DNA from: Salinihabitans flavidus | GTDB lineage: Bacteria; Pseudomonadota; Alphaproteobacteria; Rhodobacterales; Rhodobacteraceae | Direction of reading: 5' to 3' | Assembly (NCBI RefSeq): GCF_900110425.1 | Contig: NZ_FODS01000002.1 | Location: 62,001 to 126,000, forward strand | DNA: 64,000 bases | Shown: piece by piece, positions 1-64,000 of the stretch | How positions within the stretch are numbered: position 1 is the stretch's first letter | How the letters are laid out: every line of letters begins with the position of its first letter | Made by a program: the position numbers and the translations under genes | Notes under the pieces: model-generated | Database searches by the model: none | What the model was told of the DNA's origin: nothing | The model's input: the letters and a program-made list of their open reading frames with translations, nothing else

Positions 1-675
1 CTCTTCGGGCTGGTGATGAACGATTCGTCGTATCTGAAATTCGGGGGGTGGGAGTTCACGTTCAACAACGGCTACTACCTCTGCGCGGTGGTTCTGATGG
101 TCGCCTTCTATCTTTCAATCCGCATCTTCCGGTCTCCCTTCGGGCTGATGCTGCGGGCGGTGAAATCGAACCAGACCCGCCTCAACTACACCGGGTTGAA
201 TCCGCGGCCCTACACGCTCGCGGCCTTCGTGATCTCGGGCATGTATGCCGGGCTCGCAGGCGGGCTGATGGCGGCGATGGACCCGCTTGCCGGGGCGGAG
301 CGGATGCAATGGACCGCCTCGGGCGAGGTCGTGCTGATGACCATTCTGGGCGGGGCCGGTACGCTGATCGGGCCGATCCTGGGCGCGGGCTTCATCAAGT
401 ATTTCGAGAACATCTTCTCGAAGATCAACGACTCGATCCTGCACAGCTGGTTCGCCTTTCTGCCCGACGGGCTTGAGGATGCGGTGGTGTTCATCATCCA
501 TCCCTTCATCGGCAAGGGCTGGCACCTGACGCTCGGTATCCTGTTTGTGCTGGTGGTCGTGTTCCTGCCCGGCGGGTTGGTGGAAGGCGGACAGCGCATC
601 GCGCGGCTGTTCCGCCGCAAACCGGCCGACAAGACAGACAACGACACATCCGCCAAAACCGATCCCGCGGAATAA
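1..675 (+). CDS. livM: Branched-chain amino acid-type ABC transporter permease (LivM family), 5' partial
   Basis: Inner-membrane permease of a LivHMGF-type ABC importer. The frame is open to the first base of the window, so the N-terminus lies outside and only about the last 224 residues are seen. Several hydrophobic segments alternate with the conserved cytoplasmic loop containing [13 protein letters not shown], followed by [15 protein letters not shown], both typical of LivM/LivH. The tail is charged ([10 protein letters not shown]). The stop sits beside an AAGGAGG that serves the ATPase 12 bases downstream, so the genes form one operon. The substrate cannot be read from sequence. Linkage to acs leaves amino acids, amides or short acids open. 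The adjacent ATPases read as LivG/LivF rather than UrtD/UrtE. Confidence 0.85.
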
Positions 676-687
676 GGAGGCACACCC

Positions 688-1446
688 ATGGGTATTCTCG
701 AAGTCAAGGACGTGGGCAAACGGTTCGGCGGGTTGCAGGCGCTGGGGGACGTGAATCTCAGCGTCGCAGAAAACTCCTGCCATGCCATCATCGGACCCAA
801 CGGCGCGGGCAAGTCTACGTTGCTCAATGTCTTGGTCGGCAAGCTCACCCCCGATACCGGGTCGGTGATGTTCGACGGGCAATCGGTGCTGGGCCTTTCG
901 GCCCACAAGATCAACCAGATGGGTATAAGCCGGGTGTTCCAGACGCCGGAAATCTTCGGCGCGCTATCGGTGCTGGAAAACATGATGATCCCCTGCTTTG
1001 CCAAGCGCGACGGCTCCTTTCGGATGCATGCGATCGAGAACATGATGCGCGAAAAGGACATCGTGGACTGGGCGGACCGGATCCTCGCCGACGTGAACAT
1101 GGCCGACAAGCGGCACATGCACGCGGCCTCCATGTCGCGCGGCGACAAGCGGCGGCTTGAGATCGCTATGTGTCTCGCGCAGGAACCGCGGCTTCTGCTT
1201 CTCGATGAGCCGACCGCCGGGATGGCCCGCGCCGATACCAACAACACCATCGACCTGCTCAAGCAGATCAAGTCGGAGCGTGACATCACCATCGTGATCA
1301 TCGAACATGACATGCATGTGGTGTTCAGTCTTGCCGAGCGGATCACCGTTCTCGCGCAGGGCTCGCCGCTGGTCGAGGACACGCCCGAGAACATCAAGGG
1401 CCACCCCAAGGTGCGCGAAGCCTATCTTGGCGAAGCGGCGGCATAA
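688..1446 (+). CDS. livG: ABC transporter ATP-binding protein, LivG type
   Basis: Cytoplasmic ATPase of the same importer, 252 residues, the usual LivG length. Walker A GPNGAGKST lies near residues 36-44, the Walker B stretch LLLLDEPTAGM near 169-179, and the switch His follows in IIEHDMHVVF. The signature reads SRGDKRRLE rather than the canonical LSGGQ, a variation seen in LivG-type ATPases. The start follows AAGGAGGC at good spacing. It lies 12 bases after livM and 12 before the next ATPase, so co-transcription is near certain. Confidence 0.9.
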   Translation: MGILEVKDVGKRFGGLQALGDVNLSVAENSCHAIIGPNGAGKSTLLNVLVGKLTPDTGSVMFDGQSVLGLSAHKINQMGISRVFQTPEIFGALSVLENMMIPCFAKRDGSFRMHAIENMMREKDIVDWADRILADVNMADKRHMHAASMSRGDKRRLEIAMCLAQEPRLLLLDEPTAGMARADTNNTIDLLKQIKSERDITIVIIEHDMHVVFSLAERITVLAQGSPLVEDTPENIKGHPKVREAYLGEAAA

Positions 1447-1458
1447 GGAGAGACTGCG

Positions 1459-2214
1459 ATGAACGTCAAACCGGACTTTTCGAAGGGCCGCAATTACGCC
1501 GAAACCGCCCCCGCCTTCCTCTCCGTTTGGAACATGGAGAGCTATTACGGTGAGAGCTATATCGTGCAGAACATCTCTTTCAACGTGCATGAGGGCGAGA
1601 TTCTTGCGCTTCTGGGCCGCAACGGCGCGGGCAAAACCTCGACCCTGCGATCCATCGCGCGAATGCTCAGCCCGCAGGTCACGCATGGCGAGATCTGGCT
1701 TGACCATCAACCGCTTCACACGATGGTCAGCCATCAGGCCGCGCAGGCCGGTATCGGCCTCGTGCCCGAGGATCGCTCCATCATCTCTGGTCTGACGGTT
1801 GAGGAAAACCTGCAACTTGCGCAGATCGCCCCGCCTGTCGGCTGGTCGATCGACCGTCTTTACGAACTGTTCCCCCGTCTGGGCGAGCGCCGACGTCAGG
1901 ACGGGGTGACGCTTTCGGGCGGGGAGCAGCAGATGCTCGCCATAGCCCGAGCGCTGGCGCGGGACATCAAGGTGCTGCTGCTCGATGAACCTTATGAGGG
2001 GTTGGCTCCCGTGATCGTGGACGAGATCGAGAAAACACTCCGCATCATCAAGGAACAGGGCATCACCACCGTGATCGTCGAACAGAACGCGGTGCGCGCG
2101 CTGGAACTGGCCGACCGGGCCGTGATCCTCGACACCGGGCAGATCGTTTTCGATGGCACCGCCGAAGAAGTGCTTGAAAACGAAAGCCTGCGCGCGGAGT
2201 ATCTGGCCATCTGA
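1459..2214 (+). CDS. livF: ABC transporter ATP-binding protein, LivF type
   Basis: Second ATPase of the importer, 251 residues. It carries Walker [10 protein letters not shown] (about residues 53-61), signature [15 protein letters not shown], Walker [13 protein letters not shown] and switch IVEQNA, the classic LivF set. It has an N-terminal extension of about 20 residues before the ABC core ([15 protein letters not shown]), longer than most LivF proteins. ATG follows AAGGAGAG. It forms the ATPase heterodimer with the preceding gene, and acs follows after 73 bases in the same direction. Confidence 0.9.
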
Positions 2215-2287
2215 TCAGGACCGCCCGCGGCGCCCCGTCCGGGGGCGACGGGCATACCATCCAAGGCTGACGAAAGGACTTGCTGCA

Positions 2288-4234
2288 ATGACATCTCCAA
2301 CCTATCCCCCGTCCGATGAGATGATATCCAATGCCCATATCGACGTGGCGAAATACGATGAGATGTATGCGGCGTCGCTGTCCGATCCGGAGGGATTCTG
2401 GTCCGAGCAGGGCAAGCGGATCGACTGGATCAAACCCTACACCCAGATCAAGGATGTGTCGTTCGATCTTGGCAGCGTGGCGATCAACTGGTTCTCCGAC
2501 GGCACGCTGAATGTCTCGGCCAACTGCATCGACCGGCACCTGAAGGATCGCGGCGATCAGACCGCCATCATCTGGGAGCCGGACGATCCAGAGGACACCG
2601 CGCAGCACATCACCTATGCCGAACTGCACCGCCGCACCTGCCGCATGGCCAATATCCTCGAGGATCTGGGCGTGCGTCGCGGCGACCGGGTGGTGATCTA
2701 CCTGCCCATGATCCCCGAGGCCGCCTATGCGATGCTGGCCTGCGCGCGCATCGGTGCCGTTCATTCGGTGGTTTTCGCCGGCTTCTCGCCCGATGCGCTG
2801 TCCGCCCGTGTGAACGGCTGCGATGCCAAAGTGGTGATCACCGCCGACGAAGCCCCGCGCGGCGGGCGCAAGACGCCGTTGAAATCCAACTGCGACGCCG
2901 CGCTTCTGCATTGCAAGGACAGCGTGAAATGCCTTGTCGTGAAGCGCACCGGCGGGCAGACCACATGGATCGACGGGCGCGATTTCGACTATAATGAAAT
3001 GGCGATGGAAGCCGACGATTATTGCAAGCCGGCCGAGATAGGGGCGGAAGACCCGCTCTTCATCCTCTACACCTCCGGCTCCACCGGCCAGCCCAAGGGC
3101 GTGGTGCATACCTCGGGCGGCTATCTCGTCTATGCCGCGATGACGCATGAGATCACATTCGATTACCATGACGGCGACATTTTCTGGTGCACCGCCGATG
3201 TCGGCTGGGTCACCGGGCACAGCTATATCGTCTACGGCCCGCTGGCCAATGGTGCCACCACGCTGATGTTCGAGGGCGTTCCGACATGGCCAGACGCCAG
3301 CCGCTTCTGGCAGGTCTGCGAGAAGCACCGCGTCACCCAGTTCTACACCGCGCCGACGGCAATCCGCGCCCTGATGGGCCAGGGCGACGAGCCGGTCGAG
3401 AAATGCGACCTGTCATCCCTGCGCATCCTCGGCACCGTGGGCGAGCCGATCAACCCCGAAGCCTGGACCTGGTATAACGAGGTGGTGGGAAAGGGACGCT
3501 GCCCGATCGTCGACACGTGGTGGCAGACCGAAACCGGCGGGCATCTGATCACGCCGCTGCCCGGCGCCCATGCCACCAAGCCGGGCGCGGCGATGAAGCC
3601 CTTCTTCGGGGTGCAGCCGGTGGTGCTCGACCCGCAGACCGGCGAGGAGATCGCTGGCAACCCCGCCGAGGGCGTGTTGGCGATCAAGGACAGCTGGCCG
3701 GGCCAGATGCGCACCGTCTGGGGCGATCACGCCCGTTTCGAAAAGACGTATTTTTCCGACTACAAGGGCTATTACTTCTCCGGCGACGGCTGCAAGCGCG
3801 ACGCGGATGGCGATTACTGGATCACCGGGCGCGTGGACGATGTGCTCAACGTCTCGGGCCACCGCATGGGCACCGCCGAGGTCGAATCCGCCCTCGTCGC
3901 CCACCCCAAGGTCGCCGAGGCCGCAGTCGTCGGCTATCCGCATGACATCAAGGGACAGGGCATCTACTGTTATGTCACGCTGATGAACGGGGTGGAGCCG
4001 ACAGATGATCTGCGCACCGAACTGCGCCAGTGGGTGCGCACCGAGATTGGCCCCATCGCCAGCCCCGATCTCATCCAATGGGCCTCGGGCCTGCCGAAGA
4101 CCCGCTCCGGCAAGATCATGCGCCGCATCCTGCGCAAGATCGCCGAGAACGATCATGGCTCGCTTGGCGACACGTCGACCCTTGCCGACCCTGCCGTCGT
4201 CGACGACCTTATAGACAACAGGATGAACCGCTGA
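2288..4234 (+). CDS. acs: Acetyl-CoA synthetase (AMP-forming acetate--CoA ligase)
   Basis: Activates acetate with ATP and CoA through an acetyl-adenylate; cytosolic. The 649 residues match the usual Acs length of about 650. The AMP-binding P-loop [12 protein letters not shown] begins near residue 262, WWQTETGG follows, then the hinge [13 protein letters not shown] and the C-terminal [12 protein letters not shown]. In that last motif Lys609 occupies the position of the regulatory, acetylatable lysine of well-studied Acs enzymes. An in-frame ATG exists 135 bases upstream inside livF. The start at 2288 is preferred because AAAGGAC precedes it and the family N-terminus begins there. Position at the end of a liv operon suggests a role in using the imported compound, but this is inference. 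Confidence 0.95.
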
Positions 4235-4286
4235 ACGACCAGCGGCGCACCGGCGCCCCAAGCAGGCGACGGGCAACCCTCCTGCC

Positions 4287-4318
4287 GGGCCATCCCCTTG
4301 GGATCGGCCCGGTTTTTC
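4287..4318 (+). terminator. Rho-independent terminator after acs
   Basis: GGGCC-ATCC pairs with GGAT-C-GGCCC around a short loop and is followed directly by five T residues. It closes the liv-acs operon and insulates the DMT transporter gene that starts at 4407. Confidence 0.85.
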
Positions 4319-4406
4319 CTTTCCATCCCCAAAGTGACGCCAAGTCACGTCACGTGGGTCGCGCTCCGTGATTGCGCCCCTGCCCTCTTCTTTCTAACGT
4401 CGGATC

Positions 4407-5315
4407 ATGGCTCAGGATCGTCCCCTTCTCGGCATCTCTCTCATGCTGCTGTTCTGTGTGCTCGCGCCGTTTGGGGACGCGCTGGCCAAGATACTGGGGC
4501 AAAGCGTACCGCTTGGCATGGTGCTTGTGGTCCGCTTCGCGGTGCAGGCGGCGATTCTCATTCCCGTAATCATGATGACCGGCCGGATCTGGCGGGTGCG
4601 GCGGTCGGTCTTTCATCTCATTCTGCTGCGCACGGTGCTGCATATCATCGGTATCGGCGCGATGTTCACCGCCCTGCGCTATCTGCCGCTGGCGGATGCG
4701 GTGGCCATCGCCTTCGTCATGCCGTTCCTGATGCTGCTGCTGGGCAAGTTCGTGCTTGGCGAAGAGGTCGGGCCGCGTCGCCTGATCGCCTGCATCGTCG
4801 GATTTGCCGGCACGCTCATGGTGATCAAACCCAGTTTCGCGGACGTGGGCTGGCCCGCGCTTCTGCCGCTCGTGGTGGCGGTGGTCTTTTCGCTCTTCAT
4901 GCTGGTGACGCGCCACATCGCCAAGGAGACCGATCCCATTGGCCTTCAGGCGGTGTCGGGCGTGATGGCAACGGTCTTGCTCGTTCCGCTTGCGCTCTGG
5001 GGGGATCTCAACGCGATTCCGGAATTGCAGTTCATCCGCCCCGACGCCCAGAGCGCGCTTCTTCTGATTGGCATTGGTCTGCTCGGCACATTCGCGCATC
5101 TGGTGATGACATGGTCGCTGCGCTACGCGCCCTCGGCCACGTTGGCACCGATGCAGTATCTTGAAATTCCCTTTGCCACGCTGATCGGCTGGCTGATGTT
5201 TGCCGACCTGCCCGACGGGCTGGCGGCGGCGGGGATCGTGATCACGGTCGCCTCGGGCCTTTATGTCGTACTCAGGGAACGGGCCATGAGCCGGGTTGCT
5301 CCGCAAGTGCCCTGA
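4407..5315 (+). CDS. DMT-superfamily transporter, EamA family
   Basis: Inner-membrane protein of 302 residues with about ten hydrophobic segments arranged as two EamA repeats; the first repeat covers roughly residues 10-140 and the second 150-290. The sequence MFTALRYLPLADAVAIAFVM resembles the conserved EamA drug/metabolite exporter core, and the second repeat has APMQYLEIPFATLIGW. Such proteins usually export metabolites or amino acids; the substrate here is unknown. The last 44 bases overlap the convergent thiamine diphosphokinase gene. No clear regulatory site is visible upstream apart from the acs terminator. Confidence 0.85.
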   Translation: MAQDRPLLGISLMLLFCVLAPFGDALAKILGQSVPLGMVLVVRFAVQAAILIPVIMMTGRIWRVRRSVFHLILLRTVLHIIGIGAMFTALRYLPLADAVAIAFVMPFLMLLLGKFVLGEEVGPRRLIACIVGFAGTLMVIKPSFADVGWPALLPLVVAVVFSLFMLVTRHIAKETDPIGLQAVSGVMATVLLVPLALWGDLNAIPELQFIRPDAQSALLLIGIGLLGTFAHLVMTWSLRYAPSATLAPMQYLEIPFATLIGWLMFADLPDGLAAAGIVITVASGLYVVLRERAMSRVAPQVP

Positions 5316-5952
5316 CTGCCAGTCCGAGGCTGTCGCGCGGCAACATCACCAGCATTTTCGGCGCGGTGAACCCGATCTCCACCGGCCCGGTGACCCGGTT
5401 CGACGTCCCTACCCGCCCATCGGGGGTGAAGGTCAGCCCGGCGATCGGCCATTGAAGCCCTTCGGAAAACCCCTCCACCGCGCCCATCGGATAGAGCGAC
5501 AGCCGCGTGCCCACCTGCGGCGCCATCCGAAACAGCGGTGGCCCAAGGAACACCAGATCCTGCGCGCCCAGCAAGATACAGCGCCGCCCCGGATTGCGAA
5601 CCAGCACATTGAACGCCGCCAGAAAGTGATCCATCCGTGCCCCGGTGAATCCCACACCCAGCACGAGCGGCGCCGCAATATGGCGCAGCGCCTTGTCGAA
5701 ATCGGTGCTTTCCTGTTCGTCGATCCGGTGAATTCGCTCCGGCGGCAGCCCCGCCTGCACGGCGCGGTCGAGCGAATCCATGTCCCCGATGACCGCCTCG
5801 GGCACCTGCCCGCACGCAAGACACATCACCGCGCCGCCATCGGCCGCCACCAAGCGTGGTGCGTGTTTGAGGCAAAGATCGAGATCATGCTCTCCCATCT
5901 CCCCGGCCCCGGCAAGGGTGACTGGTTCGACACTACGAACAATCTCTGGCAT
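5272..5952 (-). CDS. thiN: Thiamine diphosphokinase
   Basis: Transfers pyrophosphate from ATP to thiamine, giving thiamine diphosphate; cytosolic. At 226 residues it fits the family. Visible motifs are VAADGGAVMCL near residue 35, IGDMDSLD near 55 (metal and substrate binding), ESTDFDKALRHI (the TDF/DK catalytic stretch) and LGVGFTGARMDHFLA. The C-terminus contains the usual beta-sandwich binding segment with GTSNRVTG. It converges on and overlaps the DMT transporter gene by 44 bases, so both 3' ends are double-coded. No other thiamine gene is nearby. Confidence 0.9.
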   Translation of the reverse strand: MPEIVRSVEPVTLAGAGEMGEHDLDLCLKHAPRLVAADGGAVMCLACGQVPEAVIGDMDSLDRAVQAGLPPERIHRIDEQESTDFDKALRHIAAPLVLGVGFTGARMDHFLAAFNVLVRNPGRRCILLGAQDLVFLGPPLFRMAPQVGTRLSLYPMGAVEGFSEGLQWPIAGLTFTPDGRVGTSNRVTGPVEIGFTAPKMLVMLPRDSLGLAVRALAEQPGSWPVP

Positions 5953-6093
5953 TTCACCCTCATTTGCCGCATTTCAGGAAACAGACCACAATTCGGCCCT
6001 GAAATGATACCCTGTCAGGCACAGAATCGGTCAGCTTTCGACGCCTGCCCCGTGATATAGAAGCCCTTGCACAGTTCAAAGGACGCACATCCG

Positions 6094-8025
6094 ATGGTTA
6101 CGAACAACAAGGTTTTGACGGTCTCCTACGGCACCTTTTCCTGCACGCTGGAAGGGTTCGACGAAAGTTTCGAGACCATGAAGGCAATTGCAGAGTATTT
6201 CCGCGACCTGGCCGCGGACGACCGATATTTCGGGGCTGAGCCGCCCGTGCCGGATGCGGAAATGCTCACCCGAATCGCGGAACGCGAAATTTCCCGCAAG
6301 GTTGAGGCCCGGACCGAACATGGCGCCATTGTGCTGCGCGCCGGTATGGCGGAAACACCGCCCGCTCCGATGACGCCGGGCGTTTCAGCTGGAGAGGCCG
6401 AGCCCGAATACGGCGCAGTCGCCGAGCCGGAACCCGAATTGGAGCCGGAGGCCATGGCAGAAGCCGAGCCGGAGCCCGAAGTGGAGCCGGAAGCCGTGGC
6501 AGAGGCCGAGTCGGAGCCCGAAATGGAGCCGGAAGCCGTGGCAGAGGCCGAGCCGGAGCCCGAAGCGGAGCCGGAAGCCGTGGCAGAGGCCGAGCCGGAG
6601 CCTGAAATGGAACCGGAGGCCGTCGCAGAGGCCGAGCCGGAGCCCGAAGTGGAACCGGAAGCCGTGGCAGAGGCCGAGCCGGAGCCCGAAATGGAACCGG
6701 AAGCCACTGCCGCGAAAGAAGAAGACGACGACAACTCCATCGCGGCGAAGCTGCGCCGTATCCGTGCCGTCGTCTCCCGTGCCGAAGCACAGAGTGGGGA
6801 GGAGTATTCCGAGGACGAACACGCCGAGGACTATGCCTCTGAGTCACAGGACATTGGCGCCACCGGCGCCGCAGTCCGGGCTCCGATTGATGATCTGGGG
6901 GACGACAACTCGGCAATGGATATCGTCGAGACCCGGGATTTCGAGGATGAGACCGCCACGGCGGCCCCCGTCCGCGCCCGTGTGATCCGCATGAAGCGTG
7001 CCGATTTCGAGCGTGCGGTGGCCACCGGACTTCTGGACGAGTCAGCGGCCGACGCGGCCGAAAACACAGCCCCCCCTGCGCCGGACAGCACCGAGGCCAC
7101 GTCCCTTTCGCCCGAGGAAGAGGCCGACCTGATGGCCGAACTGGCCGAGGTCGAGGCCGAGTTGGACACCGGCCCTGAAGACGAGTCGGCCGATCTTCGC
7201 GACGACGCGGACGACGCCCCGGAGGACACAGCCGAAACAAGCGAAATGGACGAGGCTGCCGAGGCGGACGACGAGACCGCCCCCGTGGACGAGGAAGAGG
7301 CCACGACGCAGCCAGCCCCGCGCCTGCCTGAAAACTCAAAGGAAGGCGACGATCTCGGCCGTATCCTCGCGCAGACCAACCGCCAGCTTGATGAGCCTGA
7401 AAGCACCCGCCGCCGCAGCGCCATCGCACATCTGCGTGCTGCCGTGGCCGCAACCAGGGCCGAACGCCGCGCCGGAGGCGAGGACGCCGCCAACAAGCGC
7501 GACGCCGCGGAGCCCTATCGCTCGGATCTGGCGGAGGTGATGCGCCCCGCCCGGCCCAGCCGTCCGACGCGCGAAGGCCGCGGTGAAACTCGGCGCCCTG
7601 ACCGGGACAACAGTGAAGCGTCGCCACTCAAACTGGTGGCCGAACAGCGGGTGGACACCACGCAGCCGCAGGCCCCGGTCCGTCCGCGCCGTGTCGCCGC
7701 CGCGCGGCCTGTGCCGAGTGAATACGAGAGCGCATCCGCCAGCAGCTTTGCCGACTATGCCGAATCGATGGGGGCGGAAGGGTTGCCCGACCTGCTTGAA
7801 GCGGCGGCGGCCTATCTGTCCTATGTCGAGGGCCACGACCAGTTCTCACGCCCGATGCTCATGCGTCTTGCCCGCGAAGCGCATGATGCGGATTTCAACC
7901 GCGAAGACGGGCTGCGCAGCTTTGGTCAGCTTCTGCGGCAGAACAAGATCGAAAAGATCGCGGGCGGACGTTTCACCGTCTCGGAGCAGATTGGCTACAA
8001 GCCCGAGGATCGCGCCGCCGGCTGA
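6094..8025 (+). CDS. Large acidic repeat-containing protein of unknown function
   Basis: Function not recognised. It has 643 residues from the ATG at 6094, which follows AAAGGAC; an upstream TTG at 6067 lacks a better ribosome site. Three parts are visible. (1) Residues 1-100 look folded (SYGTFSCTLEGF, MKAIAEYFRDLAADDRYFG). (2) Residues 105-205 hold Glu/Pro/Ala repeats. (3) A long acidic, disordered middle leads to a C-terminal folded segment of about 90 residues (ASSFADYAESMGAEGLPDLL onward, ending in FGQLLRQNKIEKI) that could be a small helical binding domain. No signal peptide or membrane segment is present, so it is probably cytoplasmic. The folded ends joined by a variable linker suggest a scaffold or regulator (inference). 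A strong terminator follows. Confidence 0.75.
   Translation: MVTNNKVLTVSYGTFSCTLEGFDESFETMKAIAEYFRDLAADDRYFGAEPPVPDAEMLTRIAEREISRKVEARTEHGAIVLRAGMAETPPAPMTPGVSAGEAEPEYGAVAEPEPELEPEAMAEAEPEPEVEPEAVAEAESEPEMEPEAVAEAEPEPEAEPEAVAEAEPEPEMEPEAVAEAEPEPEVEPEAVAEAEPEPEMEPEATAAKEEDDDNSIAAKLRRIRAVVSRAEAQSGEEYSEDEHAEDYASESQDIGATGAAVRAPIDDLGDDNSAMDIVETRDFEDETATAAPVRARVIRMKRADFERAVATGLLDESAADAAENTAPPAPDSTEATSLSPEEEADLMAELAEVEAELDTGPEDESADLRDDADDAPEDTAETSEMDEAAEADDETAPVDEEEATTQPAPRLPENSKEGDDLGRILAQTNRQLDEPESTRRRSAIAHLRAAVAATRAERRAGGEDAANKRDAAEPYRSDLAEVMRPARPSRPTREGRGETRRPDRDNSEASPLKLVAEQRVDTTQPQAPVRPRRVAAARPVPSEYESASASSFADYAESMGAEGLPDLLEAAAAYLSYVEGHDQFSRPMLMRLAREAHDADFNREDGLRSFGQLLRQNKIEKIAGGRFTVSEQIGYKPEDRAAG
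6457..6708 (+). repeat. Six tandem 42-base in-frame repeats
   Basis: Six consecutive 42-base units each encode a variant of the 14-residue block AEAEPEPExEPEAV, where x is Val, Met or Ala. Only a few codons differ between units, and the repeat length is a multiple of three. Copy number could therefore vary by slippage or recombination without disrupting the gene. A partial unit precedes the array (about 6420-6456). Confidence 0.9.
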
Positions 8026-8046
8026 TCCCCATATATACGGTTCATG

Positions 8047-8085
8047 CGAAACGGCGCTCCCCTTGGTGGCGCCGTTTCGTCTTTT
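8047..8085 (+). terminator. Rho-independent terminator after the repeat protein
   Basis: An 11-base perfect stem (CGAAACGGCGC with GCGCCGTTTCG) around an 11-base loop is followed by TCTTTT. It lies 21 bases past the stop at 8025. On the other strand it also lies downstream of the small DUF3008 gene ending at 8101, so it may act in both directions. Confidence 0.9.
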
Positions 8086-8100
8086 GACGCTGACTGATGA

Positions 8101-8292
8101 TCAGTCATCGCCTTCCACCTTGTCGGGCAGATCCTCGCGTGGGGTCGATGCGAAATCTTCCAGTTCCGCCTCACTCATGCTTTCGAACATATCTTTCGCG
8201 GCCCCCTTCAAGCTGGATTTCTCCGCTTCACCGCGTTTGACCGCCAGTGCGGCACCGGCGGCCTGTTGTTGAGCTTTCGACTTTGCAGGCAT
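8101..8292 (-). CDS. Small DUF3008 family protein
   Basis: Protein of 63 residues beginning MPAKSKAQQQAAGAAL, the hallmark of the small conserved DUF3008 family; role unknown. It is rich in Lys, Ala and Glu and contains the helical segment SSLKGAAKDMFESMSEAELEDFA; no membrane segment. The start at 8292 is chosen over an in-frame ATG six codons upstream because AAGGA lies at correct spacing before it and family members start at MPAK. It lies downstream of ureG on the same strand, but a 44-base gap with a small inverted repeat makes operon membership doubtful. Confidence 0.8.
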   Translation of the reverse strand: MPAKSKAQQQAAGAALAVKRGEAEKSSLKGAAKDMFESMSEAELEDFASTPREDLPDKVEGDD

Positions 8293-8307
8293 TGGGGGTG
8301 TCCTTTC

Positions 8308-8332
8308 CATCAGGCCGGGATGACCCCTGATG
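8308..8332 (-). other. Short inverted repeat between ureG and the DUF3008 gene
   Basis: CATCAGG and CCTGATG, 11 bases apart, lie just past the ureG stop. There is no T-run, so this is at most a weak stability or attenuation hairpin ending the urease operon. Confidence 0.3.
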
Positions 8333-8336
8333 CGGC

Positions 8337-8953
<617 letters not shown>

Positions 8954-8957
<4 letters not shown>

Positions 8958-9592
8958 GTGCGAAAAATCCTCACGTCCATGGTTTCATGCCGCATCGCCG
9001 CCAGATCGGCGGAAAGCGCCGCGTTTGCAAGGTCGTCCGGGCCGGCGTCGGCGGCAGCCCCGGCCAGTTCCACGATCAGCGGTTGCAGGGCGGAGATCAC
9101 CCGCTGCCCCTCACTCTGGCCAAGAGGTACATGGCGCACCGCGATAACCGCCAGATTGGTCACAAAGCCTTGCAGATAAAGCGCCGCCACCTCTGCGCGC
9201 CGCAAGTTCAGCCCCGCCGCCGCCCGACCCAGCACCAGCGGCAAGGGACCGGCCTCGACCGGCGGGCCACCGACCGCCGACACGCAGCGCGCCATCGCCC
9301 GACCCTGGTCGAGCGTTTCGCCAAGCCGCTCCGCACTCGGTTGCAGCGCACGCGCATGGGCATCGAGTGCCCGCGTATCGGCCCCTGCTCTCAGCGCGAG
9401 GCACAGCAGCACCGCATCCTGCCAGCCCGCGCCGAAGCGCAGGATATTGCCCAGCCACGCCTCAAGGCTGGCCCGGTCGTGCACGGTGCCGCTGGCGATC
9501 TCCTGCTCCAGCCCATGCGAATAGGCGAAGGCCCCGGTGGGAAAGGCAGGCGAGAGCCATTGCACCAGCGTCAGATGCGCGGGGGTCAGCAT
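8954..9592 (-). CDS. ureF: Urease accessory protein UreF
   Basis: UreF is the alpha-helical adaptor that binds UreD-urease and recruits UreG, acting as a GTPase-gating factor. The protein has 212 residues with the family features [18 protein letters not shown] near the N-terminus, ending in a short basic tail. The frame stays open about 75 codons further upstream, but that stretch lies inside ureE and lacks similarity. The ATG at 9592 shares one base with the ureE stop and gives the normal family N-terminus. Confidence 0.95.
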
Positions 9593-10086
9593 CAGGCGGG
9601 ATGTGGGTGCGGGTGGTGATGATCGTTGTGCCCGCCGTGATCGTGGCCCATGGTCCGTCCCTTGCCATAGGCGCCGCCCTCGGGCCGGAACGGCCCGGTC
9701 ACCGGCCGCAGACCCGCCCCCAGCCGTGTCAGCATCGCCTCGATCACATGATCGCGGCGGATCGTCAGGTGATCGCCGCACATCTGGCAGGGCGTGTGCC
9801 GGTTGCCGATATGCCATGCCAGCCGCGGCAGATCTCCGGTCACCTCAACCAGATCCTCGGGCGCGGCCTCCACCGCTATGGCGCGCCCGTCATCGAGCGC
9901 GAAGCCCCAGTAATCGTCAAGATTCGTGACCTCTCCAAGATCGACAAGGAAGGCCAGACCGCCCGTCGTCACCAGACGCTTGCGCCGCAACAGGCGCTGA
10001 TCGTAGTCGAGCGCCACAACATCGGCTACCTCGGGCGAGGCGTCCGGCAACAGACGGCGGGCAACGGGCAGGTCGGTCATCATCAC
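9592..10086 (-). CDS. ureE: Urease accessory nickel chaperone UreE
   Basis: UreE binds nickel and hands it to UreG for insertion in urease. The protein has 164 residues with an N-terminal peptide-binding-like domain and a C-terminal nickel-binding domain (HTPCQMCGDHLTIRRDHVI). The last about 19 residues are a His-rich tail (MGHDHGGHNDHHHPHPH) that provides extra nickel sites. Three Met codons sit in a row at the N-terminus, so the start could be 10086, 10083 or 10080. It lies 3 bases after ureC. Confidence 0.95.
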   Translation of the reverse strand: MMMTDLPVARRLLPDASPEVADVVALDYDQRLLRRKRLVTTGGLAFLVDLGEVTNLDDYWGFALDDGRAIAVEAAPEDLVEVTGDLPRLAWHIGNRHTPCQMCGDHLTIRRDHVIEAMLTRLGAGLRPVTGPFRPEGGAYGKGRTMGHDHGGHNDHHHPHPHPA

Positions 10087-10089
10087 ACC

Positions 10090-11796
10090 TCAATACAGGA
10101 AATAGCGTTGCGCCAGCGGCAGCTCCTGCGCCGGCTCGCAGGTCAGCACCTCGCCATCGGCGCGCACCTCATAGGTTTCGGGATCCACCTCGATCATCGG
10201 CGTGGCGCTGTTGTGCTTCATGTCGGCCTTCTGCAGCCCCCGGCAGCCCTCGACGGCCACGGTGTCCTTGGCCAGCCCCAGTTGCACGCCGGTCCCGGCC
10301 CGCTGCGCGGCGGCGCTGACGAAACTTATCGATGAGCGTTCCAGTGACCGCCCCAGAGCGGCGAACATGGGGCGCGAATGCACCGGCTGCGCCGGGATGG
10401 ACCCATTGGGATCGCCCATCTGCGCCATCACGATGGACCCGCCCATGAGCACCATCTCGGGCTTGGCCCCGAAAAACGCCGGGTTCCAGAGCACCAGATC
10501 GGCGCGCTTGCCGACCTCGATGCTGCCGATATGGGCAGACATACCGTGCACGATGGCCGGGTTGATGGTGTATTTCGCAATATAGCGGCGCACGCGGGCA
10601 TTGTCGTTCTCGCCCGTCTCCCCGCTCAGCCGTCCGCGCTGCACCTTCATCTTGTGGGCGGTCTGCCATGTGCGGGAAATCACCTCCCCCACGCGGCCCA
10701 TCGCCTGACTGTCCGATGCCATCACCGAGAACGCGCCCATGTCGTGCAGGATATCCTCGGCGGCGATGGTTTCGCGCCGGATGCGGCTTTCGGCGAAGGC
10801 CACATCCTCGGGCACCCTGCGGCTCAGGTGGTGGCACACCATCAGCATGTCGAGATGCTCCTCGATGGTGTTGACGGTATACGGCATCGTCGGATTGGTC
10901 GACGACGGCAGGATGTTCTGCGTCGCCACCACCTTGATGATGTCCGGCGCATGGCCGCCCCCCGCCCCTTCTGTATGATAGGCATGAATGGTGCGCCCGC
11001 CGATGGCGCGGATGGTGTTCTCCACAAACCCCGATTCATTGAGCGTGTCGGTATGGATCATCACCTGCACATCGGTTTCCTCGGCCACGCCAAGGCAACA
11101 GTCGATGGCGGCGGGGGTGGTGCCCCAGTCCTCGTGCAGCTTGAGCGCGCAGGCCCCGGCCGCCACCTGTTCGCGCAGCGCGCCCGGAAGGCTCGCATTG
11201 CCCTTGCCCGCAAAGCCAAGGTTCATCGGCAGCGCGTCGGCGGCCTGCAACATCCGCCCGATATGGAACGCTCCGGGCGTGCAGGTGGTGGCCAGCGTGC
11301 CATGCGCCGGACCGCTTCCGCCGCCCAGCATGGTGGTGATGCCGGAATGCAGCGCATCGTCGATCTGTTGCGGGCAGATGAAATGGATATGCGCATCGAA
11401 CCCGCCCGCAGTCAGGATTTCTCCCTCGCCCGCGATCACCTCGGTGCCCGGCCCGATGATCACATCGACGCCCGGCTGCGTGTCGGGGTTGCCCGCCTTG
11501 CCGATGACCGCGATCCGCCCGTCACGCAGGCCCACATCGGCCTTGTAGATGCCGGTGTGATCGACGATCAGCGCATTGGTGATCACCGTGTCCATGGCGC
11601 CCTCGGCGCGCGTAACCTGACTCTGGCCCATGCCGTCGCGGATCACCTTTCCGCCGCCGAATTTCACCTCTTCGCCATAGGTGGTCAGGTCGCGCTCCAC
11701 CTCGATGATCAGTTCGGTGTCGCCAAGGCGAAGGCGGTCGCCGGTGGTGGGGCCGAACATCTCGGCATAGTCGCTGCGGGAAATGCTGTATGCCAC
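10090..11796 (-). CDS. ureC: Urease alpha subunit (catalytic)
   Basis: Hydrolyses urea to ammonia and carbamate at a di-nickel centre. It has 568 residues, the normal length. The metal ligands His136 and His138 (DAHIHF) and the carbamylated Lys219 in ALKLHEDWG are present, with further ligands in [11 protein letters not shown] and the mobile-flap Cys in MVCHHLS. All expected active-site residues are seen, so the enzyme should be functional. It lies between ureB (3 bases away) and ureE (3 bases away) in a compact operon. Confidence 0.98.
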
Positions 11797-11799
11797 GGC

Positions 11800-12105
11800 T
11801 CAGACCTCCCCCATCACAAGACCGTTGAAGCCGAACACCCGCCGCGCGCCCGCATAGGGGATCAGCCGCACCTCACGCGTCTGGCCCGGCTCGAAGCGAA
11901 CGGCGGTGCCGGCGGGAATGTCGAGGCGCTGGCCGCGCGCGGCGGCGCGGTCGAACGACAGGCCGCTGTTGGCCTCGGCAAAGTGGTAGTGGCTGCCCAC
12001 CTGCACGGGCCGGTCGCCGGTATTGGCGACCTCCAGCACGGTGACGGGGCGACCGTCGTTGAGGGTGATGTCCTGCGCGGCGGGAAAGAACTCTCCGGGT
12101 ATCAT
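11800..12105 (-). CDS. ureB: Urease beta subunit
   Basis: Small structural subunit of urease, 101 residues, starting MIPGEFF and carrying the family core [19 protein letters not shown] and [10 protein letters not shown] at the end. It is separate from ureA, the usual alphaproteobacterial arrangement. The frame is open far upstream, but the family start is at 12105. That ATG overlaps the stop of the small membrane-protein gene in front of it as ATGA, so translation is probably coupled to it. Confidence 0.96.
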
Positions 12106-12260
12106 TTCCGTCCCCGTCCGATCAGATAACCGCCCGCCACCGCGATTAGCCCCACCACCAGAAGCCAGAACGCATCGATCCCGTGCGGATGCAGATGCGC
12201 GCCGGAATGGGCCAGCGCGGGCGCGGGCGCAAATATCAGGACAGCAAGGAGTAAACGCAT
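12102..12260 (-). CDS. Small predicted membrane protein encoded between ureA and ureB
   Basis: A 52-residue reading frame fills the gap between ureA and ureB. It starts [17 protein letters not shown], a good signal peptide, then has a His-rich stretch ([10 protein letters not shown]), one transmembrane helix ([17 protein letters not shown]) and a basic end GRGRK. An AAAGGG lies about ten bases before the ATG, and the stop overlaps the ureB start by four bases. Both features argue that it is translated. The His-rich periplasmic segment could bind nickel (inference). No known urease subunit matches it. Confidence 0.75.
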
Positions 12261-12272
12261 GATCGGACCCTT

Positions 12273-12575
12273 TCAGCGGATGGGATGGTGGACGGTGACC
12301 AGCTTGGTCCCGTCGGGAAATGTCGCTTCGACCTGAACCGAGGGCAGCATGTCGGGGATGCCGGGCATACATTGATCGGCGGTGATCACATCGGCTCCCG
12401 CCGCCATCAGGTCGGCGACGCTGCGGCCCTCGCGCGCGCCCTCGACAACGAAATCGGTGATCAGCGCCACCGCCTCGGGGTGATTGAGCAACACGCCGCG
12501 CGCCAGCCGGCCCCGCGCCACCATGGCGGCCAGGCTGATCAGCATCTTGTCCTTCTCGCGGGGGGTCAGATACAT
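12273..12575 (-). CDS. ureA: Urease gamma subunit
   Basis: Smallest structural subunit of urease, 100 residues. It starts [13 protein letters not shown] and ends with the conserved [15 protein letters not shown]; the middle has [18 protein letters not shown] and [16 protein letters not shown]. Full family length and all signatures are present. It lies 14 bases after ureD and 12 before the small membrane-protein gene, in the same operon. Confidence 0.97.
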
Positions 12576-12589
12576 TCTGCGATCCTTTT

Positions 12590-13405
12590 CTAAGTTTGCC
12601 AGACACGCGGCAGACGGCCTGGCCTCAGCACCGCCAGCGCGCGCAGGATCTGCCGCCGGAGCGGCCAGCCGTCGCCCGCCATCAGCCGAACCACCAGCTT
12701 GCCGTCAAAGGCCGAGGCGCCGGCGCGCACGCCCGGCTCATCGAGAATGGCGCGCGCCGCCTCAAGCCGGTCCGCCGCGTCCGGCGCCACCAGAACCAGC
12801 GTGGCAATCGCGCGCGCCCCGGCCAGCACGGCCGCCCCCGCCGCCAACGCCTCGCCCGTCAGGCGCAGAGGCTCGGCAAACAGCGGCACACCGTCCCGCG
12901 AAATCATCCGGCGGTCGGTGAATTCCAACCGGCTCACGCGCTCTCCCATCGCCGCGCGGCCCAGAACCACCGCCTCCAGCAGCAGGCAAGTGGCATCGCC
13001 GGTCAGGTCGATTTGCGTCTCGCGCCGCAGCCGCGCGCCCTGAAACAGGATGGTTTCCTGCGGCAGCCAGTCGAGATGCGCGCCCGCGCCGACGCTGTGA
13101 CGCACCCGCACATGTGCCGGATCACCCACAGCGCGATAGGCGCGCTCCGCCGTTTGCGTCGTCGCCGTGGCGCGCAGCCCGGACCCGAGATCAAGCGCAT
13201 AGCGCAGCCGGTCGCGGCCCGTCAGCCCGCCCGAGGTATTGAGAAACACGACCTCCGGCCCGCCCGCACCGGGCAGATACATCGCCTTGGCCGATCCCGC
13301 CTGATGCAGCCCGGCAATCGCCGCGCGGCCCCTGCGTGTCGCGATGGCAACGGAAGCGCGGCCTGTGCTGCGCTGCGGCCTCATGAGGTCTGCAATGGCA
13401 TTCAT
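12590..13405 (-). CDS. ureD: Urease accessory protein UreD
   Basis: UreD is the scaffold that binds apo-urease and accepts UreF-UreG during nickel insertion. The protein has 271 residues with the family blocks [13 protein letters not shown] (residues about 55-67), [27 protein letters not shown] and [13 protein letters not shown]. It is the first gene of the operon. The 181 bases between it and thyX should hold the urease promoter, but no clear motif stands out. Confidence 0.95.
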
Positions 13406-13586
13406 GCGTCACATCCGATTCCCGAACGCACCGTGTCTGGTGGGTTCGGCAACGGACGCTATCAAACCCCTCTGCGGGGTCTGCCGCCACGCGCTGATTT
13501 TGCCCGCCACTAAGAGTTTTTGCCCACAAACGGGGCAAGATTCACCCGAATGATGAAATCATGGGCGCCCGATGGATGGATTCGCG

Positions 13587-14513
13587 CTACGACCCCGGTT
13601 GCGCCGGGCCGTTCAGGATCCCTTCGAATTCGCGCCATTCGCCCTTGCTCATGCCGGAGGTCTCCTGCGTCACCGCCTCGCCCTTCAGCATCCGGCGCAG
13701 GCAGTCCAGCGCCGTGGCCGAGAGTGTTGCGCCCCCCATGCGGTAATCCTCGAACGCCCTGAAGGCGAAGGGCACCCAATCGGCCACCACGTCGCAGATC
13801 GCATCGGCATAGACGCGGATCTCGTATTGCGCATGGGCATCGGCGCGCAGCCGCAGGAAATGCAGCAGGTTGTGAAGGTCCACCTTCCAATACCACTGCG
13901 TATAGATATTGGCGGGCAGGTTCATCCGCGCCAGCTCCCGCGCCAGCCCCTGCTGGCCGTCCTCGCCGATCATCTCTTCATAGTGATCGTAGCAGCGCAT
14001 CGCGTCGTCGCGCAGGATACGCAGCACACGGTCGGCCTCTTCGCCCTCAAGCGCGGCGCCCCGGCCCTGATTGTTGGTGCGCGACTGCGCCGCCAGCGCG
14101 TCCCGCTCGGGGATGTAGAATTCACGGTCGAGGATCGAATAGCGCGCGGAATATTCATTCACGTTCGCGGTGCGGTGCCTGATCCACTGCCGCGCAACGA
14201 AAACCGGCAGTTTCACATGCAGCTTGATCTCGCACATCTCGAAGGGCGTCGAATGCCAGTGCCGCATGAGATAGCGGATCAGCCCCTCGTCGTTGCTCAC
14301 CGATTTGGTGCCCTTGCCATAGCTCACGCGCGCCGCCTGGCAGATCGCGGCATCATCGCCCATGTAGTCGATCACCCGCACAAAGCCGTGATCGAGGACC
14401 GGGATCGCGGTATAAAGATGCCGTTCCATCCCCTCGCTCACCGCGCGCAGGGTCTCGCGCGTCGTGCTGCGCTGGTTTTCGATCTCGGCCTGTTGCTCTG
14501 GCGTCAGCGGCAT
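13587..14513 (-). CDS. thyX: Flavin-dependent thymidylate synthase
   Basis: Makes dTMP from dUMP using methylene-tetrahydrofolate, FAD and NADPH; cytosolic. The signature RHRX7S is at residues 112-122, preceded by [21 protein letters not shown]. The 308 residues place it with the longer ThyX enzymes of alphaproteobacteria. The ATG at 14513 is preferred: AAAGGA lies seven bases before it and the family begins near [11 protein letters not shown], while the longer open frame has no support. Presence of ThyX often means classical ThyA is absent, which this window cannot show. Confidence 0.95.
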
Positions 14514-14715
14514 CGGGCGAATCCTTTTGTTGCTCCGACTCTGTTCGCCACGACCATATCTTGGGACAACCGCCGCCGCCACCACAGGATTGAGGCGCCC
14601 TGTCTGCAACAGGTTGCCCGCAATTCAACGGCGTGGATTGACTTCGACGCAAGCAGAGGCAAGAGTTTTGGCAAAAGCGTGAAAAGCGCAGAACATATAT
14701 TGAGGGTGCAGTATC

Positions 14716-15744
14716 ATGATCCGTATAGCCGCGATGTTGCTCGCGCTCGGGCTTCTGTCCGCCTGTCTTGGTGGCGGCACGAACCCGTTCGACGACGAGA
14801 CAGAGACAGAAGAAGAGCAGTCGGAAGAAGAAGAGAACGTCGGGATCTTTGGCGATGATCTGCCACCCGGCACCACCAGCCCTTCGCCCGAGACGGGCAT
14901 CACCCGCTACGAAGAAAATGACGGCGACGGAAGCGGTATGGTCGAAACCGTCACTTATAACAATGAAAATGGCGAAGACACCTTCACCGTCGACAACCTC
15001 GCGTTTGACGGGGACGACGCCTATAGTCGCGACGATCAGGTCGGCACCCTGAACAGTTTCGCGGTCTATGAAAATGCTGGCACCGTGACCGATCCGGTTT
15101 CGGGCAAGCCGATAAACCAGTTGTCGCACAAGGCGCTTTACCGTGTCGGCCCGTCAGGTGAGACGAAGGTAGCCATCGTGCGCACCGGTGCCTATGCAGA
15201 TTATGGCTTTGGCGGATTCATCTACCAGCGTAGCGGGGACGTGACCCTGCCAACCAGTGGGCAGGCGACATACTCCGGCGATTATGCCGCGCTGCGCGAT
15301 TTCGAGGGCGTGGGCGGCATGGAGTATGCCGAAGGCGATATGACCGTTTCCATCGACTTTGACGATTTCAACAACGGCGCAGGCGTAGTTGGACAGGTGG
15401 CCAACCGCACGATCTATGACACCGCCGGGAATGACATTACCGCCGACGTGCTCACCGCGCTCAGCTCGGAAACCGGCACTACCTATACCGCGCTTCCTTC
15501 TCTCAATTTCGTGGTAAGCGGTTCCGGCAACGTGGATGCCAACGGCGAGATGATGGGAGAGTTGAACAGCAGGGTCATCAACGCCTCTTCCGGCTCTGAA
15601 ATCTGGGAGAGCGGCAATTACTACGCCATCCTCTCGGGTGAGAATGCCGGTGAAATAGCCGGGGTTCTTGTCATCACCTCGGATGATCCGCGCTTTGAGA
15701 ATGTAACCACGCGCGAAACCGGCGGCTTTATTCTCGCCCGCTGA
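14716..15744 (+). CDS. Predicted outer-membrane surface lipoprotein, TbpB-like barrel
   Basis: Lipoprotein of 342 residues with lipobox LLSAC (Cys17), then a very acidic linker (ETETEEEQSEEEEN) and a Gly/Asn/Asp/Thr-rich beta domain. The C-terminal part (GSGNVDANGEMMGELNSRVI, YYAILSGENAGEIAGVLVIT, ETGGFILAR at the end) resembles the C-terminal beta-barrel of transferrin-binding-protein-B-like and other Slam-exported lipoproteins. The gene immediately downstream, 13 bases away, encodes a Slam-like outer-membrane translocator, so this is its probable substrate. Ligand unknown. Similarity was judged by eye, so the fold is inference; the lipobox is directly seen. Confidence 0.7.
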   Translation: MIRIAAMLLALGLLSACLGGGTNPFDDETETEEEQSEEEENVGIFGDDLPPGTTSPSPETGITRYEENDGDGSGMVETVTYNNENGEDTFTVDNLAFDGDDAYSRDDQVGTLNSFAVYENAGTVTDPVSGKPINQLSHKALYRVGPSGETKVAIVRTGAYADYGFGGFIYQRSGDVTLPTSGQATYSGDYAALRDFEGVGGMEYAEGDMTVSIDFDDFNNGAGVVGQVANRTIYDTAGNDITADVLTALSSETGTTYTALPSLNFVVSGSGNVDANGEMMGELNSRVINASSGSEIWESGNYYAILSGENAGEIAGVLVITSDDPRFENVTTRETGGFILAR

Positions 15745-15757
15745 CAAGGGGGCGCAA

Positions 15758-17134
15758 ATGAAACGCATCGTGCATCGCATCCGTCCCTTTGCCGCGGCGG
15801 CGGGTTTGGCCTTGCTGACCGCCGCACCCACGGCGGCGGAGGGGCCTGTCACACTCTCGGTGGCGGAAATGCGCCATGCCGCCGCGCTGTCCATCGCCTA
15901 CCACGAACCCCAACAGGCGCTGGAGTTGTCGCAGGCGCTGCTTGCGCGCGATCCCGGTGACATTCAGGCGCTTGTGATGAAATCCCGCGCCGCGCGCGAT
16001 CTGGGACAATATCGCGTCGCGCAACAGGCCGCGCGCCGCGCATGGCGGCTGGCCGAAGCCGATCATCCACGTTATGGCGCGGCGCTGGCGATGGCGCAGG
16101 CGCTGGCCTCGGATGGTAAACGCACCCGCGCGCAATGGTGGCTGCGCCGCGCGAGCGAACACGCCCCGAGCCCCGGCCTGCGCGCCCGCGCGATCCGCGA
16201 TTTCCGTTATGTGCGCCAGCGCAACCCGTGGTCGGCGCAGCTTTCTTTCTCCATCGCGCCAAGCTCCAACGTGAATAGCGGAAGCACTGCCAACAGCGTG
16301 ACACTGAACGACTGGATCGAGTTTCCCATCACCGGCGCGGCCGCCGCCCTGTCGGGAACGCAGATCAGCGCCGGGCTGCGCGCCCGCTATCGCCTGTCGG
16401 AGAGCAAGACCGCCCGCAACGAGGCGCTGTTCAACCTTCAGCATCAGACCTACGTCCTCTCCGATTCCGCCAAGGCCAGCGCGCCGGACGTGTCCGGCAG
16501 CGATTTCGCTTATAGCTCTGTCAGTGTCGGGCTGTCGCGCACGGCCCGGCTGCCCGGCACCAAGGCCCCCTATGAGATCACCGCAGAACTGGGCCGGAAT
16601 TGGTATGGCGGTGATCCCTACATGAATTTCGTCAAGCTCGGTGCGGCCAAGCATTTCGCACTCTCGCGCCGGACGCGTGCCCATGTTGGGCTGAGCGCGG
16701 AGCATCAGGACCTAATGCGCGGCACCCCCGATGCCGATCTTGCCGGGTTGCGCGTCGGGCTCGACCACCGGCTCGGCAACGGCGACCGGCTGAGCCTTGG
16801 GTTGAGCGCGCGGCAAAGCACCTCCACTTCCCCGCATCTCGATTACCGCCGGCTGACCGCGCGAGCCGAATACGCGATCGCGAAGCCGGTGATGGACATG
16901 CAGCTTTCCATGGGGCTGTCGCTGTCAGAAAAAAATCACGACCGCTCCCGGTTCACTTCCGACGGGCGCCACGACACCGAAATGTCCGCCCATCTCACTG
17001 CCGTGTTTCCCAAGCTCGATTACTACGGCTTCGTGCCCTCTGTCACGCTGCACGCCTCGCGCACCGACTCCAACGTCGGGCTCTATGAAAAGAAGGCGTT
17101 CGGCCTCCACATGGGCTTTCGCTCGGCCTTCTGA
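15758..17134 (+). CDS. Slam-like outer-membrane protein (TPR plus beta-barrel)
   Basis: Protein of 458 residues resembling surface lipoprotein assembly modifiers, which move lipoproteins across the outer membrane. A signal peptide covers residues 1-27. A TPR-like helical region with Ala/Arg-rich repeats spans about 30-150, and a beta-barrel follows from 160 to the end. The barrel opens with SFSIAPSSNVNSGS, similar to the conserved start of the DUF560 barrel, and ends in MGFRSAF with C-terminal Phe as expected for an outer-membrane barrel. Position directly after a lipoprotein gene matches Slam-substrate pairs. It could instead be a generic TPR-porin of the same broad type. Confidence 0.7.
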   Translation: MKRIVHRIRPFAAAAGLALLTAAPTAAEGPVTLSVAEMRHAAALSIAYHEPQQALELSQALLARDPGDIQALVMKSRAARDLGQYRVAQQAARRAWRLAEADHPRYGAALAMAQALASDGKRTRAQWWLRRASEHAPSPGLRARAIRDFRYVRQRNPWSAQLSFSIAPSSNVNSGSTANSVTLNDWIEFPITGAAAALSGTQISAGLRARYRLSESKTARNEALFNLQHQTYVLSDSAKASAPDVSGSDFAYSSVSVGLSRTARLPGTKAPYEITAELGRNWYGGDPYMNFVKLGAAKHFALSRRTRAHVGLSAEHQDLMRGTPDADLAGLRVGLDHRLGNGDRLSLGLSARQSTSTSPHLDYRRLTARAEYAIAKPVMDMQLSMGLSLSEKNHDRSRFTSDGRHDTEMSAHLTAVFPKLDYYGFVPSVTLHASRTDSNVGLYEKKAFGLHMGFRSAF

Positions 17135-17196
17135 CCCCCCTCGACATTTCAGCCTCGCACCCTACGCTGTGGGCTGGATTCGAACGGGAGAGCGCA

Positions 17197-17625
17197 ATGC
17201 ATCTGAAATATCTGCACACCATGGTCCGCGTGAAGGATCTGGAAAAATCCATGGCCTTCTATGAGTTGCTGGGCCTGAAGGAAACGCGCCGCTGGGACAA
17301 TGAGGGCGGGCGCTTCACGCTCGTGTTCATGGCCCCTCCGGGACAGGAGGAATGCCCGGTGGAGCTGACCTACAACTGGGATGGCGACGACGCACTGCCC
17401 GATGACAGCCGCAATTTCGGCCATCTCGCCTATGAGGTCGGCGACATCTACGCGATGTGCCAGCATCTCATGGACAAAGGGGTGACCATCAACCGCCCGC
17501 CGCGCGACGGGCGCATGGCCTTCGTGCGCAGCCCCGACAACATCTCGATCGAGCTTTTGCAACAGGGCGAATCTCTGGCCCCCGCAGAGCCCTGGGCGAG
17601 CATGGAAAACACGGGCCATTGGTAA
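17197..17625 (+). CDS. gloA: Lactoylglutathione lyase (glyoxalase I)
   Basis: Isomerises the methylglyoxal-glutathione adduct to S-lactoylglutathione; cytosolic metalloenzyme. It has 142 residues, slightly over the usual 130-140. The four metal ligands of the family are visible as His7, Glu56, His76 and Glu119, in the contexts YLHTMVRV, CPVELTYN, NFGHLAYE and NISIELLQQ. The last codons overlap the start of the DUF1194 gene. Confidence 0.95.
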   Translation: MHLKYLHTMVRVKDLEKSMAFYELLGLKETRRWDNEGGRFTLVFMAPPGQEECPVELTYNWDGDDALPDDSRNFGHLAYEVGDIYAMCQHLMDKGVTINRPPRDGRMAFVRSPDNISIELLQQGESLAPAEPWASMENTGHW

Positions 17626-18311
17626 GGGCTCTGGCTCTGCTCCTGTCGCTTTGCGCCCCTTTGGGGGCGCAGGCGCAGGAGTGCCGGCTCGCGCTCTTGC
17701 TGGCGCTCGATGTCTCGGCCTCGGTCGATGAGGCGGAGGACGCGCTGCAACGCAAGGGGCTGGCCGCCGCCCTTCTCGCCCCCGAGGTGCAGGAGGCATT
17801 CTTCGCCGCGCCACCCGTCGCGCTGGCCGCGTATGAATGGAGCGGGCGGCTCAAATACAAGACCCTCCTCGACTGGACGATGATCGACGATCGCGGCGCG
17901 CTTCTGGCGGCCGCCAACCGAATTGCCGCCTCCACCCGAAGCGAGACGGAGTTTCCCACCGCGATGGGCTACGCCCTCGGCCACGGCGCGACGCTGTTGC
18001 AAGCCGGCCCCGCCTGCCTGTTCAAGACGCTCGACATGTCCGGTGATGGCGTCAATAACGAGGGATTTCCCCCCGCCGCCGCCTATGCCGAATTTCCCTT
18101 CAACGGCGTCACCGTGAACGGGCTGGTAATCAATGGCGCGGATTTCGAGGGAGAGATCTCGCTCATCGACTACTACCGCGAAGAAGTGATCCGCGGCCCC
18201 GGCGCCTTTCTGGAGGTGGCGCAGGGCTTTGCCGATTTCGAACGCGCCATGACCCGCAAATTGCTGCGCGAGGTCTCGCCGCGCACCGTCGGAGCGTTGT
18301 CGCCGGGCTAA
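17619..18311 (+). CDS. DUF1194 domain-containing secreted protein (VWA-like)
   Basis: Exported protein of about 230 residues, function unknown. A signal peptide (LALLLSLCAPLGAQA) is followed by a von Willebrand factor A-like fold: ALDVSASVDEAED resembles the MIDAS DxSxS motif and LDMSGDGVNNEG the second loop, both typical of DUF1194 proteins. No ATG or GTG lies at the right place; the best start is TTG at 17619, inside the last seven bases of gloA, giving a normal signal peptide. Translational coupling to gloA would explain the weak ribosome site. Confidence 0.75.
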   Translation: MVRALALLLSLCAPLGAQAQECRLALLLALDVSASVDEAEDALQRKGLAAALLAPEVQEAFFAAPPVALAAYEWSGRLKYKTLLDWTMIDDRGALLAAANRIAASTRSETEFPTAMGYALGHGATLLQAGPACLFKTLDMSGDGVNNEGFPPAAAYAEFPFNGVTVNGLVINGADFEGEISLIDYYREEVIRGPGAFLEVAQGFADFERAMTRKLLREVSPRTVGALSPG

Positions 18312-18365
18312 ATGCCTTGGGGTGTCCAAGTGCGCGCCTGCCGGACGATCAAGACCCGTACACTT

Positions 18366-19552
18366 TCACCTGTTTTCCCTCGACACCAGACGTTGATCCG
18401 AACCGTTGGAGCCAGACTGAGACGGGTTCTGTCCCGGATCGTGGAAGGGCCGCTTCACCACGGTGGCGTCGATCACGCCCGATTGCGTCCGAACCTGTAG
18501 GTCCGTGCCAAGTTCGGTGAATTCGCAAGAAACCATGGCGAGCGCGATGTTCCGCTCAAGGCGCGGCAATAGACGGCAGAGGTGACCTTGCCGACGCGGG
18601 TGCCATCCTTTGTGATGGTCCAGAACGTTGTGTTCGGAGCCGGGAGTGGCGCGCCATTCATCTGAAGGCCGACCTGTTTGCGCGTAACCCCGCGCTCCCG
18701 AATACGTCGCAACGCGAACTTGCCAACGAACTCCGCTGTCATCTCCGGATTGACCAGCCGGTCAAGACCAAGCTCGTAGGGGTTGGTATTGATATCGGCA
18801 TCCGCGTGATACGACAGCATGCCGCCCTCGATCCGGCGGATCGTGGACGTGTGGCCCGGCTTCAGCCCCAGTGGAAGGCCCGCAGCCATGATACGTTCCC
18901 AGAGCGCATCACCGCACGCTCCGTCCCGAAGGTAGATCTCATACCCCAGCTCGCCGGACCATCCGGTGCGCGACACGACCAGCGGAATACCGTCCAACTC
19001 TGTCTCGCGCAGCCGGAAATAACGCAGATCCATGATGCTGTCGCCAAAGAGCGCCTTCATCACCTCGCCCGATTTCGGGCCCTGCAATTGCAGTGGCGAC
19101 ACATCCGGTTCGCGGATGGTGACATCGAGACCGGAATGCACGGCCACACCCTGCGCCCAAAGCAGGATGTCGCTGTCGGCCAGCGAGAACCAGAAGTGGT
19201 TCTCACCCAGCCTGAGAAGAATGGGATCGTTCAGAATGCCGCCCTCGGCATTGGTGATCAGAACATACTTGCATTGCCCGACAGCCATGTTCGACAGGTC
19301 GCGCGGCGTCAGAAGCTGAGTGAATTTCGCCGCATCCGGTCCGGTGATCTCGACCTGGCGCTCAACAGCCACGTCGCACAGGATCGCATCATTCACCAAG
19401 TTCCAGAAGTTCTGGACCGGGTCGCCGAAATCGCGAGGAATATACATGTGATTGTAGACTGAAAACCCCCGCGCACCCCACCGAACCGTCGCATCGAAAT
19501 AGGGCGATCTGCGGATCTGGGTCCCAAAACCGATATCAGGTGATTGCGTCAT
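18366..19552 (-). pseudogene. DmdA/GcvT-family tetrahydrofolate-dependent demethylase, frameshifted
   Basis: The family transfers methyl groups from small methylated compounds to tetrahydrofolate. Sequence features resemble DMSP demethylase DmdA: FSVYNHMYIPRDF, CDVAVERQVEITGPDA, LTPRDLSNMAVGQCKY, then DVSPLQLQGPK and IRRIEGGMLSYHAD. The frame runs normally to GKVTSAVY, then becomes unrelated. The expected continuation (SPRLERNIALAMVSCEF, ending in ATVVKRPFHDP) lies in the next frame, from 18569 down to 18366. One missing C at 18567/18568 (TATTGCC where TATTCGCC restores the frame) explains everything; the repaired protein would be 395 residues. It is a true pseudogene or a sequencing error. 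Substrate could be DMSP, glycine betaine or another methylated compound. Confidence 0.8.
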
Positions 19553-19715
19553 GTCATCCTCCCGTGCTGACAGTCGGCATCATCTGCCATGATCTGTCAG
19601 AATACCGGGTAGACTCTAGCATTTGCGGCGCCCGAGCGCGTTCTGAAATCCGGCCATACACGAGACCGATCAGGCCAATTTGCGATCCCGCGCCAGACCA
19701 ACCGGACGTGTTGCC

Positions 19716-20207
19716 TCAGCATGTGGTTCTGGTGGTCAGCTTGGCAAGGTTGGGAGAACTGGCCTTGACCTGCCGAGTCGCAATGTAGGTGATATATCTG
19801 TCAATGCCGACATCGGCCAGAAGCAGGCCGTCCATGAGGGTCTGGAAAGAGGTCAGACTGGGAACAAAAACCGTCATAACGTAGTCCATGCCGCCGCCTG
19901 TCGCGATGCAGTGGGTGATTTCGTCGAGGTCTCGGATATGCGCCTCGAACCTTTCGAAATCCGGTTTGCGATGATGCGCCAACGAAACCGTCACAACAAG
20001 CTGGGTAAAATCGGTGACCCGCTCCAACGCGATCTCCGCATGAAACCCGCGGACAAACCCCGCCGCTTTCAACCTGTCGAGACGGGACCAGCATGGCGTT
20101 GGTGAAAGGTTGACGATTTCTGCCAACCGGGTCTTGCTCAGCTGACCATGTTCCTGGACTGCGCTGAGGATCCGGATGTCGGTCGCATCAAGAACAGGTC
20201 TTTTCAT
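19716..20207 (-). CDS. Lrp/AsnC-family transcriptional regulator
   Basis: DNA-binding regulator of 163 residues with an N-terminal winged HTH (LDATDIRILSAVQEHGQLSKTRLAEIVNLSPTP, about residues 6-38) and a C-terminal ligand-binding RAM domain (ITHCIATGGGMDYVMTVFVPS). The start at 20207 (MKRPVLDATD) matches family N-termini; an in-frame start nine codons upstream is less likely. It lies 163 bases upstream of the DmdA-like gene on the same strand and probably controls it. Confidence 0.88.
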   Translation of the reverse strand: MKRPVLDATDIRILSAVQEHGQLSKTRLAEIVNLSPTPCWSRLDRLKAAGFVRGFHAEIALERVTDFTQLVVTVSLAHHRKPDFERFEAHIRDLDEITHCIATGGGMDYVMTVFVPSLTSFQTLMDGLLLADVGIDRYITYIATRQVKASSPNLAKLTTRTTC

Positions 20208-20458
20208 GTGTGCGCCCCTTACGGGAAATACCACACCGGAAAGGTGCGGTATTCAACAAGCAAAACCCCTGTTCACCGTAATTCCACGGCTTCGAATGAG
20301 CACAGCCCCCTGCGACGATCCATAGGCTGATCGCGGCAAATCTTCGTTGTCTTTTACCGGCGCACCTGACGAACCCGACGGTATGAAGCACGACACTGAA
20401 GGTGCGTGAATGTCAGCTTGTCAGTGTGGCGGGCGCAGCGGCCCGGTTGGCGCATCGT

Positions 20459-21586
20459 TCAAAACTCGACCACCGCCCGGATCGATTTGCCCTCATGCAT
20501 CAACTCGAACCCTTCGTTGATCCGGTCGAGCGTCAGCTTGTGGGTGATCATCGGGTCGATCTCGATCTTGCCATTCATGTACCAGTCCACGAACTTGGGC
20601 ACCTCGCTGCGCCCTTTCGCGCCACCGAACGCCGTGCCCTTCCAGACCCGCCCCGTGACCAGTTGGAAAGGCCGCGTCGAAATCTCGGCACCGGCTGGCG
20701 CCACGCCGATAACGACCGACACACCCCAGCCGCGGTGCGAACATTCAAGAGCATCGCGCATGACATTGACATTGCCGGTCGCATCAAAGCTGTAGTCCAC
20801 GCCGCCGAGATGGTCATCACCGCGTTGCGTCAGCTTGACGATTTCCTGCACGGTATTCTCGACCTTCTTCGGGTTGATGAAATGCGTCATCCCGAACTTG
20901 CGCGCCATCTCTTCCTTGTTGTCGTTCAGATCAACCCCGATGATCATGTCCGCGCCCGCCATACGCAGCCCTTGAATGACATTGAGGCCGATCCCGCCCA
21001 GACCGAACACCGCCGCGGTGGACCCGATTTCAACACCTGCCGTGTTGATCACCGCACCAATACCCGTTGTCACGCCGCAGCCGATATAGCAGATCTTGTC
21101 GAACGGTGCGTCCTCGCGCACCTTGGCCAGCGCGATTTCCGGCATGACCGTATGGTTGGCAAAGGTCGAGCAGCCCATGTAGTGATGGATCGGTGTGCCA
21201 TCGAGCATGGAAAATCGCGTCGTGCCATCCGGCATCAGCCCCTGCCCCTGCGTGCCGCGGATCGCGGTGCACAGGTTCGTCTTGCCCGAACGGCAGGAAT
21301 AGCATTCGCGGCATTCCGGTGTGTAAAGCGGGATGACATGATCGCCGGGACTGAGCGTGGTGACACCCTCGCCCACTTCCAGAACGACGCCTGCGCCCTC
21401 ATGCCCCAGAATGGCGGGGAAAATCCCCTCGGGATCGGCGCCCGAGCGGGTAAACTCGTCGGTGTGGCAAATACCGGTGGCCTTGATCTCCACCAGAACC
21501 TCGCCCGCCTTGGGGCCATCGAGATTCACGTCCATCACTTCCAACGGCTTTCCGGCCTCCAGGGCCACGGCGGCACGTGTGCGCAT
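20459..21586 (-). CDS. frmA: S-(hydroxymethyl)glutathione dehydrogenase / class III alcohol dehydrogenase
   Basis: Oxidises the glutathione adduct of formaldehyde with NAD, the first step of the glutathione-dependent formaldehyde route; zinc enzyme, cytosolic. It has 375 residues. The catalytic zinc site lies in [14 protein letters not shown] and GHEGAGVV, and four structural-zinc Cys in [15 protein letters not shown]. The Rossmann GLGGIG is near residue 197. Class III traits include [12 protein letters not shown] and [20 protein letters not shown]. It is divergent from an IclR gene and close to a methanethiol oxidase-type gene, so it probably removes formaldehyde released from methanethiol or methyl groups. 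Confidence 0.95.
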
Positions 21587-21677
21587 ATCTTGAAGTCTCC
21601 GTCTTTTTTCTTGCTCTATCGAGAAATTGTATCACTTTGTAAGAAGTAGTCTCACGTTATGGAATGATTCGGTCAAT

Positions 21678-22436
21678 ATGCATCTGGACCGCCTGATCAC
21701 AATTCTTGAGCTCATTGCCATCGCAGGACGTTCCGTTTCCACAGCGGAAATCCAGAAGGCAACAGGTCTGCCCAAACCCACCTGCTACAGGCTGGTTCAG
21801 ACGCTTCAGGAACAAGGCCTCATTGAGGCGCCTTCAGGCGACGGACGCGTCGTTATCGGTGAGCGTCTGATCCGCATCGCCCTTCTCGGGAAGTCCGACG
21901 TGGATGTGCGAAAGGCGGCGGCGCCCCTGCTCAAGGCCGCAGCGATCCAATTCAACGAAACCGTTTTCCTGGCCCGTTTTCGAAGCAGTCAGGTCGAGAT
22001 CATCCATGTTGAAACCCCGGAAGATCCCGGCCGAGCCTTCGTTCATCCGGGGCTCGGAGTGCGCCCGATGCATGCCTGTTCGTGTTCCAAGGCTATTGCG
22101 GCCTTTGCTGAACCGGAATTCCAGACTTGCATCATTGGTGGCAGCCTCAAAGCCTATACCGAGCACACCAAGACGACCGAAACGGAGTTGCGCGCAGAGT
22201 TTGCCCGGATCGCAGAGCGGGGCTTTGCCGATTGCGATCAGGAGATTGACCTCGGGATTGCCAGTGTGGCCGCGCCGGTCTCCATTGGCAATATCGGCGC
22301 GATCTTCAGCGTGGGGGCCGTCGGACCAATCCGGCGCTTCGGAGAGGCGGACCGTTCAGGAATCGGACTGAAACTCATAAACTTGGCCGACCGCATCAGC
22401 GGGGCCATTCAACTGTGCAACGTGGCCGAGGTTTGA
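21678..22436 (+). CDS. IclR-family transcriptional regulator
   Basis: Regulator of 252 residues with an N-terminal winged HTH (LDRLITILELIAIAGRSV, then AEIQKATGLPKPTCYRL, about residues 3-45) and a C-terminal effector domain including GIASVAAPVSI. ATG at 21678 is chosen because family proteins start shortly before LDRL; a start 17 codons upstream is possible. It lies 84 bases before the methanethiol oxidase-type gene and is divergent from frmA, so it probably controls both. The AT-rich 91-base gap between IclR and frmA is the likely shared control region. Confidence 0.9.
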   Translation: MHLDRLITILELIAIAGRSVSTAEIQKATGLPKPTCYRLVQTLQEQGLIEAPSGDGRVVIGERLIRIALLGKSDVDVRKAAAPLLKAAAIQFNETVFLARFRSSQVEIIHVETPEDPGRAFVHPGLGVRPMHACSCSKAIAAFAEPEFQTCIIGGSLKAYTEHTKTTETELRAEFARIAERGFADCDQEIDLGIASVAAPVSIGNIGAIFSVGAVGPIRRFGEADRSGIGLKLINLADRISGAIQLCNVAEV

Positions 22437-22520
22437 GGAGGCAACGGCCACACCGCCAAGAAGAGGAGAGCCGAAACCAAGACTGCCCATCACGGGCTTG
22501 TTCATTCAAGGGAGGTAGAC

Positions 22521-23921
22521 ATGACTATAAGACCGGACCCGACATTTCACGCCACCGCGCAGCTTGCCATGCAGGCCCCGGTGGAGAACTACGGCTTCAC
22601 AGTGATGCTCAGTCCCGATGGCGCGCAGCCTGACGGCATCGCCGTGATCGACCTGAACCCGAAATCCGACAGCTATGGCAGCATCGTCCATCAACTTTTG
22701 ATGCCCAACAAGGGAGACGAGTTTCATCATTTCGGCTGGAACGCCTGCTCGTCATCGTTGTCACCGCTGTCGGGCCATGCCTTTCTGGAACGGCGCTACC
22801 TGATCGTTCCGGGCATTCGGTCCTCGCGCATCTATGTGATCGACACCAAGGATCCGCTGGATCTGAAAATCCACAAGATCATCGAGCCTGAAGAAGTCTT
22901 TGCCAAGACCGGCTATTCACGCCCGCACACGATACACTGCGGTCCGGAAGGGATCTATGTCTCGACGCTGGGTGGCGGTGGCAAGGATGGCACGGACGGC
23001 CCGCCGGGCATCTTCATCATGGATTGCGAAACCTTCGAGATCATCGGCCAGTATGAAATGGACCGGGGCAAGCAGGACAAGCACTACGATTTCTGGTGGA
23101 ATCTGCCGCAGGATTACATGGTCAGTTCGGAATGGGGCCTGCCGCCGCAATTCGAGAACGGCATCGTGGCCGAGGATCTTCTGTCCAACAAATACGGCCA
23201 CTCGATCCATTTCTGGGATCTGCGCCGCCGCAAGAACATCCAGACAATCGACTTTGGTGAGAACTACCAGATGGCGCTGGAAATTCGGCCCGCGCATGAC
23301 CCAAAGAAATCTCATGGGTTCTGCGGCGTGGTGGTGGACACGACCAACCTGCAAGGGGCGATCTTCACTTGGTGGCGTGGTGACGATGGCACCTGGCAGA
23401 GCAAGAAGACCATCACCATCGACCCGCGCCCGGAAAAACCCGAGAACCTGCCGCCCTTGTTGCAGGGGTTCGAGGCCGTGCCGCCGCTGGTCACCGATAT
23501 CGATCTCAGCCTTGATGACAAATACCTTTATGTCGCCTGCTGGGGGCTGGGCGAGATGCACCAGTATGATGTGTCTGACCCGATGAACCCGGTTTTGACA
23601 GGCAAGGTGGAACTCGGCGGCATCGCGCGTGGCACCAAACACCCGGGCGGCGGTGACTTCGCCTTCGGACCGCAGATGGTCGAGATCAGCCGCGACGGCA
23701 AGCGGGTCTACTGGACCAACTCGCTCTACTCCACATGGGACGAACAGTTCTATCCGGGGCAAGAGGGCGGTCAAATGGTCATGGCCCACGTCGGCGAGAC
23801 TGGCGGGCTGGAGCTTGAACCGGATTTCTACGTCGATTTCCCGAAGGGCTACCGGGCACACCAGATCCGGCTTGAGGGCGGAGACTGCTCGACCGACAGT
23901 TTCTGCTACCCCAACGTCTGA
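22521..23921 (+). CDS. mtoX: Selenium-binding protein SBP56 family, probable methanethiol oxidase
   Basis: SBP56/SELENBP1-family protein; bacterial MtoX members are copper enzymes oxidising methanethiol to formaldehyde, hydrogen sulfide and hydrogen peroxide. It has 466 residues, family length. Seen motifs are HHFGWNACSSSL, LIVPGIRSSRIYVIDT, SRPHTIHCGPEGIYVSTLG, WWNLPQDYMVSSEWG, YGHSIHFWDLRRRK, LYVACWGLGEMHQYDV and, at the end, RAHQIRLEGGDCSTD; conserved His residues are candidate copper ligands. No signal peptide is evident. A neighbouring frmA supports the formaldehyde-producing role. GGAGGT lies 8 bases before the start. Confidence 0.88.
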   Translation: MTIRPDPTFHATAQLAMQAPVENYGFTVMLSPDGAQPDGIAVIDLNPKSDSYGSIVHQLLMPNKGDEFHHFGWNACSSSLSPLSGHAFLERRYLIVPGIRSSRIYVIDTKDPLDLKIHKIIEPEEVFAKTGYSRPHTIHCGPEGIYVSTLGGGGKDGTDGPPGIFIMDCETFEIIGQYEMDRGKQDKHYDFWWNLPQDYMVSSEWGLPPQFENGIVAEDLLSNKYGHSIHFWDLRRRKNIQTIDFGENYQMALEIRPAHDPKKSHGFCGVVVDTTNLQGAIFTWWRGDDGTWQSKKTITIDPRPEKPENLPPLLQGFEAVPPLVTDIDLSLDDKYLYVACWGLGEMHQYDVSDPMNPVLTGKVELGGIARGTKHPGGGDFAFGPQMVEISRDGKRVYWTNSLYSTWDEQFYPGQEGGQMVMAHVGETGGLELEPDFYVDFPKGYRAHQIRLEGGDCSTDSFCYPNV

Positions 23922-24593
23922 ATGGAACTCGACACAAGCACGATGACGGCTCTTTGGGGGGCCGTCATCCTTTCGGGTTTCTATCACGGGGTCAATCCCG
24001 GCATGGGTTGGCCGCTGGCGGTATCCGCTGGCCTGATGGAAGGCCGGAACAGGGCCATGGCAAAAGCCATCGGCGCGCTTGCCGTCGGGCATCTGCTGGC
24101 CATGCTGGCAATTCTGCTGCCCTTCTCGATGATGACCGCTTTGGTCAACTGGCAGAAAGAGATTCGCATTGGTGCCGGTGCGCTGGTGATCGCCGCAGGG
24201 ATCTATCTTTTGATCAATCGCAGGCACCCCAGATTTCTGTCCCGGATCCACCCCACAAAGCTGGTGCTGTGGTCTTTTCTGGCCGCGATGGCGCATGGGG
24301 CCGGGTTGATGTTGGTCCCGATCTACCTTGGCATTTGCGGTGTTGAAACGGCAGACGGTGGCCACGACGCGGCACGGGAACTGATGGGGCAGAACATCGC
24401 CTCTGCCGTCTTCGTAGCTTTGGCGCACACTTTGGCCATGACCATCGCGGGCGGCGTGATTGCTATGGCAATATACTTCTATTTCGGCCTGAAGTTTCTG
24501 TCGCGCACATGGTTCAATCTTGATGTGCTCTGGGCATCAAGCCTCATTCTGGTCGGTTGTTTCGGGATTTACCTTGCCTTTGAGGGCCATTGA
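23922..24593 (+). CDS. Multi-pass membrane protein linked to methanethiol oxidase
   Basis: Membrane protein of 223 residues with about six hydrophobic segments; family not firmly recognised. GFYHGVNPGMGWPLAVSAGL near residue 17 and a second His in FLAAMAHGAGLMLVPIYLG near 125 are reminiscent of metal permeases of the HupE/NicO type (GLxHGxxPGH-like), so transport of copper or another metal is one possibility. It begins at the base after the mtoX stop, so the two are translated together. MtoX-type enzymes need copper, which fits a metal supply role, but this is inference. Export of a sulfur product is an alternative. Confidence 0.65.
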   Translation: MELDTSTMTALWGAVILSGFYHGVNPGMGWPLAVSAGLMEGRNRAMAKAIGALAVGHLLAMLAILLPFSMMTALVNWQKEIRIGAGALVIAAGIYLLINRRHPRFLSRIHPTKLVLWSFLAAMAHGAGLMLVPIYLGICGVETADGGHDAARELMGQNIASAVFVALAHTLAMTIAGGVIAMAIYFYFGLKFLSRTWFNLDVLWASSLILVGCFGIYLAFEGH

Positions 24594-24607
24594 TGAGGCA
24601 AACCGGG

Positions 24608-25306
24608 TCAGCTCGCGCGCTTGGGCTGCTGCGCGAACGGGCTCAGCCCCAGCCAGGACTGCATGCTGTCGGCAAGCGACGTGTGGCCGACCATCGACAG
24701 CTTGCCCTCGTCAGTGGCGCGCGCCACCGTTTTCAGACCCATCCAGATCTCGGTCATGGTGCGAAGATCGACGTGGACATAAAGATCCACGTCGAATCCC
24801 GGATCGACATGGCAAAGATCGACGCTGCGATCCGGCTCAACGATGAGCCACCACTTGCGCTGCGAAGGCGGCAATTCGGAATACAGGAACTCTATCACGG
24901 TCCTTCGGTCGGGCACCGGATCGGTATCGAGGTTGCGCCTCATGTCCCACATCAGAAGCTCGGGGTCGAGGTTCGAGAGTGAGGGCTCGGTCTCGACCCA
25001 TTTCTGCCCCCACATGCCAATCGCCTCAATCACCGGCGATAGATCGCGCCCGGCCTGTGTCAGGCGGTAGGCATCGACCTCCGGCGATCCCGGCAACCGT
25101 TCGCGTTTCAGCAGTCCGGCAGCCTCAAGTTCGCGCAGGCGCTTGGACAGCAATGCAGGTGACATGCGCGGCACGCCGCGCCGCAGTTCGTTGAAGCGTG
25201 TGGAGCCGGCGATAAACTCCCGCAACAACACGATCGTCCACCGCGTGCATAAAATCTCCGCTGCCATGGCAACGGGACAGAACTGCTTGTAGCTCGCGTT
25301 CGTCAT
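24608..25306 (-). CDS. HxlR-family transcriptional regulator with a C-terminal SCP2-like domain
   Basis: Regulator of 232 residues. The N-terminal winged HTH of HxlR type (FCPVAMAAEILCTRWTIVLL, RFNELRRGVPRMSPALLSKRL) covers about residues 9-100; the start of the HxlR fold carries its typical Cys. The C-terminal half (WWLIVEPDRSVDLCHVDPG, LYVHVDLRTMTEIWMGL) resembles an SCP2-type lipid- or ligand-binding domain. It converges on the mtoX-linked membrane protein (14-base gap) and is divergent from the tautomerase-hemoglobin-cupin genes, which it may control. Confidence 0.85.
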   Translation of the reverse strand: MTNASYKQFCPVAMAAEILCTRWTIVLLREFIAGSTRFNELRRGVPRMSPALLSKRLRELEAAGLLKRERLPGSPEVDAYRLTQAGRDLSPVIEAIGMWGQKWVETEPSLSNLDPELLMWDMRRNLDTDPVPDRRTVIEFLYSELPPSQRKWWLIVEPDRSVDLCHVDPGFDVDLYVHVDLRTMTEIWMGLKTVARATDEGKLSMVGHTSLADSMQSWLGLSPFAQQPKRAS

Positions 25307-25495
25307 CGTGACCTTCCTTCTCCTGGCTGTGGATCCAAGGATGCCACAGGCACCCCGATCCGGGCTAGTTCAGAAACAGTATCGGGGCTGGTTCAGTCCG
25401 TGAACTGGTCAGACCTCGTCCGGGGATGGCAGATTGGCACCGCATCGGATCGAACCGATGTCACCGAAAACGAAGCCGTAGAGGAGGATCGTGTC

Positions 25496-25717
25496 ATGCC
25501 GCTTGTGGACATACAGTTGATTGAAGGCGTCTTCGACGCTGATCAGAAGAGGAAGATGATAGAGGACGTGACCGAGGCGATGGTCCGCATCGAGGGCGAG
25601 CCCCTGCGCGGCGTGACCTGGGTCCGTGTCCAGGAGATCGCAAGCGGCGCATGGGGCATAGGGGGCAAGGCCATGACGGCAACCGATGTCAAGTCGGCAC
25701 AGGCACAAAGCGCCTGA
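25496..25717 (+). CDS. 4-oxalocrotonate tautomerase-family protein
   Basis: Small enzyme of 73 residues. It starts MPLVDIQLIEGVFD, so processing exposes the catalytic Pro1 of the tautomerase superfamily, followed by the helix DADQKRKMIEDVTEAMVRI and WVRVQEIASGAWGIGGKAM. Substrate unknown. The ATG at 25496 is preceded by GAGGAGG and gives the required N-terminal Pro; the longer open frame would bury it. It is the first of three plus-strand genes (tautomerase, hemoglobin, cupin) divergent from an HxlR regulator. Confidence 0.9.
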   Translation: MPLVDIQLIEGVFDADQKRKMIEDVTEAMVRIEGEPLRGVTWVRVQEIASGAWGIGGKAMTATDVKSAQAQSA

Positions 25718-25806
25718 GCCGATTGAGATCCCGACCGGGAAAGGTGCGGCCCGCGTGCATTCCACCCGATGCCGCACCTTTGGCAGACAGCCAAGGAGGT
25801 GAACGA

Positions 25807-26208
25807 ATGACAGACACGACGGTAGACCAATTGGTCAACGTTACACTCTACCACCGGCTCGGCGCCTCTGCCGGGATTCGGCGACTCGTCGACGGTATCG
25901 TTGACGCGCACCTGAGAAACCCGACGATCAAGGCGCGTTTCCTGCCCTATCTGGAGTGTCCCGAGAGGGTGGCGGAGATCAAGCATCAGACCTGCATGTT
26001 CTTCTCGGCCGAATGCGGCGGTTCCGACATCTATCGCGGCCGCAGCATGGCAGAGACCCATCGTGGGATGAATATCAGCGAAGCGGAATACGAGGCCGCA
26101 GTCGACGACATCATCGCCACCATGACCGAGCAAGGACACGACGAGGCGTCGCGGACCGAGGTACGCTCGATGCTCAACTCCCTGAAGGACGACATCGTGG
26201 GCGTATGA
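25807..26208 (+). CDS. Group I truncated hemoglobin
   Basis: Heme protein of 133 residues of the 2-on-2 globin family, able to bind oxygen or nitric oxide. It carries LYHRLGASAGIRRLVD at the start, the segment FLPYLECPERVAEIKHQTCMFF and the proximal heme-ligand region SMAETHRGMNIS with its His. The start follows AAGGAGG. The stop overlaps an upstream candidate ATG for the cupin gene, so these are operonic. Nitric oxide or oxygen handling near an oxidase that yields hydrogen peroxide is possible but speculative. Confidence 0.9.
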   Translation: MTDTTVDQLVNVTLYHRLGASAGIRRLVDGIVDAHLRNPTIKARFLPYLECPERVAEIKHQTCMFFSAECGGSDIYRGRSMAETHRGMNISEAEYEAAVDDIIATMTEQGHDEASRTEVRSMLNSLKDDIVGV

Positions 26209-26264
26209 TGTCCGCCAGCATCGCGGACCCACCGCTGAAAACACCGGAAAAGGACACACCGACC

Positions 26265-26630
26265 ATGTCACAAACCATTGAAACCAGACGATTCGAAACT
26301 CCGGACGAAGCGCTCGACATGAAAGAGCGGGGTGGAATCGATATCGTTCGGACAACCGCCGGAACAACCGGCATGTATGCGACCTTCGAACCGGGCTGGA
26401 CCTGGGAACGGGATGAAAAGCCTCTTCTCGGTTCGCCCGACACCTGTCCCATGCACCATACCGGCTACTGCATCGGTGGAAGGCTCGTGGTTCGCATGGT
26501 GGACACAGGGGCGGAAACGACCATCGAGACGGGAGATTTTTTCGAGATCCCGCCGGGTCACGACGCCTATGTGGACGGGTCCGAGCGTGTCGAGCTGATT
26601 CTGTTCGAGGCTGCGTCGCAGCATCACTGA
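26265..26630 (+). CDS. Cupin-domain protein
   Basis: Single-domain cupin of 121 residues. It contains the metal-site-like segments CPMHHTGYCIGGRLVVRMVD and GDFFEIPPGHDAYVDG, so residues HH and the later H could bind metal. Role unknown; not an ectoine synthase, as it lacks that family's conserved motifs. An ATG at 26205 overlaps the hemoglobin stop, but the start at 26265 is favoured because AAAAGGA sits 10 bases upstream and the extension is low in similarity. Confidence 0.78.
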   Translation: MSQTIETRRFETPDEALDMKERGGIDIVRTTAGTTGMYATFEPGWTWERDEKPLLGSPDTCPMHHTGYCIGGRLVVRMVDTGAETTIETGDFFEIPPGHDAYVDGSERVELILFEAASQHH

Positions 26631-26817
26631 CGCGGCCGGGTGCCGGGGGCATTGTCCCCGACGCTGACGAGGAACCGGGCCAACAGAGCGACCGATGCGG
26701 CGGACAACAGCGCCACGCCGTCCCGGTATGAGCGGAGGTTCAGGTGCACGAACTCGCGGCGTGGGCGAGGGTGCTCCACCGCCACCCCGGGCAGGCGTCC
26801 ACGCAGGGGCGGCCACC

Positions 26818-28236
26818 TTATCTCGCGGCGATCGCGTCCTGCTCTACCAGTGCGGCATGCAGGGCCTTGACGGCCTCGGCCATCTGCTCGCTGTCGACAA
26901 TAAACTGCACGTCAACATGCCGCCCCGTATCCTGCACCGCGATGGGATCGATGCCAGCCTCGGCCAGCGCATTCAGCCCTCGGCGGGGCACCTGAAGCCC
27001 CGACATGTTGCTGCCCACCGCACTGACCAGCGCGACCTTGCGCATTTCAATCTCGGCGGCCGGATAGGAGGTCAGAATCTCCTTTTCGACCCTCTGCATG
27101 GCCTTGAGCGTGCCATTGACGTAGTGCGTGATCGTGTTGGCATTGGACGATTTGGAGACGATCCAGACATCGTGGCGGGTCAGTGCCTTGAGTATGGCGG
27201 CGTCATAGCCTTTCACGCCGACCATGTCCTGCTCAAACACCTGAAGTGCGAGAATGGGAAGCCCGGTGACCATCTCGACGCGGGGCGGGCCGCTTGTGTC
27301 GGAATCGATCAGCGTGCCCGGATCGCCCGGATCGAAGGCATTCACGATGCGCAACGGAATCTCGGCCTGGCGGAGGATCTTGGCGGCGGAGGGGTGGATC
27401 GCCTCCATGCCGAGGTTCGAAAGCTGGTCGGCCATGTCGTAATTCGTATGCCCGATCTTGACGACGCAATCCTCCCCGACAAGCCGCGGATCGGCGCTGG
27501 AGAGGTGGAACTCCTTGTGGATGACGGCCTCGCGGGCCGCAGTCCGCGCGGCCAGATGCGCGAAAGTGACCTCGGAATAGCCGCGGTCGTACTCGCGCAT
27601 CAGCCCCTCTCGGCACTGGGCGTAGCCGGTGACAACCGGCATTTCGCGCGCAAGGTCAACATCGGCGAACGCATCGTCCAGGCGGGTGGCGAGCGCAGGC
27701 TGGCTTTCGTCACGCCAGCCGGTCAGGTCAATCAGCCGGGCATTGATACCGTGCCGGGCCAGCATGAGCACGGTGACATGGGCCGAATGGGCCTCCCCCA
27801 GTCCCGAAAGCAATTCGCGGATGGTCATCATGTGCTGGTTGAGCCGGAAATGCCCGTAGGAACACAGGCGTTGCAGATCAATCAGGAAAGAGCGCGCACC
27901 CTCGATCCGATCACGAACGAACTCATCGGCGGCGCGCTGGTCGCCGGGATCGTCGAGCAGGCGTCCATGGGCCTCGCACATAGCATTGGCAACGGTGTTG
28001 AGCGCGTTGCTCCAGCCCATGCTGCTGTCTTCGGCGGCAAACTGCGCGTAGACGCCGGGCGAGCCGGACTTCTTGTTTTCCAGAAGCAGATCGGTGATGC
28101 CGCCATAGGCGGACACAACGAAGACCCGCTGGTAGAGATCGGCGCCGGGGCCGCCCCGTTTGAAAAGCGTGTCGATCAACTCGTTGGAGCGGCTCATTGT
28201 GGTGCCGCCGATCTTCTCGACCGTATGTTCAGCCAT
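26818..28236 (-). CDS. ask: Ectoine-type aspartate kinase (Ask_Ect)
   Basis: Phosphorylates aspartate as the first step towards diaminobutyrate and ectoine. Its 472 residues begin with HTVEKIGGTTMSRSNEL, the Ask_Ect form of the aspartokinase KxGGTS motif. Further features are VVSAYGGITDLLLENK and a long C-terminal region with ACT-like segments (MVGVKGYDAAIL, VALVSAVGSNM) that usually respond to feedback. The start at 28236 follows GGGAG at a short distance. It lies 61 bases after ectB on the same strand; in most ectABC-ask clusters ectC would lie here. 187 bases separate it from the cupin gene. Confidence 0.92.
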   Translation of the reverse strand: MAEHTVEKIGGTTMSRSNELIDTLFKRGGPGADLYQRVFVVSAYGGITDLLLENKKSGSPGVYAQFAAEDSSMGWSNALNTVANAMCEAHGRLLDDPGDQRAADEFVRDRIEGARSFLIDLQRLCSYGHFRLNQHMMTIRELLSGLGEAHSAHVTVLMLARHGINARLIDLTGWRDESQPALATRLDDAFADVDLAREMPVVTGYAQCREGLMREYDRGYSEVTFAHLAARTAAREAVIHKEFHLSSADPRLVGEDCVVKIGHTNYDMADQLSNLGMEAIHPSAAKILRQAEIPLRIVNAFDPGDPGTLIDSDTSGPPRVEMVTGLPILALQVFEQDMVGVKGYDAAILKALTRHDVWIVSKSSNANTITHYVNGTLKAMQRVEKEILTSYPAAEIEMRKVALVSAVGSNMSGLQVPRRGLNALAEAGIDPIAVQDTGRHVDVQFIVDSEQMAEAVKALHAALVEQDAIAAR

Positions 28237-28297
28237 GGGAGCTCCCTGCCCGGTAAATGCGCTCCGCGCCGTCAGGACGACCACGCGATCGCGTGCC

Positions 28298-29563
28298 TCA
28301 GCTGCCCGCCACGACGCCGGCCGCGGCACCGATGATGTCGAGCCCGGCCTCCAGCTGTTCCATTGGGATGGTCAACGGAGCGAGCACTTTGACGACTTCG
28401 CCATGGGCGCCCGAAGTTTCGATGATCAGGCCGCGCTCGAAACAGGCGGCGCAGATCCGATCTGCAAGCTCGCCCGAGCCCACGTCGATGCCGCGCATCA
28501 TCCCGCGCCCTTTCAGCGTTGCCCCCGGGACATGCGCCGCGACGGCCTCCAGCCCCTTTCGCAGGGCATCGCCCTTGCGGCGAACCTCGACGGCGAAGCT
28601 CTCATCACTCCAGAATTTTTCCAGCGCCACGCGTCCAGTCACGAAGGCATGGGTGTTGCCGCGGAAGGTGCCGTTGTGCTCGGCCGGCGACCATATGTCA
28701 TACTCGGGCCTGATCAGCAGCGCGGCGAACGGCAGCCCGTAGCCCGAGAAGGATTTGGCCTGCGTGACCATATCGGGCGTCACGCCCATCTCCTCGAAAG
28801 AAAAGTAGTGCCCGGTGCGCCCGCAACCGGCCTGTATGTCGTCGACGATCAAAAGCGCGTCATGCGCACGCGCGAGCTTCTCCACCCCCTGTAGCCATTC
28901 GGCCGAACAGGCATTCAGCCCGCCCTCACCCTGCACCGTCTCGACGATAAAGGCCGCCGGCGCGTCGATCCCGCTCGACGGGTTGGCAAGCATCGCCTCC
29001 ATGACCTTGAGGGTATCAACGTCCGCGCCCAGCGACCCTTCATAGGGCATATGCGTGACGTCACCCAGCGACACGCCGCCGGCACCCTGGCGTTTGCCGG
29101 CGTTTCCGGTCGCCGCCAGCGCTCCGAGTGTCATGCCATGAAAGCCGTTGGTGAACGCGATGATGTTCGCACGTCCCGTCACCTTGCGCGCCAGCTTCAT
29201 CGCCGCCTCGACGGCGTTTGTGCCGGTGGGCCCGGTCATCATCACCTTGTAGTCCATGCCGCGCGGTTGCAGGATCAGCCGCTCGAAGGCCCGCAGGAAC
29301 TCGGCCTTGGTGTCGGTATACATGTCCAGCCCGTGGGCGATCCCGCCCGCAGTGATGTGTTCGATCAGCGCGGCTGTCATGTCCGGATCGTTATGGCCGT
29401 AGTTGAGCACCGAGCAGCCCGCGAGAAAGTCAATGTATTCACGCCCCTCGATGTCGCGCATTGTCGCATTCTCGGCGCTGGTGAAAATCGCCGGAAGGCT
29501 GCGGCAATAGCTGCGCACCTGAGATTCGCGACGTTCGAAGATATCGGTTCTGGTATGAGTCAT
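28298..29563 (-). CDS. ectB: Diaminobutyrate-2-oxoglutarate transaminase
   Basis: Converts aspartate semialdehyde and glutamate to 2,4-diaminobutyrate using pyridoxal phosphate; cytosolic. It has 421 residues. The PLP Lys270 sits in TQAKSFSGYG, with DDIQAGCGRTGHYFSFE just before it and the N-terminal IFERRESQVRSYCRSLP highly typical of EctB. GPTGTNAVEAAMKLAR is another class-III transaminase motif. It lies 33 bases after ectA. The pathway continues only if ectoine synthase is present somewhere else. Confidence 0.96.
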   Translation of the reverse strand: MTHTRTDIFERRESQVRSYCRSLPAIFTSAENATMRDIEGREYIDFLAGCSVLNYGHNDPDMTAALIEHITAGGIAHGLDMYTDTKAEFLRAFERLILQPRGMDYKVMMTGPTGTNAVEAAMKLARKVTGRANIIAFTNGFHGMTLGALAATGNAGKRQGAGGVSLGDVTHMPYEGSLGADVDTLKVMEAMLANPSSGIDAPAAFIVETVQGEGGLNACSAEWLQGVEKLARAHDALLIVDDIQAGCGRTGHYFSFEEMGVTPDMVTQAKSFSGYGLPFAALLIRPEYDIWSPAEHNGTFRGNTHAFVTGRVALEKFWSDESFAVEVRRKGDALRKGLEAVAAHVPGATLKGRGMMRGIDVGSGELADRICAACFERGLIIETSGAHGEVVKVLAPLTIPMEQLEAGLDIIGAAAGVVAGS

Positions 29564-29596
29564 CTGCGGTCCCGTTTGTCTGGGGTTGCATTGGGC

Positions 29597-30163
29597 CTAG
29601 GAAGCCACGCTTGCGTCGCTCTCGTCGGAGGTTTTGTCTTCATCGCGGGCCCCCGAGGCATCGAATTCGCCGATGGTGACCATGTATTCTGTGGCATGAC
29701 GTCCCTCGAAATGCTCTTCGCGCTCATAGTGGGGTTCACGCTCGAGGTCGGCATCCATCCGGTCGGCAAAGGAGTTGAACAGTGCCCAACTCGCCTCGTT
29801 GTCCGCCGTGATCGTGGTACGAAGCCGTGTCACCCCCGCGCAGATCTCGCGGGCCAGAAGATGGTCGAGCATGCGCCGTGCCACGCCCATCCCGCGCGCC
29901 TTAGCGTCGACGGCGACCTGCCAGATAAACAGCGATTCGGGATCGCTCGGTTCGATGAACGCCGACACCCAGCCGACAACAGTGCCGTCGAGTTCGGCGA
30001 CAACGCAGGTGTCGCCGAACTGGTCGCACTGCAAGATGTTGCAATACATGGAATTTTCATCCAGCGGTCCGCTATCCTGTATAAGCTGCCAGACATCGGC
30101 ACCATCCTCGGATGTCGGTGCCCGCAGGGTAAGGCCGTCATCGGTACCCTCTTGAATTGCCAT
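29597..30163 (-). CDS. ectA: Diaminobutyrate acetyltransferase
   Basis: Acetylates the gamma-amino group of 2,4-diaminobutyrate, giving N-gamma-acetyldiaminobutyrate. It is a GNAT enzyme of 188 residues with the family segments LRAPTSEDGADVWQLI, SGPLDENSMYCNILQCDQF (very typical of EctA) and the acetyl-CoA site VDAKARGMGVARRML. The acidic tail (DEDKTSDESDAS) is unusual. The start follows AAAGGCGG. It is the first gene of the ectA-ectB-ask cluster; the 403 bases upstream hold a tandem 11-base repeat. Confidence 0.96.
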   Translation of the reverse strand: MAIQEGTDDGLTLRAPTSEDGADVWQLIQDSGPLDENSMYCNILQCDQFGDTCVVAELDGTVVGWVSAFIEPSDPESLFIWQVAVDAKARGMGVARRMLDHLLAREICAGVTRLRTTITADNEASWALFNSFADRMDADLEREPHYEREEHFEGRHATEYMVTIGEFDASGARDEDKTSDESDASVAS

Positions 30164-30340
30164 TGTTCCGCCTTTCCCGCAGCATGATCAGAATTCGCTA
30201 TGCGATCATAGATCATTGCACGCTCCTAGTCTTTGGCTTTCTGGCGCATGGCGGCATTCTTGCGGGTCAAGCGGTCAGAAACCAGCGGCTCCTCTTCTGT
30301 CCGGAAGACCTTTAACAGACAGATCAAACGCCTGAAAACC

Positions 30341-30384
30341 TGTGTCGGTATAACGTCGGTATTGCGTCGGTATCGCATCGGTGC
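30341..30384 (+). repeat. Four tandem 11-base repeats upstream of ectA
   Basis: Four consecutive 11-base units: TGTGTCGGTAT, AACGTCGGTAT, TGCGTCGGTAT and a weaker CGCATCGGTGC. Three share GTCGGTAT exactly. A repeat close to one helical turn places each copy on the same DNA face, as in cooperative regulator sites. The array ends 178 bases before the ectA start, in a region with no supported gene. Confidence 0.75.
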
Positions 30385-30520
30385 CGATTTCCGCGCAAAG
30401 CGTCCTGAACAGGGCGTTCGGCAAGGTTCTGTTCATCAAGGTTGAGATCGGGTTGACGCAGGACGGATCACGCCGCCCGCGCGCATTTCCCGCCCCAAGA
30501 CGCTGAGAGCGGTGGCAAGC

Positions 30521-30556
30521 GGCAGGGGCGGGCCCGCTCAGGGCCCCGCCCCTGCC
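30521..30556 (-). terminator. GC-rich hairpin after the TRAP dctP gene
   Basis: GGCAGGGGCGGG pairs with CCCGCCCCTGCC, a perfect 12-base stem around a 12-base loop, 10 bases past the dctP stop. There is no T-run on either side, so it may work as a 3' mRNA stabiliser or a Rho-assisted terminator. Confidence 0.55.
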
Positions 30557-30566
30557 GGAAGCGAGA

Positions 30567-31634
30567 TCAGCCGCGGCCGGTCAGCATCGGGACGGTCATG
30601 TCCTTGGCGTAGCGCTGCGCCTGAACGAGGTAGGCGTCATAGCTTTCGCGCACGCGCGCCACGTCCGGGTTGGCCTCGGTCAGATCGTTCTGCACCTCTT
30701 CCCACGCCTCGCGCATGGCGGTGACAATCTCCTCGCTGAAATGCAGGAACTTCACGCCCTCTTCGCGCAGCGAGGCCATCGCCTGCGCGTTGTAGTAGTC
30801 GAATTGCGCCTGCGTCTCCAGCGCGGCAGCATAGGACGCCGCCTGACAGATCATTTGCAGATCGGCAGGCAACTCGTCCCATGCATCCTGATTGAAGACC
30901 ACCGCAAGACCCGCGCCCGGCTCATTGTAGGCCGGCAGGTAGCAAAGGTTGGTCACCTTCTGAAGGCCGAACGCCTGATCGAGCATCGGACCCACCCATT
31001 CGGCGGCGTCGATCGCCCCCGATTGCAGCGACTGGAAGATTTCCGGCGGCGGCATCAGCACGGCATTGACGCCGAGTTTGCGGTAGATCTCCCCGCCCAG
31101 ACCCGCGATGCGCATGTTCAGGCCATCGAGATCGCCGACGGTGTTGATCTCTTTCTTGAACCAGCCACCCGATTGCGTGTTGGAGTTGCCGGAATAGAAC
31201 GCCTTGAGGCCCCGCTGGGCATAGATGTCATCCCAGAGCTCTTGACCGCCGCCCCATTTGAGCCACGCGAAATGCTCGTTCGATGTCATGCCGAAGGGCA
31301 CTGCGGTGAACCAGTGCAGCGCGGAGTTTTTCCCGGCGGCATAGTAGGTGGGGCCGTGTCCGACGGGCGCGTTGCCCTGCTGCACGGCATCCTCGACGGC
31401 GAAGGGGGGCACCAGTTCACCGCCCCCGTGGACGCGGAAACTCAGCCGTCCGTCGGACATGGTTTCAACCATCTTCGCAAAACTCTGCACGTTCGTTCCG
31501 ACGCCGGGGGCGTTCTTGGGAAAGGCGGTGGGCAGGTTCCACACGATATTGCCTTGCGCCACGGCTGGGCTTGCAAGGCTGCCTGCGGCGGCGGCGACGC
31601 CGACACCGCTGGCCAGGAATGTTCTTCTTTTCAT
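30567..31634 (-). CDS. dctP: TRAP transporter substrate-binding protein, TakP/FcbT1-like
   Basis: Periplasmic solute receptor of 355 residues with a Tat signal peptide (KRRTFLASGVGVAAAAG). The mature protein carries WNLPTAFPKNAPGVGTNVQSFA, GSNGLM-like segments including LDGLNMRIAGLGG with the Arg expected to bind the substrate carboxylate, and AIDAAEWVGPMLDQAFGL. These fit the subfamily of keto-acid and related carboxylate receptors, but the substrate is unknown. Third gene after dctQ and dctM on the minus strand. It lies between teaABCD and ectA, so a link to osmolyte metabolism is possible. Confidence 0.87.
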   Translation of the reverse strand: MKRRTFLASGVGVAAAAGSLASPAVAQGNIVWNLPTAFPKNAPGVGTNVQSFAKMVETMSDGRLSFRVHGGGELVPPFAVEDAVQQGNAPVGHGPTYYAAGKNSALHWFTAVPFGMTSNEHFAWLKWGGGQELWDDIYAQRGLKAFYSGNSNTQSGGWFKKEINTVGDLDGLNMRIAGLGGEIYRKLGVNAVLMPPPEIFQSLQSGAIDAAEWVGPMLDQAFGLQKVTNLCYLPAYNEPGAGLAVVFNQDAWDELPADLQMICQAASYAAALETQAQFDYYNAQAMASLREEGVKFLHFSEEIVTAMREAWEEVQNDLTEANPDVARVRESYDAYLVQAQRYAKDMTVPMLTGRG

Positions 31635-31679
31635 CTTCTCCTCCGAGTTTTCAGTTTTCAGGTTCGTTTTCGTCTGGGG

Positions 31680-33221
31680 TCAGAACAGCACGCCGGGCAA
31701 CCATGTTGCAAGCGGCGGAAAGGCGATCAGGATGCCCAGCCCGATCAGTTGCAGGACAACGAACGGGGCCACGCCGATATAGATGTCGCGGGTGGTGATG
31801 TGGCGCGGCGCGGTGGACCGGAAGTAGAACAGCGCAAACCCGAAGGGCGGCGTCAGGAAACTGGTTTGCAGGTTCATCGCAAGCAGCACGCCGAACCAGA
31901 CCGGCGAGACATCGCCCCCGAGGATCGGCGGCCCGAGAAGCGGGATGACGATATAGATAATCTCCACCGCTTCGAGGATGAACCCGAGCAGGAACACCAG
32001 CCCCATGATGACCGCCAGCGCGCCCCATTCCCCGCCCGGCAGGTTCGCCATGAGCTCGGACACCAGATCGTCACCGCCGAAGCCGCGAAAGACCAGCGCC
32101 AGAAGCGAGGCCGCGACAACGATGCCGAACACCATCCCGGTGATCTTCAGCGTGTCGCTGGTTGCGACAACAAGAACATCGGTGCGCAGCAGGGTGCGCA
32201 TCGACAGTGCGATGGCGAGCACCAGAAGCGCCACGAAGAAGGCAGCCAGAACGATCAGGCCGGTCCCGTAGCGTCCGTCGGTGACCATGCGCAGCACGAC
32301 AAGCGCCAGCACCGCCACCGCCCCGAGCGCCACGAGGCGCCGCCCCGTGCCCGGTTCCTGCAACTGATAGCCCGCGAGGATGAGAGCGCCGACCGCGCCG
32401 AGGCCGGCCGCCTCTGTCGTGGTGGCGATGCCGGCGAGGATCGAGCCGAGAACCGCGAGGATCATCAGCAGGGGTGGCGCGAAACTTTCGAGAATCTCGC
32501 GCGGGCGCGGCTGTGGTCCGGTCTGAACCGACCCCGCCTTGGGGACGCCGCTGCCCCGCAGCGTGGCGAAGATGTAAAGCGCATAGAGGCTGACAAGCAC
32601 CAGCCCCGGCAACAACGCCCCGGCAAAGAGATCGCCGACCGAAACCGCATCGGGCGCGAAATTGCCCGCCTGCTGCTGCGCCTCGAGGTAGGTATTGCCG
32701 ATCTGATCGCCTAGTAGCACCAGAAGGATCGAGGGCGGAATGATCTGCCCCAATGTGCCGCTGGCGCAGATGATTCCGCTGGCCAGCCGCTTGGGCACCC
32801 CGGCGTCGAGCATCGCGGGCAGGCTGATCAGCACCAGCATCACCACCGTCGCACCGACAATTCCCGTCGATGCGGCGATGATCGCCGAGAACGCCAGAAC
32901 TGAAAGCGCCATGCCGCGTGCGGAACCGCCGAGCATCCGGCGCAGCACATCGAGCATCTTCTGCGTGACATGGGATTTTTCGAGCAGCACCCCCATGAGC
33001 ACGAAAAGCGGCACTGCCATCAGAAGCGGGTTGGACATCACGCCATAGACGCGCGCGGGAAAGAAGTTGAGGAACCCAAGATCGAAGGCCCCGAAGGCGC
33101 TTGCGATCACGGCGGTGAGCAGCGGCACCCCGGCAATCGCCAGCATGGCGGGAATACCGCTCAGGATGCCGGCGAAGAGGCCGAGCAGCATGAGAGCAAG
33201 GAACATCTCGGACAGGATCAT
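31680..33221 (-). CDS. dctM: TRAP transporter large permease (DctM), long form
   Basis: Main membrane channel of this TRAP transporter: 513 residues with more hydrophobic segments than the usual 425-430-residue DctM. The standard N-terminal part (ASTGIVGATVVMLVLISLP, ASGTLGQIIPPSILLVLLG) and C-terminal part (LGFILEAVEIIYIVIPLLGP) are present. About 80 extra residues with additional helices lie in the middle, near residues 270-350. Longer forms are known in the TakP-type group. The start overlaps the dctQ stop by four bases. Confidence 0.87.
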   Translation of the reverse strand: MILSEMFLALMLLGLFAGILSGIPAMLAIAGVPLLTAVIASAFGAFDLGFLNFFPARVYGVMSNPLLMAVPLFVLMGVLLEKSHVTQKMLDVLRRMLGGSARGMALSVLAFSAIIAASTGIVGATVVMLVLISLPAMLDAGVPKRLASGIICASGTLGQIIPPSILLVLLGDQIGNTYLEAQQQAGNFAPDAVSVGDLFAGALLPGLVLVSLYALYIFATLRGSGVPKAGSVQTGPQPRPREILESFAPPLLMILAVLGSILAGIATTTEAAGLGAVGALILAGYQLQEPGTGRRLVALGAVAVLALVVLRMVTDGRYGTGLIVLAAFFVALLVLAIALSMRTLLRTDVLVVATSDTLKITGMVFGIVVAASLLALVFRGFGGDDLVSELMANLPGGEWGALAVIMGLVFLLGFILEAVEIIYIVIPLLGPPILGGDVSPVWFGVLLAMNLQTSFLTPPFGFALFYFRSTAPRHITTRDIYIGVAPFVVLQLIGLGILIAFPPLATWLPGVLF

Positions 33222-33721
33222 GTCTCGCGCGCCTCTGGCGAGAGGACCGCGCCGAGGCCCTGAAGGATCATCAGCCCGCCCGCCAGCGGCAGCGCGGTCT
33301 TGACCAGATAGACGCCGCCGAGGCCCCCCGTCTCGATCGCGCCCTCGCGGATCGACCAGCTATAGAGCAGATCGGGCCAATAGGCCCAGATCATCAGGCC
33401 GAACACCGGCACCATCAGAAAAAGGAGCGCGGCGGTATCGGCGACGCGGATGTAAGCGGCGGGCAGGCGCTCGGAAATCACTTCCACCCGCACATGGCCG
33501 CCGCGCGCCAGACAGTAGGGCAACGACAGGATCATTAGGACCGCAAAGGCATAGCCGGCAAGGTTCTGTAGCTTGATGAAGCCGGTGTCGAAGCCGAATC
33601 GCAGAACGACGATGGCCAGAACGCTGGCCACAAGAACGGCACAGGCCGTGCCGCACAGCACTGCGGTGGCCCTGTCCGCCCAGCGGCAGAGCGCCAGGAT
33701 CAGCGACCTCAGTTTCACCAT
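33218..33721 (-). CDS. dctQ: TRAP transporter small permease (DctQ)
   Basis: Small membrane subunit of 167 residues with four hydrophobic segments, for example TAVLCGTACAVLVASVLAIVV and YAFAVLMILSLPYCLARGGHVRVEVI, the latter being the DctQ-like amphipathic region. The ATG at 33721 is favoured over the longer frame because the upstream part is Arg/Pro-rich and not DctQ-like. It is the first gene of a dctQ-dctM-dctP operon; its stop overlaps the dctM start. Confidence 0.8.
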   Translation of the reverse strand: MVKLRSLILALCRWADRATAVLCGTACAVLVASVLAIVVLRFGFDTGFIKLQNLAGYAFAVLMILSLPYCLARGGHVRVEVISERLPAAYIRVADTAALLFLMVPVFGLMIWAYWPDLLYSWSIREGAIETGGLGGVYLVKTALPLAGGLMILQGLGAVLSPEARET

Positions 33722-33934
33722 CGCGCGGCCCCGGCGCCTGCCCGATGACGGCCCCCTGCCCGCCGGGCGCGGAAAGGCCCCGGCGCATCGCAGTCTGTGT
33801 GCATGAATTCCCCCCGGTCGTTCGGGACCGTTGGTAATGAAAGGGGGCCAGTGTGCCAAGTGGGAAATGCCCGGCCGCGCCCCGGGGCAAGGGCGCCGCG
33901 CCGGCTTTCCCGCCTCGGGCGGTGGGTTCTGGCC

Positions 33935-34378
33935 TCAGATGACCAGCACGGGAACGGGCGACAGGCCGGTGACCTTGTGCGATACGCTGCCCAGCAGGTA
34001 GTTTTCGACCGATCCCATTCCGCGGCTGCCGATCACGATGAGATCGTTCTCGTGCTGCTTGGCGAAAGAGATGATCGTGCGCGCGGGCTGCCCGACCTTG
34101 GTGAAGCCGCGCACGCGGGGGGCGCCCTGTTCCGTCAGGATCGCCTTGCCGTGTTCGGCCACCTCCTTGGCGTGGCTGCGCATGGCGTCGTCGATGCTGC
34201 CCGGCTCTTGCGTGCGCACCATCGAGAACGACGCCTCCAGCATCGAGTGGTGGCGATAGACCGTCAGGACCGTCACTTCCGCATCGCAGAGCTTGGCCAG
34301 GCTGGCCGCCGTGATGAGGGCCTCCTCCGCCCCGGTGGAGCCATCGAAGGGGACAAGGATATTCTTGAACATCGTCAT
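33935..34378 (-). CDS. teaD: Universal stress protein UspA, TeaD-like
   Basis: ATP-binding UspA-family protein of 147 residues with MFKNILVPFDGSTGAEEAL at the start and the ATP loop IGSRGMGSVENYLLGSVSHKV (G-2x-G-9x-G-S form). It is the gene just after teaC, with a 25-base gap. In Halomonas the equivalent TeaD protein sits in the same place and limits ectoine uptake by the TeaABC transporter. Same role is likely here, though UspA proteins are common and the link rests on gene order. Confidence 0.85.
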   Translation of the reverse strand: MTMFKNILVPFDGSTGAEEALITAASLAKLCDAEVTVLTVYRHHSMLEASFSMVRTQEPGSIDDAMRSHAKEVAEHGKAILTEQGAPRVRGFTKVGQPARTIISFAKQHENDLIVIGSRGMGSVENYLLGSVSHKVTGLSPVPVLVI

Positions 34379-34403
34379 TCCTTATCTGTTTGTTGCACCG
34401 GGA

Positions 34404-35690
34404 TCATTTGGCAAAGGCCATGTCCCGCAGGAAAAGGGCGATCTGCGGAAAGAATATCAGCGCCGCGGATATGCACAGCAGGATCAGGATGAACGGCGGC
34501 GTGCCGCGCACCACGTCCATGTAGGGCCGCTTGAACACCGCGATGGCCGTGAAAATGTCACACCCGAATGGAGGTGTCGCAGAGCCGATGGCCACCTGCA
34601 AGGTGATGATAACGCCCACGAGAACCGGGTCGAGCCCGACACTGTCCACAACCGGGGCGAAGATCGGAACCAGAACGAGGATCACCACGATGGGGTCCAC
34701 GAACATGCAGCCGATGAAAAAGGCGATGGAGATGACCACCAGAACGCCGATCTGGCCCATTTCGTCGATGCCGATACCGCTCAGGATTTCCTGCGGGATC
34801 TGCGCGAAGGAAATGACCCACGAAAAGGCATTGCCCACCGCGACGAGGATGAAGACGACCGCCGTGATCAGCCCGGTGGACTTCGCGGTGTCATACAGCC
34901 CTCTGAAATCCAGCTCCCGAAACACCACCATTTCCAGAAACAGCGCATAGAGCACACAGGCCGCCGCGGCCTCGGTCGGGGAAAAGATGCCGCCATAGAT
35001 GCCGCCGATGATGATCGCCGGAAACCCGAGCGGCCAGAGCGCCCTGCGCGTGGTCGTCATCCGCTCGGACCATGTCGCCCGCTCCTCCGTCGGCACCTTG
35101 TGTCTCACCGCGTAGATCCACGAGTAGATCGAGAACAGAACCAGAATCAGAAGCCCCGGCCCGACGCCGGCGATGAACAGCTCGGAGATGGAGGTGTTCG
35201 ACACCACCCCGTAGATGATCATGCCGATGGATGGCGGAATCAGAAAGGCGATGTCCGAGGAATTCACGATCAGCGCCAGAATGAAGCTGTCCTTGTATCC
35301 GGCCTTGAGCATGCGCGGCCGCAAGGGGGAGCCGATGGCGACCACGGTCGCCTGAGTGGAGCCGGACACCGCGCCGAACATCGTGCAGGCGGCGGCGGTC
35401 GAAACGGCCAGCCCCCCGCGCATGTGCCCGACAAAGGCCATGACCATGTCGATGAGCCGGCCCGCCGACTGTCCGCGCGTCATGATGTCGGCGGCCAGAA
35501 TGAACATCGGCACCGCGATCAGAGAGGCCGGACGAATCCCGGCCATCATCTGCTGGACCATGGTCTCCATCTGCCCCATGCCGCCGAAGAGGGTAAAGAA
35601 CCCGACGAAGGCCGCGACGATGAGCGGGATCATCATGGGAAATCCCAGCAGAAGAAGAACCACCATGATGGAAAAAATCGTGATCGACAT
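34404..35690 (-). CDS. teaC: Ectoine TRAP transporter large permease TeaC
   Basis: Large TRAP channel subunit of 428 residues with about 12 hydrophobic segments. It carries DctM hallmarks: GGLAVSTAAACTMFGAVSGS, IVNSSDIAFLIPPSIGMIIYG, YGGIFSPTEAAAACVLYAL and VAIGSATPPFGCDIF. The start at 35690 (MSITIFSI) is preferred over 35741, which would add an Arg-rich non-family extension. It lies 10 bases after teaB. Substrate assignment comes from the TeaA receptor in the same operon. Confidence 0.9.
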   Translation of the reverse strand: MSITIFSIMVVLLLLGFPMMIPLIVAAFVGFFTLFGGMGQMETMVQQMMAGIRPASLIAVPMFILAADIMTRGQSAGRLIDMVMAFVGHMRGGLAVSTAAACTMFGAVSGSTQATVVAIGSPLRPRMLKAGYKDSFILALIVNSSDIAFLIPPSIGMIIYGVVSNTSISELFIAGVGPGLLILVLFSIYSWIYAVRHKVPTEERATWSERMTTTRRALWPLGFPAIIIGGIYGGIFSPTEAAAACVLYALFLEMVVFRELDFRGLYDTAKSTGLITAVVFILVAVGNAFSWVISFAQIPQEILSGIGIDEMGQIGVLVVISIAFFIGCMFVDPIVVILVLVPIFAPVVDSVGLDPVLVGVIITLQVAIGSATPPFGCDIFTAIAVFKRPYMDVVRGTPPFILILLCISAALIFFPQIALFLRDMAFAK

Positions 35691-35700
35691 GATGCTCTCC

Positions 35701-36333
35701 TCAGATCTCGATCTCGTCGTCATCGTATCCCTCGAGCACATTGGTCGAGAGATAGATGTCGGGTTGAATCATGTTCTTGATCGCGGTCAGCAGGTACTGA
35801 AGCCCGGTCATGAAGAACCCGACCGGCACCCAGACCAGAATGATCCAGACCGGGATCTGCAACGACGGCAGCACCCGGCCGCGCCCGGCCTGCGTCAACA
35901 TGTATTGCAGCGAATACCACGCCAACCCGAGCATGAAGACCGCGGTGACAAGGGAAATCACGATCATCAGAAGCTTGCGCGGTTTCGACGGAAGCGTGTC
36001 ATAAATCGCGGACATGCGGATGTGCCGACCCTGCCGCGCCGCATAGGAGATGCCGGCAAAGGTGATCAGGATGATGAGAACGCGGTTGAGCTCTTCGGAA
36101 AAGAAAAGACTCGATTGAAAAACGAAACGGCCCACCACATTCGCGATGGTGTTGCAGGCCATCAAGAGAACCCCAGCCGCCAGAAAAACGGATTCGATGC
36201 GGGCAATCCCTGTGTCCACGACACCCAAAAGCCCCGGAAGATCCGACTTATAGGCCTTTAAGGGAGCATCGTCTGTCGATGTCGTATCGGTTTGCGACTG
36301 AATTTGCGAGCCGTCTTCGTCATGCTCCGTCAC
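35701..36333 (-). CDS. teaB: Ectoine TRAP transporter small permease TeaB
   Basis: Small membrane subunit of 210 residues. An unusually long polar N-terminus (about 35 residues, [13 protein letters not shown] onward) precedes four hydrophobic segments, including [24 protein letters not shown] and [16 protein letters not shown]. The acidic end is [12 protein letters not shown] is the likely start, behind GGGATGG. A hairpin with a T-run between teaA and this gene probably lowers its expression relative to the receptor. Confidence 0.87.
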
Positions 36334-36361
36334 TGTCCCATCCCTGAATTTGTTTTCATTG

Positions 36362-36389
36362 AAAAAACGGGCGCCCTGTGGGCGCCCGT
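36362..36389 (-). terminator. Intra-operon terminator or attenuator between teaA and teaB
   Basis: ACGGGCGCCC pairs with GGGCGCCCGT around a 3-base loop; read on the minus strand it is followed by at least five T residues. It lies 13 bases past the teaA stop and 29 before the teaB start. Partial termination here would give more periplasmic receptor than membrane subunits, a common TRAP arrangement. Confidence 0.85.
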
Positions 36390-36401
36390 CATTTGTGATC
36401 T

Positions 36402-37421
36402 TCAGTCGGATGTCGCTTCTGCGAGATCCTCTTTCATTTGCTCAAGAATCTCGGCACCGCTATCGCCGGTCATGTCGAGGAACTGCTGCTCCACCGATTC
36501 AGCGGCGTCCATGAACGGCTGGCGTTGCTCTTCGGTCAGCCGCGTGACGTTCATTTCCGGCTTGGCTTCCAGGATCGCGTCGAGAGCTTCTTCCGTGAGC
36601 CCTTCCTGATACTCGATGATGTGATCGAAGGCGACGTCGATGGCGTCCTGGATCATTTGCTGATCTTCTTCGGACAGCCCGTCATAGAAGTCCTTGTTGG
36701 CCATCACGGCAGTGGTGAAATTGTTGTGGCCGGTAAAGGTGATGTGGTCCGTGACCTCATACATCTTTGTGGATTCGACGAAGAACATCGGGTTTTCCTG
36801 GCCCTGGATGATGTTCGTTTGCAGCCCGCCGTAGACCTCGCCCCACGGAAGCGGCGTGGGCGTTGCGCCGAACGCCTTGTAGCTTTCCACCAGAAGCGGG
36901 TTGGTCATGACGCGGAACTTCACCTCGTCGAGATCGTCGGGCCCGGTCACCGGCTCTTTCGTGGTCATCACCACTTCGCCTTCGGGGAACATGGTCAGCA
37001 GTTCAAGCCCCTGTTCGGCGTAAAGCTCGGGGAACATCTCGTTGATGGCCTCGGAGTTGCGGAAGAACCTCGCCAGCGCGTCGGTGTCCTGCGGCAGCAG
37101 GTAGGGCACGAAGAAAACCTGCGCCTCGGGGATCAGAGAGCCGGTGAAGCCCGGCGACTGATCCACGAACTGCAGGATGCCGGCCTGTGCCTGCTCCATC
37201 GTGTCGGCGGATTCGCCAAGCGTCCCGTAGGGAAAGAGCTGCACGGTATGATCGGAATTCTTCTCGACCTCTTCCTTGAACTTCTGGGCAAAGACGCCCT
37301 GAACCTCGTCGATCGCCTCTTCGAAGGCATAGCGCCATGTGTCGGCCGCGGCGACCGTTCCAAGCGCCGAGGCCAGCGCAAAGCCAGTCACGATGTGTCG
37401 GATGGGTTTGGTGATTTTCAT
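36402..37421 (-). CDS. teaA: Ectoine/hydroxyectoine-binding protein TeaA
   Basis: Periplasmic receptor of a TRAP transporter for ectoine-type osmolytes, 339 residues with a Sec signal ([18 protein letters not shown]). It closely follows the Halomonas TeaA pattern: [100 protein letters not shown]. The similarity covers the length and includes the ligand-site Glu, Arg and Trp/Phe residues by context. The ATG at 37421 follows GAGGGG; a longer TTG frame is not family-like. First gene of teaABCD. Confidence 0.93.
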
Positions 37422-37868
37422 AAGAAAACTCCCCTCAAGTTTTAGTTTTCTGCGGACCACGCGGCAGCGCGCGGCAGTTTGATCCACAATGTCCGCGCGT
37501 ATGCCAGCATGACATTTCACACGCGTGTGCGGCCCGTCGGGCGCGCTGTCTGTTCCCGTGCCACATAATTGTGCGGACCCGGCGATCCGGGCGGAACCAC
37601 GTTTGAGACACATGAACGATGGCCTGTGCAAAGCGAGGTGTCAACTTTCTACATAAAAAAGTCGCTTTTCATCAGGTGTTTCAACGGCAAACCCGCCCGC
37701 TCGCATGGTTTGACACATGATTTCAGTGACCATTGCACGAGGCGCACGCAGGTTCGGGGCGCGTTCAGATTACGCTAACCGTTCTTGTTTCAAGAAGGCA
37801 TATGTCGAAACATTATAATATTCATCATGCGACCGGGAGGCTATGGTCCCCCCAAGGAGGACGCATGA
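37422..37868. promoter_or_regulatory. 447-base divergent control region between teaA and the CoA-transferase
   Basis: No gene is supported here. It is AT-richer than its surroundings. TATAAT at 37814-37819 is a candidate -10 for the plus-strand operon, though no good -35 lies at normal spacing. TGTTTC (37786-37791) and GAAACA (37807-37812) form an inverted repeat with a 15-base spacer beside that -10 and could be a regulator site. TTGACA at 37710-37715 has no matching -10. AAGGAGG before 37869 is the ribosome site of the CoA-transferase gene. Confidence 0.45.
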
Positions 37869-39059
37869 ATGACCGATGACTTCAAACCGCTGACCGGACT
37901 GCGCGTCATAGAGATGTCGCATATGATCATGGGGCCGTCCTGCGGGATGTTTCTCGGCTTTCTCGGGGCGGAGGTCATCAAGGTCGAACCGCCGGAGGGC
38001 GACAAGACGCGCGCGCTGACCGGCATGGGGCGCGGCTTCTACCCCACGTTCAACCGCGGCAAGAAAAGCATCACGCTCGATCTCAAGACCGATGAGGGCC
38101 GCGCGGCGCTGCACCGTTTGCTGGATACGGCGGATGTGTTCGTGGAGAACTTCCGCGATCAGTCGCTTGCGAAGATGGGGCTTGCGCCCGAGACGCTGCG
38201 CGAGCGCTACCCCGATCTCATCGTCTCGTCGCTCAAGGGGTTTCTGAAAGGCCCCTACGAGAACCGCACCGCCATGGACGAGGTGGTGCAGATGATGACC
38301 GGCATGGCCTATATGACCGGGCCGACCGGGCGGCCGCTGCGCATCGGCTCATCGGCCAATGACATCATGGGCGGGCTGTTCGGCGCCTTCGCGGTGCTTG
38401 CGGCGCTGTTGCAGCGCGGCAAGGATGGCAAGGGGCACACGCTGCGCACCGGGCTGTTCGAGAACTGTCTTTTCCTCGTGGCGCAGCACATGGTTCAATT
38501 CGACATCGAAGGGCGCGAGGCGCCGCCCATGCCGGAGCGCGAGTTCTCATGGCCGGTCTATGACATCTTCGAAACCGCCGAGGGGCGGCAGATCTTCGTC
38601 GGCGCCGTGACCGAGGGGCAGTGGGTGACGCTGTGCGATCTGCTCGGGCTTGATCAGTTGCGGAGCGATCCGCGCCTGCAAACCCGTATGGATCAGATCG
38701 AGGCGCGGGACTGGACGATTCCCATCGTGGCGCAGGCGGTGCGCGGGCGCGGCTTTGACGACCTGATCGCCGTGTTCGAGGAGGCGGGCATCCCCTTCTC
38801 GCCCATCAATCGCCCCGCAGAGATGTATGACGATCCGCATGTGAACCGCCCCGGTGGCCTGCATGTGTCGCATCTGCCCGAGGGGCAGAGCTATCGCGCG
38901 CCGGGCTTTCCCTTCGAGGTCGATGACCATGCGGTGATGAGCGCGGGCGCCGATATCGCCGGGATCGGGCAGGATACGCGCGATGTGCTGGGCGCGGCGG
39001 GGCTGTCGGAGTCGGAGATCGCCGCCGCAAGCGGCGCAGGGCGCCGGGTGACCGCATGA
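37869..39059 (+). CDS. CaiB/BaiF family CoA-transferase
   Basis: Class III CoA-transferase of 396 residues that moves CoA between carboxylic acids. GLRVIEMSHMIMGPSCGMFL and GAEVIKVEPPEGDKTR at the N-terminus, FNRGKKSITLDLKTDEGRA, and the catalytic Asp137 in NRTAMDEVVQMMTG are all present. The donor and acceptor are unknown. Its stop overlaps the start of an HMG-CoA-lyase-type gene by four bases and a TRAP transporter follows, so it probably activates an imported hydroxy-acid for cleavage by that lyase. GGAGG precedes the start. Confidence 0.92.
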   Translation: MTDDFKPLTGLRVIEMSHMIMGPSCGMFLGFLGAEVIKVEPPEGDKTRALTGMGRGFYPTFNRGKKSITLDLKTDEGRAALHRLLDTADVFVENFRDQSLAKMGLAPETLRERYPDLIVSSLKGFLKGPYENRTAMDEVVQMMTGMAYMTGPTGRPLRIGSSANDIMGGLFGAFAVLAALLQRGKDGKGHTLRTGLFENCLFLVAQHMVQFDIEGREAPPMPEREFSWPVYDIFETAEGRQIFVGAVTEGQWVTLCDLLGLDQLRSDPRLQTRMDQIEARDWTIPIVAQAVRGRGFDDLIAVFEEAGIPFSPINRPAEMYDDPHVNRPGGLHVSHLPEGQSYRAPGFPFEVDDHAVMSAGADIAGIGQDTRDVLGAAGLSESEIAAASGAGRRVTA

Positions 39060-39997
39060 GCCGGATCGACGCCATCTACCCCGCCGACCGGATCACCCTG
39101 CGCGAGGTCGGCCTGCGCGACGGCCTTCAGATCGCCCGCTCCCACCCCGCGACGGAGGCGAAACTCAACTGGCTGGAGCGCGAGGCCGCGGCGGGCGTGC
39201 GCCATTTCGAGATCGGCTCTTTCCTGCCGGCGGGGCGGTTTCCGCAGTTCGCCGACGTAGGCGCCATGATCGAAGGGGCGGAGCGGCACGATCTGCATTC
39301 CGCGGCCCTGACGCTCAATGAACGGGGGGCGGAGGCGGCATTCGCCACCGCGATCCGCGAAATGGTCTGCGTCGTGTCGGCCACCGAGGAACACAGCGAG
39401 GCGAACATGCGCCGCTCGCGCGGCGACGCCGTCGATCTGGTTAGGCAGATCGCGGCGCGGCGCGACGCCGAGGCCCCCGGCAAGATCGTCAACGCGGGGA
39501 TCGCCATGGCCTTTGGCTGCTCGCTCGCCGGCGATGTCGCCCATGACGAGGTGCTGCGGCTGGCGGACGCCTGCCTTGAGGCCGGGGCCGATATTGTCGG
39601 GCTGGCCGATACCGTGGGCTATGCCGGGCCGAAGGCGGTCGGCGAACTCTGCGCGCGCATGTCCGGTGTTTGCGCGGGACGCCCCTTCATCATCCATTTG
39701 CACGACACGCGCGGCATGGGCGTGGCCAATGCCGCCGCCGCGCTCGACAATGGCGCTCGGGTGATCGACGCCTCTCTGGGCGGGTTGGGCGGCTGCCCGT
39801 TCGCCCCCGGCGCCACCGGCAATGTCGTATTCGAGGATATTGTCTATCTTGCCGAAACCATGGGGTTTGCCACCGGGATCGACCTGGACACCCTCAAGAC
39901 TGCCCGGCGCATCGCGGAGGAGGCGATGCCCGACGATGACTTTCACGGGGCGCTGCATCGTGCGGGCCCACCTCAGAACGCGCGATGGCGCGCCTGA
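39056..39997 (+). CDS. Hydroxymethylglutaryl-CoA lyase family enzyme
   Basis: TIM-barrel lyase of 313 residues of the HMG-CoA lyase family, which splits HMG-CoA into acetoacetate and acetyl-CoA or cleaves related 3-hydroxyacyl-CoAs such as citramalyl-CoA. Metal and catalytic motifs are REVGLRDGLQ (residues 16-25), IIHLHDTRGMGVANA, and the signature SLGGLGGCPFAPGATGN with its catalytic Cys. The gene overlaps the CoA-transferase by ATGA and precedes a TRAP dctP by 24 bases. True HMG-CoA lyase activity is likely but not certain. Confidence 0.88.
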   Translation: MSRIDAIYPADRITLREVGLRDGLQIARSHPATEAKLNWLEREAAAGVRHFEIGSFLPAGRFPQFADVGAMIEGAERHDLHSAALTLNERGAEAAFATAIREMVCVVSATEEHSEANMRRSRGDAVDLVRQIAARRDAEAPGKIVNAGIAMAFGCSLAGDVAHDEVLRLADACLEAGADIVGLADTVGYAGPKAVGELCARMSGVCAGRPFIIHLHDTRGMGVANAAAALDNGARVIDASLGGLGGCPFAPGATGNVVFEDIVYLAETMGFATGIDLDTLKTARRIAEEAMPDDDFHGALHRAGPPQNARWRA

Positions 39998-40021
39998 TTT
40001 TCAACCAAGGGAGGAACTATC

Positions 40022-41008
40022 ATGAAGCACCTGACCAAGACGGCCCTGGGCCTTGCCATTCTGGCAGCGGCCCCGACCGGGGCCCTCGCCGCGACCGAGA
40101 TGCGGTGCAGCCATCAGCTTCCGCCGGCGCACCATATCGCCAAGGTGGTCGATCGCTGGGCCGAAGAGGTGGAAACGCTCTCGGACGGCGAGATCGACGT
40201 GCAGATCTTTGGCGCCGACAGCCTTGTGGGCGCGCGCGAGAACATCGTCGCCACCGCCAAGGGCGACATCGAATGCGCCTTTTCGCTCAACTTTCAGTGG
40301 GGCAAGACGCTGCCGATCATGAACGTGACCGTGGCGCCCTTTGCCTTCGGTGATATCGAGATCTGGGAAAAATGGCCCGAGTCCGAGGCCGCGGCCTTCC
40401 TCGAGGACAAGCTCGAGGAGAAAGGCGTGAAAAATGTTGTCTGGATGTTCCAGACCAATTCCACCGTCTTTACCACGAATGGCGAACCGCTGGTGGCGCC
40501 GGAGGATTTCGAAGGGCTGAAATTCCGCGGACTGACTCCACCCTTCGACGCCGCGCTGCGCGCGCTTGGCACGACCCCGACGGCCATGCCCGGCTCCGAG
40601 GTCTATCAGGCGCTGGCCACCGGGATCGTTGATGCCGCCCTGACCGATGTCGCCGCCGCCGTGTCGCGCAAATACTTCGAGGTTCAGGACGCCTTCACCG
40701 TGGTCCCCGTGCTCTCGGCCTATCTTCACGGCTACCTGAACCCCGAGTTCTACGAGGGGCTGTCGGACAAGTCCAAGCAGGCGCTTGATGAGGCCGGGCT
40801 GAAGGCGGCGCAATGGGCCGTCGAGGCATCGGTCGCGGCCAGCGCGGCCGGCCCCGATCAGCTTCGCGAAAAGGGCGTGAAAGTGCATATCGCCACCGAC
40901 GAGGAGATCGCCAGGCTCGAAAGCGTCATGCGCCCGGCCTTCGACGAGGCGTTCGGTGCGAACGACGCCGACAGCCAGAAGCTCCTCGATCTCATCGACA
41001 AGATGTGA
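40022..41008 (+). CDS. dctP: TRAP transporter substrate-binding protein (DctP)
   Basis: Periplasmic receptor of 328 residues with a Sec signal peptide (KTALGLAILAAAPTGALA). Core features are SHQLPPAHHIAKVVDRWAEE, FGADSLVGARENIVATAKGD, FEGLKFRGLTPPFDAALRALG (with the carboxylate-binding Arg) and PGSEVYQALATGIVDAAL. It follows the CoA-transferase and lyase genes, with GGAGG before ATG. Candidate substrates by context are 3-hydroxy-3-methylglutarate, citramalate or a related branched hydroxy-acid. Confidence 0.9.
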   Translation: MKHLTKTALGLAILAAAPTGALAATEMRCSHQLPPAHHIAKVVDRWAEEVETLSDGEIDVQIFGADSLVGARENIVATAKGDIECAFSLNFQWGKTLPIMNVTVAPFAFGDIEIWEKWPESEAAAFLEDKLEEKGVKNVVWMFQTNSTVFTTNGEPLVAPEDFEGLKFRGLTPPFDAALRALGTTPTAMPGSEVYQALATGIVDAALTDVAAAVSRKYFEVQDAFTVVPVLSAYLHGYLNPEFYEGLSDKSKQALDEAGLKAAQWAVEASVAASAAGPDQLREKGVKVHIATDEEIARLESVMRPAFDEAFGANDADSQKLLDLIDKM

Positions 41009-41020
41009 TCGGGCGACGTG

Positions 41021-41548
41021 ATGCCTGATCGTGAAAACCGGAAGGGGGCGGCCAAGGCCCCCTTCTTTCCCGAACGGCTGGTGACCGGGGTTGTCCGCCT
41101 CTGCGGGGCGGTCAGCACGTTTTTGATTCTCGTCATTTTCGTGCAGATCACGACCGCCGTGATCCAACGCTATGTGTTCAACCGCCCAATTCAATGGAGT
41201 GACGAAGTCATCGGATATCTTCTTGTGGCGATGGTCATGCTTGGCACGGCAGAGGCCTTCCGGCGCGGCGACCATATTTCCATCGACCTCGTTTCGACAC
41301 GGCTGAGCCCGCCGATCGCCCGCATTCAGCGCCTTTTCTCGAACCTTTCGGTGATTGCCTTCGCCCTCATTCTCGGTGTCTCCATCTGGGACTCCATCAC
41401 TTTCGCCTACAGCTTCGGCTCCTACTCCGTGGGGTATGTGGAAATCGAAACCTGGATACCGCAGGTTCCCATTGTCGTCGGCGCCATCCTTCTGGGCGCC
41501 ATGGCTGCCCTGCGCCTGTTCGCGACGCTGAGAGGAGAGCGCAAGTGA
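41021..41548 (+). CDS. dctQ: TRAP transporter small permease (DctQ)
   Basis: Small membrane subunit of 175 residues with four hydrophobic segments, for example GAVSTFLILVIFVQITTAVI and VIGYLLVAMVMLGTAEAFRRGDHISIDLV, the conserved DctQ region. Start is ATG at 41021 or the GTG directly before it. It lies 12 bases after dctP; its stop overlaps the dctM start by four bases. Confidence 0.88.
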   Translation: MPDRENRKGAAKAPFFPERLVTGVVRLCGAVSTFLILVIFVQITTAVIQRYVFNRPIQWSDEVIGYLLVAMVMLGTAEAFRRGDHISIDLVSTRLSPPIARIQRLFSNLSVIAFALILGVSIWDSITFAYSFGSYSVGYVEIETWIPQVPIVVGAILLGAMAALRLFATLRGERK

Positions 41549-42831
41549 CCCTGTTTCTCGTGTTTGCCGGGCTGATCGTGCTTCTTCTGACGGGGATTCC
41601 GATCTTTGCCGCCCTTGGCCTGACCGCCAGCGTCATCCTCTTTCTGTTCGAAGGCGACATGGACGGGACAGGCGACGCGGTCTACACCCATCTCAACAAG
41701 CCGATCCTGAGCACCATACCGCTTTTCGTGTTCATGGCGCAGGTGATGATCCGCGCCAAGGTGATCGACGATCTTTACGATTTCGCCCATACGGTGATCG
41801 GCCATGTGAAGGGCGGTCTTGGCGTCGCCACGGTTCTGGCCTGCACCATTTTCGCGGCCATCTCCGGGTCTTCGGTCGCCACCGCGCTGTCCATCGGGTC
41901 GAGCGCGATCCCGCAGATGAAGCGGTTCGGCTACCCGGAACACAACGCCCTTGGCGTCGTTGCCGCGGGCGGCACGCTTGGCATCCTGATCCCGCCATCG
42001 GGGCCGATGATCCTCTATGCCATCGTGTCGGAGGCCTCCATCGGCGCGCTGTTCCTTGCCGGGATCGTTCCGGGCGTGCTGCTTGCGCTCGTATTCTCGG
42101 TCTACTGCATGGTTCAGGCGCGCACCCACTCCAATATCGACGCACCGGACTGGGCGGGTTGGGCGCGCGCGCGCGCTGCCTTCAGCCGGTCGATCTGGGC
42201 GCTTCTGGCCCCCCCGCTGGTGATGGGGGGCATCTACTTCGGCGTATTCACCGCATCCGAGGCGGCGGCGGCCGGATCGCTCTATGCGCTGTTCGTCGCT
42301 GTCGTGATCTATCGCGGGTTCGGCCTGCGCGATCTTTGGGAGTGCGCCTATGCCACCATGCGCACTTCCATGATGGTGTTCATGATCATCGCCGGCGCGG
42401 CGATGTTCGGCCACGCGATCACCCTCATCCGTCTGCCCGTCGGCGTGACAGAGGCGGTCGTCAACCTCGGGCTGAGCCCGCTCGGCTTCATCCTCGTGGT
42501 CATGGTGCTGATCTTCGTGCTGGGGATGTTCCTTGAATCCATCGCCATCATCCTGATCACGACGCCGATCCTGCTTCCGACGATGCTGAGCCTCGGGATC
42601 GACCCGATCTGGTATGGCATCCTTCTGATGATCAACCTCGAACTGGCGATGATCACCCCGCCGGTGGGCATGAACCTGTTCGTGATCAAGGGGATCACCG
42701 ATGCCCCGCTGAGCCGGATCGTGCGCGGGGCAAGTCCCTTCGTGTTTCTGATGCTCTGCGGCATGGCGTTTCTTGTCGCTTTTCCGCAGATCGCCACATG
42801 GCTGCCGACGGCCGCGGGCTTCGGCAGGTAA
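41545..42831 (+). CDS. dctM: TRAP transporter large permease (DctM)
   Basis: Main TRAP channel of 428 residues with about 12 transmembrane segments. DctM hallmarks are GGLGVATVLACTIFAAISGSS, AAGGTLGILIPPSGPMILYAI, GIVPGVLLALVFSVYCMVQ and MITPPVGMNLFVIKG. It is coupled to dctQ by an ATGA overlap and is the last gene of a five-gene operon of CoA-transferase, lyase and transporter. No clear terminator follows within 62 bases before mnmH. Confidence 0.92.
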   Translation: MTLFLVFAGLIVLLLTGIPIFAALGLTASVILFLFEGDMDGTGDAVYTHLNKPILSTIPLFVFMAQVMIRAKVIDDLYDFAHTVIGHVKGGLGVATVLACTIFAAISGSSVATALSIGSSAIPQMKRFGYPEHNALGVVAAGGTLGILIPPSGPMILYAIVSEASIGALFLAGIVPGVLLALVFSVYCMVQARTHSNIDAPDWAGWARARAAFSRSIWALLAPPLVMGGIYFGVFTASEAAAAGSLYALFVAVVIYRGFGLRDLWECAYATMRTSMMVFMIIAGAAMFGHAITLIRLPVGVTEAVVNLGLSPLGFILVVMVLIFVLGMFLESIAIILITTPILLPTMLSLGIDPIWYGILLMINLELAMITPPVGMNLFVIKGITDAPLSRIVRGASPFVFLMLCGMAFLVAFPQIATWLPTAAGFGR

Positions 42832-42893
42832 AGCCACGTCTCCCGGCGTGTTGACCTGTGGTCTTTGGCGCCGGGCTGGTCTAGATCGCGGGT

Positions 42894-43964
42894 ATGGCCG
42901 AAAGACTCACCTCGCTGCAGGATCTCGCGCAGCTGCCCCATGACGATATCATCGACGTGCGCAGCCCGTCGGAATACGCCGAGGATCACATCCCCGGCGC
43001 GATCAGCCTGCCGGTGCTGTCGGATGAAGAGCGGGCGCATGTCGGCACCATCTACGTGCAGCAGGATCGGTTCCTTGCCCGCAAGGTCGGCGCCGCGCTG
43101 GTGGCGCGCAATGCCGCCGCCCACCTTGAGGGGCCGCTGGCGGACCGGACAGGCGGCTGGCGACCGCTGGTCTATTGCTGGCGCGGCGGGCAGCGGTCGG
43201 GCTCATTCGCGTCGATCCTGGAGCAGGTCGGCTGGCGTGTCGGGCTGATCGAGGGCGGCTACAAGAGTTACCGGCGTCTGGTGGTCGGGGCGATGCACGA
43301 CACGCCGCTGGCGCATCGCGTGGTGGTGATCGACGGCGGCACCGGAACGGCGAAGACAGATGTCCTGCATCATCTGGCGGACCGCGGCGCGCAGGTGCTC
43401 GATCTCGAAGGGCTGGCGGCGCATCGCGGATCGGTGTTCGGCGCGCGGCCCGGCGGGCAGCCGTCGCAGAAGCGGTTCGAGGGGATGATCGCCATGCGGC
43501 TGACCGGGATGGACACCTCGCGCCCGGTTTATGTGGAGGCCGAGAGCAACAGGATCGGCGGGGTGTTCGTGCCGCCCGCGCTGTGGAAGGCGATGACCCG
43601 CGCGCCGCGCGTGCTGATCGAGGCCAGCGTGGAAGCGCGCGCCGCCTATCTGGTCAGGGCCTATGCCGATCTTCTGGAGGATGGCAGCGCCTTCGGCGCG
43701 GCGCTGGCGCAGCTTGCGCCGCATCACGGCAAGGCGCAGATCGCCCGCTGGCAGGAGATGCTCGCCGCCGGAGAGCTTCGGGCGCTGGCGCAGGATCTGA
43801 TGGAGCGCCACTACGACCCGCGCTATGCCAAGTCGAGCGCCCGTCTCGGCGCGCCGCTGGCGCGGGTGGCGATGACGGACCTTGATGCGGCGGCGCTTGG
43901 CCGGGCCGCCGATCGCATCCTCGCGCTGGACCTGCCGCGGCGCGCGCCAGTCAGCGGCACCTGA
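42894..43964 (+). CDS. mnmH: tRNA 2-selenouridine synthase
   Basis: Also called SelU or YbbB. Replaces sulfur at 2-thiouridine in the wobble base of Lys, Glu and Gln tRNAs with selenium from selenophosphate. It has 356 residues. The N-terminal rhodanese domain has its active Cys95 in PLVYCWRGGQRSGS, and the P-loop GGTGTAKT lies at 148-155. GLIEGGYKSYRR separates the two. It converges with selD, which makes the selenophosphate; the last 14 bases overlap. No ribosome site of note; ATG start fits the family. Confidence 0.95.
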   Translation: MAERLTSLQDLAQLPHDDIIDVRSPSEYAEDHIPGAISLPVLSDEERAHVGTIYVQQDRFLARKVGAALVARNAAAHLEGPLADRTGGWRPLVYCWRGGQRSGSFASILEQVGWRVGLIEGGYKSYRRLVVGAMHDTPLAHRVVVIDGGTGTAKTDVLHHLADRGAQVLDLEGLAAHRGSVFGARPGGQPSQKRFEGMIAMRLTGMDTSRPVYVEAESNRIGGVFVPPALWKAMTRAPRVLIEASVEARAAYLVRAYADLLEDGSAFGAALAQLAPHHGKAQIARWQEMLAAGELRALAQDLMERHYDPRYAKSSARLGAPLARVAMTDLDAAALGRAADRILALDLPRRAPVSGT

Positions 43965-46128
43965 TCACGGCAGGCTCATCGGTCAGATGCCCGATGCGCG
44001 CGGCGCGGTGCCCGGCCTGCCGCAACTGCGCGAGAAGATCATCGGCCTCATCGGGGGCGACGGCGGCCAGCAGCCCGCCCGCGGTTTGCGGATCGTGCAG
44101 AAGCGTGCCCGTCGCGCCGCGCGCGCCGATCACCGGCGCCGCCTGCGCATTGGCGGTATAGAGGGTGGAGCGATGCCCCGCCCCGGCCAGATACGCCGCC
44201 CCGTCATAGGTCGGGATCGCCTCAAGCTCCAGCGCGGCGCCAGTGCTTGACGCCATGCAGATCGCCCGCAGATGCCCAGCCAGCCCGAAGCCCGTCACAT
44301 CGGTCATCGCACGCGCGCCGCGCAGGATGCGGGCGGCATCGCCCTGCGGCGCCGCCATTTGCGACAGCATCGCGGCGACATCGCGCCCGCGCGCCTGCAT
44401 CGCCATCTCGGCGGCCAGCAGGGTGCCCGACCCGATCGGCCGGGTCAGCAGGAGCGCATCGCCCGACCGCCCGCCAGCGTGCGTGATCGGCGCTTCGTCG
44501 CAAAGCCCCGTAACCGTGAAACCAAGCGTCAGTTCGGCCCCCATCGTCGTGTGCCCGCCCACGATGGCCGCGCCCGCGCCGGTGATCACATCGCCCGCCG
44601 CCCGCATGATCTCGCGCAGCGTGCGGGTCTGAAGCGCGGGCGATAGGCGCGGCAGGATCACGTTGATCGTGGCGGCCTGCGGGGCGGCGCCCATGGCCCA
44701 GACATCGCCCAGGGCATGCACCGCCGTGATCCGTGCCATCAGCGCCGGATCGAGGATGAACCCGCGCAGGTGGTCGGTGGTGATCACCTGACTTTGCCCG
44801 CCCACCGTGAGGATCGCGGCATCGTCGCCCGGCGCGGGGGTGATATCATCGCGCATCGCGGGCGGTGCCCCGGCAACGATCTGCGACAGCACCTCCGCCC
44901 CGACCTTTGAGCCGCAGCCACCGCAGAGCGGCTTGCCCCCCGCCAGTTCCTCGCGCACGCCAAGCGTCACCGGATCGGGCAGGCGCGGCGGGGCCATCAC
45001 CGGGTAGTCGGCAAACTGATCCATGAACTTGCGGTCGATCCGGTCCTTGAGCCACCACATGAACGCGCCGGAGAGGACACGCCCCCATTTCTCCCCCATC
45101 GCGGATTTCTTGCCCAGCGAGATGAGCTTGAGGTAATCGCCTTGCGGGGTGAACCGGCGCAGGCTGCCGCCGCTCAGCGCCGCGCGCAGGTTGTCGTGCA
45201 GCACCGGCGCGGCGCGCACGGCGAAAACCCCGGCCTTGGGGCGCGGCGCATGGCCCATATGCGCGCAATCGCCGACCGCGAAGAGATCGTCATGCCCGCG
45301 CACTTGCAACGTCGGGTCCACCTCGATGAAGCCGCCGTGCAGCGGCAGGCCCGTCCCCGCCAGCCAGCCATGCGGGAAGGCCCCGGCCGATCCGACGATG
45401 AATCCGGCCTCGACCGCCTCTCCCCCCTCCAGATGCACGCGGCCCGCCTCAAGATGCGTGATGCGTGCCCCGGTGCGGAAGGTGACATTATTCTCCGCAA
45501 GCGCCCGCATCAGTCGCCTTGACGTGGCGGGCGACGTGCCGCTGATGCCGTCTCCGGCCTCCAGAAGCGTGATCACCGGCGTCTGCCCCATGCCGCGCAG
45601 GCGGTGCGCCATCGCCATCGACAGTTCCACCCCCGCGATCCCGGCCCCGATCACAGCGACCGACGGCGCGGCCTCCTCCGCCGGCACCGAATCCAGAAAA
45701 TCGGCCCAGCGACTGGCGTAGGTGTCCAGCGGCTTCGCCCCGGTGGCATGGTCGGCAAATCCCGGCAGCTCGGGCATCTCTGCCGTGATCCCGATATCGA
45801 TGGAGGCCACGTCATAGCCGATCTCGCCGTGCCCCTCGACGGTGATCGTCTTCTGGCCGGCGTCGATCCCGGTGGCATGCCCCATGATCACGCGCGCCCC
45901 GGCGAACCGCGCCAGCCGCACAAGGTCTATGTCAAGCTCTTCGCGCGTGTAATGCCCCGCGATATGCCCCGGCAGCATCCCCGAATAGGGCGCGGCGGGG
46001 CCGGGGTTGATCACCGTCAGCCGCGTGCCGGGCAGCGGGGACATGCCCCATTTGCGCAGCACCAGCGCATGGGTATGCCCGCCACCGATCAGCACGAGGT
46101 CGCGGGTCAGGGGGATCTGGGTCTGCAT
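43951..46128 (-). CDS. selD: Selenide, water dikinase fused to an NADH-dehydrogenase-like domain
   Basis: Bifunctional protein of 725 residues. Residues 1-380 are a pyridine nucleotide-disulfide oxidoreductase-like domain (LVLIGGGHTHALVLRKWG at the FAD site, VAVIGAGIAGVELSMAMA at the NAD site, LFAVGDCAHMG). From about 395 it is SelD, which makes selenophosphate from selenide and ATP. The SelD Cys pair is in LCGGCGSKVG (Cys402, Cys405), with GDDAAIL, GGHTTMGAELTLGF and MTDVTGFGLAGHL later. Such fusions are known; the redox half may reduce selenium for the dikinase. No selA or selB is seen here, so the product may mainly feed mnmH. Start at 46128 (MQTQIPLTRD) fits the family. Confidence 0.95.
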   Translation of the reverse strand: MQTQIPLTRDLVLIGGGHTHALVLRKWGMSPLPGTRLTVINPGPAAPYSGMLPGHIAGHYTREELDIDLVRLARFAGARVIMGHATGIDAGQKTITVEGHGEIGYDVASIDIGITAEMPELPGFADHATGAKPLDTYASRWADFLDSVPAEEAAPSVAVIGAGIAGVELSMAMAHRLRGMGQTPVITLLEAGDGISGTSPATSRRLMRALAENNVTFRTGARITHLEAGRVHLEGGEAVEAGFIVGSAGAFPHGWLAGTGLPLHGGFIEVDPTLQVRGHDDLFAVGDCAHMGHAPRPKAGVFAVRAAPVLHDNLRAALSGGSLRRFTPQGDYLKLISLGKKSAMGEKWGRVLSGAFMWWLKDRIDRKFMDQFADYPVMAPPRLPDPVTLGVREELAGGKPLCGGCGSKVGAEVLSQIVAGAPPAMRDDITPAPGDDAAILTVGGQSQVITTDHLRGFILDPALMARITAVHALGDVWAMGAAPQAATINVILPRLSPALQTRTLREIMRAAGDVITGAGAAIVGGHTTMGAELTLGFTVTGLCDEAPITHAGGRSGDALLLTRPIGSGTLLAAEMAMQARGRDVAAMLSQMAAPQGDAARILRGARAMTDVTGFGLAGHLRAICMASSTGAALELEAIPTYDGAAYLAGAGHRSTLYTANAQAAPVIGARGATGTLLHDPQTAGGLLAAVAPDEADDLLAQLRQAGHRAARIGHLTDEPAVIRCR

Positions 46129-46235
46129 CGCGGTGCGCCTCGGAGAATGGTATTCGCCCCTCCTTATCCCAAGGTGCGGGGCGGGGCCATTCACCTGTCC
46201 GCGAAATTTCGCGCCCGGCGCTCTGCGGTCCCTGC

Positions 46236-47663
46236 CTACCAGATCTGCTCCGGTCGAAGCGGCCTGCGCGTGAGATTCAGCGCATCCAGCGCCCGCAGAC
46301 GCACATACGCGGCGTCCGCCAGCGCGGTGCAGTCAGCCAGTGCTTCGGCCAGCCGCGCATGGCTGTATTCCGTCAGCACCTGCGCGGCGAGCGCCTCCTC
46401 TCCGGCATCCAGAAGAATGCCGGCGCTGCGCAGCACATCGCCAAGCGCGGCGTTGACCCGACGCTCCACCGCGCGCCAGTGGTCATCGATCTCTTGCAGG
46501 ATCGGATCGGGCTTCTGGAAGGCAAGATGCATCAACCGCTTGAAGACATAGACGGCGGATCCGGCGGTCTCGATCCCCTGCGGGACAATCGACACCGTAT
46601 CGGGGGTCTTGTCATCCTTGCGGAGGTCGAGAAATCGGTGGCTTTCGCCCTTGGTCAGGTAGCGGTGCTGCCGATAGGCGGGGGGCACCGACGACTGGCC
46701 GAGAAAGACCGGCAGAAGCGGTGCTGTCGCCGCGCCGACGGGCGCATACCACATCATCCGCAGCGCATCATGCGCGGGGTGGGTGAGAGGCACAACCTGC
46801 CCGTAGCCTGCGGTGTCGCCGGTCAGACGTTCGGTGCTGATCGACCAGAACACATCCTCCAGCGTGATCTTTTCGGGACGCGCGGCGCGCGCGCGCATCG
46901 CATCCTCGATCCACGCCACCCCGTCCCAGCGATATTTGCCATCGCCATAGATCCGGTTGACGTGAAACGGCCCTTCTGCCGGGTCATACCATCCCTTCTC
47001 GATGGCGGTTTCGAAGAAATGCGGCGGAAAGAGGAAATCCGCGTTCGGCTCTTTCGGGATCTCGGCGATGTAGCCGGGGCGCGAGGCGCGGATGCTGTCG
47101 GGGCCAAGCCGCTCCGCGCACCACAGGCCCTTGCCGCCCGCGAACTCGATCACCACCCATGCCTCGTCCGGGTCCGCAATGATGTGAGAGTTGCCGCCAT
47201 AGGTGGAATAGCCGTGCTCCGAGATCAGCGCCCCGATCAACTCCACCCCGTCGCGGGCGGTGCGGGCGCGTTCCACGACGAAACGCGCCAGATCGGAATA
47301 ATTCGGCCCGCTCTGGTCTCGGGGCGTCATTGCGATCAGATCCCTGCGCGAGGTGGACCAGATGTCGCGCACCGCCACCCCGTGTTCATTCAGCCCGCCA
47401 TTCGTCAGCGGTGCGGGCACGCCGAGGTAGTAGCTATAGCTCACGCGGATATTGCGCGCCGTCCGCGCCGCCTGCGGTATCTCGCTCAGCCGTCCGGGCA
47501 TATCGGCCTGCGGCGTGACGCCGACGGTGACGGTGCTGCCGGGCGCGTGATCCTGCCGCGGGTTGATCTCGAGCCAGTGGCTCGACGGCTCATCGCCATA
47601 TCCGGCCAGATAGGGGATACCGTCGGCGGTATGGTTCCGCCCGATATAGATACCATAGCTCAT
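46236..47663 (-). CDS. C69-family (PepD-like) dipeptidase homologue with N-terminal Ser
   Basis: Ntn-hydrolase-fold protein of 475 residues related to C69 dipeptidases. C69 enzymes use an N-terminal Cys as nucleophile, but no Cys occurs before about residue 180 here. A GTG start at 47672 is possible, but the ATG at 47663 is better placed behind AAGAAGAG and gives MSYGIYIG. Loss of Met would then expose Ser, itself a known Ntn nucleophile. Conserved features include YYLGVPAPLTNGGLNEHGVAVRDIWSTSR and GYSTYGGNSHIIADPDEAWVVIEFAGG. It is the last gene of a peptide ABC transporter operon, so a peptidase or amidase role is likely. Confidence 0.82.
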   Translation of the reverse strand: MSYGIYIGRNHTADGIPYLAGYGDEPSSHWLEINPRQDHAPGSTVTVGVTPQADMPGRLSEIPQAARTARNIRVSYSYYLGVPAPLTNGGLNEHGVAVRDIWSTSRRDLIAMTPRDQSGPNYSDLARFVVERARTARDGVELIGALISEHGYSTYGGNSHIIADPDEAWVVIEFAGGKGLWCAERLGPDSIRASRPGYIAEIPKEPNADFLFPPHFFETAIEKGWYDPAEGPFHVNRIYGDGKYRWDGVAWIEDAMRARAARPEKITLEDVFWSISTERLTGDTAGYGQVVPLTHPAHDALRMMWYAPVGAATAPLLPVFLGQSSVPPAYRQHRYLTKGESHRFLDLRKDDKTPDTVSIVPQGIETAGSAVYVFKRLMHLAFQKPDPILQEIDDHWRAVERRVNAALGDVLRSAGILLDAGEEALAAQVLTEYSHARLAEALADCTALADAAYVRLRALDALNLTRRPLRPEQIW

Positions 47664-47699
47664 GGTCTTCACTCTTCTTGTTCTTGTGATGTCGTGGGT

Positions 47700-49736
47700 T
47701 CAGTTCAGCGGAAAAAAGCAGGCGTGGCTGCGTCCGCCCTCAAGCTCGTAATGCGGCGGTTTCTCACCCCGGCAGCGATCCTGCACATAGGGGCAGCGGG
47801 TTGCGAAGTCGCAGCCCTTCGGCCGGTTGAGCAGGCTCGGCACCTCGCCCGAAATCGACACATGCGCCCGGCGCCTGTCCGGGTCGGGTTGCGGCACGCC
47901 CTCGACAAGGGCCTGCGTGTAGGGATGCACCGGATTGCGGAAAAGCTCCGCGGTGTCGCCCTGCTCCACGATCCGGCCCAGATACATGATCGCCAGCCGG
48001 TCCGCGATGTGGCGCACCACAGGCAGGTTGTGGGTGATGATCAGGTATCCCAGCCCATGCTCGAACTGAAGGTCGGCCATCAGGTTGAGGATCTCTCCCT
48101 GCACCGACACATCGAGCCCCGCCGTCGGTTCATCCGCGATAATCAGCTTGGGATTGAGCGCCAGCGCCCGCGCCACGCCCACGCGCCGCGCCTGCCCGCC
48201 CGAAAGCTCATGCGGATAGCGCGACAGGAAGGGTTTGGGCAGGCGCACCATATCGGCGAGCCGTTCGGCCTCCTTGTCCAGATCGACGCCGGTGATGCCG
48301 TGGATCTGGAACGGCTCGGTGATCAGCGCGCGCACCGACTTGCGCGGGCTGAGAGAGCCGACCGGATCCTGAAACATCATCGCCATGTCGCGGCGCAACG
48401 GCTTGAACCGCCCTTCGGGCATGTTGCGGATCTCGTTGCCCTCGAACCGAACGGACCCGCCCTGCGCCCTGACAAGGTTCAGGATCGTGCGCCCCAGCGT
48501 CGTCTTGCCGGAGCCGCTCTCGCCCACAAGGCCCACGGTCTCGCCCGGACGCACCGACAGGCTCACGTCGAGCACCGCGTCCACATGCCGGGCCTCGACG
48601 CCGCGCAGCTTCGCGCGGATCGGTCCCATCGTCTCGAACTGCACGTTCAGCGCGCTGACATCGAGCAGCGGCTCCGCCGAGGCGACGGTGGCGGATTTGA
48701 GCGCGGTTTCCTGCCCCCGCCCGACGGTGTTCACCTCGTGCGGCGGCGGCCAGGACGGGTCCGCCAGCGGCCCGTCAAGCAGATGGCAGCGGGCGAAATT
48801 GCCGGCGCTGCGCTCTACATCCGGTGGGGTGATCTGCCGGCATTCCGGCATCACCCGCTGGCAGCGCGGCGCGAAGATGCAGCCCTGCCGCGGCCGCGTC
48901 AGATCGGGAATTTCGCCGGGGATCACCGGCAGCTTGCGCGACACGTCGTCGATCCGCGCCGGATCGCATTCCAGAAGCGCGCGAGTATAGGGGTGCTGCG
49001 CGTTGTGAAAGATCTCGCGCACCTCGCCGGCCTCGATCACCTCTCCGGCATACATCACCACCACATCGTCGCACAGTTCCGCGATCAGGCCGAGGTTGTG
49101 CGAGACCACGACAACGGTGGCGTCCAGTTCGTGCTGCAACTCCTGCAACAGATGGATGATCTGCGCCTCCATCGTCACGTCGAGCGCGGTGGTCGGCTCA
49201 TCGGCCAGCAGAAGCTTCGGCCCGGTCAGGAGCGCCATGGCGATCCCGGCGCGCTGCCGCATCCCGCCCGAGAAATGGTGCGGATACTGGTCGATGCGGC
49301 TGGCCGGATCGGGGATGCCGACCTTGCCCAGCATCTCCACCGCCAAACGGCGCTTTTCGGCCGCCGAGACGTTGCGGCGGCGATAGAGGATGTCGAGCAT
49401 CTGCTGCCCATAGGTCAGAACCGGGATCTGGCTTGTCATCGGGTCCTGGAAGACCACGGAAATCTCCTCTCCGCGCGCGGCGCGCAGGGCGGCCTCTCCG
49501 GCGTGCAGCAGATCGCGCGCGCCGAACTGCACCTCGCCGGATGTCACCTCGGCGTTCTTGGCCAACAGCCCAAGAATCGCCCAGAGCACGGTGGACTTGC
49601 CCGACCCGCTTTCGCCGACAATGCCGACGATGCGGTTCTTGCGCACCGGAAAGGAGACGTCGCGCAGGGCCTGCACCCGGCCGCGCGGCGTGCGGAAATC
49701 GACCGAGAGATTGCGAATGTCGAGAAGCGTTTCCAT
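47700..49736 (-). CDS. Peptide ABC transporter, fused double ATP-binding protein (DppD-DppF type)
   Basis: Cytoplasmic protein of 678 residues with two complete ABC domains. Domain 1 (about 1-260): Walker A GESGSGKST, signature FSGGMRQRAGIAMAL, Walker B LLADEPTTALDVTMEAQ. Domain 2 (about 350-610): GESGSGKTT, LSGGQARRVGVARAL, IIADEPTAGLDVSVQGE. Each is followed by an oligopeptide/dipeptide C-terminal region with a Cys cluster (CIFAPRCQRVMPECR; CDFATRCPYVQDRCRG) typical of peptide importers. It replaces separate DppD and DppF. It lies 3 bases after the dppC-type permease. Confidence 0.93.
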   Translation of the reverse strand: METLLDIRNLSVDFRTPRGRVQALRDVSFPVRKNRIVGIVGESGSGKSTVLWAILGLLAKNAEVTSGEVQFGARDLLHAGEAALRAARGEEISVVFQDPMTSQIPVLTYGQQMLDILYRRRNVSAAEKRRLAVEMLGKVGIPDPASRIDQYPHHFSGGMRQRAGIAMALLTGPKLLLADEPTTALDVTMEAQIIHLLQELQHELDATVVVVSHNLGLIAELCDDVVVMYAGEVIEAGEVREIFHNAQHPYTRALLECDPARIDDVSRKLPVIPGEIPDLTRPRQGCIFAPRCQRVMPECRQITPPDVERSAGNFARCHLLDGPLADPSWPPPHEVNTVGRGQETALKSATVASAEPLLDVSALNVQFETMGPIRAKLRGVEARHVDAVLDVSLSVRPGETVGLVGESGSGKTTLGRTILNLVRAQGGSVRFEGNEIRNMPEGRFKPLRRDMAMMFQDPVGSLSPRKSVRALITEPFQIHGITGVDLDKEAERLADMVRLPKPFLSRYPHELSGGQARRVGVARALALNPKLIIADEPTAGLDVSVQGEILNLMADLQFEHGLGYLIITHNLPVVRHIADRLAIMYLGRIVEQGDTAELFRNPVHPYTQALVEGVPQPDPDRRRAHVSISGEVPSLLNRPKGCDFATRCPYVQDRCRGEKPPHYELEGGRSHACFFPLN

Positions 49737-49739
49737 GCC

Positions 49740-50684
49740 TCAGCGCCCCTTGCCCATGCGTGGATCGAAAATGTCGCGCAACGCCTCGCCCAGAAAGGTG
49801 AAGCCTAGCGTCGTAAGGATCAGCGGAATGCCCCCCGCGATCACCATCCATGGCGCATCGCGGATCACCAGATACCCCTCGTTGAGGATCGTGCCCCAGC
49901 TTGCCGTGGGCGGCAGAACGCCAAGCCCGAGAAAGCTCAGCCCCGCCTCGACCGTGACCACCACCGGCACATCCATCGCCGCCAGGATCATCAGCGGGCC
50001 CACCACATTGGGCATGATATGATGCCACAGCGTGCGGATCGTGCTGGCCCCGAGGGAGCGTTCGGCCAGAATGAAGTCGGTGTTCTTGAGCGTCAGTGTC
50101 GCGGTGCGCGCCACCCGCGCATATTGCGGAATAGAGGTGACGATCACGATGATGAGCACCATCCCCATGCTCGGCCCCGCGAGCGCCACCATCGCCAGCG
50201 CCAGAACGATGGTCGGAAACGACCGCACCGTGTCGAACGCGAGCAGCAGCAGATTGTCGAGCCAGCGCGGCCCGAAGCCCGCGATCATCCCGAGCACCAG
50301 CCCGACCAGAAGCGCCACCGACACCCCGATCGCCGCGATCTTGAGCGCGACCTGCCCGCCGTAAAGAATGCGCGAGAAGGTGTCGCGCCCAAGCTGATCG
50401 GTCCCCGCCAGATGCTCCAACGACGGGGGCGACAGACGCGCCGGAATGTCGAGCGTATTGGGCTCATACGGGGCCAGCCATGGCGCGAAAATGGCGCTGG
50501 CGAAAAACAGAAGGACAAGGATCAACCCGGTCAGGCCCTGCCAGTTCGTGACGAACATGAGCAGCTTCTCGCGCCGTTCACGGGCGGCGGATTCAAGGAC
50601 TTCGGCTTCGGAGACGTGATCGGGCAGGCCCGATGCGTCTACCGCCGGAATGCCGGTTTCGGGTTCAGAGCGATTCTCGGACAC
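49740..50684 (-). CDS. Peptide ABC transporter permease (DppC type)
   Basis: Inner-membrane permease of 314 residues with a cytoplasmic N-terminus of about 40 residues and five or six hydrophobic segments. It carries GTDQLGRDTFSRILYGGQVAL, a DppC/OppC hallmark, and the EAA-like loop IPQYARVARTATLTLKNTDFILAERSLG. The gene begins inside the last 20 bases of the dppB-type gene, so the two are translationally coupled. Confidence 0.92.
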   Translation of the reverse strand: MSENRSEPETGIPAVDASGLPDHVSEAEVLESAARERREKLLMFVTNWQGLTGLILVLLFFASAIFAPWLAPYEPNTLDIPARLSPPSLEHLAGTDQLGRDTFSRILYGGQVALKIAAIGVSVALLVGLVLGMIAGFGPRWLDNLLLLAFDTVRSFPTIVLALAMVALAGPSMGMVLIIVIVTSIPQYARVARTATLTLKNTDFILAERSLGASTIRTLWHHIMPNVVGPLMILAAMDVPVVVTVEAGLSFLGLGVLPPTASWGTILNEGYLVIRDAPWMVIAGGIPLILTTLGFTFLGEALRDIFDPRMGKGR

Positions 50685-51609
50685 GGGGATCCAACCAGGC
50701 TATAAGGATGTCGGAAAACAGGACGACGAAGATGTAAAGCGATGTGGCCACGAGGACCGCGCCCTGCACGATGGGGAAGTTGCGCGCCATCACGGAATCG
50801 AAGATGAGCTTGCCGATACCGGGACGGGAAAAGATGATCTCGGCAAAGACGGTGGCGGAGATCAGACCGCCGAACCCCATCCCGATGAGCGTGATGGTCG
50901 GAAGGATCGCCACCCGCAACGCATAGCCGAACACAACCTTGCGCGGATGCAGCCCGAAGGCCCGCGCCGAGCGGATGTAATTTTCGCCCATGACTTCGAG
51001 CATGGAGGCGCGCACCATGCGGGCGAGATAACCCACCCAGCTCAGCCCGATGGCAAAGGCCGGCAACACCAGATGGCTGAGCTGGTCGCCGAACTCTCCC
51101 GGCTCTCCGGCACCGATGGCCGGCAGCCAGCGCAGATGCACGGCAAAGATCAGCAGCGCCCAGATCGACACGAGGAACGACGGCACCGCGATGGTGCCCA
51201 CCGACAGCACGCCGGTGATCCGGTCAAGCCAGCTATTGGGTTTCACGGCGGCAAGGCAGCCCAGCGGAATACCCAGAAGCATCGCCCATCCCATCCCTGT
51301 CGTGACCAGCGCCAGCGTGAAGCCGATCCGCTCCATGATGATCGTGGTCACCGAGCGGTTGGAAAACACGTCCACGCCCAGATCGCCCTGCAACACGTTG
51401 CCGATGTAGATCACGAACTGCCGCCAGACCGGCTCATCGAGATGCATCTTCTCGGCGTAGCGCGCGATCGCCTCTGGCGTGGCGCGGGGGCCGAGCGCGA
51501 TGGTCGCCGGATCGCCCGGAATGAAATACAGCAGCGAGAACAGCACCAGAATGACAAGGCAGACCACCGCCGCCGACAACCCGAGCCGCTTGATGAGGTA
51601 GAGGAGCAT
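50665..51609 (-). CDS. Peptide ABC transporter permease (DppB type)
   Basis: Inner-membrane permease of 314 residues: LLYLIKRLGLSAAVVCLVIL at the N-terminus, YIGNVLQGDLGVDVFSNRSV, GTIAVPSFLVSIWALLIFA and the EAA loop RMVRASMLEVMGENYIRSARAFG. Typical DppB/OppB. It overlaps the dppC-type gene by 20 bases and lies 77 bases after the binding-protein gene. Confidence 0.93.
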   Translation of the reverse strand: MLLYLIKRLGLSAAVVCLVILVLFSLLYFIPGDPATIALGPRATPEAIARYAEKMHLDEPVWRQFVIYIGNVLQGDLGVDVFSNRSVTTIIMERIGFTLALVTTGMGWAMLLGIPLGCLAAVKPNSWLDRITGVLSVGTIAVPSFLVSIWALLIFAVHLRWLPAIGAGEPGEFGDQLSHLVLPAFAIGLSWVGYLARMVRASMLEVMGENYIRSARAFGLHPRKVVFGYALRVAILPTITLIGMGFGGLISATVFAEIIFSRPGIGKLIFDSVMARNFPIVQGAVLVATSLYIFVVLFSDILIAWLDPRVRESL

Positions 51610-51686
51610 CCGTTCTTCATCCTCTGCAAGTGAAGGGCATCCCGCGCGCCGGGGCGCGCGGGACCGCGATCAGAACGGCCCGCAGG

Positions 51687-53237
51687 TCAGGCCTTGTCGA
51701 ACAGACGGTAGTTCAACTCGCCCGACGGCGCGGCGTTGACGTCGATGTCCGTGGTATGCACGAAGGCTTCGGGCTCATGGTTGATCCAGAGATAGGCCCC
51801 GGTATCCTCCATGATTTCCTGCATCCGCACATAGATCGCTTCACGCTTTTCCGGGTCGGTCTCGACGATCCCCTCCTGATAGAGGCGGTCAAACTCCGGA
51901 TCGGTCCAGCGTTCCCAGTTCCATTTGCCGACCTGATCGGACACGAACCATTGCGCGGCCTCATAGGGGTCGGGCGTGGTGCCGAAGCGCATGATCCAAA
52001 GCTCCAGATCCTTCCAGGTGTCGCCCTTGCTTTCCTGACCCATCTCCCAGTAGGGGCCGCTTTCGACCGGCAGCACCTTCACCGTGATGCCGATGGCGCC
52101 GAGGTTGGCCTGAATGATCTGGGCCGCCAGCATCCGCTCCTGATTGTTGAGCGTGCGCAGCGTCAGTTCCAGACCGGAGACCCCGGCCTCTTCCAGAAGC
52201 GCGCGCGCCTCCGCCGGGTCATAGCTGTAGCCGCTCTGATCGCGGTTGCCGATCAGGCCCGGGCAGATGATCCCGTGCGATTTCGACGTGGTGCCCGAAT
52301 AGGCGCCCTGAAGGATGGAATCCACGTCCACCGCGCGCTGGATCGCCTTGCGCACGCGGATGTCCTGCAACTTGGGATGGTCGGTGTTCATCCCCATCCA
52401 CATGTATTGCAGCTCACCCGCAACGGTGATCTCGGTATTGTCGGGCATGTTCTTGGTATAGCGCGCCAGCGTGTCGGCGCCCACCTCGGTGCAATCCAGC
52501 TCTCCGGCCTCGAAGGCCAGCTCGGCGGCCTTCACCTCGGAGATCACGTTGGCCTCGATCCGCTCGAACGCCGGTTTCGGGCCGGCCCAGTCGGGATTGG
52601 CGTGGAAGATCACGCGCTGACCGGGGATCGCCTCATAGGTATAGGGTCCGCAGACCGCCGGGAATTCGTTGGTGAACTCGCCGCCCGCGTCCTTGACCGC
52701 CTGTTCGCACAGCACCGCGCCGGGGCCGTGGCAGAGCGTGATCATGATGAACGGCGCGAACGGCTCGCTGAGCACGATGGTGCCGCTGCGCTCTCCAGTC
52801 ACCTCGACATGATCCATGGCATCGAAATAGCCCGACCAGTCGGTGCCCTTCATCCGTTCATAGGAGAATTTCACATCCGAGGCCCGCACCGGGCCATAGC
52901 CGTTCGACCACACCAGCCCCTCGGCCAGCTCGAAATCGATATGCGTCGGATCGCGCTGTTCCAGCTTGGTGACGAAATAGGTCGGCGCCCAGTCGAAGCC
53001 CTCTTCGGTGCGGTCATACTGCGCAAGGAACGGCAGGCATTGCTTCTGCGCCTCGATCTCCGTGCCGCCGGACATGTAGCCCGGGTCAAGAATATCGTTG
53101 TCTCCGTCCAGCCGCAGCCGCAGCACCGATCCGGCCTGCGCGAACCCCGCCGTGGGCAGGGCGGGCATAAGCCCCATCGCGCCGATCGCCGCCGTCGAGG
53201 CGAGAAAGCCGCGCCGTGTTGTTCCGCTATGTTTCAT
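51687..53237 (-). CDS. Peptide ABC transporter substrate-binding protein (family 5)
   Basis: Periplasmic receptor of 516 residues with a Tat signal peptide (TTRRGFLASTAAIGAMGLMP). Typical family 5 segments include LVWSNGYGPVRASDVKFSYERM, FEAGELDCTEVGADTLARYT and YSYDPAEARALLEEAGVSGLE. The start at 53237 is favoured because it puts the twin-Arg at the right distance. Substrates are probably peptides, judging from the peptidases at both ends of the operon, but family 5 receptors also bind other solutes. A short inverted repeat lies upstream (53319-53349). Confidence 0.9.
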   Translation of the reverse strand: MKHSGTTRRGFLASTAAIGAMGLMPALPTAGFAQAGSVLRLRLDGDNDILDPGYMSGGTEIEAQKQCLPFLAQYDRTEEGFDWAPTYFVTKLEQRDPTHIDFELAEGLVWSNGYGPVRASDVKFSYERMKGTDWSGYFDAMDHVEVTGERSGTIVLSEPFAPFIMITLCHGPGAVLCEQAVKDAGGEFTNEFPAVCGPYTYEAIPGQRVIFHANPDWAGPKPAFERIEANVISEVKAAELAFEAGELDCTEVGADTLARYTKNMPDNTEITVAGELQYMWMGMNTDHPKLQDIRVRKAIQRAVDVDSILQGAYSGTTSKSHGIICPGLIGNRDQSGYSYDPAEARALLEEAGVSGLELTLRTLNNQERMLAAQIIQANLGAIGITVKVLPVESGPYWEMGQESKGDTWKDLELWIMRFGTTPDPYEAAQWFVSDQVGKWNWERWTDPEFDRLYQEGIVETDPEKREAIYVRMQEIMEDTGAYLWINHEPEAFVHTTDIDVNAAPSGELNYRLFDKA

Positions 53238-53318
53238 GGTGGTCCTCCTGTTTTCAATGTGTTTGAGGGAATTATTCATCTTTATAACGCACCCCTCCAG
53301 TTCGCAGTCATTCGCCAT

Positions 53319-53349
53319 ATGACGCGATTACCGCGCCATATAGCGTCAT
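53319..53349 (-). other. Small inverted repeat between CocE-type hydrolase and binding-protein genes
   Basis: ATGACGC and GCGTCAT with a 17-base spacer lie just after the hydrolase stop. The surrounding 111-base gap is AT-rich and may hold an internal promoter for the transporter genes. No T-run follows the stem. Confidence 0.3.
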
Positions 53350-55370
53350 TACCCATGATTTCGTGGAACTCGCTCATCCCATTCGATCTCCTTGACAAGC
53401 ACCCTACCCTCCCATGCGCGCAGCCGGGCGCGGATGATGAAATCGCTTCGGTCCGTCCTCATGGTGGTTTCGGTCTTCGTCAGCACAGACCAGTCGCCAC
53501 GCTGCATCCCGTAGGTCCATTCGCAGCGCCCCGAGGCCGATGTCACATCGTCATGCGCAATTCTGTAGCTCTCAACCCCCTCTTTGCGCAGCGTCAGGTC
53601 GTTGTCATGCAACCGGAAGACCCCGGCACCGTCGGCGATCTGCATCTCGGTGCATCCGTTCGCGGCATCCTCCAGAACGCGGAAATAGACTTCCGGCGCC
53701 TCGATCTGGTCCATGCCCGGCGGCGGCCCGGCCTCCGGCGCGCCGAATGCCGGCAGTTCGTCATCCTCCGGCCGCGCCGCCCGAAGCGGCAGGGACAGCG
53801 CGCTGCCCGCGCTGTGCAGTGTCAGGCGCACCGGCTCCGGCGCGGGCCAGATCATCGGGAAATAGCTGGTCGAGATCGCCAGCCGAAGCCGGCGGCCCGC
53901 GGCAAAACTCTGCGCCACGTGTTTCATCGGGATCTCGATGTCATAGATCTCGCCGGGCACCAGCGCCTCGGGCACCTCATGCCCGTTGCGATGGGTCAGG
54001 TTGAACACCCCGAAGGACACGCGGGTGGATCGGCCATCGGCGTCCACATCGCAGATCCGCGCGGCGACCTGCGCCACCGGGCGGTCCACGCTCACCCGCA
54101 GGCGCACGATGGCATCGCCCGCCATCTCCAGCGGCGCGGATAGCGGGTCTGTCTCGAAACACAGGCTGCCGCCATCCTCGGCGCGCTGATCCAACGGCGC
54201 GTCGCCCGGCTTGGAATAGCCGCACCATTTGCCAGAGGCCATGCCCACCGTCGCGGGCGAGTGATGCGTGAACTCCGCCGCCCCCTCGGGCGCCTCGCGC
54301 CGAAGCCCGCCATCGGGGCAAAGGTGAAAATCGGTGCGCGCCACATGGGGCGAGGGCCAGCACGGCTCCGCGATCCAGCGGCCGGGCCGATGCTCGTAAT
54401 GCCCCTGTGGCGGCACGCTGTCCTGCATGTAAAGGCGCAGCATCGGCTCCTCCATGATACCGGTCTCCCGCCCCTTGAGCCAGTGATCCCACCAGCGCAG
54501 CTCATCCTTCAGAAACCCGATCGCCGGACCCGGTTCGCCCATATGCGGGTAGCGGTGCGCCCATGGGCCGACCAGACCCTTCTTCGGGCCCTGCAAATGC
54601 TCCATGAGGCGAAAGACGCTGCGGCAATAGCCATCGGCCCAGCCCGACACCGCGTAAACCGGGATCCGGATCTTCGACCAGTCCTCGCAAACCGATCCAT
54701 GCTTCCAGTAATCGTCGCGCGCCTGATGCTCCAGCCAGGTCTTGAGCCACAGACCGCTTCCCTCAAGCCGCTGCATCCACATCTCGCGCCACTTCGCCCC
54801 GACATTGGCCGGATCGGGCGGCAGCGTGTTGCGCCCGAACATGATCGAGGCCCAACTCAGCTGCTCGCCCAGCAGACAGCCCCCCATGTAGTGAATGTCG
54901 TCGGCATAGCGGTCGTCGGTCGAACACAGCGTGATGATCGCCCGGAGCGCGGGCGGCTGCATCGCGGCGATCTGCAAGCCGTTGAATCCGCCCCATGAAA
55001 TCCCGATCATGCCGACAGTGCCGTCGCACCATGGCTGATCCGCGATCCAGGCGATGGCGTCGACGCCGTCCTGCAATTCCTGCGCGGTGTATTCATCGAC
55101 CATCAGCCCCTCAGAATCGCCCGCCCCCCGCAGGTCGAGCCGGATCACAGCATAGCCATGACCCGCCAGATAGGGTTGCATCGAAGCGTCGCGCTCCGTG
55201 GTGAGGTCGTTCTTGCGATAGGGCAGATATTCAAGGATCGCGGGCACCGGCGCCGCCTCCGCCCCGTCGGGAATCCAGATCCGCGCGGCCAGGATGCATC
55301 CGTCAGGCATCGGCACCTCGACGTGGCGATATTCCTTCACCGCGTGGGGATACTCCGTGACATGTTTCAT
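53349..55370 (-). CDS. CocE/NonD-family hydrolase (S15-like)
   Basis: Alpha/beta hydrolase of 673 residues of the CocE/X-Pro dipeptidyl-peptidase superfamily. The nucleophile Ser125 is in MIGISWGGFNG, the preceding RLDLRGAGDSEG is also typical, and the C-terminal half (about 380-540) is a jelly-roll domain. There is no signal peptide, so it is probably cytoplasmic. It heads an operon of peptide ABC transporter and C69-type peptidase and could act on imported peptides or on esters. The start at 55370 follows no strong ribosome site but matches family N-termini. Confidence 0.88.
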   Translation of the reverse strand: MKHVTEYPHAVKEYRHVEVPMPDGCILAARIWIPDGAEAAPVPAILEYLPYRKNDLTTERDASMQPYLAGHGYAVIRLDLRGAGDSEGLMVDEYTAQELQDGVDAIAWIADQPWCDGTVGMIGISWGGFNGLQIAAMQPPALRAIITLCSTDDRYADDIHYMGGCLLGEQLSWASIMFGRNTLPPDPANVGAKWREMWMQRLEGSGLWLKTWLEHQARDDYWKHGSVCEDWSKIRIPVYAVSGWADGYCRSVFRLMEHLQGPKKGLVGPWAHRYPHMGEPGPAIGFLKDELRWWDHWLKGRETGIMEEPMLRLYMQDSVPPQGHYEHRPGRWIAEPCWPSPHVARTDFHLCPDGGLRREAPEGAAEFTHHSPATVGMASGKWCGYSKPGDAPLDQRAEDGGSLCFETDPLSAPLEMAGDAIVRLRVSVDRPVAQVAARICDVDADGRSTRVSFGVFNLTHRNGHEVPEALVPGEIYDIEIPMKHVAQSFAAGRRLRLAISTSYFPMIWPAPEPVRLTLHSAGSALSLPLRAARPEDDELPAFGAPEAGPPPGMDQIEAPEVYFRVLEDAANGCTEMQIADGAGVFRLHDNDLTLRKEGVESYRIAHDDVTSASGRCEWTYGMQRGDWSVLTKTETTMRTDRSDFIIRARLRAWEGRVLVKEIEWDERVPRNHG

Positions 55371-55504
55371 ATGCTTTCCCGCCCCTGTCTTTCGCCTGTC
55401 GCAACGCGACGCTCACGCGACAGCCTCGAATACGGCCGGGCGAATCTCAACTTCGCGCCCCTTCGCGCCTTGACACTCTTTTCGCGTCAGTGTGCACTAG
55501 GGGC

Positions 55505-56317
55505 ATGACGAATGACTTTGCCACGAATCTTTCATTGCTGTGCAGCTATCACCGCTCCATCGCAGAGGTCTGCCGCAAGCTGGACTTCAACCGGCAGCAG
55601 TTCAACAAGTATCTGGCCGGGCAATCGCGCCCCTCGCGCCGCAACATGCGCCGGATCTGCGATTTCTTCGGCGTGACCGAGGCCGAACTGCTGATGGAGG
55701 CCGCGCCCTTCGAGGACATGATCTCGCTGCGCCGCAAACCCGCGCAGGAAACCGAGTTGAGCAAACCGCTCCAGCATCTCGAAAAGCTCTATCATTCAAG
55801 CCAGAGCCTTGAAAAATATGTCGGATTCTACTTTCGCTATTTCTTTTCATTCGGCAATCCGGGGCTGATCATCCGCTCTCTCGCGTCCGTCTATCCCGAG
55901 GAGGGAAAATACTACTGGCGCAATATCGAGATCCTGCGCAAACCCGGCGAAAGGGTCGCCTCGGGGCTGAACAAATACGACGGGGCGCTGTTCTACCTCG
56001 CGGACCGCATCTACGTCATGGAATACGAGACGCTGGAACGCAATTCCATCACGTCGGTCACACTCTACCCAAGCCACCGCCACAGGCTCGACCGGCTCGT
56101 GGGCATCCAGACCGGTGGGCCGACGCGGCGCGGGCGCAAACCCGGCGCCTCGCGCGTGGTGCTGGAATTTCTCGGAAAGGACATCGACGTGAAGGCGGCG
56201 CTGCGCAAATGCGGGCTCTTCCGCCCCGAGGACGGCGCGATCCGAAAGGAAACCGTGAACCTCATCCGCAACGAGATCGGCCCCGGCGCCTTCGTCCTCG
56301 ATGTGGAAGAACCCTGA
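55505..56317 (+). CDS. XRE-type HTH transcriptional regulator with a ligand-binding-like C-terminus
   Basis: Protein of 270 residues. An N-terminal HTH (EVCRKLDFNRQQFNKYLAGQSRPSRRNMRRICDFFGV, about residues 20-58) is followed by a C-terminal region of about 180 residues of unknown family. The start at 55505 fits the first Met after the ribosome region; a GTG upstream is possible. Divergent from the peptide operon (134-base gap), so it likely regulates that operon. It converges with glpD with a 1-base gap. Confidence 0.82.
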   Translation: MTNDFATNLSLLCSYHRSIAEVCRKLDFNRQQFNKYLAGQSRPSRRNMRRICDFFGVTEAELLMEAAPFEDMISLRRKPAQETELSKPLQHLEKLYHSSQSLEKYVGFYFRYFFSFGNPGLIIRSLASVYPEEGKYYWRNIEILRKPGERVASGLNKYDGALFYLADRIYVMEYETLERNSITSVTLYPSHRHRLDRLVGIQTGGPTRRGRKPGASRVVLEFLGKDIDVKAALRKCGLFRPEDGAIRKETVNLIRNEIGPGAFVLDVEEP

Positions 56318-56318
56318 G

Positions 56319-57896
56319 CTATCCGCGCGCCATCCACGCCTCCAGCGCGGCCGCCTCCTCCGCGCTCAGCCGCAGGCCCAGCTTGCCCCGCCGCCAGAGC
56401 ACATCGTCCGCCTCACGCGCATATTCGCGGGTCATCAGCCACGTCACCTCCCGTTCGGTCAGTGTCGCGCCGAAATCACGGCCCAGATCCCGCGCGCTGC
56501 CGGCCTGCCCCAGTACCGCCCACGCCTCTGTACCATAGGCGCGGATCAGCCGCCGCGCCCAGCTTTCGGTCACAAACGGGTAGTCCCCCCGCAGCCGCGC
56601 CATCAGCGCCCCGGCGCCATCCACCGCGAAATCCCCGCCCGGAAGCGGCACGCCCGCCGTCCATCGCCCCGGCAGGCCGGGGAAATGGTTCGCCACCTTC
56701 TCCAACGCGCTTTCGGCCAGCCGCCGGTAGGTGGTGATCTTGCCGCCAAAGACATTGAGAACCGGCGCGCCGCCCGCCTCCTCCACCGTCAGCGTATAGT
56801 CGCGCGTCGCCGCCGTGGCGCTGCGCGTGCCGTCATCGTAAAGCGGCCGCACCCCGGAATAAGTCCAGACGATATCCTCGCGCCGCACCGGCACGCGGAA
56901 ATATTCCGACGCGAAGGCGCAGAGATAGTCCTGCTCCGCCTCGGTGCAGACCGGCGGCACCGACGGGTCGGGATGATCCTCGTCGGTCGTGCCGATCAGC
57001 GTGAACTCCCCCTCATAGGGAATGACAAAGATGATCCGCCCGTCGCGCCCCTGAAAGAAATAGCTCTTGTCGTGATCAAAGAGGCGCCGGGTGACGATAT
57101 GGCTTCCGCGCACCAGACGCACGCTTGCCCCGGTGTCGATGCCAAGGCGCGACGCGATCACCTCTCCGGCCCATGGGCCCGCCGCGTTGATCAGCATCCG
57201 CGCCCGGACCGTGCATTCGGCGCCGGTGCCGGTCTCGCGCAGTGTCACACGCCAGATCCCCGCCTCCGGCACCGCACCCGTCACCTCGTGGCGCACGAGA
57301 ATATCCGCGCCGCGCACCGCCGCGTCGCGGGCGTTGAGCACGACAAGCCGCGAATCCTCCACCCAGCAATCGGAATATTCAAAGGCGCGGGTGAAGGCGT
57401 CCTTCAGCGGCGCGCCCTCCGGCCCGCTGCGCAGATCGCGCGTCGTCGTGCCCGGCAGGATCTTTCGTCCGCCCAGATGGTCATAGAGGAACAGACCCAG
57501 CCGGATCATCCACGCCGGGCGCCGCCCGCGCATCCACGGCATCAGGCGCGACAGGAACCGCGCCGCCGGGGTGCTGGTGTCGAACCGCATCCCCGGATGC
57601 AGCGGCAGGACGAACCGCATGGGCCACGCGATATGCGGCATCGCGCGCAACAGCGTCTCGCGCTCCTTCAGCGCCTCGCGCACCAGCCGGATCTCGAAAT
57701 ACTCCAGATACCGCAGCCCGCCGTGAAACAGCTTGGTGGACGCCGAGGAGGTGGCGGAGGCCAGATCGCCCCGCTCCGCCAGCGTCACCGAAAGCCCCCG
57801 GCCCGCCGCGTCCCGCGCGATGCCGCAGCCGTTGATTCCGCCTCCGATCACGAAAAGATCGCAAATGCCGTCTTCGTCTGCTCGCGCCTGCTGCAT
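56319..57896 (-). CDS. glpD: Glycerol-3-phosphate dehydrogenase (FAD, aerobic)
   Basis: Oxidises glycerol-3-phosphate to dihydroxyacetone phosphate and feeds electrons to the quinone pool at the membrane. It has 525 residues. The FAD motif GGGINGCG is at residues 18-25, followed by LASATSSASTKLFHGGLRYLE. GSHIVTRRLFDHDKSYFFQ, FVIPYEGEFTLIGTTDEDH and VFGGKITTYRRLAE are typical of the catalytic domain. A longer Arg-rich frame upstream is rejected. No glpK or glpR is nearby. It lies 94 bases after the ornithine-cyclodeaminase-like gene on the same strand. Confidence 0.95.
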   Translation of the reverse strand: MQQARADEDGICDLFVIGGGINGCGIARDAAGRGLSVTLAERGDLASATSSASTKLFHGGLRYLEYFEIRLVREALKERETLLRAMPHIAWPMRFVLPLHPGMRFDTSTPAARFLSRLMPWMRGRRPAWMIRLGLFLYDHLGGRKILPGTTTRDLRSGPEGAPLKDAFTRAFEYSDCWVEDSRLVVLNARDAAVRGADILVRHEVTGAVPEAGIWRVTLRETGTGAECTVRARMLINAAGPWAGEVIASRLGIDTGASVRLVRGSHIVTRRLFDHDKSYFFQGRDGRIIFVIPYEGEFTLIGTTDEDHPDPSVPPVCTEAEQDYLCAFASEYFRVPVRREDIVWTYSGVRPLYDDGTRSATAATRDYTLTVEEAGGAPVLNVFGGKITTYRRLAESALEKVANHFPGLPGRWTAGVPLPGGDFAVDGAGALMARLRGDYPFVTESWARRLIRAYGTEAWAVLGQAGSARDLGRDFGATLTEREVTWLMTREYAREADDVLWRRGKLGLRLSAEEAAALEAWMARG

Positions 57897-57990
57897 ACCG
57901 GCCCCCTTGCCCCGCGCCCGGACATGGCCGCAAGCGCGGCCCGGTGTCAACGCCGGGGCGCGCGCTGCCGTGGCGGCAACGGGCCGGGGA

Positions 57991-58968
57991 TCAGAGCGTG
58001 ACCGCCTGCCCCGCCCCTTCGGCCTCCGCCCGGCCAAGGACGTGATGGGCCGCCGCCAGATCCTGCGCCGCCACCCCGAGAGAGCGATAGGCCGTGATCT
58101 GCCCAGTGTCGCCGCGCCCCGGCACCCGGCCCAGCAGATGCGCGCCGATCTCGCCCATCAGATCCCCGGCCGACAGCTTTCCGGCGGCGATCATCTCCAC
58201 GATCTCGCCCGCCTGCGCCAGCGTCGAAGGCATGTAATCGACCCAGACCGAAGCGCGCTCCACCAGCGCGTCGTCCACCTCGCGCATCGACGGGATGGAC
58301 GAGCCGACGATATTGAGATGCGCGCCCTCGGGCACCCAGTCGCCCATCAGGATCGGCGTGGGAGAGGCCGTGACCGTGCAGATCAGGTCCGTCCCCTCCA
58401 CCGCCGCGCGGCAGTCGTCCCCATGCGCCACGCTCAGCCCCGGATAAAGCGCCTGCGCGCGAAGCGCGAACGCCTCCGCCTTGCCGGCCGAGCGCCCGGC
58501 CACATGCAGATGCGTGACCGGGCGCACCGCCATCATCGCGTCAAGGTGATGTTCGGCCTGCTCGCCATAGCCGAGGATCGCCAGCCGCGACGCCTCCTCG
58601 CGCGCCAGCGCGCGGGTCGCCACCGCGCTCGCCGCCGCGGTGCGCACCGCCGTCAGCAGCCCCGCATCCATCATCGCCACCGCGCCGCCGGTCTCCGCCT
58701 CGAACAGGACAATCGCGCCGCGATGCGAGGACAGCCCCTTTTCGGGATTGCCGGGAAACAGGCTCACCAGCTTGACCCCGTAACAGGCCGGATCGCCGAT
58801 GGAACCGGGCATCACGCCCATCCGGTTGGCCCCGCCCACCGGCACCACGGACCGCAGCGGCAGTTCCGCGCCGCCGTCGGACACCTGCCGCATCACGCGG
58901 TCGATCACCTCTATCGCTTCTGTCATCGGTAGAAGCCGCGCCACATCCTCATGCGTCAGAACGATCAC
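57991..58968 (-). CDS. Ornithine cyclodeaminase / mu-crystallin family protein
   Basis: NAD(P)-dependent enzyme of 325 residues of the OCD family, which includes ornithine cyclodeaminase, alanine dehydrogenase and ketimine reductases; exact reaction unknown. Visible are MPGSIGDPACYGVKLVSLFPGN, the Rossmann site LAILGYGEQAEHHLDAM near 128, and SSIPSMREVDDALV. It overlaps the alpha/beta hydrolase gene by four bases and is the last gene of a TRAP-M81-hydrolase operon. Confidence 0.9.
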   Translation of the reverse strand: MIVLTHEDVARLLPMTEAIEVIDRVMRQVSDGGAELPLRSVVPVGGANRMGVMPGSIGDPACYGVKLVSLFPGNPEKGLSSHRGAIVLFEAETGGAVAMMDAGLLTAVRTAAASAVATRALAREEASRLAILGYGEQAEHHLDAMMAVRPVTHLHVAGRSAGKAEAFALRAQALYPGLSVAHGDDCRAAVEGTDLICTVTASPTPILMGDWVPEGAHLNIVGSSIPSMREVDDALVERASVWVDYMPSTLAQAGEIVEMIAAGKLSAGDLMGEIGAHLLGRVPGRGDTGQITAYRSLGVAAQDLAAAHHVLGRAEAEGAGQAVTL

Positions 58969-59819
58969 AGCACCCGCTCCTCTTGTGTGCCCCAGTCCGG
59001 CCCCGTCACCTCAAGGCCCATCGCCTGCTCCAGCAGCGCGGTATAGGTCTGCGGCCGCGCCACATAGGGGAAATGCCCGCCCGTGGCGAACCGATAGGCC
59101 ACCCCCGGCGCCAGTTTTTCGCGCAGGCCCGCGCGCTTTTCCGGCGGGATCAGCGGATCGTCATCCGCCTCTATCGTGATGCGCGCCGCGCGCGGCAGGG
59201 TCACCTCCGGCAGTTCGGGCGCGGATTTCAGCGCCTTGAGCCGCGTGCGCAATTCCGGCTCGGGGATGCGTCCGCCCACCTCGCCCAGCAAAAGCTCCAC
59301 TAGATCGGCCTGTTCGGGATGGCTCACACCCCATGCCGACAGCCCCTGCTCGAAACCGGCGCGCAACTCTTCCACCAGCACCGCATCGAGATCGAGCGCA
59401 TAGGGCATCCGCGTCTCATAGCCTGCGGTGGAACTCATCGTGTTGGCCGCGAACACCCGCACCACCCGTCCGGGATGAACCGCCGCGAAATACTGCACCA
59501 GATAGCCACCCAGCGACGAGCCGAGCACCGAGGCGCGCGCAATGCCAAGCCTGTCCATCAGCGCGGCGAGATCATCCGCCCACTCGCTCACACCGCCCGA
59601 CGCGGGATAGGTCAGCGCCACGATCCGCAGCCGCGCGCGCAGCGCCTCGATCTGCTGCCAGAAGATGTCGCCCCGCCCCAGCGTGCCGGGAATGAGGATC
59701 AGCGCCTCGTCCCCCTCCGCGGTGTCGATATAGCCCCATTCACGGCCCCCGAAGGACGCGCGGGTTTCCGGCATGGCATCGGCGAACGCATCGCGTGCGG
59801 CAATCAGCGGATTGGTCAT
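58965..59819 (-). CDS. Alpha/beta hydrolase
   Basis: Hydrolase of 284 residues with nucleophile Ser102 in VLGSSLGGYLVQYF and the likely acid and base near ADDDPLIPPEKR and GGHFPYVARPQTY. The N-terminal WGYIDTAEGDEALILIPGTLG is reminiscent of maspardin-like hydrolases. No signal peptide. It overlaps both neighbours by four bases (M81 peptidase before, OCD protein after). Its substrate is presumably shared with that pathway. Confidence 0.88.
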   Translation of the reverse strand: MTNPLIAARDAFADAMPETRASFGGREWGYIDTAEGDEALILIPGTLGRGDIFWQQIEALRARLRIVALTYPASGGVSEWADDLAALMDRLGIARASVLGSSLGGYLVQYFAAVHPGRVVRVFAANTMSSTAGYETRMPYALDLDAVLVEELRAGFEQGLSAWGVSHPEQADLVELLLGEVGGRIPEPELRTRLKALKSAPELPEVTLPRAARITIEADDDPLIPPEKRAGLREKLAPGVAYRFATGGHFPYVARPQTYTALLEQAMGLEVTGPDWGTQEERVL

Positions 59820-61267
59820 TGGAACGGATCCTCCACGGCGGGCCAGTAATCGCGCGCCCGCTTGGTATAGGGAATATTGGCATAATCGGGCGTGATGGAG
59901 CCGGGGGTCGCCACCGGAATCACCTTCGACGCGATCGGCGCGAACCCGGCCTGATAGTGGTTCGACGATTTCACGCAGACGTATTTCCGCTCGGCCAGCC
60001 TGATCCCCATGTTCTCGAAGGCTTCAGGGTGGAAGGTCTGCGTGCGGGTGTCGTTCACCAGAATGTCGATCCCGTCGCAATGCAGCCACACCACCTCGCC
60101 CAGCGGCGCGGGCAACTCTCCGAACCGCTGCGTCAGGCCCGAGGCCACGCGCCGGACCGTCACCGTCAGATCGAGCGGATCGCCCGACACCGGCCCGCAT
60201 TTCCCGCCAAGCCGGATGGGCAGCGTCGCGCCCTCGCCCGCCTCCTTGCAAATACGCACCACCACCGGATCCCAGAAGATGCCCGTGGCCACGCCCTGCA
60301 TTCCCCGCTCCAGCATCGCGCGCAGCAGGAAGGTCGCGTCCGACGGCGCTCCGCCGCCGGCATTGTCCGACACATCCGCGAGCACCACCGGCCCGGCCGG
60401 CTCCGCCTCCGCCTGATCGAGCGCGGTGTCGATATCGGGCATCTCGCGGTGCAACTCATGGCGCAACGCGAAAAGCGCCTCGCCCAGACGCCTCGCCTCG
60501 GTCTCGGCGTGCTCTGCATCACCGTCGCAGATCGCCAGCGCCCGCGCGCCCACGCGCGGATGATCGCCCCAAGGGAAGCTGTGCGCCACCGCCAGCATCA
60601 ACACGCCGTCCTTACCCTCGCGCGCGATCATGTCATCGACAAACCCGCGCATCGGTTGCGCCGGGGTCGGCATGGCAAGGATCATCCGGCAATCGAAATC
60701 GCGCATGACGGGGGCAATCTCGCCGCGCGCGGTGCGCGATGCCAGATCGAACAGATCGCCCGCCCGCTCGGGAATATCCACGTGTGGATACTCCTTGTAA
60801 GGCACCAGAAGCGTGGCTTTCGTCATCATCTGGTCGGTCAGGAAACAATGCGGATCGAGAAGCCCGCCAATCACCGCATCGGGCGCAATCGCGCGCGCCC
60901 CGGCGATCAGCTCTCCCTCGCAGTCGTCGTATCCATCCGCGATCATCGCGCCATGCAGGCTGAACAGGATGATATCCACCGGCCCCGCTGCCCGCAGGTC
61001 CGACAGGATCTCGTCGCGGAACCCCTCGAAGACGGATTTGACCGTGGGCCCCGATGGCTGCGCCGCGGTGGCCAGCGATTCCACCACCTCCCAGCCCTCG
61101 GCCTCGGCCCGCTCACGCCAGATGTGAAGCGCCGCGGTCCAGTAATGCATCTCGTGGCGTGTGCCATCGCCGTGATAGATCCCGGCCTCCTCGAAGCTGG
61201 CCAGCCCGGTGGGCAGGGGCGAGAAGGAGTTGCTCTCCGTGCTCAGCCCGGCGATGAATAATCTCAT
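59816..61267 (-). CDS. M81-family metallopeptidase (MlrC-like)
   Basis: Protein of 483 residues of the M81/microcystinase C family. LFIAGLSTESNSFSPLPTGL at the start, LFSLHGAMIADGYDDCEGEL (His and acidic ligands), GGLLDPHCFLTDQMM, VPYKEYPHVDIPERA and VLADVSDNAGGGAPSDATF are all conserved, so a zinc site is plausible. MlrC opens linear microcystin in degraders, but most M81 proteins have unknown substrates. It is coupled by four-base overlaps to the TRAP dctQ before it and to the hydrolase after it. Confidence 0.92.
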   Translation of the reverse strand: MRLFIAGLSTESNSFSPLPTGLASFEEAGIYHGDGTRHEMHYWTAALHIWRERAEAEGWEVVESLATAAQPSGPTVKSVFEGFRDEILSDLRAAGPVDIILFSLHGAMIADGYDDCEGELIAGARAIAPDAVIGGLLDPHCFLTDQMMTKATLLVPYKEYPHVDIPERAGDLFDLASRTARGEIAPVMRDFDCRMILAMPTPAQPMRGFVDDMIAREGKDGVLMLAVAHSFPWGDHPRVGARALAICDGDAEHAETEARRLGEALFALRHELHREMPDIDTALDQAEAEPAGPVVLADVSDNAGGGAPSDATFLLRAMLERGMQGVATGIFWDPVVVRICKEAGEGATLPIRLGGKCGPVSGDPLDLTVTVRRVASGLTQRFGELPAPLGEVVWLHCDGIDILVNDTRTQTFHPEAFENMGIRLAERKYVCVKSSNHYQAGFAPIASKVIPVATPGSITPDYANIPYTKRARDYWPAVEDPFQ

Positions 61268-61815
61268 GTCTCGATATCCTCTCTCGGTGTCTCGTTCGCG
61301 GGCAGGCGCCCCGAGGCGCGCACCAGTATCCCCGCCGTCATGTGAATGACGATCAGCACGAAGGCGACCGGCACCGCCGCCGTGAAAAAGATCATCGGAA
61401 TCTCAAGCATCTCGGCCTGCCGGTTGAGACTGCGGCCCAGAAATCCGCGCGCCGGGTCCATCCGGGCATTGAAGACCGAATACCAGATCACTGGCGTCGC
61501 AAAGATCACAACGCCCGCCCCCCGGATGAGCGACAGCGCCATGCCCGTCCCGCCACGATAGTGGCGCATGGCCGGGAACAGCGTGGGATCGGCCCCCGCG
61601 CGAAACGCGCAGGAGGCGCCCAGCATCCCGGCCCAGACCATGCCGCGCCGCGACAGTTCCTCTGTCCAGATCGGTGGCGCGTCAAGAACATAGCGCGCCA
61701 CCACCTGCCAACTGGCCGACAGCAACATGACCAGCAGCGCCAGCACCGCCCCCCAAAGGGCGATGCGGTTGAGCGCGGCGGAAATCCTGTCAACGTGATC
61801 GGCCAGCCGGATCAT
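61264..61815 (-). CDS. dctQ: TRAP transporter small permease (DctQ)
   Basis: Small membrane subunit of 183 residues with four hydrophobic segments; WGAVLALLVMLLSASWQVVAR and LSRRGMVWAGMLGASCAFRAGADP (the conserved DctQ loop) are clear. The gene starts 4 bases after dctP and overlaps the M81 gene by four bases, so transport and hydrolysis genes are co-translated. Confidence 0.87.
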   Translation of the reverse strand: MIRLADHVDRISAALNRIALWGAVLALLVMLLSASWQVVARYVLDAPPIWTEELSRRGMVWAGMLGASCAFRAGADPTLFPAMRHYRGGTGMALSLIRGAGVVIFATPVIWYSVFNARMDPARGFLGRSLNRQAEMLEIPMIFFTAAVPVAFVLIVIHMTAGILVRASGRLPANETPREDIET

Positions 61816-61819
61816 CGGA

Positions 61820-62797
61820 TCACTCGCCCTTCGCGGCGTCCCAGGCCGCGATCTGCTCGGCGCTCAGAAGCCCGCTTTGATAGGCCGGGGCAGAGGCTTC
61901 AAGGAACTCCTGACGGGCCTCCTGATCAAGCCGCACGACCTCGACGCCGGCCTCTTCGAGCTTGTCCATCACAGCATCCTGCGTGCCGAGCCATTCACGG
62001 TTGGCCTCGGTCGCGGCGGCGACGGCGGCATCGACAGTGGCCCGCTCATCGTCGCTCAGGCCCTGATACCAGTCTTCGGAGGCGATGGTGATCCGCAGCG
62101 ACGGCGTGACGCGCGCATCGGTGAAATGCTTGAGGAAATCGGTATGCCCGAACAGAAGCGGCACGAAGGCCGGGTTCATGTATCCGTCCGCCACCCCGGT
62201 CTGAAGCGCGTTCGGCACCTCGGCCCAGCTTACGATGGTGCCGGCCGCGCCCCATGCCTCGTAAAGCTCGATCTGGCTTTCGTCGAGGGCCCGCATCCGC
62301 AGCCCTTCCATGTCAGAGACCGACCGCACCGGGCGCTTGGTGTTGAAGATGCCGCTGGACTGCCCCACGGTATTGACCGCCAGCACGCGCACGCCTTCGG
62401 GCGTCGTGGCCTCGTTGATCTGCGCCAGCATCCCACCTTCGTTCAGGGCGCGATCGACCTGCTCCATGTCGCGGAAGAAATACGGCAGCCGCAGCCCGTA
62501 GATCAACTTGTCGAGCGAGCCCACGATATTGAGCGGCGACATCGACACCTCCAGAAGCCCCTGGCTCACCTGGTCGAACAGCTCGTCATCGCCGCCAAGT
62601 GCGCCGCGCTGGTATTCCTCGGCCTCCATGCCGTTCTCGTTGAGGTATTCGGCGAAGGCATGCGCCCAGACGTAGCTGCCCGAGCCGTCAAGATCCGGCG
62701 GGCTGTCCAGCGCGATCTTCACCTGCGCCGACACCGCCGGGGCAAAGGCCACCGAGGCGGCCAGCATCGCCGCTCCGAAAATATGTCTGATGGTCAT
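61820..62797 (-). CDS. dctP: TRAP transporter substrate-binding protein (DctP)
   Basis: Periplasmic receptor of 325 residues with a Sec signal peptide (IFGAAMLAASVAFAPAVSA). It has VKIALDSPPDLDGSGSYVWA, SVSDMEGLRMRALDESQIELYEAWG with the carboxylate-binding Arg, and WAEVPNALQTGVADGYMNPAF. The start of the mature domain (LDSPPDLDGSGSY) differs from most DctP proteins. Substrate unknown, presumably matched to the M81 peptidase and OCD enzyme. It lies 53 bases after dctM. Confidence 0.88.
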   Translation of the reverse strand: MTIRHIFGAAMLAASVAFAPAVSAQVKIALDSPPDLDGSGSYVWAHAFAEYLNENGMEAEEYQRGALGGDDELFDQVSQGLLEVSMSPLNIVGSLDKLIYGLRLPYFFRDMEQVDRALNEGGMLAQINEATTPEGVRVLAVNTVGQSSGIFNTKRPVRSVSDMEGLRMRALDESQIELYEAWGAAGTIVSWAEVPNALQTGVADGYMNPAFVPLLFGHTDFLKHFTDARVTPSLRITIASEDWYQGLSDDERATVDAAVAAATEANREWLGTQDAVMDKLEEAGVEVVRLDQEARQEFLEASAPAYQSGLLSAEQIAAWDAAKGE

Positions 62798-62850
62798 GGT
62801 TCTGTCTCCCTTGTTGGATTGGTCTTTTGGTCTGGTTGATCTGCGCCTCG

Positions 62851-64000
62851 CTAACCTCCCGCCAGCCCGAAGGCCCGCGGCAGCGCGAGGCTGATTTCAG
62901 GGCGCCACACCAGAAGCGCGAGCACCCCGATCTGAACGAGCACGAACGGCAGGATCGTCCGCGCCAGCCGCCAGTAGTTCACCCCCGTGACCGCCGAGAC
63001 CACCAGAAGGCAGCCCCCCATCGGCGGAGAGACAAGCCCGATGCACAGGTTGAAACACAGCACGATCCCAAGATGCACGGGGTCCGCCCCCTGTTCAAGC
63101 GCCACCGGCGCCAGCAACGGCACCAGAAGCGCAAGCGCCACCGGAATATCGAGCACCATTCCCGCCAGAAGAAATATGACGTTCATCGCCAGCATGTATT
63201 GCAGCGGCCCGAGGCCAAGCCGCGCGACCGTGTCCGAAATCGCCTCCGGCACCCGCTCCAGCGCGCCCAGATGGCCCAGCGCGGACACCGCGCAGATGAT
63301 CACGAAGATCGACCCCGAAAGCAGCGCCGTGCGCCGGAACGCCTCGAAGATGTCATTGGCGCCAAGCCCGGCATAGAACCACCCCGCCCCGAAGGCCGCG
63401 AACACCGCCACCGCCGCCGCCTCCGTCGGGGTCATCCAGCCCAGCACGATCCCGCCAAGGATGATCGCCGGAATCGACAGCGCCGGCAGCGCGTGCAGCA
63501 ACGTGGGGAAAAACGACGGCATCTCCTCGCGCGGCACGCGCGGATGGTCGTCGCGGATCGCAAAGAAGGTGTTGACCAGCAACAGCGCCCCCGCCAGCAC
63601 CAGCCCCGGCACGATCCCGGCCAGAAACAGCGCCGTGACCGAGGTGCCCATGAGCGCCCCGTAAAAGATCAGGATGATGGAGGGCGGCACGATCGGCCCG
63701 ATGATCGACGACGCGGCCGTAATCGCGCTCGCATAGCTGAGCGTATAGCCCCGCCGCTGCATCTCCGGCACCAGCGTGTTGGACAGCGCCGCGGAATCGG
63801 CCACCGCCGAGCCGGAAATCCCGGCAAAGAACACCGAGGTTAGGATATTGACATGCCCCAGCCCGCCGCGCACCCGCCCGACAAGCGCCATCGACAGGTT
63901 GATCAGGATCTTGGTGATCCCGCCCCGGTTCATCAACTCGCCCGCGAGGATGAAAAGCGGCATCGCCATGAGCGCGAACACGTCGATCTTGGAAAAGATC
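62851..64000 (-). CDS. dctM: TRAP transporter large permease (DctM), 5' partial
   Basis: Main TRAP channel; the N-terminus lies beyond the end of the window and about 383 residues are seen. DctM hallmarks include MPLFILAGELMNRGGITKIL, FFAGISGSAVADSAAL, AASSIIGPIVPPSIILIFYG, GWMTPTEAAAVAVFAAFG and LVSPPMGGCLLVVSAVTG. The frame remains open to the last bases, and an internal GTG near 63981 is not a real start. First visible gene of an operon running dctM-dctP-dctQ-M81-hydrolase-OCD. Confidence 0.9.
   Translation of the reverse strand, partial: IFSKIDVFALMAMPLFILAGELMNRGGITKILINLSMALVGRVRGGLGHVNILTSVFFAGISGSAVADSAALSNTLVPEMQRRGYTLSYASAITAASSIIGPIVPPSIILIFYGALMGTSVTALFLAGIVPGLVLAGALLLVNTFFAIRDDHPRVPREEMPSFFPTLLHALPALSIPAIILGGIVLGWMTPTEAAAVAVFAAFGAGWFYAGLGANDIFEAFRRTALLSGSIFVIICAVSALGHLGALERVPEAISDTVARLGLGPLQYMLAMNVIFLLAGMVLDIPVALALLVPLLAPVALEQGADPVHLGIVLCFNLCIGLVSPPMGGCLLVVSAVTGVNYWRLARTILPFVLVQIGVLALLVWRPEISLALPRAFGLAGG

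Follow-up and report, generated by a model that had tools for sequence, protein, structure and literature searches.

The window, a stretch of 64,000 nucleotides of Salinihabitans flavidus (contig NZ_FODS01000002.1), carries on its reverse strand three adjacent genes, ectA2 (29597..30163, 188 aa), ectB2 (28298..29563, 421 aa) and ask2 (26818..28236, 472 aa), encoding an L-2,4-diaminobutyrate N-gamma-acetyltransferase, an L-2,4-diaminobutyrate transaminase and an aspartate kinase of the ect-cluster type. All three products score above the curated NCBIfam cut-offs (EctA2: TIGR02406, 186.3 against 120.6 bits; EctB2: TIGR02407, 588.9 against 552.2 bits; Ask2: PRK09181, 656.9 against 536 bits), in agreement with the initial annotation, which had described the genes as intact and adjacent. 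In phmmer searches EctA2 matched the EctA chains 6sjy, 6sk1 and 3d3s and EctB2 the EctB chain 6rl5 (508.5 bits), and Ask2 clusters in a tree with the ask genes of ect clusters. As in ectABC-type clusters, ectA and ectB are thus neighbors on one strand, and an ect-type aspartate kinase lies at the 3' end. Read from the sequence, the spacer between ectA2 and ectB2 is 33 bases long (29564-29596) and that between ectB2 and ask2, where canonical clusters carry ectC, is 61 bases long (28237..28297). The window cluster contains no ectC, as had been noted before, and the only PF06339 matches of the genome lie on two other contigs, C70 and C72.

A dctP gene is the upstream neighbor of ectA2, and no MarR-type ectR was found upstream of the cluster; such a regulator is common, although not universal, upstream of ectABC clusters. 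The MarR gene of contig C70 had no match among the window genes, and no sigma-70-like site was found in 29500-30700. The dctP stop is followed by a strong hairpin (minimum free energy -46.5, z -2.48), which lacks a T run and which the terminator search did not list. A cupin open reading frame on the forward strand near the end of ask2 (25956-26630) was considered as an EctC substitute and rejected as unlikely; its Cupin_2 score of 21.9 bits is under the cut-off of 27.2, and it is absent from the PF06339 matches of the genome. The open reading frame lists of three relatives with the same gene arrangement (L015, L018 and L087), inspected by eye rather than by family search, showed no cupin next to the cluster.

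The genes on the other side of ectA2 are also on the reverse strand. A TRAP transporter with Q, M and P subunits of the keto-acid type (30567..33859) was assigned by phmmer and DctM; its DctP matches the ketoacid-binding 5cm6 and 7ug8 as well as 2hzk, and its DctM scores 245.1 bits, below the cut-off. It is followed by a universal stress protein (33935..34378; UspF, 33.8 bits, below the equivalog cut-off), positioned as in teaABCD/uehABC operons, and by the small and large permease subunits of another TRAP importer (34404..36333; DctM, 364.6 bits, above the cut-off, with only a below-cut-off YiaM match for the small subunit). The substrate-binding protein of this importer (36402..37631) matched 3fxb, 3gyy and 2vpn with 528.2, 453.5 and 443.8 bits, the next entry reaching 194.9 bits in phmmer. 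These three entries, which we take to be UehA/TeaA, are its nearest matches, which upholds the earlier assignment of an ectoine-type TRAP importer of the UehABC/TeaABC kind, with ectoine transport predicted from sequence. The suggestion that the cell relies on this importer does not extend to a general feature, as no UehA/TeaA-like importer was found in the stretches examined beside the other ectC-less clusters described below.

When the entire assembly (4.09 Mb, completeness 100) was searched with PF06339, EctC was located at two places only. On contig C70 the full ectABC-ask set is present with a MarR-type ectR next to it, and contig C72 has a solitary ectC (194.5 bits, above the PF06339 cut-off) adjoining a divergent ATP-grasp gene; ectD is also present in the genome. 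The option that ectC lies elsewhere was therefore correct, while the claim that synthesis ends with the acetylated intermediate for want of an ectoine synthase does not hold; an ectC at another site had been named beforehand as refuting that claim, provided that its regulation matched. Relative to the proteins encoded on C70, EctA2 shows 60% and EctB2 65% identity. Both EctC proteins keep the equivalents of Trp-21, Arg-25, Thr-40, Tyr-52, Glu-57, Tyr-84, His-92 and Phe-106, the ligand-binding residues of P. lautus EctC (PMC6344544); position 38 is His, not Asn, in 79/79 canonical rows and in C72. The C72 ectC was rejected as a relocated ectC of the second cluster, its product being a distant EctC with at best 56% identity to the EctC of sister second clusters and an end branch of 1.76. 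Contig C72 shares 3.2 kb with L026 (Rhodovulum visakhapatnamense; 89.5%), and its ectC lies outside the shared stretch. A search for EutD gave below-cut-off matches likewise in 14/14 control genomes.

Among the best 80 EctB loci of 564 relatives, 77 have an ectC match adjoining ectB; since only the best 80 were kept, there may be further ectC-less clusters whose EctB is less closely related. The ectC-less ectB-ask junction was found in four other genomes, giving five ectC-less clusters with the window. An assembly error at this junction, which had been named as a possible refutation, was accordingly rejected. The five clusters form one clade (support of 100 for EctB, 99 for Ask, 96 for EctA with three rows, and 100/100 for the concatenated proteins), in accordance with the proposed clean deletion of ectC instead of decay of the cluster. 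On sequence comparison, ectA2, ectB2 and ask2 make up a second ectoine cluster, paralogous to the first, and its ectC appears to have been deleted.

This form is rare among the genomes sampled. At an EctB threshold of E 1e-218, which catches the ectC-less clade only and not its ectC-bearing sister clusters, 2/394 genomes sampled from the family of the window matched, namely the window's own and G199, which is by sequence strain WD3A24, the ectC-less relative L015. The corresponding count was 1/385 for genomes sampled from the class (the window's own only) and 2/12 for the family around Fodinicurvata fenggangensis, one of the two being F. fenggangensis itself, a species available in culture as DSM 21160. 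In the search for plasmid relatives, 132 records had an EctB match with an E-value no higher than 1e-100, and none of these reached at least 80% identity; 33 were at 60-80% and 99 below 60%.

Four sister second clusters have kept an ectC, which is intact in Rhodovulum visakhapatnamense (L026) and Rhodovulum sp. 12E13 (L043), mutated in L076 (S24.Bin137) and split in L033 (Marivita sp. SBSPR1), the latter two being metagenome bins. In L076 the iron-binding His-92 of EctC is replaced by Asp, and for this reason we count it as damaged; its pairwise dN/dS of 0.093-0.143 is not raised. Divergence alone is no proof of damage, since the C72 EctC with its intact site deviates at 7/48 canonical-invariant columns and the damaged L076 EctC at 6. 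The ectC of L033 is split at insertion-sequence-like ends, and ask does not come after its 3' piece, so that the locus may have been rearranged instead of simply interrupted by an insertion. In all nine genomes with such second clusters an ectC adjoins another ectB. Thus ectC is lost or damaged in 7/9 second clusters by three routes (deletion, split at insertion-sequence-like ends and loss of an iron ligand), while EctC keeps all eight ligand-binding residues in 79/79 other clusters. The difference between 7/9 and 0/79 (Fisher p 5.7e-9) ignores kinship: the five deletions are one event, and the 79 canonical EctC rows, eight of them from second-cluster genomes, are related and not independent.

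The nine second clusters fall on one side of a branch in the EctA tree (94.8, not starred; three rows were dropped, and the contig of L087 does not reach its EctA). The free search missed this nine-member lineage with EctB and Ask, yet it was not rejected (p-AU 0.537 and 0.882, respectively). In the concatenated tree of 26 rows, chosen by the author out of 89, the nine-member lineage is recovered at 100/99, with the clusters of L026 and L043 as sisters of the ectC-less clade. No adjacent ectR was detected in L026 or in any second cluster where this side is visible, that of L043 being cut by the contig end and thus unjudgeable.

EctA2, EctB2 and Ask2 have open frames and are 72-91% identical between genomes. 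Pairwise dN/dS within the ectC-less clade is 0.088-0.361 for EctA, EctB and Ask, a simple estimate at dS 0.46-1.47 that covers the clade without L142. Among 41, 123 and 109 canonical-invariant columns, respectively, 0-2 changes were observed per protein, the count having dropped by length three canonical rows for EctA, two for EctB and five for Ask.

Since a complete set of genes lies elsewhere and the loss is common to a few related clusters, the spare set probably feeds the complete one. We therefore regard it as fairly probable that the second cluster is a booster, which would provide extra N-gamma-acetyldiaminobutyrate for EctC made in trans. Ask2, EctB2 and EctA2 would cooperate with the chromosomal aspartate-semialdehyde dehydrogenase to increase the flow from aspartate to this intermediate, and ring closure would be carried out by the EctC of the canonical cluster, possibly also by the solitary C72 EctC, with ectoine as the presumed end product. 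As no ectR adjoins the second clusters where visible, the cluster may respond to, and be switched on under, conditions other than those of the first.

Such a supply of intermediate is supported by the two further ectC genes, the single clade and the ectC beside another ectB in 9/9 genomes, and by the finding that ectC was hit by three routes while EctA2, EctB2 and Ask2 stay conserved. It is also in line with reports that the supply of aspartate kinase limits ectoine output in recombinant Escherichia coli (PMC2562377) and that ask_ect is regarded as a bypass of this limit (PMC6915088), as well as with the Km of 7.8 mM of P. lautus EctC for its substrate (PMC6344544). With a Km in the millimolar range, more intermediate would raise ectoine without a second ectC, which would therefore be the expendable gene of the duplicated cluster. 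However, 2/9 second clusters keep an intact ectC, needless if flux alone were wanted, and the cluster with the damaged EctC shows an unraised ectC dN/dS. P. lautus EctC is also described as subject to substrate or product inhibition with a Ki of 47 mM (PMC6344544), so that the benefit of more intermediate has a limit. The explanation further assumes that conditions exist in which the C70 EctC encounters what the window cluster produces.

A rather doubtful reading is that a distinct ectC-free ectA-ectB-ask module has been maintained by selection in several alphaproteobacterial lineages and delivers N-gamma-acetyldiaminobutyrate on demand, as a protectant or non-ectoine precursor. If true, this would be a source of the compound outside the complete ectoine pathway, of which the EctC literature says none is known. 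It is likewise unlikely, and slightly more so, that with the canonical cluster off the second one has N-gamma-acetyldiaminobutyrate as its end product, which would protect against osmotic or heat stress, or supplies it as the entry compound of ectoine-independent hydroxyectoine synthesis. The cluster stops exactly at this compound, lacks an adjacent ectR where visible and is conserved in the same form in five genomes. An ectoine-independent route of this kind has been suggested for Chromohalobacter salexigens (PMC2553793), and ectD is present in the window genome. Nevertheless, the canonical EctC present in 5/5 genomes would consume the intermediate whenever co-expressed, and the sister second clusters retain ectC, intact in 2/4.

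It appears improbable that diaminobutyrate or its acetylated form is drawn into a different pathway, such as an ATP-grasp/cyanophycin-synthetase-like ligase system. The second clusters of L015 and L043 adjoin genes for a cyanophycin-synthetase-like protein, an ATP-grasp protein and an S15-type hydrolase, and an ATP-grasp gene also lies beside the solitary C72 ectC. However, no homologues of the first two L015 proteins were found in the window, where the S15-type hydrolase has a homologue 23 kb off as the sole member of this set. The neighboring genes differ between the ectC-less loci, including arginine-deiminase genes in L018 and L142 and housekeeping genes in L087, and hence the neighborhood is not conserved. 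Very unlikely is a split second pathway with the C72 EctC as dedicated partner of the window cluster; both occur in one genome and the C72 protein has an intact site and a PF06339 score above the cut-off, but each of the remaining four ectC-less genomes encodes a single EctC, next to a canonical ectB, and the C72 EctC is distant from that of the sister clusters. Least probable of all is a decaying duplicate that lost ectC first and is now on its way out, which would fit the different damage to ectC in several second clusters but not the open frames, identities, dN/dS values and nearly complete invariant columns of its other three genes.

The canonical ectR-ectABC-ask clusters of Rhodobacteraceae-type Alphaproteobacteria share the EctA, EctB and Ask families and the gene order with the window cluster, which differs by the missing ectC, the missing adjacent ectR and its separate EctA/EctB/Ask clade. 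In the two Rhodovulum genomes the sister clade likewise forms a second cluster beside a canonical one, although with ectC intact. Ectoine genes are also split over loci in the solitary-ectC genomes surveyed by Czech et al. (2018; PMC5924519), of which the ectAB-ask cluster without ectC is the mirror case; as that survey is described as having begun from EctC sequences, it would probably miss clusters of this kind, as would searches for ectoine producers in general that take EctC as their entry point. Rhodovibrio, with ectBC and two separate ectA (PMC7824335), is a further case of ect genes outside one operon, although in that case the detached gene is ectA, whereas the second cluster described here lacks ectC. 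A duplicated pathway can thus keep its supply end and repeatedly drop its last enzyme, given a copy in trans. In the cultured carriers one can ask which of the two, precursor supply or EctC, sets the ceiling on ectoine production, and if the acetylated intermediate serves some purpose by itself.

The ectoine genes of the window (30163-26818, minus strand) run in the order ectA-ectB-ask, and all three are intact. In a profile search of the window, ectA passed the curated model for diaminobutyrate acetyltransferase, ectB that for the ectoine type of diaminobutyrate transaminase, and ask that for an aspartate kinase family. The ectA-ectB and ectB-ask spacers measure 33 and 61 bases, and no ectC was found in the window. 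Reading frames, model matches and sequence thus bear out the initial annotation as to three intact, adjacent genes with ectC missing between ectB and ask. Its further claim, that the pathway stops at N-gamma-acetyldiaminobutyrate, did not hold: the whole-genome search that it had proposed (4.09 Mb, completeness 100) located EctC at two sites outside the window. Contig C70 carries a complete cluster of ectA, ectB, ectC and ask, with the gene for a MarR-type regulator in divergent orientation to ectA; compared with the window proteins, its EctB and EctA show 65 and 60% identity. Contig C72 (8.8 kb) carries a solitary, diverged ectC (locus L013, 3181-5171), oriented divergently from an adjoining ATP-grasp gene. 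All eight ligand-binding residues are kept in the solitary EctC, and the eight residues checked in EctC are kept in 79 of 79 canonical rows. An ectD gene lies at C35:302121-302945, above its cut-off; a eutD-like gene on contig C53 scored 584.4 bits, just below the cut-off of 613, and matches below the cut-off occurred in 14 of 14 controls as well. The ectoine pathway of this genome is not broken. A 3.2 kb module common to L013 (5532-8766) and L026 (697-3931), at 89.5% identity and with transporter, MFS and metallo-beta-lactamase-like ORFs (names assigned by eye), links the solitary-ectC contig to the flank of a second ect cluster in Rhodovulum visakhapatnamense.

Among the 80 best EctB loci in a scan of 84,980 species genomes, an ectC match adjoins ectB in 77. 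The other three are from Rhodobacteraceae bacterium WD3A24 (L015), Fodinicurvata fenggangensis (L018) and the bin Hyphomicrobiales bacterium CSSed10_249R1 (L087), whose contig begins inside ectB; a fourth such locus (L142) comes from G794, a Fodinicurvata-family genome. The comparison of the ectB-ask junction with relatives, also proposed initially, shows that the ectC-less cluster recurs in these four genomes, and the arrangement is conserved. The five clusters form one clade, with SH-aLRT values of 100 for EctB, 99 for Ask and 96 for EctA in gene trees holding four, four and three of the members, respectively, and 100/100 in a concatenated tree. The other three genes are kept in this clade: canonical-invariant columns are changed at 0-1 of 41 positions in EctA, 0-1 of 123 in EctB and 1-2 of 109 in Ask, and pairwise dN/dS is 0.088-0.361 (eleven pairs). 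EctA2 of the window keeps the residues aligned with P. lautus positions 33, 79 and 155, which have a catalytic role. The EctB2 lysine aligned with the PLP site, Lys-274 in P. lautus EctB (PMC6915088), is likewise kept.

Sister second clusters were found in R. visakhapatnamense (L026) and Rhodovulum sp. 12E13 (L043), both with an intact EctC, in Marivita sp. SBSPR1 (L033) and in the bin S24.Bin137 (L076). The resulting nine-member clade received 100/99 in a concatenated tree of 26 rows chosen by us; EctA shows it at 94.8, EctB alone does not, and single-gene topology tests did not reject it. In all nine genomes ectC adjoins another ectB. No ectR homologue was detected in the available upstream stretches of L015, L018, L026, L033, L076 and L142; the loci L043 and L087 are cut on that side.

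Within this second-cluster lineage ectC erodes. The gene is gone from five clusters, and the EctC of L076 has Asp at the iron-ligand position equivalent to His-92, where a change to Ala left P. lautus EctC with 12.7% activity (PMC6344544). This protein is changed at 6 of 48 canonical-invariant columns, canonical rows at no more than 2 (leave-one-out, n = 79), and its identity to L026 and L043 (73-74%) is lower than that of EctB (87%), while four control pairs show the reverse. However, pairwise dN/dS of the L076 ectC (0.093-0.143) is not raised, which counts against damage. In the L033 genome, ectC is split across two contigs. Both pieces break off at a shared 14-base end, present in inverted copies, and an identical 8-base stretch lies outside it on either side; the 3' piece has no ask after it. 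The split resembles that caused by an insertion sequence, a putative element.

The window cluster is flanked by TRAP transporters, L018 and L142 by arginine-deiminase genes, and L015 by cyanophycin-synthetase-like, ATP-grasp, asparaginase and S15-hydrolase genes. Since the neighbours differ, the TRAP importer is not a conserved part of the second cluster. Another TRAP transporter, a keto-acid type (30567-33859), separates ectA2 from the ectoine-type TRAP genes. On the upstream side, genes of the arginine-deiminase pathway immediately adjoin the cluster in both Fodinicurvata-family loci (L018 2420-7102, L142 2314-7002; arginine deiminase named by Pfam, the remainder by eye). Between dctP and ectA2, at 30344-30382, is a tandem repeat with an 11-base unit (consensus GTCGGTATAGC) in 3.5 copies, which recurs at other sites (L014 17210-17250, L006 289-306, L069 4056-4084, L078 4980-4997), partly elsewhere in this genome and partly in two loci of Pseudooceanicola. 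A spacing of 11 bases could fit the binding of a regulatory protein to DNA, but the L014 copy sits between two convergent ORFs.

The window cluster is most likely a booster without an adjoining ectR, its expression and flux being predicted. In recombinant E. coli, aspartate kinases have been singled out as the chief limit on ectoine output (PMC2562377), and ask_ect has been interpreted as a remedy for limited aspartate semialdehyde supply (PMC6915088). Because this supply is recognised as limiting and the Km of EctC for N-gamma-acetyldiaminobutyrate is 7.8 mM (PMC6344544), a second Ask-EctB-EctA set could raise the flow, pushing extra intermediate through one EctC. Alternatively, the intermediate may feed a ligase system, as hinted at by the surroundings of L015 (3248-17217) and L043 (2439-10034), where the second ect clusters have a cyanophycin-synthetase-like gene, ATP-grasp genes and genes for S15-type hydrolases as neighbours. 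A hydrolase homologous to the latter is encoded at 53349-55370 of the window. The intermediate may also be converted to hydroxyectoine in a way that bypasses ectoine, as has been suggested for Chromohalobacter salexigens (PMC2553793). N-gamma-acetyldiaminobutyrate may itself be the product, but a canonical EctC is present in all five ectC-less genomes, which argues against any dedicated source of the intermediate unless expression is separate.

Solitary ectC genes (PMC5924519) and scattered ect genes (PMC2553793, PMC7824335) are already well described; full-text searches of the open literature turned up no report of second ectoine clusters without ectC, subscription papers being outside this scope and absence therefore unproven. 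According to the EctC literature, no process other than ectoine metabolism is known to yield N-gamma-acetyldiaminobutyrate (PMC6344544); a dedicated source of this compound, if true, would be new.
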